Positions 1 through 36,742 of a stretch of 36,742 nucleotides of DNA are shown here, one piece after another. The position numbers were made by a program, and so were the translations under genes. Source of the stretch: a virus. Under the pieces are notes generated by a model, which was given only the letters and a program-made list of their open reading frames with translations, was not told where the DNA came from and ran no database searches. Positions within the stretch are counted from its first letter, which is position 1. Each line of letters opens with the position of its first letter. The stretch spans positions 1 through 36,742 of the IMG/VR virus record IMGVR_UViG_3300049043_000085. One strand, written 5' to 3'.

Positions 1-27
1 CGATTGTAACCCTGGGAGGAAACCAAA

Positions 28-165
28 ATGAGCGGAATGGGTAAACCAATGGATGCACCGGAGGATCCGATCACACGCGAGCAGTGGTACGCCTGGTTCG
101 TCATGGCCTGCGCCGTGGCGGCCGCGGCGTTGGCCGCTGCCGGGGCGTGGGACGCGATGCGTTAG
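28..165 (+). CDS. Small single-pass membrane protein
   Basis: A 45-residue ORF starts at an ATG 7 bases after a strong ribosome binding site (GGGAGGA, 14-20) and stops at TAG 163-165. It has a polar N-terminus with an acidic stretch (PEDPITREQW) followed by one hydrophobic segment of about 20 residues rich in Ala, Val and Leu, so one membrane helix is likely. The next gene starts 12 bases downstream on the same strand. No family is recognised; its size and position fit the small accessory proteins of phage early operons. Confidence 0.55.
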   Translation: MSGMGKPMDAPEDPITREQWYAWFVMACAVAAAALAAAGAWDAMR

Positions 166-177
166 GGGACAGCCACG

Positions 178-1077
178 ATGGCGACCGTGTACCGCATTTA
201 CAAATGGACCGAGACGTTTGAGCGTGCCGAATCGCGCAAGCTCAAGACGCTGACATGGATCGCCATGCCGGTCTCATTTGCGGGTCGCGGGTACAACCAG
301 ATGGCCGACGAGTTCGGGGACGAGTTTCCCGCCATGTACGGCGCATGGTGCGCCCTGTGCGCCGTTCGCTGCGGGTTGCCACGTCAGGGGAACGCTGGGG
401 GATCATCGGGGGAATCCCCTGACCACCCGGCACATCGCCCGCGTGACCGCCATGCCGGTCGATGTCTTCGAGCGATTGATCCAGTGGGCCAGTCGCCCCG
501 ACGTCGGTTGGCTCGAGACCATCAGCCGCGAGCAGCACCTCGCCCAGATCGCACAGACGCAACAGACGCAACAGACGCAACAGACGCAACAAAAAACATC
601 TTCCCCCGACGCGTCGGGGGAATCCCCGACGATCCCCCGAGCACACGACCGGACCGGACACGACCGGACAGAACCGAACAAGACAAATCTCGTCGTACGG
701 ACGGTTGGGCGTCGGCGGGAAGTGAATTCTTCGAGTCGGTTCGGGAGATCGCCAACGGCATGAACACGCTGAGCCATCGCGGCAAGCTGCGAGGACTCGA
801 TCGCGACACCATCTGGCGGATGGCATGGGTCGCGTGTGAATTCGACCGCCCAGGGTTGTTGGACGCCCTGGCGCGAATCCGCGAGGGAAGCGTCCAAAAG
901 CCCAAGGGCTACCTCGGCCGAGCCATGATCCGCATGTGCGAGGCCCAGGGGCACAGCTGGGACCAGATCAAACATTTGGTGCCCGATCCGCCACCGGAAC
1001 CGCAGGCACCAAATCCACACCATCACGGAGGAACACGCAATGGCGAAGCGACAACGCAGACCATCCCCGCCGCTTAA
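178..1077 (+). CDS. Phage replication-type protein, frame broken
   Basis: Frame 1 is open throughout and would give 299 residues, but only its two ends look coding. The start (YRIYKWTETFE, then ALCAV) is plausible, then from about 364 to about 590 frame 1 becomes Arg/Pro-rich while frame 2 reads well (RGTLGDHRGNPLTTRHIARV, then VFERLIQWASRPDVGWLE). Frame 1 resumes by about 700 (EFFESVREIANGMN). The rejoined protein resembles phage replication or replisome-organiser proteins: a conserved N-terminal domain, a low-complexity Gln/Thr linker and a helical C-terminal domain. That role is inference from layout. The linker holds a 9-bp tandem repeat. The next gene starts inside its last 38 bases. Confidence 0.6.
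   Translation: MATVYRIYKWTETFERAESRKLKTLTWIAMPVSFAGRGYNQMADEFGDEFPAMYGAWCALCAVRCGLPRQGNAGGSSGESPDHPAHRPRDRHAGRCLRAIDPVGQSPRRRLARDHQPRAAPRPDRTDATDATDATDATKNIFPRRVGGIPDDPPSTRPDRTRPDRTEQDKSRRTDGWASAGSEFFESVREIANGMNTLSHRGKLRGLDRDTIWRMAWVACEFDRPGLLDALARIREGSVQKPKGYLGRAMIRMCEAQGHSWDQIKHLVPDPPPEPQAPNPHHHGGTRNGEATTQTIPAA
554..589 (+). repeat. 9-bp tandem repeat, four copies
   Basis: CAGACGCAA is repeated four times without interruption. In frame 2, the likely coding frame here, it encodes a Gln/Gln/Thr run. Because the unit is a multiple of three, copy-number change would not shift the frame. Confidence 0.9.
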
Positions 1078-1420
1078 ACCGGATCGGGCCGGCAATCGGG
1101 AGCGACCACCGGCCAGAAAGAAGCTGGCAATCGTTGCCGAGCTGCAGCAGCGGACCAACGAGATCATGGCTCGGGCTCGCGAGACGGCCAGCAAGTACGC
1201 GGCACCGGACCGCGAGACTTGGTTCACGCGATTCGCGGCCAAACACCCCGACCTTGCCGCCGATCTGACGCAGGTCGTGGTTGATTGGCTGCAGGACGGC
1301 GAGATGCGGCAATCGTATCCCACCCTGTCGCATCTGCATCGATTCGTCGATCACGAAGTTACACGCGTTGAGCGCCAAGCGTTTGCCAAATGGCTTGCGA
1401 AAATTGAGGCGAGCCTATGA
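1040..1420 (+). CDS. Small basic protein of the early operon, unknown
   Basis: 126 residues, starting after a GGAGG site (about 1027-1031) inside the end of the preceding gene. The N-terminus is very basic and Pro-rich (MAKRQRRPSPPLKPDR). The rest is predicted helical, with a run around WFTRFAAKHPDLAADLTQVV and a C-terminal amphipathic helix. The stop overlaps the next start as ATGA, so translation is probably coupled to the phosphoesterase gene. A DNA-binding role is possible from the charge, but no family is recognised. Confidence 0.65.
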   Translation: MAKRQRRPSPPLKPDRAGNRERPPARKKLAIVAELQQRTNEIMARARETASKYAAPDRETWFTRFAAKHPDLAADLTQVVVDWLQDGEMRQSYPTLSHLHRFVDHEVTRVERQAFAKWLAKIEASL

Positions 1421-2418
1421 GCATCTCACGCAACTCGATCAAGGACCAGGCCCGCGAGTTTGCACGGCTCGAAAAGACGGCACACAAGCGGATTGAGACT
1501 CTCGAGGCCGAGATTAAACGGCTGCGTGCGGCCAATGAGAAACTACAGGCATCGCTCGAGGCAGCAAGGGCATCGCGGATCCGGTTGCAGCTGGATGGCA
1601 AGGCCCGCAAACGCAAGGGATCCAATATCAGCGTCCGCGTGATCATTCCCGACACTCACGGATGCTACATCGACCAGGCCGCGGCCCAAGCGATGCTAGC
1701 TGACATCCGGCGATTGAAACCGGACAGCGTCATCCTGCTAGGCGATCACCTTGATTGCGGCGGGTTCTTGTGCGAGCATCACACGTGGGGCTACGTCGCC
1801 GAAGGGGCGTACCGGTTCGAGGACGATGTGCGAGCGACCAACCAGTTCCTCGACGCATTGCAGCAAGCCGCGCCGGCCGCACGGATTGAGTACCTCGAGG
1901 GGAACCACGAACGTCGCATCGAAAAATGGATTGTGACCGACACGCTGCGAGGCGGCCAGGCGGACTCGGCATTCATCGCGTCGATGTTCTCATGCGAGAT
2001 CGTGTTGCATCTTGAAAAGCGAGGCATCGCGTTTTACAAGCAAGGCCGCTTCTACGAGGGGTGCCATGTCCCGGCGACGATCAAGCGGGACAACTGCCAC
2101 TTCACGCACGGGCAGTTCACCGGCCTTCATGCGGCGAGGGCTCACCTGATCAAGTACAACACCAACATTTGGTTCGGTCACACCCATCGGATGGACACAT
2201 CGACCAAGCGGACGGTGGCATCCGGTCCGATCGGTGCGTGGAATCCCGGTTGCATGTGTCAATTGCAACCGTTGTGGATGCACCAAAATTTGACCGACTG
2301 GATGCACGGCTACGGCGTGCAGCTCGTCCAGGCCGGAATGGGACATCTCAATTTACAGATCCCCGTTATCGACGGGGTCAGCTATCTATCACCCTTAATC
2401 GAACGAGGCACAGCATGA
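1417..2418 (+). CDS. Calcineurin-like metallophosphoesterase with N-terminal coiled coil
   Basis: 333 residues. Residues about 10-60 form a charged heptad-like coiled coil. The rest carries the metallophosphoesterase motifs in order: PDTHG (D79, H81), LLGDHLD (D110, D113), EGNHER (N163, H164), FTHG and GHTHR. These are the two-metal ligands of the calcineurin-like family, which hydrolyses phosphomono- or diesters. Phage members act on nucleic acids or nucleotides, but the substrate here cannot be told. ATGA overlaps join it to the genes on both sides, indicating one operon. Confidence 0.85.
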   Translation: MSISRNSIKDQAREFARLEKTAHKRIETLEAEIKRLRAANEKLQASLEAARASRIRLQLDGKARKRKGSNISVRVIIPDTHGCYIDQAAAQAMLADIRRLKPDSVILLGDHLDCGGFLCEHHTWGYVAEGAYRFEDDVRATNQFLDALQQAAPAARIEYLEGNHERRIEKWIVTDTLRGGQADSAFIASMFSCEIVLHLEKRGIAFYKQGRFYEGCHVPATIKRDNCHFTHGQFTGLHAARAHLIKYNTNIWFGHTHRMDTSTKRTVASGPIGAWNPGCMCQLQPLWMHQNLTDWMHGYGVQLVQAGMGHLNLQIPVIDGVSYLSPLIERGTA

Positions 2419-2864
2419 GCGATTACGACAAGTACAAAGACATCCCCGACCGCAGGCCGGAGATTTACACGGTGGGCATGGACGGGATCGATCACCCGGT
2501 TGGTGTTCCGATTGTAAATGTGGACGGGATGCCTGCCACCGCTTACGAGCGGTGGATGCCTAAATCTTCGGAACCTGTAACGAAAACGGATGTGAATGGG
2601 TTACCAGAGATGCCGCTGATCCAATCGGCGACGCACGAGGCGAGGGTCACGTCCATGATGATCATCCCTAGAGGGAAGCCGATTTTCCACGAAGGCGTTA
2701 CCGAGGTTTCGATCACGGACGAAGCAGCGGGCGAGTTTGTGCGGATCAAGCAGTTTCGGACAGACAGGACTGGCGCGATCGAAGTAGATGTCTCCGAGTG
2801 GCCGGTGGTATCGCAAGTGATCGAGTGGATGCTCGAGCAGTGTCGGTTGGGAAATGATGGATGA
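2415..2864 (+). CDS. Hypothetical early protein
   Basis: 149 residues, starting at the ATG that overlaps the phosphoesterase stop (ATGA at 2415-2418). It is acidic, without membrane segments, with a Tyr/Asp-rich N-terminus (MSDYDKYKDIPDRRPEIYTV) and a C-terminal helix (VVSQVIEWMLEQCR). It is the last gene before the attC-like cluster. I do not recognise it. Confidence 0.65.
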   Translation: MSDYDKYKDIPDRRPEIYTVGMDGIDHPVGVPIVNVDGMPATAYERWMPKSSEPVTKTDVNGLPEMPLIQSATHEARVTSMMIIPRGKPIFHEGVTEVSITDEAAGEFVRIKQFRTDRTGAIEVDVSEWPVVSQVIEWMLEQCRLGNDG

Positions 2865-2896
2865 GTCGCCACGGCGTTGATTCCAAAAATCGATCA

Positions 2897-2914
2897 TTTT
2901 CCTAAACAGGAAAA
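2897..2914. other. Short inverted repeat
   Basis: TTTTCCT and AGGAAAA flank a 4-base loop. An AGGAAAAGG copy recurs at 2926-2934. There is no T-run after the stem on the plus strand, so it is not a clear terminator. It sits between the early operon and the first attC-like site. Confidence 0.4.
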
Positions 2915-2932
2915 GGATTGCAGATAGGAAAA

Positions 2933-3021
2933 GGCGAACGCACAAAATCACCGGGTTGCCGCCGGTGAGCGTCAGTGAGGAAACAGCCGGACGGCAACTC
3001 CGGTGCATTTTTTTGTTATGC
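2933..3021. repeat. attC-like recombination site A
   Basis: Imperfect palindrome of 89 bp. Outer boxes are GGCGAAC (degenerate) and GTTATGC (3015-3021). Inner arms are CACCGGGTTGCCG (2949-2961) and CGGCAAC-T-CCGGTG (2992-3005), leaving T2999 unpaired. This matches the R''-L''-L'-R' plan of integron attC sites (RYYYAAC...GTTRRRY with extrahelical bases). Confidence 0.65.
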
Positions 3022-3045
3022 GGAGGATTAAGAAAGGTTTGAATT

Positions 3046-3363
3046 ATGAGTGACTTTAAGGAACTGCAAAAAGACGTTGAAGGGGCTTCGTGTTCATCGC
3101 GTTGTTCTACGGATCAGTATATTCCGAGAACAGATGACGCATTGCCGATCAGCGACGAATGGTTTCGCGACAATTGGCCGGAAGAGCATAGCGAAGACAA
3201 TTACGCGGTTGAATGTCCGCTTGGATGGTTTGAGGTTTCGCTTCACGGCGAAGACTGCTTGTCGTTTCACCTCTCAGGTTACGCTTGGGATGGTGAGCGA
3301 CTGAAGACACGCGGCGATGTCCGTCGTTTGCTGTGGTATTTGGAGGCGGAGTTGATTCCGTAG
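3046..3363 (+). CDS. Cassette-borne hypothetical protein 1
   Basis: 105 residues, acidic, with Trp- and Glu-rich stretches (DEWFRDNWPEEHSEDNYAV) and no membrane segment. The ATG lies 24 bases after the GTTATGC box of site A, with GGAGG at 3022-3026 and a nearer AAGAAAGG. The TAG stop lies inside the first box of site B. Start just after one attC-like site and stop within the next is the canonical layout of an integron gene cassette. Function unknown. Confidence 0.7.
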   Translation: MSDFKELQKDVEGASCSSRCSTDQYIPRTDDALPISDEWFRDNWPEEHSEDNYAVECPLGWFEVSLHGEDCLSFHLSGYAWDGERLKTRGDVRRLLWYLEAELIP

Positions 3364-3448
3364 AACGCCAGCGGTAACCGAGTCGCCGCCAAGAGACTCG
3401 GATTGAGAACTAGGTGACCGGCGACTTCGGTTCACCGCTTTGTTATGC
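3360..3448. repeat. attC-like recombination site B
   Basis: 89 bp. Outer boxes are GTAGAAC (3360-3366) and GTTATGC (3442-3448). Arms AGCGGT-AACCGA-GTCGCCG (3370-3388) pair with CGGCGAC-T-TCGGTT-C-ACCGCT (3419-3439), leaving T3426 and C3433 unpaired. Two bulges on one arm are the hallmark of attC folding. Confidence 0.75.
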
Positions 3449-3789
3449 GGAGTGTGATGATGTCCATTGAGTTGATGCCAGCGATTGAGCCGTTTACCCA
3501 TGTGCCTTGTTTGTGCTGCGAGCCGATGCAGTCTCAAATATGTCCAAATCGGCGTATTGCAGTCGGTTTTGGCATGGCGGCTCTGACAAAAGATGGAGAG
3601 ATCGTGTGGATGGAAGAAAGACACGACTGGGATCAATGCCTAACGGTGGCACAGGCAGAGGAGTTGGCCGCTGCCGACCCAGAACACGATTGGCGAATCG
3701 TATTGCACGGCCCTTTGCGAGGATCGACCTATCAGCGGCATGGCGAAAAGAAATGGATGTTGATTGAAAAAAATGAAGGGTTCGCATAA
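3445..3789 (+). CDS. Cassette-borne hypothetical protein 2
   Basis: 114 residues from the first ATG, which lies inside the GTTATGC box. ATGs at 3457 and 3460 are equally plausible starts. Features are a cluster of Cys near the N-terminus (PCLCCEPMQSQICP) and a C-terminal run (DPEHDWRIVLHGPLRGSTYQ) of a kind I associate with small planctomycete proteins. The TAA stop lies inside the GCATAAC box of site C. Function unknown. The cassette it occupies, box to box, is 427 bp, the same as the preceding one. Confidence 0.7.
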   Translation: MRSVMMSIELMPAIEPFTHVPCLCCEPMQSQICPNRRIAVGFGMAALTKDGEIVWMEERHDWDQCLTVAQAEELAAADPEHDWRIVLHGPLRGSTYQRHGEKKWMLIEKNEGFA

Positions 3790-3875
3790 CGACAGCAATA
3801 ACCGGGTTGCCGGTAGAAAGAACTGAATCATGGATAAAGCGTCGGCGGCAACTCCGGTTGATTGCATTGTTATGC
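3784..3875. repeat. attC-like recombination site C
   Basis: Best preserved of the set, 92 bp. Boxes are GCATAAC (3784-3790) and GTTATGC (3869-3875), exact complements. Arms GCAAT-AACCGG-GTTGCCG (3795-3812) pair with CGGCAAC-T-CCGGTT-G-ATTGC (3846-3865), leaving T3853 and G3860 unpaired. T and G are the extrahelical bases known for the recombinogenic strand of classical attC sites. Confidence 0.8.
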
Positions 3876-4158
3876 GGCATGTCCGTAGCCGTCAGTCAGG
3901 ATCACGATTGCCGAAAGGCACGATCTGCTGCACTCGCCCGGGACGCTGGGGAAACCCATATCCAGATGCTGCCACGTTTCGGAGCGTCTTGGAACGTGCG
4001 TTGCGCGGCGAGGTCAACGCAAATGACAGCGAGGATGCATGCCACATGGTCTGGATTGCAGAGCATCTTGACGAACTTCGTGGCAATAATCTTGCGTGTT
4101 GGTGCAAAAGGGCAAGCCGTGCCACGCTGACGTCTTGCTTGAGTTCGCGAATCAATAG
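3872..4158 (+). CDS. DUF4326-like cassette protein, one base missing
   Basis: Residues around TRPGRWGNPY, then EHLDELRGNNLACWCK, match the DUF4326 family (short domain with GxWGNP and CWC...CHxDVL motifs, unknown function). After CWCK the frame runs on as an unrelated tail to 4231. One added base near 4108 restores GKPCHADVLLEFANQ and a TAG at 4156-4158, just before the next attC-like box. The repaired protein is 95 residues. The first in-frame ATG (3872) lies in the GTTATGC box. The single missing base may be a sequencing error. Confidence 0.65.
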
Positions 4159-4161
4159 TCC

Positions 4162-4200
4162 GCATAACGATCAATTCACCGCGCCTGAGCCGTTCGTAAT
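4162..4200. repeat. Half attC-like site D
   Basis: GCATAAC (4162-4168) followed by an L''-like stretch (CAATTCACCG) matches the left half of site C, directly after the repaired stop of the third cassette gene. No GTTATGC right half follows, so the cluster ends in a truncated site. Confidence 0.4.
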
Positions 4201-4238
4201 GCAGAATCCACCGCAGCTGAGCCGTGCATAATGTCGGG
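4175..4238 (+). repeat. Imperfect 32-bp direct repeat, two copies
   Basis: TTCACCGCGCCTGAGCCG... (4175-4206) and TCCACCGCAGCTGAGCCG... (4207-4238) share CACCG, CTGAGCCGT and TAATG in register. The second copy contains the start of the next gene. It lies exactly where the cassette cluster ends. Confidence 0.55.
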
Positions 4239-4539
4239 ACCAACCATGTCGGATCATCTCAAAAAATTGGCGGCCGCCAGACGCACGTTGCGAGTGATCG
4301 CAAGCTGGGCGGCCGGCGACCACCGCAGCGGATTGCGTCGCGAGGAAGCGATCACCGCTATCTATCAACAGGCCATGATGGCCTTGAAGGAGACCAGCGA
4401 CTATGGCCACAGCATGGATGCTGGCACTGCTAATGAGCAGCGGACCACCGGATTGACCCATGCGCCGAGGTGCAGGTCGATTTGCTCGAGGTCAATACGC
4501 TGTACAACAGCCGGTGCGAGCCGGTGTTCACGCAGGTGA
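4231..4539 (+). CDS. Small hypothetical protein; C-terminus doubtful
   Basis: 102 residues as read; an ATG at 4246 is an alternative start. Residues from MSDHLKKLAAARRTLRVIAS to about DYGHSMDAGT look coding (helical, with Ala/Arg pattern). After about 4430 the sequence becomes Arg/Ser/Cys-rich and overlaps the next gene by 70 bases, so the true end may be nearer 4456 in another frame. No family recognised. Confidence 0.45.
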   Translation: MSGPTMSDHLKKLAAARRTLRVIASWAAGDHRSGLRREEAITAIYQQAMMALKETSDYGHSMDAGTANEQRTTGLTHAPRCRSICSRSIRCTTAGASRCSRR

Positions 4540-4832
4540 TCGCCTGGCGGTATTTTCCCGAGGATCGCATGCGGCCGCACAATGTCGGATGGCGCATGCT
4601 GCGGACCGACATGCCAAGTGAGTGGCCGATCCGAGTGGGGTCGCGATGGTGCGTCACGGTGGGCGATGGGTCTCGCCGCGTAACCGTCTACGGCAAGCAC
4701 TATCGCACAACGCACACGCAGACCGATCCAGAGCGAGACGACACGCGAGCGTGGTGGGGGAGCCATGCACGCGAAAACGTGTTTGAGCCGCTGGCGCAAC
4801 CGCTGCCACCGATGAGCGTCGACGAGGAATGA
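4470..4832 (+). CDS. Hypothetical protein
   Basis: 120 residues from a GTG start. It has a Trp/Arg-rich core (VIAWRYFPEDRMRPHNVGWR, then RVGSRWCVTV) suggestive of a small beta-rich domain. It is the last plus-strand gene before the convergent junction with the structural operon. No better start is available because TGA 4434-4436 lies in frame upstream. Confidence 0.55.
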   Translation: MQVDLLEVNTLYNSRCEPVFTQVIAWRYFPEDRMRPHNVGWRMLRTDMPSEWPIRVGSRWCVTVGDGSRRVTVYGKHYRTTHTQTDPERDDTRAWWGSHARENVFEPLAQPLPPMSVDEE

Positions 4833-4843
4833 TTTGCGGTACG

Positions 4844-4900
4844 GTAGCTATCGCTGCCAAGCGATGGCGGAATAAACCATCACCTGGCGGTGATAGCTAC
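4844..4900. repeat. REP-like palindrome doublet (family 1)
   Basis: Two hairpin units in opposite orientation: GTAGCTATCGCTGCCAAGCG... and ...CCTGGCGGTGATAGCTAC, around CGGAATAAA. They are imperfect inverted copies of each other and each is internally palindromic. It sits between convergent transcription units and may act as a two-way terminator. The rest of 4833-5020 holds only a 40-codon plus-strand ORF (ATG 4904, stop 5026) that I cannot support. Confidence 0.7.
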
Positions 4901-5020
4901 GGCATGGATCAATGCGAAACGTGGGTATGCGAGTCTTATTACGACTCGCAGCGCGTGGAGATTGCAAGAGATTCTATCGCCGTGGTCCGCGCGGTGGTCC
5001 CACTGCCTACGCGGCTGCGG

Positions 5021-7193
5021 CTATGATTTCGATCGCTTCACCGCTCGCATTTCCGACATGCTCACGCGTCGCGTTTTGGCGGGCGTCGCTGCCGACACGC
5101 TCGCCGGATCCGAGTCGACCGACATCGCGGCCACCAGCTCCGGCGATCGCTCGTCGCGCCGCATCGCCACATGCCGACGGATCGTTTTCCGCTCGGACTC
5201 GCCCGGGATCTTGACCCCCTGCAGCGACGCACCCACCGCGGCCAGGATCAACGCGTCCAACAGGTGATTGTCCCTGTTCGGTCGCACCGCCCACTCGTAC
5301 AGCTCGCGGCCATGCCCTGCCGTCTTGGTCGGGTACTCCGATGCCAAATGGTCCGCGATCATCCGGTGCCGCAATGCTGCCGCTTTGTACAGCCACCACG
5401 CACCCGGTGCGTCGAGCCCCTCAATCTGCCAGCACTCGTTTAATTTGGTCTTCCATGTGTTGGTGTCGACGAGCACATACCGCGGGCACGCGTCCCTCGA
5501 GTCGGCGGCATCCGCCAGCCGTAGCCCATCCGTTCGCCACGCCTAGGGCGTTCCATGACCCAAGGCCGCTGCCGAGCCGTCACGCCGCGACCGTGCGACG
5601 GGATGACGTTGGGATGTGCCTGCGAAAACTGGTAGACGGTTTCGGCCTGGTAGCCCGAGTCAACCACCATCTGCGAGACCCGCAGCTGGCCGCCATCGTC
5701 GCGCGTGTATTCCACGGCCAGCCGTTCCGATCGCAATCGGTTCAATCCTTCCAATAGCGCTGCCGTTGGCGATCGCATTCCGGTTACGCGAATCATCGTC
5801 CGCTCGACGTCCGAGAGGGTCAGGTAATCGATCCCCTGATCCGGCCAAACGCCGTAGTCGAGCACCATCCCACGAAAATCGGACCCGATCCCACACACGA
5901 CCCACCACAGCGATGAGCCTTGCACGTCGACCCCCAGCGTCACATGGTCGACCCAGTCTGGGCACTCGCCCCGTTTGTGCGTCGGGATCGTCCGCAGGCA
6001 GTACTGGTCCGACGTCAGGCACGTGATCCCCTCGGTGGGCGAGACGAGCGGACGCGGACTGTTTTGGTACTCGGCATCGAACGTATCGGGATGATCGTAA
6101 CGCAGGTCCATCGCATGCTGCAGGGCCGACAGCTCATGCGTTGCTTTTGCGCCGGCCAACCCACCATCGAACCCGCGTCCATGGCGGCGGCGATGTTTGC
6201 GGTAGTAGCTGGTGGCCTTGGGATGGTCGTCCACTCCCTCGGCGATCTCGTCGGACCGGATCTCAAAATACTGTTTCCAATGCTCGGTGTCGGTCGGCCA
6301 TTCGTAGACCAGCTTGCATCGCTCGCCATGCCACTTGGGCATCAGCAATCGGTTGAGCATCCGGTCCGCCATGTCCCCCTCGCGAATGACCGTAACGGCC
6401 CCGAATCCCGAGATCCGTTTTCCGGGTCCGGCCAGGCCGAGGACCGCACCACCGACGACCTTCTCACGTTTCGCGCATTCCGGATCGGACAATGCCGACG
6501 TGTCGGTTTGCGGATCGTTCACCAAAACAAAATCAGGCCGGAACGTCTTGCCGTCTGCGCCGTCTTCATCATGCCTCTAATGCGGCCCAAAATTCCAGCG
6601 ACGCGGATCACAGCACCGGAGGATTTGCTACCAGCGATGGTCGGAAAAACAAGTTCCTTGCGCTTCCATCCGACCAGGGTTCGCGCTCCCTGCGAGGTCT
6701 GGGCGTTGCCGCGCTGGGTGATCCCCTCGAGGCATCGGATCGGGTAAGCGATCTCGGGAAAATCTTCGAGCAGCAGGTCGTTGGTCTCCCACTCGATCTT
6801 GATCGTATCGAGCGATTCCTCCGCGGCTCCCTCGTCGGCTTCGACCAGAACACCGAATCGTCGATGCGCATACGCCAGCACCCACAGCAGGGCCCGCAGT
6901 AAGATGGTCGTCTTGCCACTTCCACGCGGCATCGCGATCGCTTTGAGACCGCCATCGATGGCTCGCTGCTCGATGTCCTTCAAGATCCGCAGGTGGTCGT
7001 CCGAAAACGGCAGCGGGAAGGATTCGGGAAAGTAGGTCGTTAGAAATTTCTTCAGATCCCGCTCGCACGTCGCGCGACGTTTGGCGTTTTTGACTTTGGG
7101 GATCGGGCCGATGTCGCGAGCTTCGGCCGATTGTTCCGACGCCTTGGCCGCCTGGCGTCGTCGATGTTTCTGGTAGGTGTTGTCGTCGGTCAT
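5021..7193 (-). CDS. Terminase large subunit, GpA type, two frame breaks
   Basis: The ATPase end starts at 7193 with a Walker A motif PRGSGKTT (residues 89-96). One base is missing near 6558: the frame should run from RIRGMMKT into DGKTFRPDFVLVNDPQTDTS. The nuclease part follows (TLGVDVQGSSLWW, MVVDSGYQ). A second base is missing near 5490, after which the C-terminus reads RYVLVDTNTWKT and then DNHLLDALILA, the last acidic nuclease motif. The repaired length is 724 residues, close to the GpA family's usual 640-720. The protein cuts and packages phage DNA into proheads. It is the last gene of the minus-strand operon, far from the portal, and no small subunit is recognised beside it. Confidence 0.85.
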
Positions 7194-7202
7194 AAATCTT
7201 TG

Positions 7203-7499
7203 CTAGCCGAGCGGCGCAAGCCGCCGGGTTGAGGCGTGGCAAACGTGGCGATGTGTCGAGCGGTTCCACCCGGGGCTTGCGCCCTCGGCTACTATTGAGT
7301 CCGTCGCGGTCTCAGCCGCACGATCCCTTCGCGGGGCGCACAGCAGCACGTCCGGTAGTACCAAGTGATCATTGCACGCGTCGATTTCGCACGGTAGCCG
7401 CGCGTCGCACGTCGGGCACCTCGGCGCGTGATCCGGCGATTGCCGCACGTAACGGCCGTGATGTTTCGACGAGTGCGGGCGGATGTGATCGGGGATCAC
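7203..7499 (-). CDS. Small Cys/His protein with repeat-derived tail
   Basis: 98 residues from a GTG whose last bases overlap the preceding stop (GTGA). The N-terminus is His-rich (DHIRPHSSKHHGRYV), then CPTCDARLPCEIDAC suggests a metal-binding site. The last 30 residues (from about VAEGASPG) are translated from the dispersed palindrome at 7204-7291, which also supplies the stop codon. The native end was probably replaced by repeat insertion. Role unknown. Confidence 0.4.
   Translation of the reverse strand: MIPDHIRPHSSKHHGRYVRQSPDHAPRCPTCDARLPCEIDACNDHLVLPDVLLCAPRRDRAAETATDSIVAEGASPGWNRSTHRHVCHASTRRLAPLG
7204..7291. repeat. Large dispersed palindrome (family 2)
   Basis: TAGCCGAGCGGCGCAAGCCG... 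pairs with ...CGGGGCTTGCGCCCTCGGCTA across about 45 bases of spacer. A homologous copy including the spacer (ACGTGGCGA...CGAGCGGTT) is at 14215-14304. It lies between the terminase start and the gene above. Confidence 0.8.
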
Positions 7500-7893
7500 G
7501 AGTCCAGCTCCAGCGGGTTGCCATCGAACAACGCCGAGCCAGGCATCGCTTGATCTGCGCGTTGCGTGTTGCGATTGCACCAGGTACTCGTTCAGCGTTA
7601 GATTGGGCTCGATCCACAGATAGCCCGGTTGTTTGGAGCCCGGTTTCAGATTGCGGAACCATTCCCGGTCATAGGTCGGGACCGGCAACCAGATCCGCAG
7701 CCATTGCGGCGAGCGGTTGAGGATGTCGATTGCAGCGCGATAAGCGGCGATACCGCGCGGGCATCTCCTTTGCCCGCCCGGCATCGTCGACGAGAACCAT
7801 CGGCGGCGGGAAACAATCGGCTAGCACCAAATCGATTTCGGAGTCGCACGGCAGCAAACACCGAATCAGATTGGTCTGTGTGACCTGAATCAC
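7496..7893 (-). CDS. SNase-like (OB-fold) protein, two frame breaks
   Basis: The open frame starts at GTG 7893 (VIQVTQTNLIRCLLPCDSEI, then LVLADCFPPP). One extra base near 7748 leads into AAIDILNRSPQWLRIWLPVP and LTLNEYLVQSQHAT. A second extra base near 7558 leads into a short end (SALFDGNPLELDS) and TGA 7496-7498. Repaired length is 131 residues. The strand order and the LNEYLV motif recall staphylococcal-nuclease-like proteins, but catalytic residues are not evident, so this is a weak call. In-frame open sequence extends upstream through the 30-bp repeats to a TAG near 8060 without an obvious start codon. Confidence 0.45.
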
Positions 7894-7956
7894 GCGGGCG
7901 CGAAAACAGGCCCAAATGAGGTGGGCATCGCATCGCAGAATCCATCCATAACGGTA

Positions 7957-8046
7957 AACCGCATCCTTGGCGGCTGCGGCTACGGGAACCGCATCCTTGG
8001 CGGCTGCGGCTACGGGAACCGCATCCTTGGCGGCTGCGGCTACGGT
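7957..8046. repeat. Triplicated 30-bp REP-like unit (family 1)
   Basis: Three head-to-tail copies of a 30-bp unit (AACCGCATCCTTGGCGGCTG + CGGCTACGGG), nearly identical. On the minus strand each reads CGTAGCCGCAGCCGCCAAGG..., one arm of the family 1 palindrome. No other gene is visible in 7894-8124. Confidence 0.9.
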
Positions 8047-8124
8047 GGCCGCGACCGCCTAGGGCGCGGATACGAATCGATCCCACGTCGTGCGGGACCA
8101 TTCACAATTGTACCACAAATTTTA

Positions 8125-8801
8125 TTAGATCGCAAACGACGCGCGGTCGCTGTGCGGGCGAGCGAAGCGCCATTTTTCCCACGACGGGTGGTCGGCGGGC
8201 ATGCCGTACGCGTCAGCCATGATGGCTCGCCCGATCGCTAGGCCGCTGTGGTCCCATTGAAGCGGGTGTTTGCGATGATAAAAAAACGGTTCGGCGATGT
8301 ATTCGATCGAAACGCCGATCGTGTCGAGATGGACCGGCAGCCACCAATCCCACATCGGTTGACCGATCCCGAAATCGAGATCCGGCAGCGTGGCGAGGTC
8401 ATCGGGAAAAAGCAGGAATGCGTCGTAGCCCCACTTTTCAAGCGTGGAATCGACGCGATGCGTTTCCCAATTATGGCGGATACCGATCGCCGTCTGACGC
8501 TCGTCGACCAGCTCGAGCAACCGCGACTGCTGGCCGAGGATTTCGATGTCGCTGTTAAGCAGCAGCATCGGCTGGCCGTTGCCCAGCTGCAGCAGATTGC
8601 ACACGCGAGGGGTCGGTCGAGAAATGCGGACGACGGTTGCACCAGCGCGAACTCGACGTCGTACATATCTTGCAGCGTCTCAATTTCCTCGCGCGTGTTG
8701 CCGGAGACAATGCGACGCAGACCGAAATCGCGCCAGGATTGCAGACATTGGTCTTGGACCTCGCGATGATGCGGCAGCGGACTCAGTGACGTCACGGCCA
8801 C
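8125..8801 (-). CDS. Glycosyltransferase-like protein, one base missing
   Basis: Starts with a beta-strand motif VAVTSLSPLPHHREVQDQCL and continues as a GT-A-like fold. One base is missing near 8605, between FLDRPL and VCNLLQLGNGQPMLLLNSDI. Later motifs are LLFPDDLATLPDLDFGIGQP, MWDWWLPVHL and AEPFFYHRKH. Repaired length is 225 residues from GTG 8801. LLNSDIEI occupies the place of the metal-binding acidic motif of GT2-type enzymes. In a phage this could decorate virions or the host surface; the sugar and target are unknown. It may be the C-terminal half of a fusion with the next entry, since one base change near 8838 would join them. Confidence 0.55.
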
Positions 8802-9180
8802 GACCGAATCGATGACGGGTTGTTTCCACGGCTCGACTGCGCCACAGGGCCCGAGCCTGACCGAGCGGCATGGCGGGCTTGATTAGTTTGGCGTTGACCA
8901 TGTTGTGGTATTCCACGGTCCAGGCAAACCAGTCTTCGGGCGAATCGTAGCGTGGCGGGCACAGGGTCAGCAGATCGTTCGCGCCCTGCCGGCATCCGCA
9001 GCCGGTGGGGATCATTTTTTGCCATGCGGCAAACCATTCGGGCGTGCCCAACGGTTCGCTGTGCAACGATCGCCATGCAGCGCGATATTGGTCGACCATT
9101 TCGGTCGGCGACATCGGCGTGGTCATCCCCAGTTGCCGAAGGTACGCAATCTGTTCCGGTGCAAGCGGAATCATGCGCAT
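8680..9180 (-). CDS. Cys-containing protein with HNxVN motif
   Basis: The open frame runs to 8680, but the plausible coding part ends near 8838 (GQARALWRS). Key parts are YLRQLGMTTPMSPTEMVDQY, a GCGCRQGANDLLTLCPPRY stretch and WTVEYHNMVNAKLIKPAMPL. The HNxVNxxLxKP pattern resembles the C-terminal helix of Erv/ALR sulfhydryl oxidases, but the redox CxxC context is not the classical one, so the resemblance is only suggestive. The start overlaps the preceding stop (ATGA at 9171-9174; ATG 9180 is an alternative). Confidence 0.5.
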   Translation of the reverse strand: MRMIPLAPEQIAYLRQLGMTTPMSPTEMVDQYRAAWRSLHSEPLGTPEWFAAWQKMIPTGCGCRQGANDLLTLCPPRYDSPEDWFAWTVEYHNMVNAKLIKPAMPLGQARALWRSRAVETTRHRFGRGRDVTESAAASSRGPRPMSAILARFRSASHCLRQHARGN

Positions 9181-10037
9181 GTCCCAATCTGGATCGACCA
9201 CGGATCAGGATTGGCAAAACAAAGTGGCGGTATTTCCGTGTAGCCTGGCGTCAGCACGTTGCACGCAATGTCTGCCCACAATTCGCAATTGCACGTGGTG
9301 CTAATGAGCGGCGTCATGTCGCTACAGCAACGCGTTGCGGTATTAAAATGAGCTAGCTTGCCGAGTTCCGGCGATCCTGCAATTCTGTCGGGCACGCACG
9401 CAAAAAATCCAGATCGCAGGGATCGTTGTCGGTTGGACCAAATGTCACGGTGCCAGTCGGCAAATCGCGAACATAGCGGATGCGCCACCAATCGGTGGTA
9501 CAAGTGCATTGGCGGCATCGGTAGCGGCACATCTCCGCTAGTCTCCGTACATTGATCGGTACTGAGGCAATTTCCGATCGGACAGTCGCTCAAAAAATTG
9601 GGGATCGGATCGATGTAGGTATTACGCCATTGCTCCCACTGGATGATTTTCGCGTAGTCAACCCAACGCGTTAAAAGGAAATAGCCGCACCCCAGTTGAT
9701 GGTTGCAATCGAGGATCAAATTGTCGTTGGCCCAGCGCGTGCTGTAAAAATCTCTCCATATCCAGATTTCGCGCATGCAACCACGATAGATGTAGTAGTT
9801 GACACCCTTCAAACGGTCGACGATCAATCGCATGTCACTAACGGTACACGGTGTCGAATGGCACAGCGGTCCGAGCGGTTCACAGTTGTCGGCGACAAAA
9901 AAACCACGCCAACAACAACCCGTATAAGGAGTCATGTTGACCCAATCACCGATGCGTGAAAAACCGTCGATCGTGATGGCGTCGCATGCGATCAACGCAT
10001 TGAGATCGGTACAGGTGCAACAGCAGCAAGCAGCCAT
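9171..10037 (-). CDS. Cys-rich virion-associated protein
   Basis: 288 residues, intact. It opens with MAACCCCTCTDLNALIACDA and has many further Cys, plus Trp-rich stretches (YIYRGCMREIWIWRDFYSTR). Cys spacing is irregular and no known zinc motif is evident. It sits among distal tail genes, 6 bases after the preceding stop, so a tail-tip or adhesion role is likely by position only. Confidence 0.65.
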   Translation of the reverse strand: MAACCCCTCTDLNALIACDAITIDGFSRIGDWVNMTPYTGCCWRGFFVADNCEPLGPLCHSTPCTVSDMRLIVDRLKGVNYYIYRGCMREIWIWRDFYSTRWANDNLILDCNHQLGCGYFLLTRWVDYAKIIQWEQWRNTYIDPIPNFLSDCPIGNCLSTDQCTETSGDVPLPMPPMHLYHRLVAHPLCSRFADWHRDIWSNRQRSLRSGFFACVPDRIAGSPELGKLAHFNTATRCCSDMTPLISTTCNCELWADIACNVLTPGYTEIPPLCFANPDPWSIQIGTCA

Positions 10038-10043
10038 GATCGC

Positions 10044-10808
10044 TCAGCAGTAAGGGACAACGACATGCCACGCGCCGCCGTTGGTCGGATGTCCAGATCC
10101 CACCCAGCGCACCATGCCAGCATCAGGATTGGTCAACGAATAGGTTTGATACGCGTAGCCATGCGATCCGTACCCATCGCGAATGGTGGTGGTATGCGAT
10201 GCGGCACTGCCAAAAATTCCGCCTATGACCGCAGATGCGGTTTTGCTCGTCGTGTTCCAAGCTGCGGCCAACGTGTAGGGAGCCATGAATTCCGTTTGCG
10301 ACAAATCCACGATTTGCATTCCATCAAATGTGGAAACGCAACGTGCAAACCCATAATCCGAACTAAAAAATCCTGTACTTGTAGGACACAAATATTCACC
10401 GATGCGAACCCCTCCTGCGACAGCCTCTAACCAAATGGCCAATCCAGAGATCGCCACAATACCAAATTGATTTTGTTGGATTGGTTCAATGGTGATCCCC
10501 ACACCCCCTACGGAATCACCATTGCGCAACGGATTGCAAGCAACAAGGGTTAAATATCCCTTGTGAGTGTCCCAGTCTTTTCTGGCAACGGATGCCTCGG
10601 TATTGGTGAAAATGCCGCTATGCAGGGCAGGTCTGCCGACTGCTAAATCCGATCCTGTAGTGTTTTTTGCAAGGACGTGGCCAGTGGCCATGGATCGACG
10701 ATCGTGAGCGCGATACGACAACCTCCCCGCTCGCGCATCGCGCAGCAGGCGATCGATCTCGTTTTCTCGAGATGCAGACGGAACGAATTTCTGACCGGCG
10801 TGGTACAT
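10044..10808 (-). CDS. Tail-associated protein, Gly/Ser/Thr-rich
   Basis: 254 residues from the ATG one base after the preceding gene's TAA (MYHAGQKFVPSASRENEIDR). The N-terminal quarter is helical; the rest is beta-rich with many Gly and Thr (SGLAIWLEAVAGGVRIGEYL, TASAVIGGIFGSAASHTTTI). This fits a phage tail-tip or fibre-type protein downstream of the tape measure. No family is recognised. Confidence 0.6.
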   Translation of the reverse strand: MYHAGQKFVPSASRENEIDRLLRDARAGRLSYRAHDRRSMATGHVLAKNTTGSDLAVGRPALHSGIFTNTEASVARKDWDTHKGYLTLVACNPLRNGDSVGGVGITIEPIQQNQFGIVAISGLAIWLEAVAGGVRIGEYLCPTSTGFFSSDYGFARCVSTFDGMQIVDLSQTEFMAPYTLAAAWNTTSKTASAVIGGIFGSAASHTTTIRDGYGSHGYAYQTYSLTNPDAGMVRWVGSGHPTNGGAWHVVVPYC

Positions 10809-10809
10809 G

Positions 10810-11679
10810 TTAAATTTGCAGCTGCGTGAAGTCCGCAAACTCGTAGACGCGATGGACGTGGACCGTACGCGGTTGGCGAATCACAAACCCCGCATTGTCG
10901 GCCGCGACATAATCGACCCACAAATAGTCGTGACCCAGTTTTTCGACGTTGGTGATCGTGCCGAACGTCAGGGCGTTTCCGTTGGCGACACTGCGATTGG
11001 GCGAGCCGACAAATTTGTGGGTGAACGACACATCGCCCCCACCTTTGACCGAAAAGTCCGCGCCCAGGTACAGCACCTCGCCACGCGCGAACGGCCCGAA
11101 CGGTGCCGAGTTGATGGTGCCGGTCAGCTTGGTGATCGTCATCAGATACGCAAACCACAGAGTCCCCTGTTTCAGCACCTTGTCGATCTGAAATTCGAGC
11201 TTCGGGATTACGATGTCGACCCCGTCTACGCCGCTGCTCGAGACGTTGATTGCCCCTTGGTAATCGGGTCCCGTGCCGTATTTTTGATACGCGTAGCCTT
11301 GCGTGATGGTTTGCGAGCCGCCGGAGGTCGTGCCGCTAAACGTGTAGTCGACTGCGTTTCCCTGGTCGTCGCGGACCAGCGATTTGTACTCGCCGGTGAT
11401 CGTCCACACCTCGGGCGAATCGGTCGCCGTGGCGCGGATCGACTTGAGCAGCAGCGCCGGGTTGCCCGTCGCCAGATCAAACGGAATGTACGTGGGCAGT
11501 CGCCCCTCGTGTCCGATCGGCAGATTGAGGCTGTAGTTGAGCGCCGTCTCGGGCGTGGTGAACCCGACGACCTGTACCTCGCGAGTCTGCTCCTTGGTCG
11601 ACCCTTCGGCCGTCCACGTCGTGTCCCGCGAGGTTGCGGTTTCCCACGCGTCGGCGGCCAGTATCGGAAATGCACTCAT
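10810..11679 (-). CDS. Distal tail protein candidate
   Basis: 289 residues, intact, starting MSAFPILAADAWETATSRDT. Predicted mostly beta (GRLPTYIPFDLATGNPALLL, VDGVDIVIPKLEFQIDKVLK). It follows the tape-measure gene immediately, where siphoviruses encode the distal tail protein, but the sequence alone does not prove that role. Confidence 0.6.
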   Translation of the reverse strand: MSAFPILAADAWETATSRDTTWTAEGSTKEQTREVQVVGFTTPETALNYSLNLPIGHEGRLPTYIPFDLATGNPALLLKSIRATATDSPEVWTITGEYKSLVRDDQGNAVDYTFSGTTSGGSQTITQGYAYQKYGTGPDYQGAINVSSSGVDGVDIVIPKLEFQIDKVLKQGTLWFAYLMTITKLTGTINSAPFGPFARGEVLYLGADFSVKGGGDVSFTHKFVGSPNRSVANGNALTFGTITNVEKLGHDYLWVDYVAADNAGFVIRQPRTVHVHRVYEFADFTQLQI

Positions 11680-11681
11680 GG

Positions 11682-13490
11682 TCAGGCTCCAAACTCTAGG
11701 CTGTCGTCGCCCATGTCCTCGGTGTTGTCAGCGATTTGCGTCAGCAGTTTGTTGGCCGTCGCTTGGTGTTTTACCATGGACTGCATGGCGTTGTTCACCC
11801 CGCCCCCGCCAGCGAGACCAGCACCGAATCCGGAAAAGGTGCCGACGGCTTTCTGCGCGTCACCCATCGCCATCTGGAGATTTGGCAGTTCTGGCACCAA
11901 CGGCTTGCGACGTTCGTTTTGTTTTTGCTTGGCATATTCCCGCGCCGCTTGACGTGCCGCAGCTTCGCGGTTGACCTGTTCGAGCGTCGTTGCAATCTCG
12001 TTTCCGATGGCGTCAATACGAGCGTCAAACTCCGATTTGCGTGCGTTGGCTTGATCGCGGATCCCGCTGGTCATGCCCTGCGCCAATTGATTGCGGGCCG
12101 CGTTGGCGGTCGCCAGCTCCTGATTGCGGCGAGCGTTGGCCGCATCGAGCGATCGCTGGCGTTCCGCAGCACGGCGGCTGGCGTCTGCGTCCATCCCCTT
12201 GGCGGCAGCGGCGTAGTCAATCGATTTGTCGAACAGCGAATACAGGTACAGCAGTTTCTTGGCGATCCAGTTCACGGTCTGATCCCACGCGCCGGTCAGC
12301 CACGTGATCGCTGTACCAAACGCATTCACAATTGTCGTTGGGATTCCGGCAAACGTGTTTGCCACCGCCGTTACCGCGTTGATGGCACCGATGGCGATCG
12401 TGGAATACAAATCGGTCCACAGGTCGTAGATGGGTTGCGTGCCGACGCGGATGGCTTGTTCGAGTCCCAGCATGGCGATCTTGCCAGCCGCAGCCCATTG
12501 GCCAGACATGAGCGCCGCGCCAACGCCATCGATGATCGGAGAAATCCAGGACATCAATCCCGACCATCCATCCGCAATAGATTCGGTCACTCCGGCGCTG
12601 ACGGGTACGAGATAGGCCATCGATTCCGCGAGAAACTGAAACAGATTGCTGGCGAGCGTCGTATAGGTCGACACGGAAAACAGAGACGCGATTAGATCGC
12701 GGTTTTCATTGACGAATTGCGACGCGGTCGCGAGGGTGTTGATGAGTGATTGGCTCAACTCGATGAGAGTCGGAGCCAACGCAGCGCCAAGCGACCGAAC
12801 GACACCCATGCCAGCCATCGACAGCTTGTCCATGGTGTCCCCCAGCTCGTCCGCAGCGGCGACATCCTCGGCGGACATGATCAGGCCCAGCCGTTCCGCT
12901 TCGTCGGCCATATCTTGCAGACCTGCCGAACCGCCCTTGAGCATCGGCAGGAGCGACGCCCCAGACTTGCCGAACAGCTTGATGGCCATCTCGGTCTGTT
13001 TGGCCGGGTCCTGGATCGCAGCGATCTGGTCGGCGTACGCCATCAAAGATTGCGTTGCCGTCGCTCCGGCGATCCCCTGGCCCGACTGCTGCATTTTGCG
13101 GATCGCTTTTTCGACCGCGCCCATGTCCGAGCCGGTCATCTTGGCCGCGTAGCCCAGCGCGCTTAGTTCGTCGGCAGCAACGCCGGTACGGGCCGACATG
13201 TCCGCCAGCTCGCTGCCGGTGTTTGCAAATGTTTTTGCCAACATGCCGAGACCAGCGGCACCGACCGCCGAAGCGATCAGCGAGCGAAAGTTGAGCAACC
13301 CACCGGCCATCGATTTCAGCGCTCCGCTTGCGGAGCCGAATCCCGATGAAAGCGAACGGCCGATGGTTGCTGCACTCGCGGACAGTCGTTGCATGGATGC
13401 GCGCACGGCCTTGATGCCGCGATCAAACAGCGTTTGATCGGTGCCGATCTCGACGAATGCGCGTCCTGCGCGGATGCCTTTGGCGGACAT
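11682..13490 (-). CDS. Tape-measure protein
   Basis: 602 residues: a beta-like N-terminus, then Ala/Ser/Gly-rich helices (SASAATIGRSLSSGFGSAS), a TMP core (NTGSELADMSARTGVAADEL), hydrophobic segments in the middle (around 290-410) and a long Arg/Ala/Gln coiled coil near 440-540. This composition is typical of phage tape-measure proteins, which set tail length and travel with DNA ejection. The size is small for a siphovirus; at about 1.5 angstrom per residue the tail would be near 90 nm. It lies between connector/fibre genes and distal tail genes. Confidence 0.85.
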   Translation of the reverse strand: MSAKGIRAGRAFVEIGTDQTLFDRGIKAVRASMQRLSASAATIGRSLSSGFGSASGALKSMAGGLLNFRSLIASAVGAAGLGMLAKTFANTGSELADMSARTGVAADELSALGYAAKMTGSDMGAVEKAIRKMQQSGQGIAGATATQSLMAYADQIAAIQDPAKQTEMAIKLFGKSGASLLPMLKGGSAGLQDMADEAERLGLIMSAEDVAAADELGDTMDKLSMAGMGVVRSLGAALAPTLIELSQSLINTLATASQFVNENRDLIASLFSVSTYTTLASNLFQFLAESMAYLVPVSAGVTESIADGWSGLMSWISPIIDGVGAALMSGQWAAAGKIAMLGLEQAIRVGTQPIYDLWTDLYSTIAIGAINAVTAVANTFAGIPTTIVNAFGTAITWLTGAWDQTVNWIAKKLLYLYSLFDKSIDYAAAAKGMDADASRRAAERQRSLDAANARRNQELATANAARNQLAQGMTSGIRDQANARKSEFDARIDAIGNEIATTLEQVNREAAARQAAREYAKQKQNERRKPLVPELPNLQMAMGDAQKAVGTFSGFGAGLAGGGGVNNAMQSMVKHQATANKLLTQIADNTEDMGDDSLEFGA

Positions 13491-13493
13491 GGG

Positions 13494-14136
13494 TTATCCT
13501 GCCCCTCGTACTGAGATTAAACTATCCCGGAATAGATCTTCAAATTTTTTGCGTTCTAATTCTAGCGCTGGTTGCATGAATGGACGCGCCGGGTAGTTGG
13601 CGTTGCGAATACGTTGCTTGAGGCCAAATTTCGCAAGCGTCCACTTGCGTTTCCTAGATGTCATTTGCCATCGCAAATCGCGACGCGTCCAGTCGCGTGC
13701 CCACTTGTAGGAAGAAGGATACCGTTCGACGATGTCTATTGTGCGTTGGTCGAGCGCCTCAAACTTCCATTCTCGGATGGCCAGCGACCCCCAAACTCAT
13801 GCAGTTGAGGAACAGACACTCGTTGCCCGCCCGGAGTATAATTCACTTGATTTAATCGCTCGGGGCCGACGACCACGGAATCGGTTTGCGGGTCATATAC
13901 GAAATAAATCTTTTTCAGCGTAGCACGCCGCCGCTTTCGGCGTGTACACTCGGCGGGCTGCCTGGATCCGACGGTTTTTTCCTACGCCGCAACAAAGATC
14001 GTGCTCGCGTCCGAACAAACGCGCCTGCCTTAGACAACGCCTTTCGACGGGCTTTGCTCAACGATGCTATGACGGCGGGCCGGTCAAAAAATCTTTCGGT
14101 GCCGGATTTGAATTTTAAGCGAAAGGTAATGTTCAC
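13494..14136 (-). CDS. HK97 gp10-like head-tail or tail completion protein, two frame breaks
   Basis: N-terminal part from MNITFRLKFKSGTERFFDRP with a basic helix (KAGAFVRTRARSLLRRRKKP). One base is missing near 13918, restoring LKKIYFVYDPQTDSVVVGPE. A second is missing near 13787, restoring SLAIREWKFEALDQRTI, and the end reads ARPFMQPALELERKKFEDLF. Repaired length is 214 residues. The C-terminal RPFMxPAL motif is usual in gp10-like or phage virion morphogenesis proteins. It lies just upstream of the tape measure. Confidence 0.6.
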
Positions 14137-14179
14137 AAATAAGTTTTATCCGTCTCTACGCAAGTATCGGGGTCGTTCT

Positions 14180-14304
14180 TAGCCGAGTCGGCCGCGAGCC
14201 GCCGGGTGGTTTGTTAGCCGAGATGCGGCAAGCATCCGGGTTGAAGTGGGGTGGACGTGGCGAGGTTGCGAGCGGTTCAACCCGGGGGCTTGCGCCCTCG
14301 GCTA
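14180..14304. repeat. Family 2 palindrome, partial plus full copy
   Basis: A partial unit (TAGCCGAGTCGGCCGCGAGC..., 14180-14208) is followed by a full hairpin: TAGCCGAGATGCGGCAAGCA... (from 14215) pairs with ...CCCGGGGGCTTGCGCCCTCGGCTA (ending 14304). It fills most of the 185-base gap between two structural genes, together with the GGCTCGCGCC arm after it. Confidence 0.8.
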
Positions 14305-14321
14305 CTATTGGGCTCGCGCCC

Positions 14322-15257
14322 CTACGAATACTTTTCCGCGACCGTGACACCGCGACCGGATCGGACCGGCGTAATCTCGGTCCCGCCGCTGTGCACGATC
14401 TCGACCGACCAATCGTACTGCTGCTGCGTCAACGTCGCCGACTGCACACGCGTCACATCATGCGACGCCGTCCATGTCCCGTTGCCGTTGTCAGTCACCG
14501 TGCCAGTCACAACCAGCGTGGTCGCGCCGGACTTGAACCCGAGCTTCGACGTACACGTCGCAGCCGACAGACCGGTGATTGCCGCGAACGTCCACGTAAA
14601 CGCGCGATTGTTGGCGGCCAGGTAATCGTCGCCTCGGATAATGGGCGAGTTGATTTTGCCAGTCGGATCGACCGGTCCGGAATAGCTGACCGTGCCCGCC
14701 GTTATCAAATTGGTTTTCGATTGGATCGTGCCGAGCTGCGTATCGAGGTTGGCACTCGCCAGTCCCACAGCCGACCGAATGGCCGACGCCGACGTGGCGG
14801 GTGCCTGCTCTAGGGCGTTGGTGGTAAAGCGATACAACACGGGACCGGCCTGCTCAAGCATGGTCCCAAGTTTGTAAATCGTCTCCACTTGAAAGTTTAT
14901 TCGAGACCAAAAAATTCCATCCCAAACAAAGTTGCCATCTGTAATGTCTCCATACAACTGACCAAGAACATTGCTGGTAATATCAGACAACCCAATTTCT
15001 TTACGCGGATAGAACGTCGCCGTCGTAAATGTCAGATCGTAGATTTCGTTTGCGAATCCACCCGTCGCACCGACAAACGCATTGAGCCTGTACGTACCAG
15101 AAGGCACATCAACGAAATTGACTCTGTAGCGATTCTTGTCGTTCGTTTTCTCGGTTGCCGTTTGCGTATCAACGACCGTATCGCTGCCGAGGGCGAACAA
15201 TTTGCAACTCAACGTCAAGCCGGAACCGGCGCTAAACTCTAGCGTTTGTGTCTCCAT
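14322..15257 (-). CDS. Tail fibre or baseplate-type protein
   Basis: 311 residues, intact, starting METQTLEFSAGSGLTLSCKL. The N-terminal 90 residues look like a beta-sandwich (SGTYRLNAFVGATGGFANEI). The middle is a short helical linker (TSASAIRSAVGLASANLDTQ). The C-terminus is a second beta domain (TTLVVTGTVTDNGNGTWTAS). This is the build of small phage receptor-binding or baseplate proteins. Its start overlaps the end of the small gene before it. Confidence 0.65.
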   Translation of the reverse strand: METQTLEFSAGSGLTLSCKLFALGSDTVVDTQTATEKTNDKNRYRVNFVDVPSGTYRLNAFVGATGGFANEIYDLTFTTATFYPRKEIGLSDITSNVLGQLYGDITDGNFVWDGIFWSRINFQVETIYKLGTMLEQAGPVLYRFTTNALEQAPATSASAIRSAVGLASANLDTQLGTIQSKTNLITAGTVSYSGPVDPTGKINSPIIRGDDYLAANNRAFTWTFAAITGLSAATCTSKLGFKSGATTLVVTGTVTDNGNGTWTASHDVTRVQSATLTQQQYDWSVEIVHSGGTEITPVRSGRGVTVAEKYS

Positions 15258-15405
15258 CCTTTTCCTCTACGGTCAATTGTCGTTCAATCTCTTGAGCCAC
15301 TGGCAACAGCAACGCACTGGCGTTCAGTCCACCTTGGCGAACTGCAACATCCAAAGCTTGCATCACGATCTTGGCTTGGTCTTCGGTCAACGTCACGGAC
15401 TTCAT
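15232..15405 (-). CDS. Small helical protein in fibre cluster
   Basis: 57 residues from ATG 15405, after an AGAAAGG site, to TAG 15232-15234. Sequence includes KSVTLTEDQAKIVMQALDVA and LLPVAQEIERQL, an amphipathic helical protein. It overlaps the next gene by 26 bases. It resembles in size the small assembly proteins often found beside phage tail fibres; function unknown. Confidence 0.6.
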   Translation of the reverse strand: MKSVTLTEDQAKIVMQALDVAVRQGGLNASALLLPVAQEIERQLTVEEKDGDTNARV

Positions 15406-15416
15406 AACAACCTTTC

Positions 15417-15755
15417 TTAACTTGGTAACACATCAGGGATCGGAATGTATTGTTGCATCGCTTGGATGACGAACGCTTGTTGATCTGGAGTCAACGCATC
15501 GAATGTCTGATCAACAGACTTCTTTTTGTGTGCGACCAACTGCGAGTAGTACGAGTCGCAAGCCGACTTGATGACATGCTCAAGGTAGGACTGCGAGGTG
15601 AACAAATCCTTCAGCGGTTTCTGCTCGCTTACTGGCAGACTTGCATTCGATTGCGTGATCTGTTTATTCTCTGTTTGAATGGGCTTATTTGCTTCCAAAC
15701 AAGCGAAGTCCACGCCCCATTGTTGTTCTTGCGTCAGTTGGGTTAAATCGATCAT
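15417..15755 (-). CDS. Small fibre-cluster protein
   Basis: 112 residues, starting MIDLTQLTQEQQWGVDFACL. It is helical, Gln-rich and hydrophilic, with a C-terminal segment (ALTPDQQAFVIQAMQQYIPI). It starts about 10 bases after the tail-fibre stop. A structural or chaperone role in fibre assembly is plausible by position only. Confidence 0.6.
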   Translation of the reverse strand: MIDLTQLTQEQQWGVDFACLEANKPIQTENKQITQSNASLPVSEQKPLKDLFTSQSYLEHVIKSACDSYYSQLVAHKKKSVDQTFDALTPDQQAFVIQAMQQYIPIPDVLPS

Positions 15756-15765
15756 GTTTTGGTTC

Positions 15766-16680
15766 CTAAGCTAAAATACCAGTGTCACGAAGTGCTTTAA
15801 CGATTTGTGCAACGGTGTATCCGTCGAAGGTGTCATCCGTCTTAATCGTGTTTCCACCACCAGGAGAATTAACTGTTGCCGAACCAACTGCGGTTGTCGG
15901 TTGGACGACAGGCGTAGCATTCCAAAAGCCGAGTTTCTGCGTTGTCGCTGTGCCGATCTTTGTGCCGGTGGTGGTATCGGTAACGATGTTTACAGCAGAA
16001 ACTGTCAGGTTCGATGCTATCGTCACAGCACCAGCCTTAGACACTTTGAACTTGCTAACCGATCCAACCTGCAAATCCATTAGCAAGCTAGACGCATTGC
16101 TTGCCGTATCGGTGACGTTGGCTTTGATAAGCGTCGGAGTGCCCGTGGTGTTCCAGGTTCCCGCCAAATCGACAAGCGATTGCGATTGCGAACCTGTCAG
16201 CGAATACCCGCTACTGCGCAATGCACCTCCTAAATCCAGTGCCCATCGATTCGTCAGCGTAACATTTGTACCCGCAGTAGGTTGCCCGAGTTGCAGCGTT
16301 GCGTAGTCGGTGAATGTGGTCGCGTTGCTAGCCGCAATTGTGTTGCCGCCTAACACGTTGGTATACGCCGCCGCAACTGTGCCAGTAGATGATGTGTCGG
16401 TTAGCGTTCTGGCAACGTGAGCTATCCCGAGACCGCCAGTTGTCCATGCAGCAGCGGAGACGTTACCGCTAAGAGTCAGGCGCGGCAGCGTAAGCGTGCT
16501 GGTCAGCGTGCCACCACTGAGCGGCAAATAGGTTGATGCGGCTGTTGCCGTTGTCAGGTAATCGCTGATCGTCCCGTTCTGCGTGGCAAGCGTACCGAGA
16601 CCGATCAAACTACGAAACGTAGACGCACTCGACAGTGCGTCGGTTTTGATTTGACTGAGGTCAAGCGACGTTGCTGGCAT
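15766..16680 (-). CDS. Tail fibre protein
   Basis: 304 residues, intact. Ser/Thr/Ala/Gly-rich with repeated short beta motifs (LPLSGGTLTSTLTLPRLTLS; NVTLTNRWALDLGGALRSSG; IGTATTQKLGFWNATPVVQP) and a C-terminal helix ending VKALRDTGILA. Composition and motifs are typical of phage fibre shafts. It starts immediately after a REP-like unit. Confidence 0.75.
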   Translation of the reverse strand: MPATSLDLSQIKTDALSSASTFRSLIGLGTLATQNGTISDYLTTATAASTYLPLSGGTLTSTLTLPRLTLSGNVSAAAWTTGGLGIAHVARTLTDTSSTGTVAAAYTNVLGGNTIAASNATTFTDYATLQLGQPTAGTNVTLTNRWALDLGGALRSSGYSLTGSQSQSLVDLAGTWNTTGTPTLIKANVTDTASNASSLLMDLQVGSVSKFKVSKAGAVTIASNLTVSAVNIVTDTTTGTKIGTATTQKLGFWNATPVVQPTTAVGSATVNSPGGGNTIKTDDTFDGYTVAQIVKALRDTGILA

Positions 16681-16683
16681 GAT

Positions 16684-16712
16684 CTATCCGCAGCCTTGGC
16701 GGCAGCGGCTAC
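16684..16712. repeat. Single REP-like arm (family 1)
   Basis: CCGCAGCCTTGGCGGCAGCG + GCTAC on the plus strand. It lies between two minus-strand genes and its GTAGCC end supplies the TAG stop (16709-16711) of the upstream gene. Confidence 0.75.
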
Positions 16713-17100
16713 GATGGGGGTGTGATTGCGACCGTTGGCACGAACAAACTTTTCAACGCGTGGAGATCCGAAACGCTCATGCCGCGCGATTGCGTTGGCG
16801 ACTCGCGGTACGGGTGGAATTTATGAAACGGCAGCGGTCGCGATTTCGGATCGCGGTAGATGTTGGCGCCTTGGCACAACAGACTCGCCGTGTGGTCCCA
16901 GCGTTCGCAGCGGACGGCGTCTACCATCCACATTAGCTCGCGGAGACTGTAGGGACCGGGCTCAATCCCGATGATGGCGGCGAGTCGATAGCAGATTTCC
17001 CAGAGGGACTTGGTTTGGTCAGCATCTGATCCAGCGTCGCCATCTGAGCCGCGATCCCCTGCTCGATCAGCCCGTCCCGAATCGCGTTCTGGATCCGCAT
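16709..17100 (-). CDS. Tail assembly chaperone second protein (GT-like), frame shift
   Basis: ATG 17100 overlaps the preceding stop as TGATG. The zero frame reads MRIQNAIRDGLIEQGIAAQM and would stop after 55 residues. A shift by one base around 17020-17035 leads into SLWEICYRLAAIIGIEPGPY, WDHTASLLCQGANIYRDP and KFHPYR, giving 130 residues. The order matches the gpG/gpGT-type pair between tail tube and tape measure, where a programmed minus-one shift is common. No classical slippery heptamer is visible, and single-base errors are frequent in this window, so either explanation holds. Confidence 0.55.
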
Positions 17101-17468
17101 CACCGCTTGTTTTTCGCCGCTCGGTTGCCGTCGATCAACTGACGCAGCACCGCGCGGCGATCGCGCTCCGGGAGAAAATCGACCACCGCCGACTCAAACG
17201 CCAGGACCGCACCCTCGAGCACGTCGCCGGCAAGCGACTCGCCAAACTGCACATCGGTCACGCTGCGAGCGTCGGCCGCTGGTTTGACGATGGCATAGAG
17301 CACGTCGACAAACAGAATGATGTCGTCGTGCAGCGAGGCCAGCTGCCGCGGATCGGCGAACAGTTTGCCGAGGTCGACCGTGGTCAGATCGCGCACGCGT
17401 CGCAGCGTGGCCACGTCGAGCCGCAGCGACCACTCGCGACCTTCGGTGTCCTTGAATGTCGCAGCCAT
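17100..17468 (-). CDS. Tail assembly chaperone candidate (gpG-like)
   Basis: 122 residues, intact. Starts MAATFKDTEGREWSLRLDVA, then TLRRVRDLTTVDLGKLFADP, IILFVDVLYAIVKPAADARS and a C-terminal acidic-basic helix (LPERDRRAVLRQLIDGNRAA). The pattern of a small helical protein just after tail tube genes and coupled to the next ORF is typical of tail chaperones. Confidence 0.65.
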   Translation of the reverse strand: MAATFKDTEGREWSLRLDVATLRRVRDLTTVDLGKLFADPRQLASLHDDIILFVDVLYAIVKPAADARSVTDVQFGESLAGDVLEGAVLAFESAVVDFLPERDRRAVLRQLIDGNRAAKNKR

Positions 17469-17469
17469 G

Positions 17470-17797
17470 CTATTCTCCGATCACCAGGGTAATGGTTCGC
17501 AGGGCCGCTTCGCTCGAGCCGGAAATCACCTTGAGATACTTGCACGGTTCCATCACCTGCCGCTTGAGAGCAACGTAGCGCGAGGTGCCGACGTTGACGC
17601 TGTACTGCGTGCCCTCATCGTACAATGCGCGAAACGTGGATCCGTCGATCGAGCCCTCGAACGTGAACGCGGTTCCGGTCAGCGGCCGCCGGTGTGACCA
17701 GGCCCAAACAGTATTGCGTGGCAGGCATGGTCGCGGCATCGGAGGTCGTGCCAGCGTTGGGAATGGTGACGGTCAGAGACGACAGAAATTTTGCCAT
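17470..17797 (-). CDS. Small beta-rich tail protein, one extra base
   Basis: N-terminus MAKFLSSLTVTIPNAGTTSD. One extra base near 17686 separates LGLVTPA from LTGTAFTFEGSIDGSTFRAL; the end reads YLKVISGSSEAALRTITLVI. Repaired length is 108 residues. Its beta content and place after the tail tube suggest a virion protein; no family recognised. Confidence 0.55.
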
Positions 17798-17809
17798 GAT
17801 AAAAAGGGA

Positions 17810-18037
17810 TCAGAGGATCCGATAAGAGATAACGGCGTCGCGCGCGATGGTGAAGGTCTCGACGTTGGGGTCGTTTGCGACCGAGCGGCGTTTGGGGGGC
17901 TTGGTATAGTCCCAGACGGCAATGACCAGATCGGTTTTGGTGCGCTTGACCAACCGACCCCAAACAAAAAAAACAATGGTCTCGGCACCGTGTGCGTGGT
18001 CGCGAAATTCGATTTCGAGGATGTCGCCGATTCGCAT
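17810..18037 (-). CDS. Small hypothetical structural-operon protein
   Basis: 75 residues from ATG 18037 (MRIGDILEIEFRDHAHGAET), preceded by GAGGG at a good distance. An upstream in-frame ATG at 18094 would add residues read from a dispersed repeat and is less likely. Contains FFVWGRLVKRTKTDLVIAVW, a beta-strand-rich core. Function unknown. Confidence 0.6.
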   Translation of the reverse strand: MRIGDILEIEFRDHAHGAETIVFFVWGRLVKRTKTDLVIAVWDYTKPPKRRSVANDPNVETFTIARDAVISYRIL

Positions 18038-18065
18038 GGGTCCCTCGCTCACGCGTCGGGTTGGG
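18038..18065. repeat. Short dispersed repeat upstream of small gene
   Basis: On the minus strand AACCCGACGCGTGAGCGAGG then GACC. Translated in one frame it gives PTRRVSEGP, a string I recall in many planctomycete hypothetical proteins, so it is probably a host-type intergenic repeat (recollection, not a search). Confidence 0.4.
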
Positions 18066-18069
18066 ATGG

Positions 18070-18586
18070 CTAGTTGGCAGCCACGGTGAACCAAGCGGGG
18101 TCAACGAGTGTACCGCTGACCTTGGCTCGGACCAACTCCACCTTGCAGTCGACCTTGACCGTTCCTTCCAGCGGTTGGTCGATCACGAATTCGGACAAGA
18201 TGCCGGGAAACGAAACACCCTGCGAGCCGCGAGCGCCAGGGATTGCCGGCGGGCCTGCAGACGTGGTGATCAAATTATCCATGACTGCCCAATGCCAAAT
18301 CGTGCGCGCCAGGTACGCGGTTCGCAGGCGCGGTAAAGGTAGTGTCCCCCACGTCGCCCGGCCACAAATAGGAAAAGGTAAGGGACAGCTCGCCGAGGGT
18401 CAGCACCTTGGATTTCCAATTGCTGATCCGGCTGGCGGCGTCCGCCGTACCAATCGTCGTCGACAGGTTGACGTCTTGCACGTCCGATAGCTGCACAGAT
18501 CCCGCGACCGTAAATGTGGTGGCCAAGGTCGTCTGATAAAAAAGTTTGCACTCGTTGCCAGCGATGGGTCCGATAATACTTGGCAT
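18070..18586 (-). CDS. Tail tube-like protein, frame break
   Basis: N-terminal part MPSIIGPIAGNECKLFYQTT, VQLSDVQDVNLSTTIGTADA, SYLWPGDVGDTTFTAPANR. A one-base change near 18316 restores YLARTIWHWAVMDNLITTSA, followed by GVSFPGILSEFVIDQPLEGT and the end DPAWFTVAAN. Repaired length is about 171 residues. The sequence and its place before the tail chaperones suit a major tail or tail-tube protein. Confidence 0.65.
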
Positions 18587-18611
18587 GGGCAGCGGCCTCG
18601 TAGAGTATGGG

Positions 18612-19070
18612 TCAGGTGGTCATGGAATAGGTGACGGTGATCACCGAGCGAAACACGCTGTGCTGCTCGAGTGCGGCAACGTCGTACAGTTGGCACGCGC
18701 TGCTCGACCAGGTCGCGCGGTAGGTCGCGCCGCTGATCACCGACGCCAGCGCTAACCGCTGATCGATGTCGTTGGTCATGTCGATCAGTGCCGTGAATCG
18801 AGCGGAGTCAGATGTAGCCGATTGCATGATCGCGACCTGGACCTGCAGCTCGCGAGTGCGTGATGCGCGGGATGCCAGGGTCGTCGATCGGGATCGCGGG
18901 GCAATGACGATCTTGAGCTGCTCAAGGTCGACCGGCTCGAATCGTGGCAGGTAGTCGATGGCGACATCGGCGGCGACGATCGGTCCGTCGTTGTCTGGTT
19001 TGGCGATTGAGCCGGAGACGATCAGCGTCTTGACGTCGTCGCAGATTTGTCGGTCAACGGCGACGGGCAT
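18612..19070 (-). CDS. Tail terminator or neck protein candidate
   Basis: 152 residues, intact. MPVAVDRQICDDVKTLIVSG is followed by ARFTALIDMTNDIDQRLALA and FRSVITVTYSMTT at the end. Small alpha/beta proteins just before the tail tube are usually tail terminator or completion proteins. The start follows the previous TAA by 3 bases. Confidence 0.6.
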   Translation of the reverse strand: MPVAVDRQICDDVKTLIVSGSIAKPDNDGPIVAADVAIDYLPRFEPVDLEQLKIVIAPRSRSTTLASRASRTRELQVQVAIMQSATSDSARFTALIDMTNDIDQRLALASVISGATYRATWSSSACQLYDVAALEQHSVFRSVITVTYSMTT

Positions 19071-19073
19071 GGG

Positions 19074-19423
19074 TTACGGTTGTTTCTTGGTATGGATCCG
19101 CAGCATTGACTGGCCTGGATCGCTATATCGCCAGGGCCGCTCGCCGGTCATCGAGTGGACGAGATAGTGATCGCTGCCGTCGGTGATGATGTCGCCGTCG
19201 CGAGGCATGTCGGAAAACGGGAACGTGGCGGCGCCATGAGGTAATCGCGTGCGATGGTTCGATGGATGATCCCATCGGCGTCGCTGGATTCGTACGGCGT
19301 AGATCCTCGGATCGCGGTCAGCGGCGTGATGGTGGTCATGCCGCGCGAGTAGCTGATCGGGACCGACGCGTGTGTGTCGAGGATGCCGGCTAATGCTGAC
19401 GTCGCGTTTTCTAAGATGCCCAT
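19074..19423 (-). CDS. Head-tail connector-like protein, one base missing
   Basis: MGILENATSALAGILDTHAS, then GMTTITPLTAIRGSTPYESS and HRTIARDYLM. One base is missing near 19231; with it the frame reads TFPFSDMPRDGDIITDGSDH, YLVHSMTGERPWRY and stops at TAA 19074-19076. Repaired length is 116 residues, comparable to small head-tail joining or stopper proteins. Family not recognised with confidence. Confidence 0.55.
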
Positions 19424-19432
19424 CGTTGCTCC

Positions 19433-19466
19433 GTAGCTATCGTCGCCAGACGATGGATGGTGATAC
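19433..19466. repeat. REP-like unit, one and a half arms (family 1)
   Basis: GTAGCTATCGTCGCCAGACG + ATGG, followed by a truncated opposite arm (ATGGTGATAC). It is close kin to 4844-4900. It lies between two minus-strand genes and touches the stop of the Cys-rich gene. Confidence 0.75.
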
Positions 19467-19681
19467 TATTTGCAGACGCAATCGCAACAGGTGCAGCACT
19501 TGCCGAGCGAGTCGCTCGCGTCTTTGCCGCAATGCATCACGCAATGCTGGCAGCAGTCGCATGGCATGGTCTGATCGATGCACGGGCATCGCTCTTGTCG
19601 GTGGCATCCACCACTGCAGAATGCAGCGGCGATGGCGACGGTAATCCATTGCGACGCGGTACAAAATCGTCGGCAAATCAT
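19466..19681 (-). CDS. Small Cys-rich exported protein
   Basis: 71 residues from ATG 19681, one base after the preceding TAA and preceded by GTGGAGC. The N-terminus MICRRFCTASQWITVAIAAA then FCSGGC looks like a signal sequence or lipobox-like site, and 17 of 71 residues are Cys, ending in a dense run (CCTCCDCVCK). No known family. In a head operon such a protein is unusual; it might be an exported, disulphide-stabilised or metal-binding factor. Confidence 0.55.
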   Translation of the reverse strand: MICRRFCTASQWITVAIAAAFCSGGCHRQERCPCIDQTMPCDCCQHCVMHCGKDASDSLGKCCTCCDCVCK

Positions 19682-19682
19682 G

Positions 19683-20442
19683 TTAGGCGATTTGCTCCAC
19701 AAAGCTGAGCAACACATCAACGTGAGTTGCTGTCGCGACGTTCGATCCGGTTTTGCCGATTGTGATGGCGGTGTTGACGTCGTTTTCGACAAACGATGCA
19801 CCGTCCGCTAGCACGGCGATGTTGGCTGCACCGGCTCGAGCCACCGCAGACTGGGTCAGTCCTGCAACGGCAGCGGCAACGAGCTTGACGCTCGATGCCG
19901 ATTGAGTCGCAAGGATGTCGACGCTGGTCGCGGTTGCAGCTGCACCACCGACCGCGATCATAATCGCGTCAACCATGCGGTATTGGATACCCGCCTTGGC
20001 TGGCAACAGGGTCAGGCCGGCGTTGATCTCGGCTACCGTGCAGCGGCGGCGGAAGTGCTGGACCAGGCTGTTTACCGGTCGTGTTTCGCCGGTGCCGTTG
20101 AGATCGACGTCAACCGTGGTGACACCGTTTCCGGAGGCTGCCACCGCAAGGCCGACGACAATCGAGCCCGAGGCCGGGTTGCCGGTGTCTGAAGGCGCTG
20201 ACCAGTTTGGTTGTGGTGTTGTACTGAATTCTATCGCCGGCAGCGATGACTTCGGACGAGCTGGCCTTAGTGAATCGCACTACACCCCGAACGCGGACGA
20301 ACCCGACCTCGGTGTTTGCGATTCCGCGTTGCGCTTCGACGTATCCGACCATGCGATCGGAGGTCAGGACCACGTCGCCGCTGACCAGGTTGGCGCCAGC
20401 AGTCACCGATCGCAATTCATGGGAACGTACATAATCAGGCAT
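19683..20442 (-). CDS. Decoration-type protein (DUF2190-like), one extra base
   Basis: N-terminus MPDYVRSHELRSVTAGANLV, then VGFVRVRGVVRFTKASSSEV and GDRIQYNTTTKLVSA, as in DUF2190 head decoration proteins. One extra base near 20191 separates this from SDTGNPASGSIVVGLAVAAS. The long C-terminal part (TLLPAKAGIQYRMVDAIMIA, AGLTQSAVARAGAANIAVLA) reads on to 19683. Repaired length is 252 residues, longer than DUF2190 alone, so a second domain is present. It follows the capsid gene as expected. Confidence 0.65.
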
Positions 20443-20454
20443 GTTTCAAAATCC

Positions 20455-20775
20455 TCAACTGGGTTTCTTGGTCTTGCGCTTAGGCGGTGAAACGGGTTCG
20501 GGTTCGTCCATCGCTTCGTCGGCGACGGATTCTGGTTCGGCCATCGCCTCGTCGGCGATAGGTTCAGATTCGGCCATCGCCTCGGCGGGGAGTTCGACGG
20601 GCTCGAGTTTAAAAATCGGTACGATCGCAACAGGTGCATCGTCATCGACGGGCTCGGCCCACATCCAATGGATGGCAGCGTCGCCGTTCATGCCGATCGC
20701 GTCGGGGTCGATGACCGACCCGGCCGGATACGGCACGCCGTCAAAATGGACCGTGGTAATGAGTTTGATTTTCAT
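20455..20775 (-). CDS. Small protein with acidic repeat tail
   Basis: 106 residues. A short beta domain (MKIKLITTVHFDGVPYPAGS) of the kind found in small phage head proteins is followed by a Glu/Ala/Pro-rich tail with about three imperfect 13-residue units (around ADEAMAEPESV) and a basic end (PPKRKTKKPS). The tail is also an imperfect tandem repeat in DNA. It sits between capsid and decoration genes. Confidence 0.65.
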   Translation of the reverse strand: MKIKLITTVHFDGVPYPAGSVIDPDAIGMNGDAAIHWMWAEPVDDDAPVAIVPIFKLEPVELPAEAMAESEPIADEAMAEPESVADEAMDEPEPVSPPKRKTKKPS

Positions 20776-20781
20776 GGGTGG

Positions 20782-23109
20782 TTACGCTGCGAAGCGATGG
20801 AATCCTCGCCAATCGAGAGCGGTTGCTCCGATGTAATGACGCACGTCGATCGCGAGACCAAACTCGCCACCGGTCAAGGTCTCGGTCCGAACCACGGGGG
20901 TTCGGCCAGCACCTTGCAGGTAGGTGACTTCGATAGTTCGCGACTTGTTGCTGACGCCGTAGTACGTGGTGGTCGATCCCGCGAGCGAAGCACCGGTCAC
21001 AGGGTGATTGATACCCGTCGACAATCGCGGCTCGCTGACCGGCGTGATGCCGTACTGCTTGAGCGGGTTCATCTCACCGGCGCCGCTATCGTTGGAGATC
21101 ACGACCGAGTAGCACAACTGCACGGCGGTATCGAGCAGATCCGGCGGCACGATCAAATGGGTCACGGGCAAATCGAGATTGGCGTCGCCATCCTTGCGTT
21201 TGCGGATCGATGCAATCATTTCCGACAGGGTGGCACGTGCGGACGCCTTGCCGGATGCGACCATGTTCGCGTCGGTGGTGTTGAACAGCGCGCGAGTCGT
21301 TGCCAGCAGCGTGGGGTTGCTGAGCAGCACCATCGCCACCATGTCGGGCCGAACGCGACCGGCTGCGAGACCGAAGTCGCGCGGCGTGTCCTTGAATTTC
21401 GAGAAGTTGTCGCCGAGGACATCGGCTTCGTCGATCTTCATCTGGCGACTGAATCGGAAGACTTCGCCTTTTCGCTGGTGACGGTTCGACCGGTGTGGGT
21501 CGCTTCGCCGCCGACCGGATGGTACACCAGCGACTGAGCCGCTTGAGTGCGGTTGCGGTTGTGTTGCTCAAGGTCGGGGTTCTCGTCCTCGCTGCACCAG
21601 CCTTGCGAGAAGTCGTCGACTTCGGCGTAGGACTCGAGCATCTTGCGCCGATCGTTGCGCCGAACAATGCGGCAGCGGAACCGGTGGAAAAGGCCGCTTG
21701 GATCATGTCCATGCGTCCTGCGGGGATGTCGACGCCGCGAGCTTGCAGGCTCAGGCGACATGCATCGACGAGGGACAAGTCAGCGACCGCGTGGCCGTTG
21801 TCCATGGCGCGTTGACGCACCGGATCGTTGATGCCTGCTTGCAACCACTTGGGTAGCTTGGCCTTGACCCATCGGTTCTCGAATTGCTTGGTGTCCAGAT
21901 CACACCCTGCGCGAAGCAGCATACCGGCTTGCAGCGCGTCGAGGCTCTGCCGCTCGTCGCGCGAGTGTGAATGGATTGCGGGCCCGCGAGGGCGTGAATC
22001 GCGGGCCGCTTGGAGTTCGAGATGGCGGCGTGCCTCGAGTTCGGTCTTGTCGCTGTCCCAACCGTTGGCGATCGCATGCGCTGCGAGGTCGACGTTCTTG
22101 CCATCGATCGAAATCGAGGGGCTGCCGAACTTGGCGCACAGGTCGCGGACCTGGTTGGAGCGTTGGACTTCGGCCGCGAGGGCAGCGCGGTAGGTGGAGA
22201 CTTCGGCAGCAGCGAGATCTACGGGCGAATGGGCGTTTGCCATGACGGGCTTTTCCTTTTCGTCAGACATGGGGGCGGGATCCGCGCGCCGGACTTCATC
22301 GGTGAGGCGGGACCGTACCCGCCGGCATCCATGCCAGACGGGGACGGCGGAGGGGTTCGGGTGAGCTTGGGCTCGATTGATTCGGCGTAAGCCATCTGGA
22401 GCGCCTGCAGCAGCTCGGGAGATGCAGCAGCGGGATCGACGCCGAGAGAGGCGCAGTAGGATGCGAAGTCGGGCATGGGCGTGCCTTGTGTTGCAGCTAT
22501 AGAAATGGTTGCGGAATCGTCGCCGGGGATGGTGACGAGGGAGATTTCTTTGAGGACCGATCGCTTGACCCAGAGCGCTGGGCCTTCGACGATGCGTCCG
22601 TTGATGCTGGCCGTTTGGCCGGCTTGCAGGGTGGTGTAGGAAACGATCTTGACGCCAACGGAGGGACGCCAAGGGAACCCCTGTTTGGCGCTGGTGACGA
22701 TCTCGGAGGTATCGTCCGAGTTGACACTGAAGACGCCGGAGCAAACCAATCGCTGGCCGTCGTTGTCTACGGCCACGGAATGACCGATAGGTTTGCTTTC
22801 GTCGTGATCGCGGTGGATGGGATTCGTGGCCACCGCGTCAAGTCCGGCCAGATCGACATACACCGGTCCATTCCAGGCGATAGCCAGCTTTGGATACATC
22901 GGGCCGCCCGTGTATGCCACGGCGGAAAACCGCGGCAGCGGTGAGGCGTCCGACCCATCCATGGCACACAACGACAGAGGCTCGCCAGCCGCTCGCAGGC
23001 AGAGCCCGCGTTCGTTGGCGGCGTGGAGCCGATCGCGATTTCGGGCGAGGCGCTTCTCGCGTCGTCGCCGGGCTTGCTCGAGGCTCGCCCGTGTGGTCGA
23101 TTTGGTCAT
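20782..23109 (-). CDS. Prohead protease-major capsid fusion, three frame breaks
   Basis: The protease part starts at 23109 and reads SAVAYTGGPMYPKLAIAWNG, VYVDLAGLDAVA, DESKPIGHSVAV and ALWVKRSVLKEISLVTIPGD. The capsid part reads PVDLAAAEVSTYRAALAAEV, then MLESYAEVDDFSQGWCSEDE, then FRFSRQMKIDEADVLGDNFS, and ends at 20782. Three changes of frame (near 22260-22330, 21643 and 21462) each fit one missing base and give 776 residues in total. Protease-scaffold-capsid fusions are known in phages; an alternative is a separate capsid gene starting at ATG 22270. This forms the shell and its maturation protease. Confidence 0.75.
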
Positions 23110-23164
23110 GAATCGACGTTACCACCGACCCCCAAAAACCCGCCCAACGGCTGTTACAAATGGG

Positions 23165-23188
23165 GTTCCCGAAATTGATTTCGGGAAC
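23165..23188. promoter_or_regulatory. Perfect 11-bp inverted repeat
   Basis: GTTCCCGAAAT and ATTTCGGGAAC flank a 2-base centre. It lies between the embedded integrase and the protease start, with no T-run after it, so an operator or protein-binding site is more likely than a terminator. Confidence 0.5.
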
Positions 23189-23193
23189 ATGCC

Positions 23194-23247
23194 GTAGCCA
23201 CGGCCGCGTAGGCCGTGGATCCCCCACCGCTTGGCAGCGGTGGCTAC
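23194..23247. repeat. REP-like palindrome doublet (family 1)
   Basis: GTAGCCACGGCCGCGTAGGC + CGTGG and CCCACCGCTTGGCAGCGGTG + GCTAC form inverted arms with internal palindromes. On the minus strand the GTAGCC end provides the TAG stop (23244-23246) of the integrase. Apart from this and the inverted repeat, 23110-23243 holds no gene. Confidence 0.8.
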
Positions 23248-24326
23248 GTCGTGGCCCGCTCCCAATGCTGATCCGTGACCATCGCATACGATCGCATCGC
23301 AACGGCGGCGCTGTTGCCGATCCATTGCGACGCGGTGGCGAGTCCGTACTGCTCAATCAATTCGGTCTCACGCGTGGCGCGCATCGAGTGCCACGGTGCC
23401 CGCCAGGGCGTGACGCCAGCGATCGCCATCAGATTGAGCAACCGACACGCCATGCCGGAATCACTGCCGTCGATCAAATCACCGCACAGCGGCACATCGC
23501 GAGGATGACGATCAAGGGCCGCGGCAATCTCGGGGAATAGCGGAATGGTTCGCGTGGTGTCTCGTTTGCGGTCGCAAATGGTGATCCGTTTTCGATCCCA
23601 GTCGATTGCTTCCCAGGTCAGCGACCGCAGCTCGCTCGGGACGCGGATCCCACCGAATCGGCTCATGGCGATCGCGACCGCCATCGATGGCGTGGCGATG
23701 GCCATCAATTGGTTCGCTACACCGACCGGGACAAAATGCTTTTCCCGGACGCCAATTGCGGTCGATAGTTCCCGAGCGGGATTGTCGGCGATGAGATTGC
23801 GTGAGACGCACCAGGCAAAAAATGCTTTCCATGCGGCTGCAATCTTGCCCCGTGTGGACTCGCCCACGGTCAGCGCCTGGTAGCACTCGGCGACATCCTC
23901 GAGGTCGACGCGATCGATGGGCCGATGGTTGAGCGTAGCACGTAGCAGATCGAGCGACCGCTGGCGATCGGTCCAGGTGGAGAGTGCCAACCGCTCGCGG
24001 ACGTCGTGGACGTAGGCATCGATGGCGGTGCCGACCGTGTGGGTTGCGCCCAGGATCGCATCGAGCTTGCGCCGCAGCGCTGGACAGATTTGGTCCAGCC
24101 ACCGCACGGTCTGACGAGGTAACGGCAGATCGGCGGTTTGCGCCTCAAGGATCGCGTCAACGTGACGTTGGACGGCGACCGCTTCGGCCTCGGGCAGATC
24201 GCCGAGCCAGATCGATTTGCGACCGGTGGCGGTGTACGCTCGCAGCCGGTAGCCCGTGCGTGACTTGGTCTCACGCGTCAGACTGGACATTGGCCGCGTC
24301 GGGTTCGGTGGCTGTTTCGAATTCAC
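23244..24326 (-). CDS. Tyrosine recombinase embedded in the head operon
   Basis: 360 residues, intact. Catalytic pattern: R228 (GGIRVPSELRSL), H313 and R316 (HSMR), W335 in the usual His/Trp position, and Y347 (RSYAMV). A SAM-like N-terminal domain precedes (TWTDRQRSLDLLRATL). The first ATG overlaps the portal end by 56 bases; ATG 24290 (MSSLTRETKSRTGYRL) overlaps by only 20 and is more likely. An integrase between portal and protease is not usual phage order, so a later insertion or a separate mobile element is possible. Confidence 0.85.
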   Translation of the reverse strand: MNSKQPPNPTRPMSSLTRETKSRTGYRLRAYTATGRKSIWLGDLPEAEAVAVQRHVDAILEAQTADLPLPRQTVRWLDQICPALRRKLDAILGATHTVGTAIDAYVHDVRERLALSTWTDRQRSLDLLRATLNHRPIDRVDLEDVAECYQALTVGESTRGKIAAAWKAFFAWCVSRNLIADNPARELSTAIGVREKHFVPVGVANQLMAIATPSMAVAIAMSRFGGIRVPSELRSLTWEAIDWDRKRITICDRKRDTTRTIPLFPEIAAALDRHPRDVPLCGDLIDGSDSGMACRLLNLMAIAGVTPWRAPWHSMRATRETELIEQYGLATASQWIGNSAAVAMRSYAMVTDQHWERATT

Positions 24327-26208
24327 TCAGCAGATTGTCGATCGTCTGTTGCGTCAATCCGATCGATCCGTAGAACACGCGGGCGCGCTGGACGGTCCAT
24401 TCACCGGACTTGACCTTGTTGAGCCCGTCATCGATCGCGGCCATTTGACGCTTTAGCTGCTGGCGCGACAAGTTCGCGAACTCGCCAGGTGGTGGTTCGG
24501 TTGCTGGCACCGGCTCGCCATCGGGACCGACCGCTGCGGCAGTCGGTGCGGACTCGATGGGAGTCCCATCGGCCGACACACTGCCGGGCTTGATCGGGTC
24601 GACAATAGAGTCAATAGTGCCTTGGTCCATCGTCGGGAACGCCGAAGCGATCACGGCTTTGGCGGTGTCGGGGTTCATGGTTCCCATGGCGATCGCTTGC
24701 ACGATCTGCACCAGGCTAGCAACCTGAGCACCATTGAGCGCGGATTTCGCGACATCGTCGACCGGAGCGGACGCATCGGCGATCGGTGCCTCGATCGGAT
24801 CAGGTGCGTTGGGGTTGGTCCATCCCTCCTCGTCGAGCTGCTGGGCGTGCGACTCGGGGTCGATGTTCTGCTCGATGAGATACATTTGCCGCGTCTTTAA
24901 TCCGGCATCGATCAGTTTGATGTTGGCGTCGGCGACTTCGCTTGGATTGACGTCGCGATTGGGTGGCCATCGCCATACGTGCGGGATCTCGTCCATCGGC
25001 TCGAGGGCTGGCAAATAACCGGTCAGCATTAGGGCTTCGTCGAGCCACCAGGAAAAGATCCGATCAAGGCAGTCGATTTCCCATTGCGATCGTTCGACCG
25101 AGATCGCTTCGTAATACGTTTGATGATCGAGCCGGCCAGAGCTGTAGTTGTACTTGCTGCTGTCGGCCAGGGCTTTGTTCGAGGGCATGTGGACGCAGCG
25201 TGCGATTTCGTTGAGGATCGCGTTGCGAAATCCTTCATACGTCGTGGTCGGTTGCTCGGGCTTGAATTGCGTCAGATCCCAACCGCGTGGCAGCGAAACC
25301 ATCATGCCGCGATCGATCTGAACGCCATCGAATGGGTCGATGTCGTCGATGCCATCGCTCGAGGAATCGAACGCGCTAGATTGCGTCTTGAGGACGGCAG
25401 AAAAATCGGCGGCGTTCTCGGCGGCCGCGATCACGGCGAGAGTGTAGCGTCGGAGCTGAGCAAACAGCGGCAACGCCGGAGTCATCTCGGGGATGCCTCG
25501 CTGTTGGCCTGGCCGTTCGCTGCGGAACACATGGATCAGATCGTCGGGATCGATCGTCTCGTAGTCCCAAGCCTTCCATGGCCACACGTCGCCAGGGTGA
25601 CCCTTGAGGACGTGGTACTCGATGGGTTGACCCCATTCATCAAAGACGATGCCATCAACCTGGTTGGGGAATCCGTCCATGTAATTCGGCGTCGCCAGCA
25701 TGTCGGCTTCAATGACTCGCACATCCAGTTGGACTGCGTTTTTCGATCGGCGGTTGTTGCCCTTGAGGATGACGGTCTCGCCGTCGACGAGCTTGGCCAG
25801 GCGTGCGGTTCGGAGCTTGTCGGCGAGCTTGACATCCTTGGCCCATTTGCGCCAGCGTTGCTCGATCGCTCGCGATGCAGACGCGTCGGGTAGCATGACC
25901 TGGAGCGATGGCCCGGTGCTGATGGTGTCGTTTGCCAGCGTGAGGGCGATTCCCTTGGCGAACGAATTGGACTCGAGGATCTCGTAGCGGGATCGCTGGC
26001 GCAGGGTTTTGCGCACGCTCGAGGAATTGGCCGCAGCGGCGGAATGATGGTCTGCCCATCGCCAATGCTTGGCGTTGTCCTTGGTCTCGGCCGCGGCGTC
26101 ATACGAGGCGCTGAGCGAATCGCGTCGTGCGCGTTGCATCGCCAAGCGATTGGCGACATGGATCGCCGCGGTGTCGATGGTCTGTCCGTACTGGTCAAGG
26201 ATCGGCAT
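24271..26208 (-). CDS. Portal protein, lambda family
   Basis: 645 residues, intact. N-terminus MPILDQYGQTIDTAAIHVAN; core RYEILESNSFAKGIALTLAN, FRNAILNEIARCVHMPSNKA and NYSSGRLDHQTYYEAISVER, the latter being characteristic of the lambda gpB-like portal family. A disordered Pro/Ala/Glu-rich C-terminus follows. It forms the dodecameric ring through which DNA enters and leaves the head. The gpW-like gene and a small membrane gene precede it. Confidence 0.9.
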   Translation of the reverse strand: MPILDQYGQTIDTAAIHVANRLAMQRARRDSLSASYDAAAETKDNAKHWRWADHHSAAAANSSSVRKTLRQRSRYEILESNSFAKGIALTLANDTISTGPSLQVMLPDASASRAIEQRWRKWAKDVKLADKLRTARLAKLVDGETVILKGNNRRSKNAVQLDVRVIEADMLATPNYMDGFPNQVDGIVFDEWGQPIEYHVLKGHPGDVWPWKAWDYETIDPDDLIHVFRSERPGQQRGIPEMTPALPLFAQLRRYTLAVIAAAENAADFSAVLKTQSSAFDSSSDGIDDIDPFDGVQIDRGMMVSLPRGWDLTQFKPEQPTTTYEGFRNAILNEIARCVHMPSNKALADSSKYNYSSGRLDHQTYYEAISVERSQWEIDCLDRIFSWWLDEALMLTGYLPALEPMDEIPHVWRWPPNRDVNPSEVADANIKLIDAGLKTRQMYLIEQNIDPESHAQQLDEEGWTNPNAPDPIEAPIADASAPVDDVAKSALNGAQVASLVQIVQAIAMGTMNPDTAKAVIASAFPTMDQGTIDSIVDPIKPGSVSADGTPIESAPTAAAVGPDGEPVPATEPPPGEFANLSRQQLKRQMAAIDDGLNKVKSGEWTVQRARVFYGSIGLTQQTIDNLLSEFETATEPDAANVQSDA

Positions 26209-26383
26209 GTGGGCGACTCAGCAAAAAAAACAACAGGGCACCACCAAAGATGACCGCCGCCGTGGATCCGCACAGGATCCCCAGCAGAATCAGACACAAC
26301 GACGCGCCGATACCGATTTGCCGACCGGTCGATTTACCAATCCATTGCAGCACGATACCGACGATCGTCGCAAACCAGCTCAC
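26195..26383 (-). CDS. Small two-helix membrane protein (holin candidate)
   Basis: 62 residues: MSWFATIVGIVLQWIGKSTG, then a long hydrophobic stretch (IGIGASLCLILLGILCGSTA, AVIFGGALLFFLL) that could make two membrane helices. Size and place near the lipoprotein and membrane genes allow a holin role, but no signature proves it. Its last bases overlap the portal start. Confidence 0.5.
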   Translation of the reverse strand: MSWFATIVGIVLQWIGKSTGRQIGIGASLCLILLGILCGSTAAVIFGGALLFFLLSRPHADP

Positions 26384-26583
26384 GATTGGCCTCGGGCAGA
26401 GCCAGGGACTAAACGAGAGAACAACAGACCACGCCGAGGCTTTTCGGCGTTGCGTTGCGAGAGGTTGTCTTGCGCGTCGGTCAATTCCTTGAGCGATCGC
26501 TGATTGACGTTGACGCCGTCGACTGACATGGATTGCGGCTGAGCTGCAGCGTCGGCGATCTGTTGGTCAGTGATTTCAGGCAT
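26380..26583 (-). CDS. Head-tail joining protein, gpW-like
   Basis: 67 residues: MPEITDQQIADAAAQPQSMS, VDGVNVNQRSLKELTDAQDN and RRGLLFSRLVPGSARG. Small proteins of this length, carrying a DG turn and a helix and lying directly upstream of a lambda-type portal, match the gpW family, which joins head and tail. It overlaps the following gene by 4 bases. Confidence 0.6.
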   Translation of the reverse strand: MPEITDQQIADAAAQPQSMSVDGVNVNQRSLKELTDAQDNLSQRNAEKPRRGLLFSRLVPGSARGQS

Positions 26584-26585
26584 GG

Positions 26586-26828
26586 TTACTCCTCGGCGAT
26601 CAGATCGCGCAATCGCGCTAATGCTTCGGCCTTGCGTTTGGCCGCGTCACGTTCGCGCAGAGCCTGCGCGATGATTTCGATTTCCTGCTCGAGCGGACTG
26701 CTCGGGCGCGACACAATGCGATCCATCGCCGACTGAAGCGACGCAGGTGCGTTGGACTTGCTGGGTCGCCACCAGAGGACGACCAAAAACACGGCGCAAA
26801 GCAACATAAGCAAAACGGCCCACATCAT
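26586..26828 (-). CDS. Single-pass membrane protein with coiled coil (spanin-like)
   Basis: 80 residues: an N-terminal membrane helix (MMWAVLLMLLCAVFLVVLWW) and a charged coiled coil (EQEIEIIAQALRERDAAKRK). This matches the plan of inner-membrane spanins, but there is no obvious partner lipoprotein of outer-spanin type directly beside it. Overlaps the upstream gene as ATGA. Confidence 0.5.
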   Translation of the reverse strand: MMWAVLLMLLCAVFLVVLWWRPSKSNAPASLQSAMDRIVSRPSSPLEQEIEIIAQALRERDAAKRKAEALARLRDLIAEE

Positions 26829-27718
26829 GTTTTCCAGACCTTAATCGTGATGACGGTGAAAATGGCAATGAGCACAAACGCGCAACACAACGCGAGAACC
26901 GCCTCGCCAGGATTCCACAACCAGTAGAGGATGGACTCGACCGATGGCGGTCCGTCCGGTCTCAGTGCTGGGAACAGGGGCTTGCGCTCTGGATTGATAA
27001 ACGGGACGCGATCAATGGGTCTGCATGATCCATCGGGGCAATTGTTCGGCCCAGACTCCAACACAATCGACGAATCCTGAGATTGCTCGCGGACCTGTTG
27101 CTGTGTCTTGTACGCGGTCTGCATTGCCGAGTAGAGCGCCGCAGCCGAGCTTGGCATCTGCGTCTTTCCGGCTACATACACATGCCCGCCATCAGGATCT
27201 GAAAACACAATCGCCGGGAAATCGTCAGCTGAGACGATGTTTGCGTACCGGTCTCGGTAGAGCGGGTTGTCCTTGGTGTAGACTTGGAAATTGCAATTGG
27301 CCTTGAGTTGCTGCAGACTGGCGTCTCGGTTCCACCATTCCAAAACCTGTGATGATTTTGAATCGACACCAGCAAACAAACCGATGCTGTAGCGGCGGGC
27401 GGTAGGTGTCGGCGTGACTTTGCTTGGTGTGTTGGATGGACCCGGTGCAGGTGGCGCGGCGTTGCTAACCTGGATTTCTTGTTTCTTGATTTCGCGAGCT
27501 GCCTGCTCATTGACCGGCATCTGATTGAGCGGCGCATTTTTCAGCGTGTCGTAGTTGATTCCTCCCACAGGCACATCAGCCTGTCGCTCATCGATTCCCA
27601 AGACACGCTCGACGCGCGGCGCCAATCTTTCACCGACGACCACAAACAGAGCGCAATAGAGCAACAGCCACAAGGCCGAAAGACAGCACGATTTTAACCT
27701 TGTGTTCCTGCGAGTCAC
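26825..27718 (-). CDS. Two-helix membrane protein with thioredoxin-like middle
   Basis: 297 residues. A membrane helix near 10-28 (SALWLLLYCALFVVVG), a Pro-rich linker, a middle domain (SIGLFAGVDSKSSQVLEWWN, then DDFPAIVFSDPDG) with a thioredoxin-like beta-alpha-beta feel but no CxxC, and a C-terminal membrane helix (AVLALCCAFVLIAIFTVITI). The role is unknown; it probably spans the envelope as part of the membrane or lysis cluster. Confidence 0.55.
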   Translation of the reverse strand: MTRRNTRLKSCCLSALWLLLYCALFVVVGERLAPRVERVLGIDERQADVPVGGINYDTLKNAPLNQMPVNEQAAREIKKQEIQVSNAAPPAPGPSNTPSKVTPTPTARRYSIGLFAGVDSKSSQVLEWWNRDASLQQLKANCNFQVYTKDNPLYRDRYANIVSADDFPAIVFSDPDGGHVYVAGKTQMPSSAAALYSAMQTAYKTQQQVREQSQDSSIVLESGPNNCPDGSCRPIDRVPFINPERKPLFPALRPDGPPSVESILYWLWNPGEAVLALCCAFVLIAIFTVITIKVWKT

Positions 27719-27724
27719 AATTAG

Positions 27725-28340
27725 CTACCATGGCCAGGATTCCTCGATCGGTTCATACGATTTCCAAATAGGTGGGGACGGGGGATCGAATAGAGGCATG
27801 AGGGCGAAACCGCCAAAACCAGCCCAGCGTTTGTGGAATTCGGACCGTTCGACGAACTCGTATTGGTTGGTCCGATTGTTGTCGAGGATCGTCGCGTACA
27901 CCGTTCCGTTCTGATCTTTAACCCACCCGCAAAACGTGCAGCAGTGGTTGGGCTTCCACCAAAGCAACGCACCACGTCGCGAGCTGCTGCGCGTCATCGA
28001 GCAGTTGCAGATTGGCTTTCTCTGTGAACGCGTATTTGATGCCCGCCGCATCGAGTCGCTGCCGCAGCCGGTCGCTGTACTCGCCCCCGCTGTACTGAGA
28101 TCGCCATTGCTTGGCGATGTCAAACTGGTTTTGCCAGTGGAGGCAACTCGAAAGCGACGCGTGGACGCATGACCCTTCACGCTGCGGACTCAGCCAGTTG
28201 GTTTGGCGGATCGCATAGGGCGGGTTGATTGCTGGCACCTCAGCCGCAGGCGCAGGAAGTGCCCGGTATTGCCGAGGCGCGGAGCACCCGCCCAGGGCAA
28301 CGACGAGAAAAACGGCAGCGAATCGGCTGATGGTGGTCAT
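27725..28340 (-). CDS. Lipoprotein cysteine peptidase-like protein, one extra base
   Basis: Signal peptide with lipobox (MTTISRFAAVFLVVALGGCS, Cys 19). Then NWLSPQREGSCVHASLSSCL with a candidate catalytic Cys. One extra base near 27976 leads to GALLWWKPNHCCTFCGWVKD (candidate His) and VYATILDNNRTNQYEFVERS (candidate Asp/Asn). The Cys-His-Asn order fits papain/C39-like folds. Repaired length is 204 residues. It could act on host wall or proteins, or in superinfection exclusion. Confidence 0.55.
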
Positions 28341-28349
28341 GGGACCACG

Positions 28350-28526
28350 TTACCACAGCCGCAAAAAACCTAGACCTGCAGAGGTTACAATCGCGAGCCT
28401 CGTAAGTTGCCACCCGCGCAAGAAAGAAAGTGTGTGTTGGTTTGCGATTGCCTTCCCATCGGGGTCAGGAACGAAAATGTCGCCGGAAGGACCCAAGCGA
28501 GTCAGGTCAATCGTCCTTTTCCGCAT
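28350..28526 (-). CDS. Short hypothetical protein
   Basis: 58 residues from ATG 28526, overlapping the end of the upstream gene: MRKRTIDLTRLGPSGDIFVP, then DPDGKAIANQHTLSF, and a hydrophobic C-terminus (LAIVTSAGLGFLRLW). It ends 9 bases before the lipoprotein start. Plausible but unsupported by any family. Confidence 0.35.
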   Translation of the reverse strand: MRKRTIDLTRLGPSGDIFVPDPDGKAIANQHTLSFLRGWQLTRLAIVTSAGLGFLRLW

Positions 28527-28705
28527 TGCTGGCATCGAAATGGGCGGAACGGCAGCACAAGCGTGCTGTAAAACAACCAAAACGGCAGGAATAACCCGCC
28601 CGTCAAAATGGTAATGATGCACCCCATACTGGTTGACATCTGCTCCTTTGCGTGGAGTGTCTGCGCCTTGCAGATCTTGCAGTAGCGTGATACTTGACTT
28701 GGCAT
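28502..28705 (-). CDS. Zinc-ribbon membrane protein
   Basis: 67 residues from ATG 28705 with AAGGG upstream. YCKICKAQTLHAKEQ and FRCQQCGKGRLT give two CxxC pairs around a hydrophobic middle (GCIITILTGGLFLPFWLFYS) of one or two membrane helices. The double CxxC is a zinc-ribbon; the role is unknown. It is the first gene of the minus-strand operon and follows the attP-side integrase. Confidence 0.6.
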   Translation of the reverse strand: MPSQVSRYCKICKAQTLHAKEQMSTSMGCIITILTGGLFLPFWLFYSTLVLPFRPFRCQQCGKGRLT

Positions 28706-28759
28706 TTTATTTTCCCTTCTTTTGGACTTGATGCTAATATCCGACAAATTGAAAAGCAA

Positions 28760-29623
28760 CTACGCAGCCGGCGGTTCTGGTGGGCGTCTTCCTGACCTGA
28801 TCGACCTCGAGTCGATGTAGTGGCGCCGCACCGTCCGAACGCCTCCTGCGTGACCCAGTGATTCTGCTGCAGCATACTCGCCTTCCTGTTCGTAGATTTG
28901 TGTTGCGTGCGTCTTACGCAGCGTGGCGAACCCCTGGCCATAGTTTCGACGGAAGCCCATCGACTCGGCCATCTTGAACAGTTGCTTGGCAGCGTAGACC
29001 ATGCAAGACTTTCCGACCGGAAACACTCGATCTGTCGTTCGAATTTTTTTCATCAGTGCAATGGCGGTTGGCGACAGCATCGCCGTATGAGGCCGTCCCG
29101 TTTTGTGCTGCACTAGCGACACCGACTTGGACTCTAGGTCCACATCTGACCATCGCATCCTGCGTATATCGGATGGTCTAAGGCCGGTGTCGTACATGAC
29201 ACGCACCAGAGCCTGGACAAAGTCGCTACGCAAAACGCCGTAATGCATCTGACCCTTGAGTCGTCCGGCAGCTGCAAGCAGCATTTGCACCTGGGAGAGC
29301 GTCCAGGCTCGAACAGGTTTCTGGTCTATTTTCGAGTGTCTAATTCGCCGAGCGTCGTAGGGCGGCACCAATTCCAGTTCGACGGCCAGGTTCCAGACGC
29401 GAGTAAATCCGCGTCGATAGCTTGCGATGGTTGCGCCGGTTTTTCCAATTGTGTGGAGATGCACAAGAAATCGGTTGACACTGCCGAGAGTCAGATCCTC
29501 TGTCGTCGCGTCATGTCCGACGAACTCGGAGAATTTCCGGATGCAGCGATTGTATTGGTCGATTGTGCATTGCTCTAGGTCGCACTCCGTTGCAACCCGC
29601 AGAACCAAATCTGCAAGTCGCAT
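28760..29623 (-). CDS. int: Tyrosine integrase next to attP candidate
   Basis: 287 residues, intact. Motifs: R149 (DTGLRPSDIRRMRW), K174 (HKTGRP), R236 (TLRKTHATQIY; the His of HxxR is Ala233), H258 (SLGHAGG) and Y269 (RRHYID). An N-terminal SAM-like core-binding domain (TIDQYNRCIRKFSEFVG) is present. It mediates phage integration/excision. The tRNA-like segment begins about 70 bases beyond its start, and an excisionase-like gene diverges on the other side. Confidence 0.85.
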   Translation of the reverse strand: MRLADLVLRVATECDLEQCTIDQYNRCIRKFSEFVGHDATTEDLTLGSVNRFLVHLHTIGKTGATIASYRRGFTRVWNLAVELELVPPYDARRIRHSKIDQKPVRAWTLSQVQMLLAAAGRLKGQMHYGVLRSDFVQALVRVMYDTGLRPSDIRRMRWSDVDLESKSVSLVQHKTGRPHTAMLSPTAIALMKKIRTTDRVFPVGKSCMVYAAKQLFKMAESMGFRRNYGQGFATLRKTHATQIYEQEGEYAAAESLGHAGGVRTVRRHYIDSRSIRSGRRPPEPPAA

Positions 29624-29652
29624 GGCGTTATCCCTTATTTTTACAGGATGAG

Positions 29653-29740
29653 GCTACGCTAGCTCATTATTTCCAAAACGCAAGAAATGAGCACCGGACT
29701 GTCGATCCGGAGGTTGCGGGTTCGAGACCCGTCGACCTCG
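29653..29740 (+). other. tRNA-Asp-like remnant, candidate attP core
   Basis: The 3' half is tRNA-like: anticodon arm CCGGA-CTGTCGA-TCCGG (29694-29710, anticodon GTC, Asp), variable loop, T-arm GCGGG-TTCGAGA-CCCGT, then CGACCTCG. A D-arm-like TAGCTC...GAGCA precedes, but its loop is about 23 bases and the 5' acceptor strand does not pair, so it is not a functional tRNA. A tRNA 3' half beside an integrase is the classic identity block of an attachment site. No second copy is seen in the window. Confidence 0.6.
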
Positions 29741-29848
29741 CTGACGCGGGAAATCTAAGGAATCGGTGGAGCTTTGCCATCGTGTTTCAGCCTCAGGTTT
29801 CCCGCTTTTTACTGTACTCAGTTGCAAAATGATTTTCAAAGGTGTAGC

Positions 29849-30043
29849 ATGGAAAAGATGGTAACTGCAACAGAAGCGGCTAAAAAAATTGGATGCTCCA
29901 TTGCTACGGTGACTCGTTGGGCGAAAGCTTTTGGCTTTGAAAAAAGATACGGAAATTGCTTGCTGCTCAACGAAAAGCAAGTCAAAGCCATCGAGTCCCA
30001 ATGGAGAAGAAAATCGGGCAATCCGAATTTTGGAAAAAAATAG
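29849..30043 (+). CDS. Excisionase/MerR-like small HTH protein
   Basis: 64 residues from ATG 29849 with AAAGGTG upstream. VTATEAAKKIGCSIATVTRW and AKAFGFEKRYGNCLLLNEKQ match the winged helix-turn-helix of MerR/excisionase type. Divergent from the integrase across the attP candidate, which suits an excisionase or early regulator. Confidence 0.6.
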   Translation: MEKMVTATEAAKKIGCSIATVTRWAKAFGFEKRYGNCLLLNEKQVKAIESQWRRKSGNPNFGKK

Positions 30044-30180
30044 CTCGTCTCCTATTGCAAAACATTTTTCAGTCCGATAACTTCTACACGGTCGCAATCA
30101 ACAAGGTCTGAAACCCGAGTTGGTCGCGTGTAACAAAGCATCTTCTTCTGCTTGCTAGCGGATAGGTGTACCGAAACGGA

Positions 30181-30206
30181 GTGCAACGCTGTTGCACGGA
30201 TGCAAC
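30181..30206. promoter_or_regulatory. Candidate repressor operator
   Basis: GTGCAAC-GCT-GTTGCAC (30181-30197) is a perfect dyad, with a third half-site ATGCAAC at 30200-30206. It lies just upstream of the GTG gene. Apart from it, 30044-30229 shows no gene. Confidence 0.5.
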
Positions 30207-30229
30207 TTTTTCTACAAGGAGGCCGAATC

Positions 30230-30580
30230 GTGACAATCGACCAAGAGTTCTTGACTCTGTCCGCTGCGTTCTACGACGAGACAGACCGCAACGGCAAGCA
30301 TGAAGTCGAACTGCAGGCTGGACCAGTCTTCGTCACGTTTCAACGCGTTCGGCCCCATTTGGCTGGCAGATGGCATGACCTGGCGTTTCACTTTGGCGAG
30401 TTGGCACCGTTCCATCTCGTTCTGATTGCTCAAGGGGTGCGCAAAAGCTTGGGCGACGATCGCGTGGAATTGCGACTCGAGCGAGGTTGGGACATGCGTA
30501 ACCCGCAAATTGCTTCCACGGTCAGCAGTTACACATCGTATTCTCGTAACGTGTTTTTAGGCGTGGATCTGTTGGCGTAG
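30230..30580 (+). CDS. Hypothetical early protein after the operator
   Basis: 116 residues from GTG 30230, preceded by a perfect AAGGAGG seven bases away, which decides the start over an upstream in-frame codon at 30152. Contains FLTLSAAFYDETDRNGKHEV and HLAGRWHDLAFHFGELAPFH. No family recognised. Confidence 0.65.
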   Translation: MTIDQEFLTLSAAFYDETDRNGKHEVELQAGPVFVTFQRVRPHLAGRWHDLAFHFGELAPFHLVLIAQGVRKSLGDDRVELRLERGWDMRNPQIASTVSSYTSYSRNVFLGVDLLA

Positions 30581-30601
30581 AGATCAGGGAGGGATTCACG
30601 G

Positions 30602-31090
30602 ATGGGCAAGACGGTTTGGCTGGAATGCGACGTATGCCGGCGACACACGGCCAGCATGACTAAGGGCATGTGCCCCAAGTGCTATCGAAAGGTGTGGCTG
30701 AAATCCCCCGCTGGCAACCGACTGCGTCAGCGAGTTGCCGACGCCCGCAAATCGCCAGCCACGAAGCAAACACGCGTGCGCAACACCGACGGCGACGACG
30801 GGGCGACCGCTACGGCATGGTATGGGTCGGTCGCCAAAATTCCCGAGCACGCACAGCGGGCGATTTTCGCGATGTGGTCCGCAGGTCGCGACGTCAAGGA
30901 GATAGGCGACGCGGTTGGCGTCCACGCAAACCTGTGTTGGTCGCTCATCGAGCGAGGCTGTATCAGCCCGCGATATGTCGACCCGTACCGCTGCCAAACA
31001 TGCCGCAACAAGGTGGTCACGATCCCTTGTTTCATTTGCGAGTCAAAACGCATTCACAGGCACAGCCGCAAGCTGTCGCTGGAGAACTGA
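30602..31090 (+). CDS. Double zinc-ribbon HTH protein
   Basis: 162 residues. N-terminal CDVCRRHTASMTKGMCPKCY and C-terminal CQTCRNKVVTIPCFIC each carry two CxxC pairs. Between them is an HTH-like helix pair (IFAMWSAGRDVKEIGDAVGV). Probably a DNA-binding regulator; target unknown. Good ribosome binding site GGGAGGGA. It is followed by the ParB-like gene. Confidence 0.65.
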   Translation: MGKTVWLECDVCRRHTASMTKGMCPKCYRKVWLKSPAGNRLRQRVADARKSPATKQTRVRNTDGDDGATATAWYGSVAKIPEHAQRAIFAMWSAGRDVKEIGDAVGVHANLCWSLIERGCISPRYVDPYRCQTCRNKVVTIPCFICESKRIHRHSRKLSLEN

Positions 31091-31167
31091 CCTGGCCGGT
31101 CGTGTGGTTGCGTTGCACACGAACGACCATACCCAAACGCAACGCAAGTTTTCAAGGAGATTGTGTG

Positions 31168-32069
31168 ATGAGCATATTAACAACCCCAACAACGATCGAT
31201 CATGCAACCGAGGACTTTATTCGGTTGTGTAATGAAGTCTATGTTGATTTTGAGTTTGTGTCACCCGAGTTAGCGGTAGAGATGCTCAAGGGAAATACAA
31301 ATAACTACCGCAGCATGTCCGAGTCGACGACCGTTAGGTACGCAAAAGATTTGGAGTTTGGCTTGTGGACGTACACAACGGCGACGATTGCATTTACAAG
31401 AAACGGCGTGCTGGTTGATGGCCAGCACCGATTGCATGCCATTGTGCGCTCCGGCGTAGGGGCGTGGATGTTTGTGATGCGTAATTTGCCGGAAGAGTTT
31501 GTGTACGACCCTAATCAAGACAAGGGCAAAATGCGAGCTGCATCCGTGTACATGACGAAATGCGGATACAAAAACTCTATCAACGTGGCCGCGAGCATCC
31601 GGTGCGTGTATCGGCTTGCAACAGGCAAAAACACCAATCGCACTGGCGCATCATCGCTGACAGATTCTCAAGTGCTCAAATGTGCCGAGTTTATGCCAAG
31701 ACTTTTTTTGACGCAGTGGATAGCGTGTGCGCTTCCGGCACAGCGAAAAAAACCTACACGCCAGCGACAACGTCGGCATTCCTCTACCTCGCTTTGAGGC
31801 ATGACGAAGAAGGAGCGAAGAGGTTTTTTGATGTTTACTCACGGAAGTCTGAGGCATCTTCCAACCATCCTGCGAATGTGCTGAGGGAACAAGTCGGTGG
31901 CAACAGGAAGTTGATTGACAACGATCGTTTTCTGGCGCTTGCGTTCAACGCTTTTTCGTGCTCGCTGAAAAATGAAACAAGGAAATTGATTCGAGCAAAC
32001 GGACCCGTCGAAATTCCAGCCGGTGCAAAAAAGGCACTGGTGGAGTTCATGGAAATTTTGAACGGCTGA
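31168..32069 (+). CDS. ParB-like DGQHRL protein, one base missing
   Basis: Starts at ATG 31168 after AAGGAGA. LVDGQHRLHAIVRSGVG (DGQHRL, residues 84-89) is the ParB/sulfiredoxin-like motif found in many phage early proteins. One base is missing near 31692, in a run of T, and the frame then reads YAKTFFDAVDSV to the end at 32069. Repaired length is 300 residues. Likely a nuclease- or NTPase-type DNA-processing protein; no HTH is seen. Confidence 0.7.
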
Positions 32070-32106
32070 GGCAGCACACGGTGGTCAAATCGGATGGGAG
32101 TCGGGA

Positions 32107-32259
32107 ATGAAAGAATTTTCAAAGGCTATCCACCTTGGCATTGATGCCGAACGGATGGTGAGCCGTGAGTGCCGCGTTTACGGTTTTTCGCAAACCACGG
32201 AATGGCACCGGCTCTCTTTTTATCACACAGAAGAGAGCCGGTTTTTGAATACACGATAG
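32107..32259 (+). CDS. Possible 50-codon ORF across a terminator
   Basis: ATG 32107 follows GGGAGTCGGGA and reads MKEFSKAIHLGIDAERMVSR to TAG 32257-32259, but its last third is the terminator hairpin. It may be a decayed or chance ORF. Confidence 0.2.
   Translation: MKEFSKAIHLGIDAERMVSRECRVYGFSQTTEWHRLSFYHTEESRFLNTR
32208..32246 (+). terminator. Rho-independent terminator
   Basis: CCGGCTCTCTT (32208-32218) pairs perfectly with AAGAGAGCCGG (32231-32241), followed by TTTTT. It ends the transcript of the ParB-like gene and lies 29 bases before the HNH-helicase start. Confidence 0.85.
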
Positions 32260-32274
32260 AAGGCACAGGAAAGC

Positions 32275-34359
32275 ATGACTGAGGCACGGACGTTAACAAG
32301 CAAACGACTTCGGGCCGCGTTGTGGATGGCCGCGAAGGGGAAGTGTTCTATCTGTGGCGTATACCTCGGATCGGACTGGCACGCAGACCACATTGTTCCT
32401 TGGTCCGTCACCAAGCGGACGAACGTTCATGAAATGCAGGCGCTTTGTCCTGCTTGTAATTTGAAGAAGGGGAAGACGATGGAAATTAATTTGGATAAAG
32501 CCAGACCTGGTCAGGCAAACGCAATCTCGACAATCGTGGAACGTATAACAACAGACAAAACGCACACTTCAATCGTTCTTCCAACTCGATACGGCAAATC
32601 GGATGTGATCCGGCTTTCTGCGTTACAGTTGTTTGCAAACAAAATCGTCTCTGGGTCCATTGTGCTGTCGCCCGGTGGTGACTTGCGAAATCAAATCGTA
32701 AGGGCGTCTAAAGTTCGAGACATGTGCGATCGTTACGGCATACCTGTTGGGATTGCGAAAAACGTTCATGAATGGAGGCATGCTGAAAACGACCCTTTTG
32801 CTAACGGGAGATATTTGATTTCTACAACCATTCAATACGCGAACAGAAACGTTGACGACATTTCTGGTTTGATCAACAGCCGTTTTTACATGACAGGATT
32901 GCCGGTTGTCGTTTTCGTTGACGAGACGCACATGGTCAGCAACAAAAACAAATGGGGCAGATCCATACAGAGATTTCTGATGGACGCAAACGGGAACGAT
33001 AACGGGGCCCGTGTGGTTTTGCTGACTGCCACTGCTGATCGTGCAGACGGTGCGGAGATTCCAGGCTTTGAGTATGAGTTTGTTGATCAAGAGCGATGGG
33101 TCAAAACCATTCGCACGCCACTTGGGGAACACGTTCAAGTCGATCTTTACGAAGGTGTAAAAAAACGGGTCAAAATCAAAGCGCATTGCGAGGTTACATT
33201 TAAAGATGCGTGGAATGAAACCCCGTCTCCGTTATGTACCTTGTCGCGAGATTGCATCGACGTAGAGGCTCGCGAAATTGTTGACAGCATCGCCGCATCC
33301 GATAGCAGGAAGTTGTCTGAACTGTCTCCTTCGCAGGCTAGGTTGGTAATTGGAAAGGCGGTTCGAGATGAAAATATCATGCGAAAGGGTGTAGCCATGT
33401 TTGTTTCGGAGTTGAAACGAGCGAAGGAGCTGTTGCCGGAACTTGCTGGAATTGTTTTTACGGGACACGACGAAGATTCTGACTCAGAGGCGAACGATCA
33501 TGCGAACAAGGTCAGGAGGTTGGTCGAGGATATGTCAGATTTTGAATGCGTAATCGCTACGTCGAAATCTGAAGACGACACGGTATCAAACCATCTAAGC
33601 AAATTTGAAAAAGGTTTTGGCGATGTACTTATTGTCAAAAACGCTGGCGGCGCTGGTTTTGACTGCTCACGATTAAAAGTGCTTTTAGATCTTTCTTCCG
33701 TGCGAACATTTTCTAGTACTGTTCAAAGATTGATGCGTGTCGCTACGCCTCACGGCAGCGTAATCAACGCCGTGGTTATTACATTGGCCGATACGATCTT
33801 GTCTGCAATTTGGGATCGCGTTGTTTCTGAATCTGGAGGCGAGTGGGTGGATGGGGAAATGGCGTTGATTGATTCGACGATCGTGCCAAAAGAGGAGTCT
33901 CCACCCAACCCAAAACGCACATGGAGCATTGTTGGTGGCGGTGTTTCTGCCTACGACGATACAGAGGGAAATTTAGGGGACATGGAAATGTGGGAAAAAG
34001 TTGAAGCATTTTTGAATGCGGTTCCACAGGCGATCACGGTTTGCACAAAACCGATGATTGCAAAAGCTCTTAAGTCGACAGCAAGCGGTTCCGTGGAAAT
34101 TTTCCCTGATGATGAAATGAAGGACACTAAGGATTCGATTGTGAGTTGCGCCGGGAAGGTTGCTAGATCGCGCATGGTTGGTACTGAGTATTCGCAAGAG
34201 CGGTACAGGGAGACCATCAAGGCGATCTACAAAGAAATGTTTGATTTTGCAAATGTTGATTATTGCGAGTTGGTTTGCATTTCAGACATCCAAACGCTTA
34301 AGAAGTTGAAGTCAGCCATCAGTCACATTGCGGATGAAAGCAACGTTGTATGGCACTGA
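32275..34359 (+). CDS. HNH nuclease-SF2 helicase fusion
   Basis: 694 residues, intact. N-terminal HNH domain with C24-C27 (CSICG), DWHADHIVPWS and C58-C61 (LCPACNLKKG). The helicase part carries a degenerate Walker A (PTRYGKSD, 103-110), DETH box (VVVFVDETH, 216-219), motif III LLTATA (about 249-254) and motif VI TVQRLMRVATP. C-terminal 200 residues unknown. A predicted nuclease coupled to a DNA translocase, possibly for replication, recombination or defence/anti-defence. The start follows a terminator, so it likely has its own promoter. Confidence 0.8.
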   Translation: MTEARTLTSKRLRAALWMAAKGKCSICGVYLGSDWHADHIVPWSVTKRTNVHEMQALCPACNLKKGKTMEINLDKARPGQANAISTIVERITTDKTHTSIVLPTRYGKSDVIRLSALQLFANKIVSGSIVLSPGGDLRNQIVRASKVRDMCDRYGIPVGIAKNVHEWRHAENDPFANGRYLISTTIQYANRNVDDISGLINSRFYMTGLPVVVFVDETHMVSNKNKWGRSIQRFLMDANGNDNGARVVLLTATADRADGAEIPGFEYEFVDQERWVKTIRTPLGEHVQVDLYEGVKKRVKIKAHCEVTFKDAWNETPSPLCTLSRDCIDVEAREIVDSIAASDSRKLSELSPSQARLVIGKAVRDENIMRKGVAMFVSELKRAKELLPELAGIVFTGHDEDSDSEANDHANKVRRLVEDMSDFECVIATSKSEDDTVSNHLSKFEKGFGDVLIVKNAGGAGFDCSRLKVLLDLSSVRTFSSTVQRLMRVATPHGSVINAVVITLADTILSAIWDRVVSESGGEWVDGEMALIDSTIVPKEESPPNPKRTWSIVGGGVSAYDDTEGNLGDMEMWEKVEAFLNAVPQAITVCTKPMIAKALKSTASGSVEIFPDDEMKDTKDSIVSCAGKVARSRMVGTEYSQERYRETIKAIYKEMFDFANVDYCELVCISDIQTLKKLKSAISHIADESNVVWH

Positions 34360-34988
34360 AAGAAGACGACAAAATTCAATCAAGTCCTCGCGCGTCGAAA
34401 GATCCGAAGAGCTACGAATACGCTAGGCAAATGGTGTACGTACTCAAGACGGTTTGGGGTCGCGTATCCTTTGACATTAAGCACTGGGAAAAGGAACTGG
34501 AAGAAGCGAAAAAGAACCAGATATGGCTAAGGCACAAGCCGTCTTATGGTTCGCTTGAAGAGTTGCTTGAAAAGGAAGTTGGGTATTCAAAGGCAGAGGA
34601 GAATGCCAAGGTGCAAATGGCCCGAGACAATCCATCGCCACCCGCCGATCAGAAGGAAGCACCCCGCAATCCGAACGGAAGGAAGGGTAAGGAATCTGAT
34701 AACAATGTAATTAGATTAAGACAAGGCAACGACACCACCTACACCCTCCGCCGCCTAGCCCGAGACAATCCCGAGCTGCTCGACAAGATCGAAGCTGGCG
34801 AATTGACCGTCAACGCCGCCGCCATCCAAGCAGGCATTCGCAAAAAGCCTACGCCAGAGCAGCAGTGTTTGCGGGGTTTTAAGAAGTCATCCAGCCGTTT
34901 GGATGTTATACGACGTGTCATTGACGAATTGCAACCGCATGAACTGGTCGTTGTACGCGACTGGATTGAAATGAAGTTGAAGAACTAG
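34350..34988 (+). CDS. Phage early protein, replication-partition type
   Basis: 212 residues, overlapping the helicase end by 10 bases. A basic, acidic-patched N-terminus and a hydrophilic linker (RNPNGRKGKESD) lead to a conserved C-terminal module (YTLRRLARDNPELLDKIEAG, ELTVNAAAIQAGIRKKPTPE), which I recognise as common in phage proteins of unknown role. A partner of the helicase or the exonuclease is possible. Confidence 0.6.
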   Translation: MALKEDDKIQSSPRASKDPKSYEYARQMVYVLKTVWGRVSFDIKHWEKELEEAKKNQIWLRHKPSYGSLEELLEKEVGYSKAEENAKVQMARDNPSPPADQKEAPRNPNGRKGKESDNNVIRLRQGNDTTYTLRRLARDNPELLDKIEAGELTVNAAAIQAGIRKKPTPEQQCLRGFKKSSSRLDVIRRVIDELQPHELVVVRDWIEMKLKN

Positions 34989-35010
34989 TTTTTCACTAAA
35001 GGACCAACAC

Positions 35011-35916
35011 ATGACGAAGACACAGAGCACCGGGATCCATCGGGATGTCCCGTTTGAAAAGTACCTCGAATGGGACGCGGTTTCCAATAGCCGATTGGGG
35101 CTGGCCAATAGGTCGCTGCGGCACTACCAGGCAGGGTTCCAAGGGGATCCAACGCCGGCCATGCGGCTCGGGTCGTTTATCCATTGCGGATGCCTCGAGG
35201 TGCGCAAACTGATGATGCGGTACGTGTTCATGCCCGACTACTCCAAGTTCGAGGAAAACGTCACCGGCAACGGCGAGCGATCGTTCTCCAAGGCGACCAA
35301 GTTCGTCAAAAGCAAAGAGGACGCGTTCCGGCAATTGAACGCGGACAAAGAGATCATTTCCGAGGACGACTACCACAAACTGCTGGGGATCGCTCAGAGT
35401 TTGCAGGACAACCCCGAGGTGGTGCGGCTGCTCAAGCAAGGTGAGTCCGAGGTATCGATCGCATGGAACGATGAGGCGACCGGTTTGGCGTGCAAGGCGC
35501 GATGCGATTGGTTGCACATCGCCGACGATCACGCGGTCATTCTGGACCTAAAGACGACCCAGGACGCCAAGCGGTTCGAGGACTCGATCCTCAAGTACGG
35601 ATACCACCGCCAGGCCGCGCTCTATCAACGCGGCGTTCAAGCGGTCACGGGCAAGCTGGCCACGGTGTACATGCTGGCCGTTGAGACCACGGCGCCGTTT
35701 GCTTGCCGTGTTGCTCCCGTCGATGCCGACACCATCGCGATCGGTGTCACCGAGGTGGACGAGCTGCTGGCCCGCGTTGCGGAATCGATTGAGACCGGTA
35801 CGTGGCCCAGCTACGCGAACCCCGAATCGTGGCGGTTGCCGGAGTGGTACACGCGCAAGCTGGCGACCGAGCCGGTGGAGCTTGTGATGGACGACGGTGA
35901 AGTGGTGGTTGTGTGA
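35011..35916 (+). CDS. RecE-like PD-(D/E)XK exonuclease
   Basis: 301 residues, intact. Motifs of DUF3799/RecE-type nucleases: GSFIHCGCLE (H58), E147 in SEVSIAWND, D166 in CKARCDW, D179 and K181 in VILDLKTTQ, and the YHRQAALYQRG Q-motif (Q201, Y205). Such enzymes degrade one strand at double-strand ends and feed a single-strand annealing protein, and the next gene may supply a partner. Confidence 0.8.
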   Translation: MTKTQSTGIHRDVPFEKYLEWDAVSNSRLGLANRSLRHYQAGFQGDPTPAMRLGSFIHCGCLEVRKLMMRYVFMPDYSKFEENVTGNGERSFSKATKFVKSKEDAFRQLNADKEIISEDDYHKLLGIAQSLQDNPEVVRLLKQGESEVSIAWNDEATGLACKARCDWLHIADDHAVILDLKTTQDAKRFEDSILKYGYHRQAALYQRGVQAVTGKLATVYMLAVETTAPFACRVAPVDADTIAIGVTEVDELLARVAESIETGTWPSYANPESWRLPEWYTRKLATEPVELVMDDGEVVVV

Positions 35917-35945
35917 TTTACTTTTCTACGTGGGAGGATTTGCAA

Positions 35946-36268
35946 ATGAGAGTGACTGAGTTATGTCCGAGTCCGCACCTGGAGCCGCTCGACATCGGCG
36001 ACCGGATCGGCGACGAGCGGGTGTTGACCATGAAGGCCGTCCAGGTCGAAACGGTCGGCAGCGAACAGGTAAAAAAGGGTGTCCTGTTTTCGAGGAGTTC
36101 GATCGAGGACTGGTCCTCAACAAGACCAACAGCCGTCAGATCGCGGCGCTGTACGGGTCCGAGACCAAAACCTGGAAGGGGAAGAAAATCACGCTGTACC
36201 GCAGCGAGACCAGTTTCCAAAACAAGACCGTCAACTGCGTCCGCGTGCGTGACACGCGGCCGGAATAG
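35946..36268 (+). CDS. Recombination-associated phage protein, one base missing
   Basis: ATG 35946 after GGGAGGAT. MRVTELCPSPHLEPLDIGDR continues to VKKGVL; one missing base near 36085 restores FEEFDRGLVLNKTNSRQIAA and LYGSETKTWKGKKITLYRSE, then VRVRDTRPE. Repaired length is 107 residues. The LNKTN...WxGKxITLY pattern is a well-spread phage early family, usually beside recombination genes. Single-strand DNA binding is a guess. Confidence 0.65.
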
Positions 36269-36277
36269 GAGGGCGCA

Positions 36278-36475
36278 ATGGTTGAGCAACTGGTATGGAT
36301 TTCGGCTTGTGATCCGCCGGACGACTCCATCATGGTATTGGTCTACGGGCCCAACATGAGCGAGGCGGTGTGGATGGGTTATCGAGACGGCGACTACTGG
36401 CGCGAACCCAATGGGGCGATGCTGGCCGACGTCCACTACTGGGCCGAGCTGCCTAAGGGGCCCGACCAATGCTGA
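36278..36475 (+). CDS. DUF551-like small protein
   Basis: 65 residues: MVEQLVWISACDPPDDSIMV, then YWAELPKGPDQC. The PPD...HYWxxLPxxP plan is that of DUF551 proteins, common and uncharacterised in phages. The next gene overlaps its end. Confidence 0.65.
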   Translation: MVEQLVWISACDPPDDSIMVLVYGPNMSEAVWMGYRDGDYWREPNGAMLADVHYWAELPKGPDQC

Positions 36476-36738
36476 CCGAATTGATCACGCAGCAGATTCA
36501 CGAACGCAACGAGGCAGACGCGGTTGCGATCGCCGAAGAAATGATCGCCGACGGCGACGCAGTCCGCATTGTGCAGTTTCTCGAACGGGTCGCTCGCGAC
36601 GAGGATCCGCACAAACTGATCACAGCCCTGTTTGCGTCGGTGCATGAGGCGATGCGGCTGGGTGCCTTGGCCGGCATCGAGCACGGGATCGAGATCACTC
36701 ACGACAGCTTCCGCACGTCGCGGCCGCTGCTCAATTGA
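36469..36738 (+). CDS. Small helical early protein
   Basis: 89 residues: MLTELITQQIHERNEADAVA, then IVQFLERVARDEDPHKLITA. Predicted all helical and acidic; no family recognised. It ends 4 bases from the window end. If the molecule is circular the next gene is the small membrane protein at 28, in the same direction. Confidence 0.6.
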   Translation: MLTELITQQIHERNEADAVAIAEEMIADGDAVRIVQFLERVARDEDPHKLITALFASVHEAMRLGALAGIEHGIEITHDSFRTSRPLLN

Positions 36739-36742
36739 ACGC

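Follow-up and report, generated by a model that had tools for sequence, protein, structure and literature searches.

The phage and its cluster of small genes

What kind of element is the cluster of palindromes and small ORFs at positions 2933-4168 of this phage genome, and how would its genes be acquired and expressed? The window, meaning the whole 36,742 bp stretch analysed here, is an entire IMG/VR virus record of a tailed phage of planctomycetes and codes for a portal protein, a large terminase, a head protease/capsid protein, a tape measure protein and two tyrosine recombinases. Two related phage records, L001 and L108, carry comparable clusters. The left border is a phage gene (2416-2864, plus strand) that runs in the direction of the cassette ORFs and whose protein is 36-38% identical in L001 and L108; on the right lie phage genes (4231-4832, plus strand) whose proteins are 76-80% identical in the same two records. 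A megablast search of the first 20 kb of the window against the phage collection gave no match. The host is most probably a planctomycete, judging from portal relatives (41-53% identity) encoded by about 25 of 294 planctomycete genomes and from the type of attC site described below; no control phylum was included, leaving the host evidence without a negative control. The large terminase gene (5440-7193) is split into two overlapping frames in the window but forms a single long ORF in L001 (746 aa) and L108 (730 aa). A sequencing error or decay in the window record could account for the split.

Three attC sites on the minus strand

A covariance model was derived from 44 planctomycete chromosomal attC sites (91 aligned columns, no phage or window sequence included) and run on both strands of the window with cmsearch, as the sequence-only reading had advised. 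All three full attC-like palindromes which that reading had described are present, each giving a significant minus-strand match: site 1 at 2933-3021 (66 bits, E = 1.9e-18), site 2 at 3360-3448 (79 bits, E = 1.2e-22) and site 3 at 3784-3875 (70 bits, E = 9.6e-20). In the minus-strand reading of site 1, the R'' box occupies 3015-3021 and the R' box 2933-2939. The best plus-strand score in the window was 18 bits (E = 0.0024), at site 2. The model also matched the class 1 integron attC of plasmid pIPO2T on its usual strand (E = 4.7e-6), and it found nothing in 17 relatives of the window phage that lack the cluster. In the underlying alignment 17 of 18 pairs include sequences in which both partners have changed, and columns 16 and 23 are unpaired throughout; this covariation is biased towards structure, the sites having been picked by a structural rule.

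The window sites are imperfect palindromes with R''/L''/L'/R' boxes and AAC...GTT ends, as is required of attC. All three also meet the criterion of an unpaired central spacer plus two extrahelical bases on one arm, the two unpaired bases being 6 bp apart in each folded site. Site 1 is 94% identical over 86 bp (2937-3022) to an attC of L108 (4338-4423). The boxes are confined to the cluster: the whole window has only three copies of GTTATGC (3015, 3442 and 3869) and two of GCATAAC (3784 and 4162). A scanner based on structure only (AAC box, spacer, stem, extra base, 6 bp, extra base, stem, loop, closing arms, GTT) returned precisely the three sites in 36.7 kb and four sites in the closest relative, L001, with one weak match in 30 other relatives.

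The other check advised, a search of planctomycete genomes, placed this attC type almost only in planctomycetes. The core-stem pattern was found in 49 stretches among about 85,000 species genomes, 44 of them with planctomycete titles, and the chromosomal matches lie in cassette arrays, not at scattered non-cassette positions. A dense array of the planctomycete type was seen in L090 (JAGYKB010000051.1), a contig labelled as a gammaproteobacterial MAG that has probably been misbinned. An Rfam search of the window yielded nothing at gathering scores; a first attC pattern, with a spacer of 40-70, had no matches because the real spacing is longer, and a second, applied to viral contigs, added two records and no more. 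We conclude that 2933-4168 consists of three true attC sites and three cassettes.

The palindromes fold into strong hairpins, lie between co-directional ORFs and would be transcribed, features also expected of transcription terminators or mRNA elements separating small phage genes. This alternative is all but ruled out by attC matches with E values of 1e-18 to 1e-22 that include both unpaired-base positions, by the absence of the elements from the 17 relatives, and by exchange boundaries that lie inside the R' box (see below).

Contents of the cassettes

The three small ORFs lie between the sites as the sequence-only reading had described, except that the third is apparently frameshifted. ORF1 (3046-3363, plus strand; 105 aa) belongs to no known family, and no relatives of it were found in viral contigs. 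ORF2 (3445-3789, plus strand) codes for 114 aa, or 108 aa if it starts at 3463; L198 and L199 contain relatives of it at 56-57% identity, which are phage genes not located in attC arrays. ORF3 (3872-4158, plus strand) is a DUF4326 gene (PF14216, E = 1.8e-9; phrog_464). The stop codons of ORF1 (TAG) and ORF2 (TAA) both sit within the next box, which is the left box of the following site, and in-frame ATG codons for ORF2 and ORF3 are contained in the GTTATGC boxes. The apparent frameshift of ORF3 falls near 4105-4112, at a short A/G run; the expected C-terminal motif carries on in another frame to a TAG at 4156-4158, which leaves 3 nt between it and the box at 4162. Crossovers at 2939, 3366, 3790 and 4168 define exchange units of 427, 424 and 378 bp. 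The earlier claim of two 427-bp cassettes is therefore correct only for the distance between GTTATGC boxes, whose equality we attribute to chance. Overall, the cassettes of these arrays hold mainly orphan ORFs of 60-150 aa; one in L001 codes for a phage protein of the crAss001_48 family. No second copies of the window's own cassettes were found.

Cassette genes run against attC in phages and with it in chromosomes

The unpaired features of a folded attC steer IntI to the bottom strand and so set the orientation of the cassette (PMC8946536). In aadA-type and VCR sites the two unpaired bases are on the R''/L'' arm, and the pIPO2T match agrees with that placement. When the window sites are read along their ORFs, the unpaired bases fall on the opposite arm; the attC sites must therefore be on the minus strand. 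The model, too, places attC on the minus strand (scores of 66 to 79 bits, against at most 18 bits on the plus strand). As the ORFs are on the plus strand, all three are thus antisense. A typical cassette has its ORF co-directional with attC, and this criterion fails in the window, as does the normal cassette layout that the sequence-only reading had assigned to the ORFs.

The same layout prevails in other phages. The direction of every cassette was called from the longest ORFs of its two strands, a length-based criterion, after removal of shared cassettes. The viral contigs were found through attC patterns, with L001, L108 and the window added, and the frequency of arrays among phages cannot be derived from such a sample. 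Twenty-seven viral cassettes were antisense, 6 sense (4 of these in a single record, L038) and 15 ambiguous, as against 117 sense, 31 antisense and 21 ambiguous cassettes in chromosomes (Fisher p = 7e-11). Scored by contig, the ratio of antisense to sense was 14:1 for the 15 viral contigs and 5:23 for the chromosomal ones (p = 1.9e-6). The phage genes that flank the arrays mostly run against the attC direction too. Both directions represent real coding, since chromosomal sense and viral antisense ORFs alike include known families; on the antisense side these are DUF4326, crAss001_48 and the phage relatives of ORF2. Cassettes of this type are thus mostly antisense in planctomycete phages and mostly sense in host chromosomes.

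Two trivial explanations were rejected. A wrong call of attC polarity does not agree with the class 1 attC of pIPO2T and an attC of Tetrasphaera phage TJE1, both of which score on the canonical strand, nor with the block of L001 described below, which includes one site, stops at the next and is compatible with no polarity but the one that the unpaired bases indicate. The notion that the attC sequence itself gives rise to antisense ORFs is excluded by the same code giving the opposite result on chromosomal arrays of the same type.

L038 is the prophage record of an isolate, with its sense array at the end of the record. In another genome, G328, a prophage adjoins a sense chromosomal array, and the sense cassettes of L038 may be explicable in the same way. 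G328 itself had been considered as a prophage with an internal array; this was rejected, the array being a sense chromosomal one next to the prophage. In G336, a further apparent prophage with an internal array shows a single clear site plus two weak fragments.

Relatives of the window phage occur as prophages next to sense chromosomal attC arrays both in G328 (L207-L208; contig 1, 2478000-2517999) and in L038/L193. It is conceivable that integron arrays serve as a landing place for such prophages. A different arrangement is seen in L197 (5476-7384), in which four attC sites bound cassettes that each hold two converging ORFs of similar size.

An attI-like element at a conserved insertion point

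On either side of the array, the window shares about 81% identity with L001 and L108, which contain four and six attC sites, respectively, with other ORFs in between. Phage homology picks up again at window positions 4159-4162, at a GCATAAC/GCCTAAC box. Three related phages thus carry different cassettes at one conserved insertion point. On the minus strand the conserved flank comprises two imperfect palindromic repeats, after which comes TGAATTGATNG|TT. The resulting attI-like element (4162-4240, minus strand) has its G|TT core in the plus-strand GCATAAC box; on the minus strand, TGAATTGAT and two degenerate direct repeats 32 bp apart come before this core. What had been taken for a half site at 4162 is therefore not half an attC and is better read as an attI-like insertion junction.

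The same element opens the array of L180, a phage whose backbone is different at the DNA level. A degenerate version of the motif occurred in 3 records among 2.9 million viral contigs, always at the start of an array, and in none of 294 planctomycete genomes; blastn comparison of the element with host intI loci returned only matches of chance length. From its position we infer that 4162-4240 is a phage attI, an inference that covers four phages only; its function is likewise inferred. The element does not satisfy what is expected of a Pc promoter region, for the ORFs point towards it and a promoter there could not read them in sense.

The apparent frameshifts in the window (the split terminase and ORF3) indicate imperfect assembly quality, and one may ask whether a chromosomal integron fragment was misassembled into a phage contig or misbinned as one. 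We consider this very unlikely: three independent records have arrays at one and the same phage locus, arrays occur in phages that have terminase, portal and head genes, and the polarity of the ORFs is opposite to that in chromosomal arrays.

Exchange of whole cassettes between phages

A block of 528 bp is 100% identical between L001 (2392-2919) and L184 (7074-7601). It is bounded by the R' boxes of two successive sites and contains one attC and one ORF. L184 comes from another metagenome and its virion genes are dissimilar to those of L001, whose contig it matches only at the array and in short stretches. The ends of the block fit attC sites on the minus strand, because the polarity set by the ORFs would put them at other boxes. 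L178, L184 and L180 share a second cassette, at 98.7-99.3% identity. It stands directly after attI in L180 and after an attC in L178 and L184, with identity starting from G|TT, which is the pattern predicted for attI x attC and attC x attC recombination. Whole cassettes, cut at the crossover, have thus been exchanged between phages. The requirement that a gene cassette be a small ORF plus attC moved as a unit is met by these relatives, which have the same attC type and layout. For crossover by IntI at G|TT there is only an indirect sign, namely that the cassettes exchanged in relatives end at the R' box.

An inert cluster, captured once from a host integron and altered since only by homologous recombination at its repeated attC sites, would be a simpler history. 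Inactive clusters of attC sites lacking an integron-integrase (CALINs) are common, and attC sites are near-identical between units with different ORFs, making homologous exchange possible. Nevertheless this history appears unlikely. Exchanged blocks stop at the crossover base; one cassette lies behind attI in one phage and behind attC in two others with no shared flank; three related phages hold wholly different cassettes at one locus; and simple capture would yield sense cassettes, as the chromosomal ones are sense.

The suggestion that phages move cassettes between hosts was borne out in part: identical cassettes occur in different phages, but no cassette in the sample was common to viral and chromosomal arrays, and no transfer from phage to host was seen.

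Source of the recombinase

No protein above the IntI cutoff was found in any of 23 virus records, some of which may be partial; the best TIGR02249 score in the window is 23 bits, against a cutoff of 265. The window record thus fails the criterion of a complete integron, an intI gene, and satisfies that of a CALIN, at least two attC sites without a nearby intI, with three sites and no IntI in the record. On this point, the absence of an intI-type integrase from a CALIN-like cluster in a phage, the sequence-only reading held. Among host genomes with arrays, 12 of 21 encode an IntI above the curated cutoff, and intI adjoins the array at several host loci. IntI1 is known to act in trans on attC sites of other phages (PMC9892861). 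Because the virus records have no IntI, 12 of the 21 hosts do, and the IntI1 precedent exists, we infer that host IntI acts in trans.

Alternatively, the same array and the same exchanges could be the work of a phage tyrosine recombinase. The window encodes two, at 23244-24326 and 28760-29623, which differ from each other; a relative of the second is present in G016 (L184), which has a cassette in common with L001. This alternative seems unlikely. PF00589 finds no match in 15 of the 22 virus records that carry this attC type, including records of 50-65 kb, the window proteins score far below the IntI cutoff, and in all known cases it is IntI that recognises attC as a folded strand (PMC8946536).

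A model for antisense cassettes

Host IntI thus remains the preferred recombinase, and the locus is best explained, in our opinion, as a phage-borne integron array without an integrase of its own, made up of an attI-like platform and three gene cassettes. We regard this as likely, in the absence of direct data on recombination or transcription. The recombination machinery would work on the minus strand, joining cassettes at G|TT, in attI as in each R' box, with host IntI supplied in trans during infection, co-infection or lysogeny. The cassette genes lie on the plus strand, co-directional with the upstream phage genes and so readable from the phage operon, and transcription would start at an upstream phage promoter. 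The putative attI would be placed at the downstream end of this operon, pointing against it. Antisense cassettes would then be kept because only antisense ORFs get expressed from such an operon; new cassettes would enter at the promoter-distal end while older genes stay in place. The proposal leaves unexplained how antisense cassettes were first made. Other points weigh against the reading as a whole: partial virus records could miss an integrase, no cassette is shared between a phage and a chromosome, 15 viral cassettes are ambiguous, and the prophage record L038 is sense.

A bolder reading, towards which the balance tilts slightly, is that planctomycete phages have their own attI and a dedicated pool of antisense cassettes, swapped between unrelated phages by host IntI.

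Relation to known systems

Clusters of attC sites in phages (PMC9892861) and integrons in planctomycetes (PMC2426708, PMC8352920) are already known. The closest parallel is the CALIN of Tetrasphaera phage TJE1 (Qi et al. 2023, PMC9892861), where, as in the window, a tailed phage devoid of intI carries attC sites together with small cassette genes; sites of TJE1-type phages have been shown to be used by IntI1 (PMC9892861). In TJE1, however, the cassettes are sense at two sites inspected by eye, the model confirming the strand at one of them, whereas in the window phage and its relatives the ORFs are antisense, the array starts at a conserved attI-like element and identical cassettes recur from one phage to another. 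None of these three features was found in the main text of PMC9892861. The planctomycete covariance model had no match in the first 50 kb of phage H101. Sedentary chromosomal integrons of planctomycetes share the attC type of the window phage but reside in hosts with intI, which lies beside several arrays; their cassettes are longer (median gap 488 bp, versus about 300 bp in phages) and mostly sense. The aadA-type attC of class 1 integrons shares with the window sites a pair of unpaired bases, 6 bp apart and on the same arm, but its loop is shorter and it occurs on plasmids with IntI1 and a Pc promoter. The integrons of Treponema (PMC3607928) also depart from the usual orientation; there intI is reversed relative to the array, whereas in the window the cassette genes are reversed relative to attC and intI is absent. 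The literature searched, which was incomplete and did not cover bioRxiv preprints, contained no report of systematically antisense phage arrays, of a phage attI-like site without intI, or of identical cassettes in different phages.

Accessory regions of phage genomes change fast, and the jumps of small genes between unrelated phages are mostly unexplained. Here the mechanism is legible in the sequence: one-gene cassettes are excised at a defined base and inserted after attI or after another attC. The antisense rule links the layout of cassettes with the direction in which the phage operon runs, and annotation that assumes sense cassettes would mislead for such arrays. If the proposal is true, a host enzyme that is part of a host adaptation machine serves gene exchange among phages.

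Repeats and near-identical attC sites in relatives

Three copies of a 27-bp palindromic repeat, CCGTAGCTGCGACCACCAGGTCGCGGA, are found in L001 at 1816-1935, inside the coding sequence of the gene that precedes the array. Finally, near-identical attC sites (94-99% over 79-88 bp) are joined to unrelated ORFs in different phages. Besides site 1 of the window (2937-3022) and its L108 counterpart (4338-4423), such pairs are L001 2915-2995 and L184 6728-6808, L108 2565-2643 and L177 9764-9842, and L177 9767-9854 and L191 7661-7748. Conceivably, cassettes are born when new genes are placed under an existing attC.
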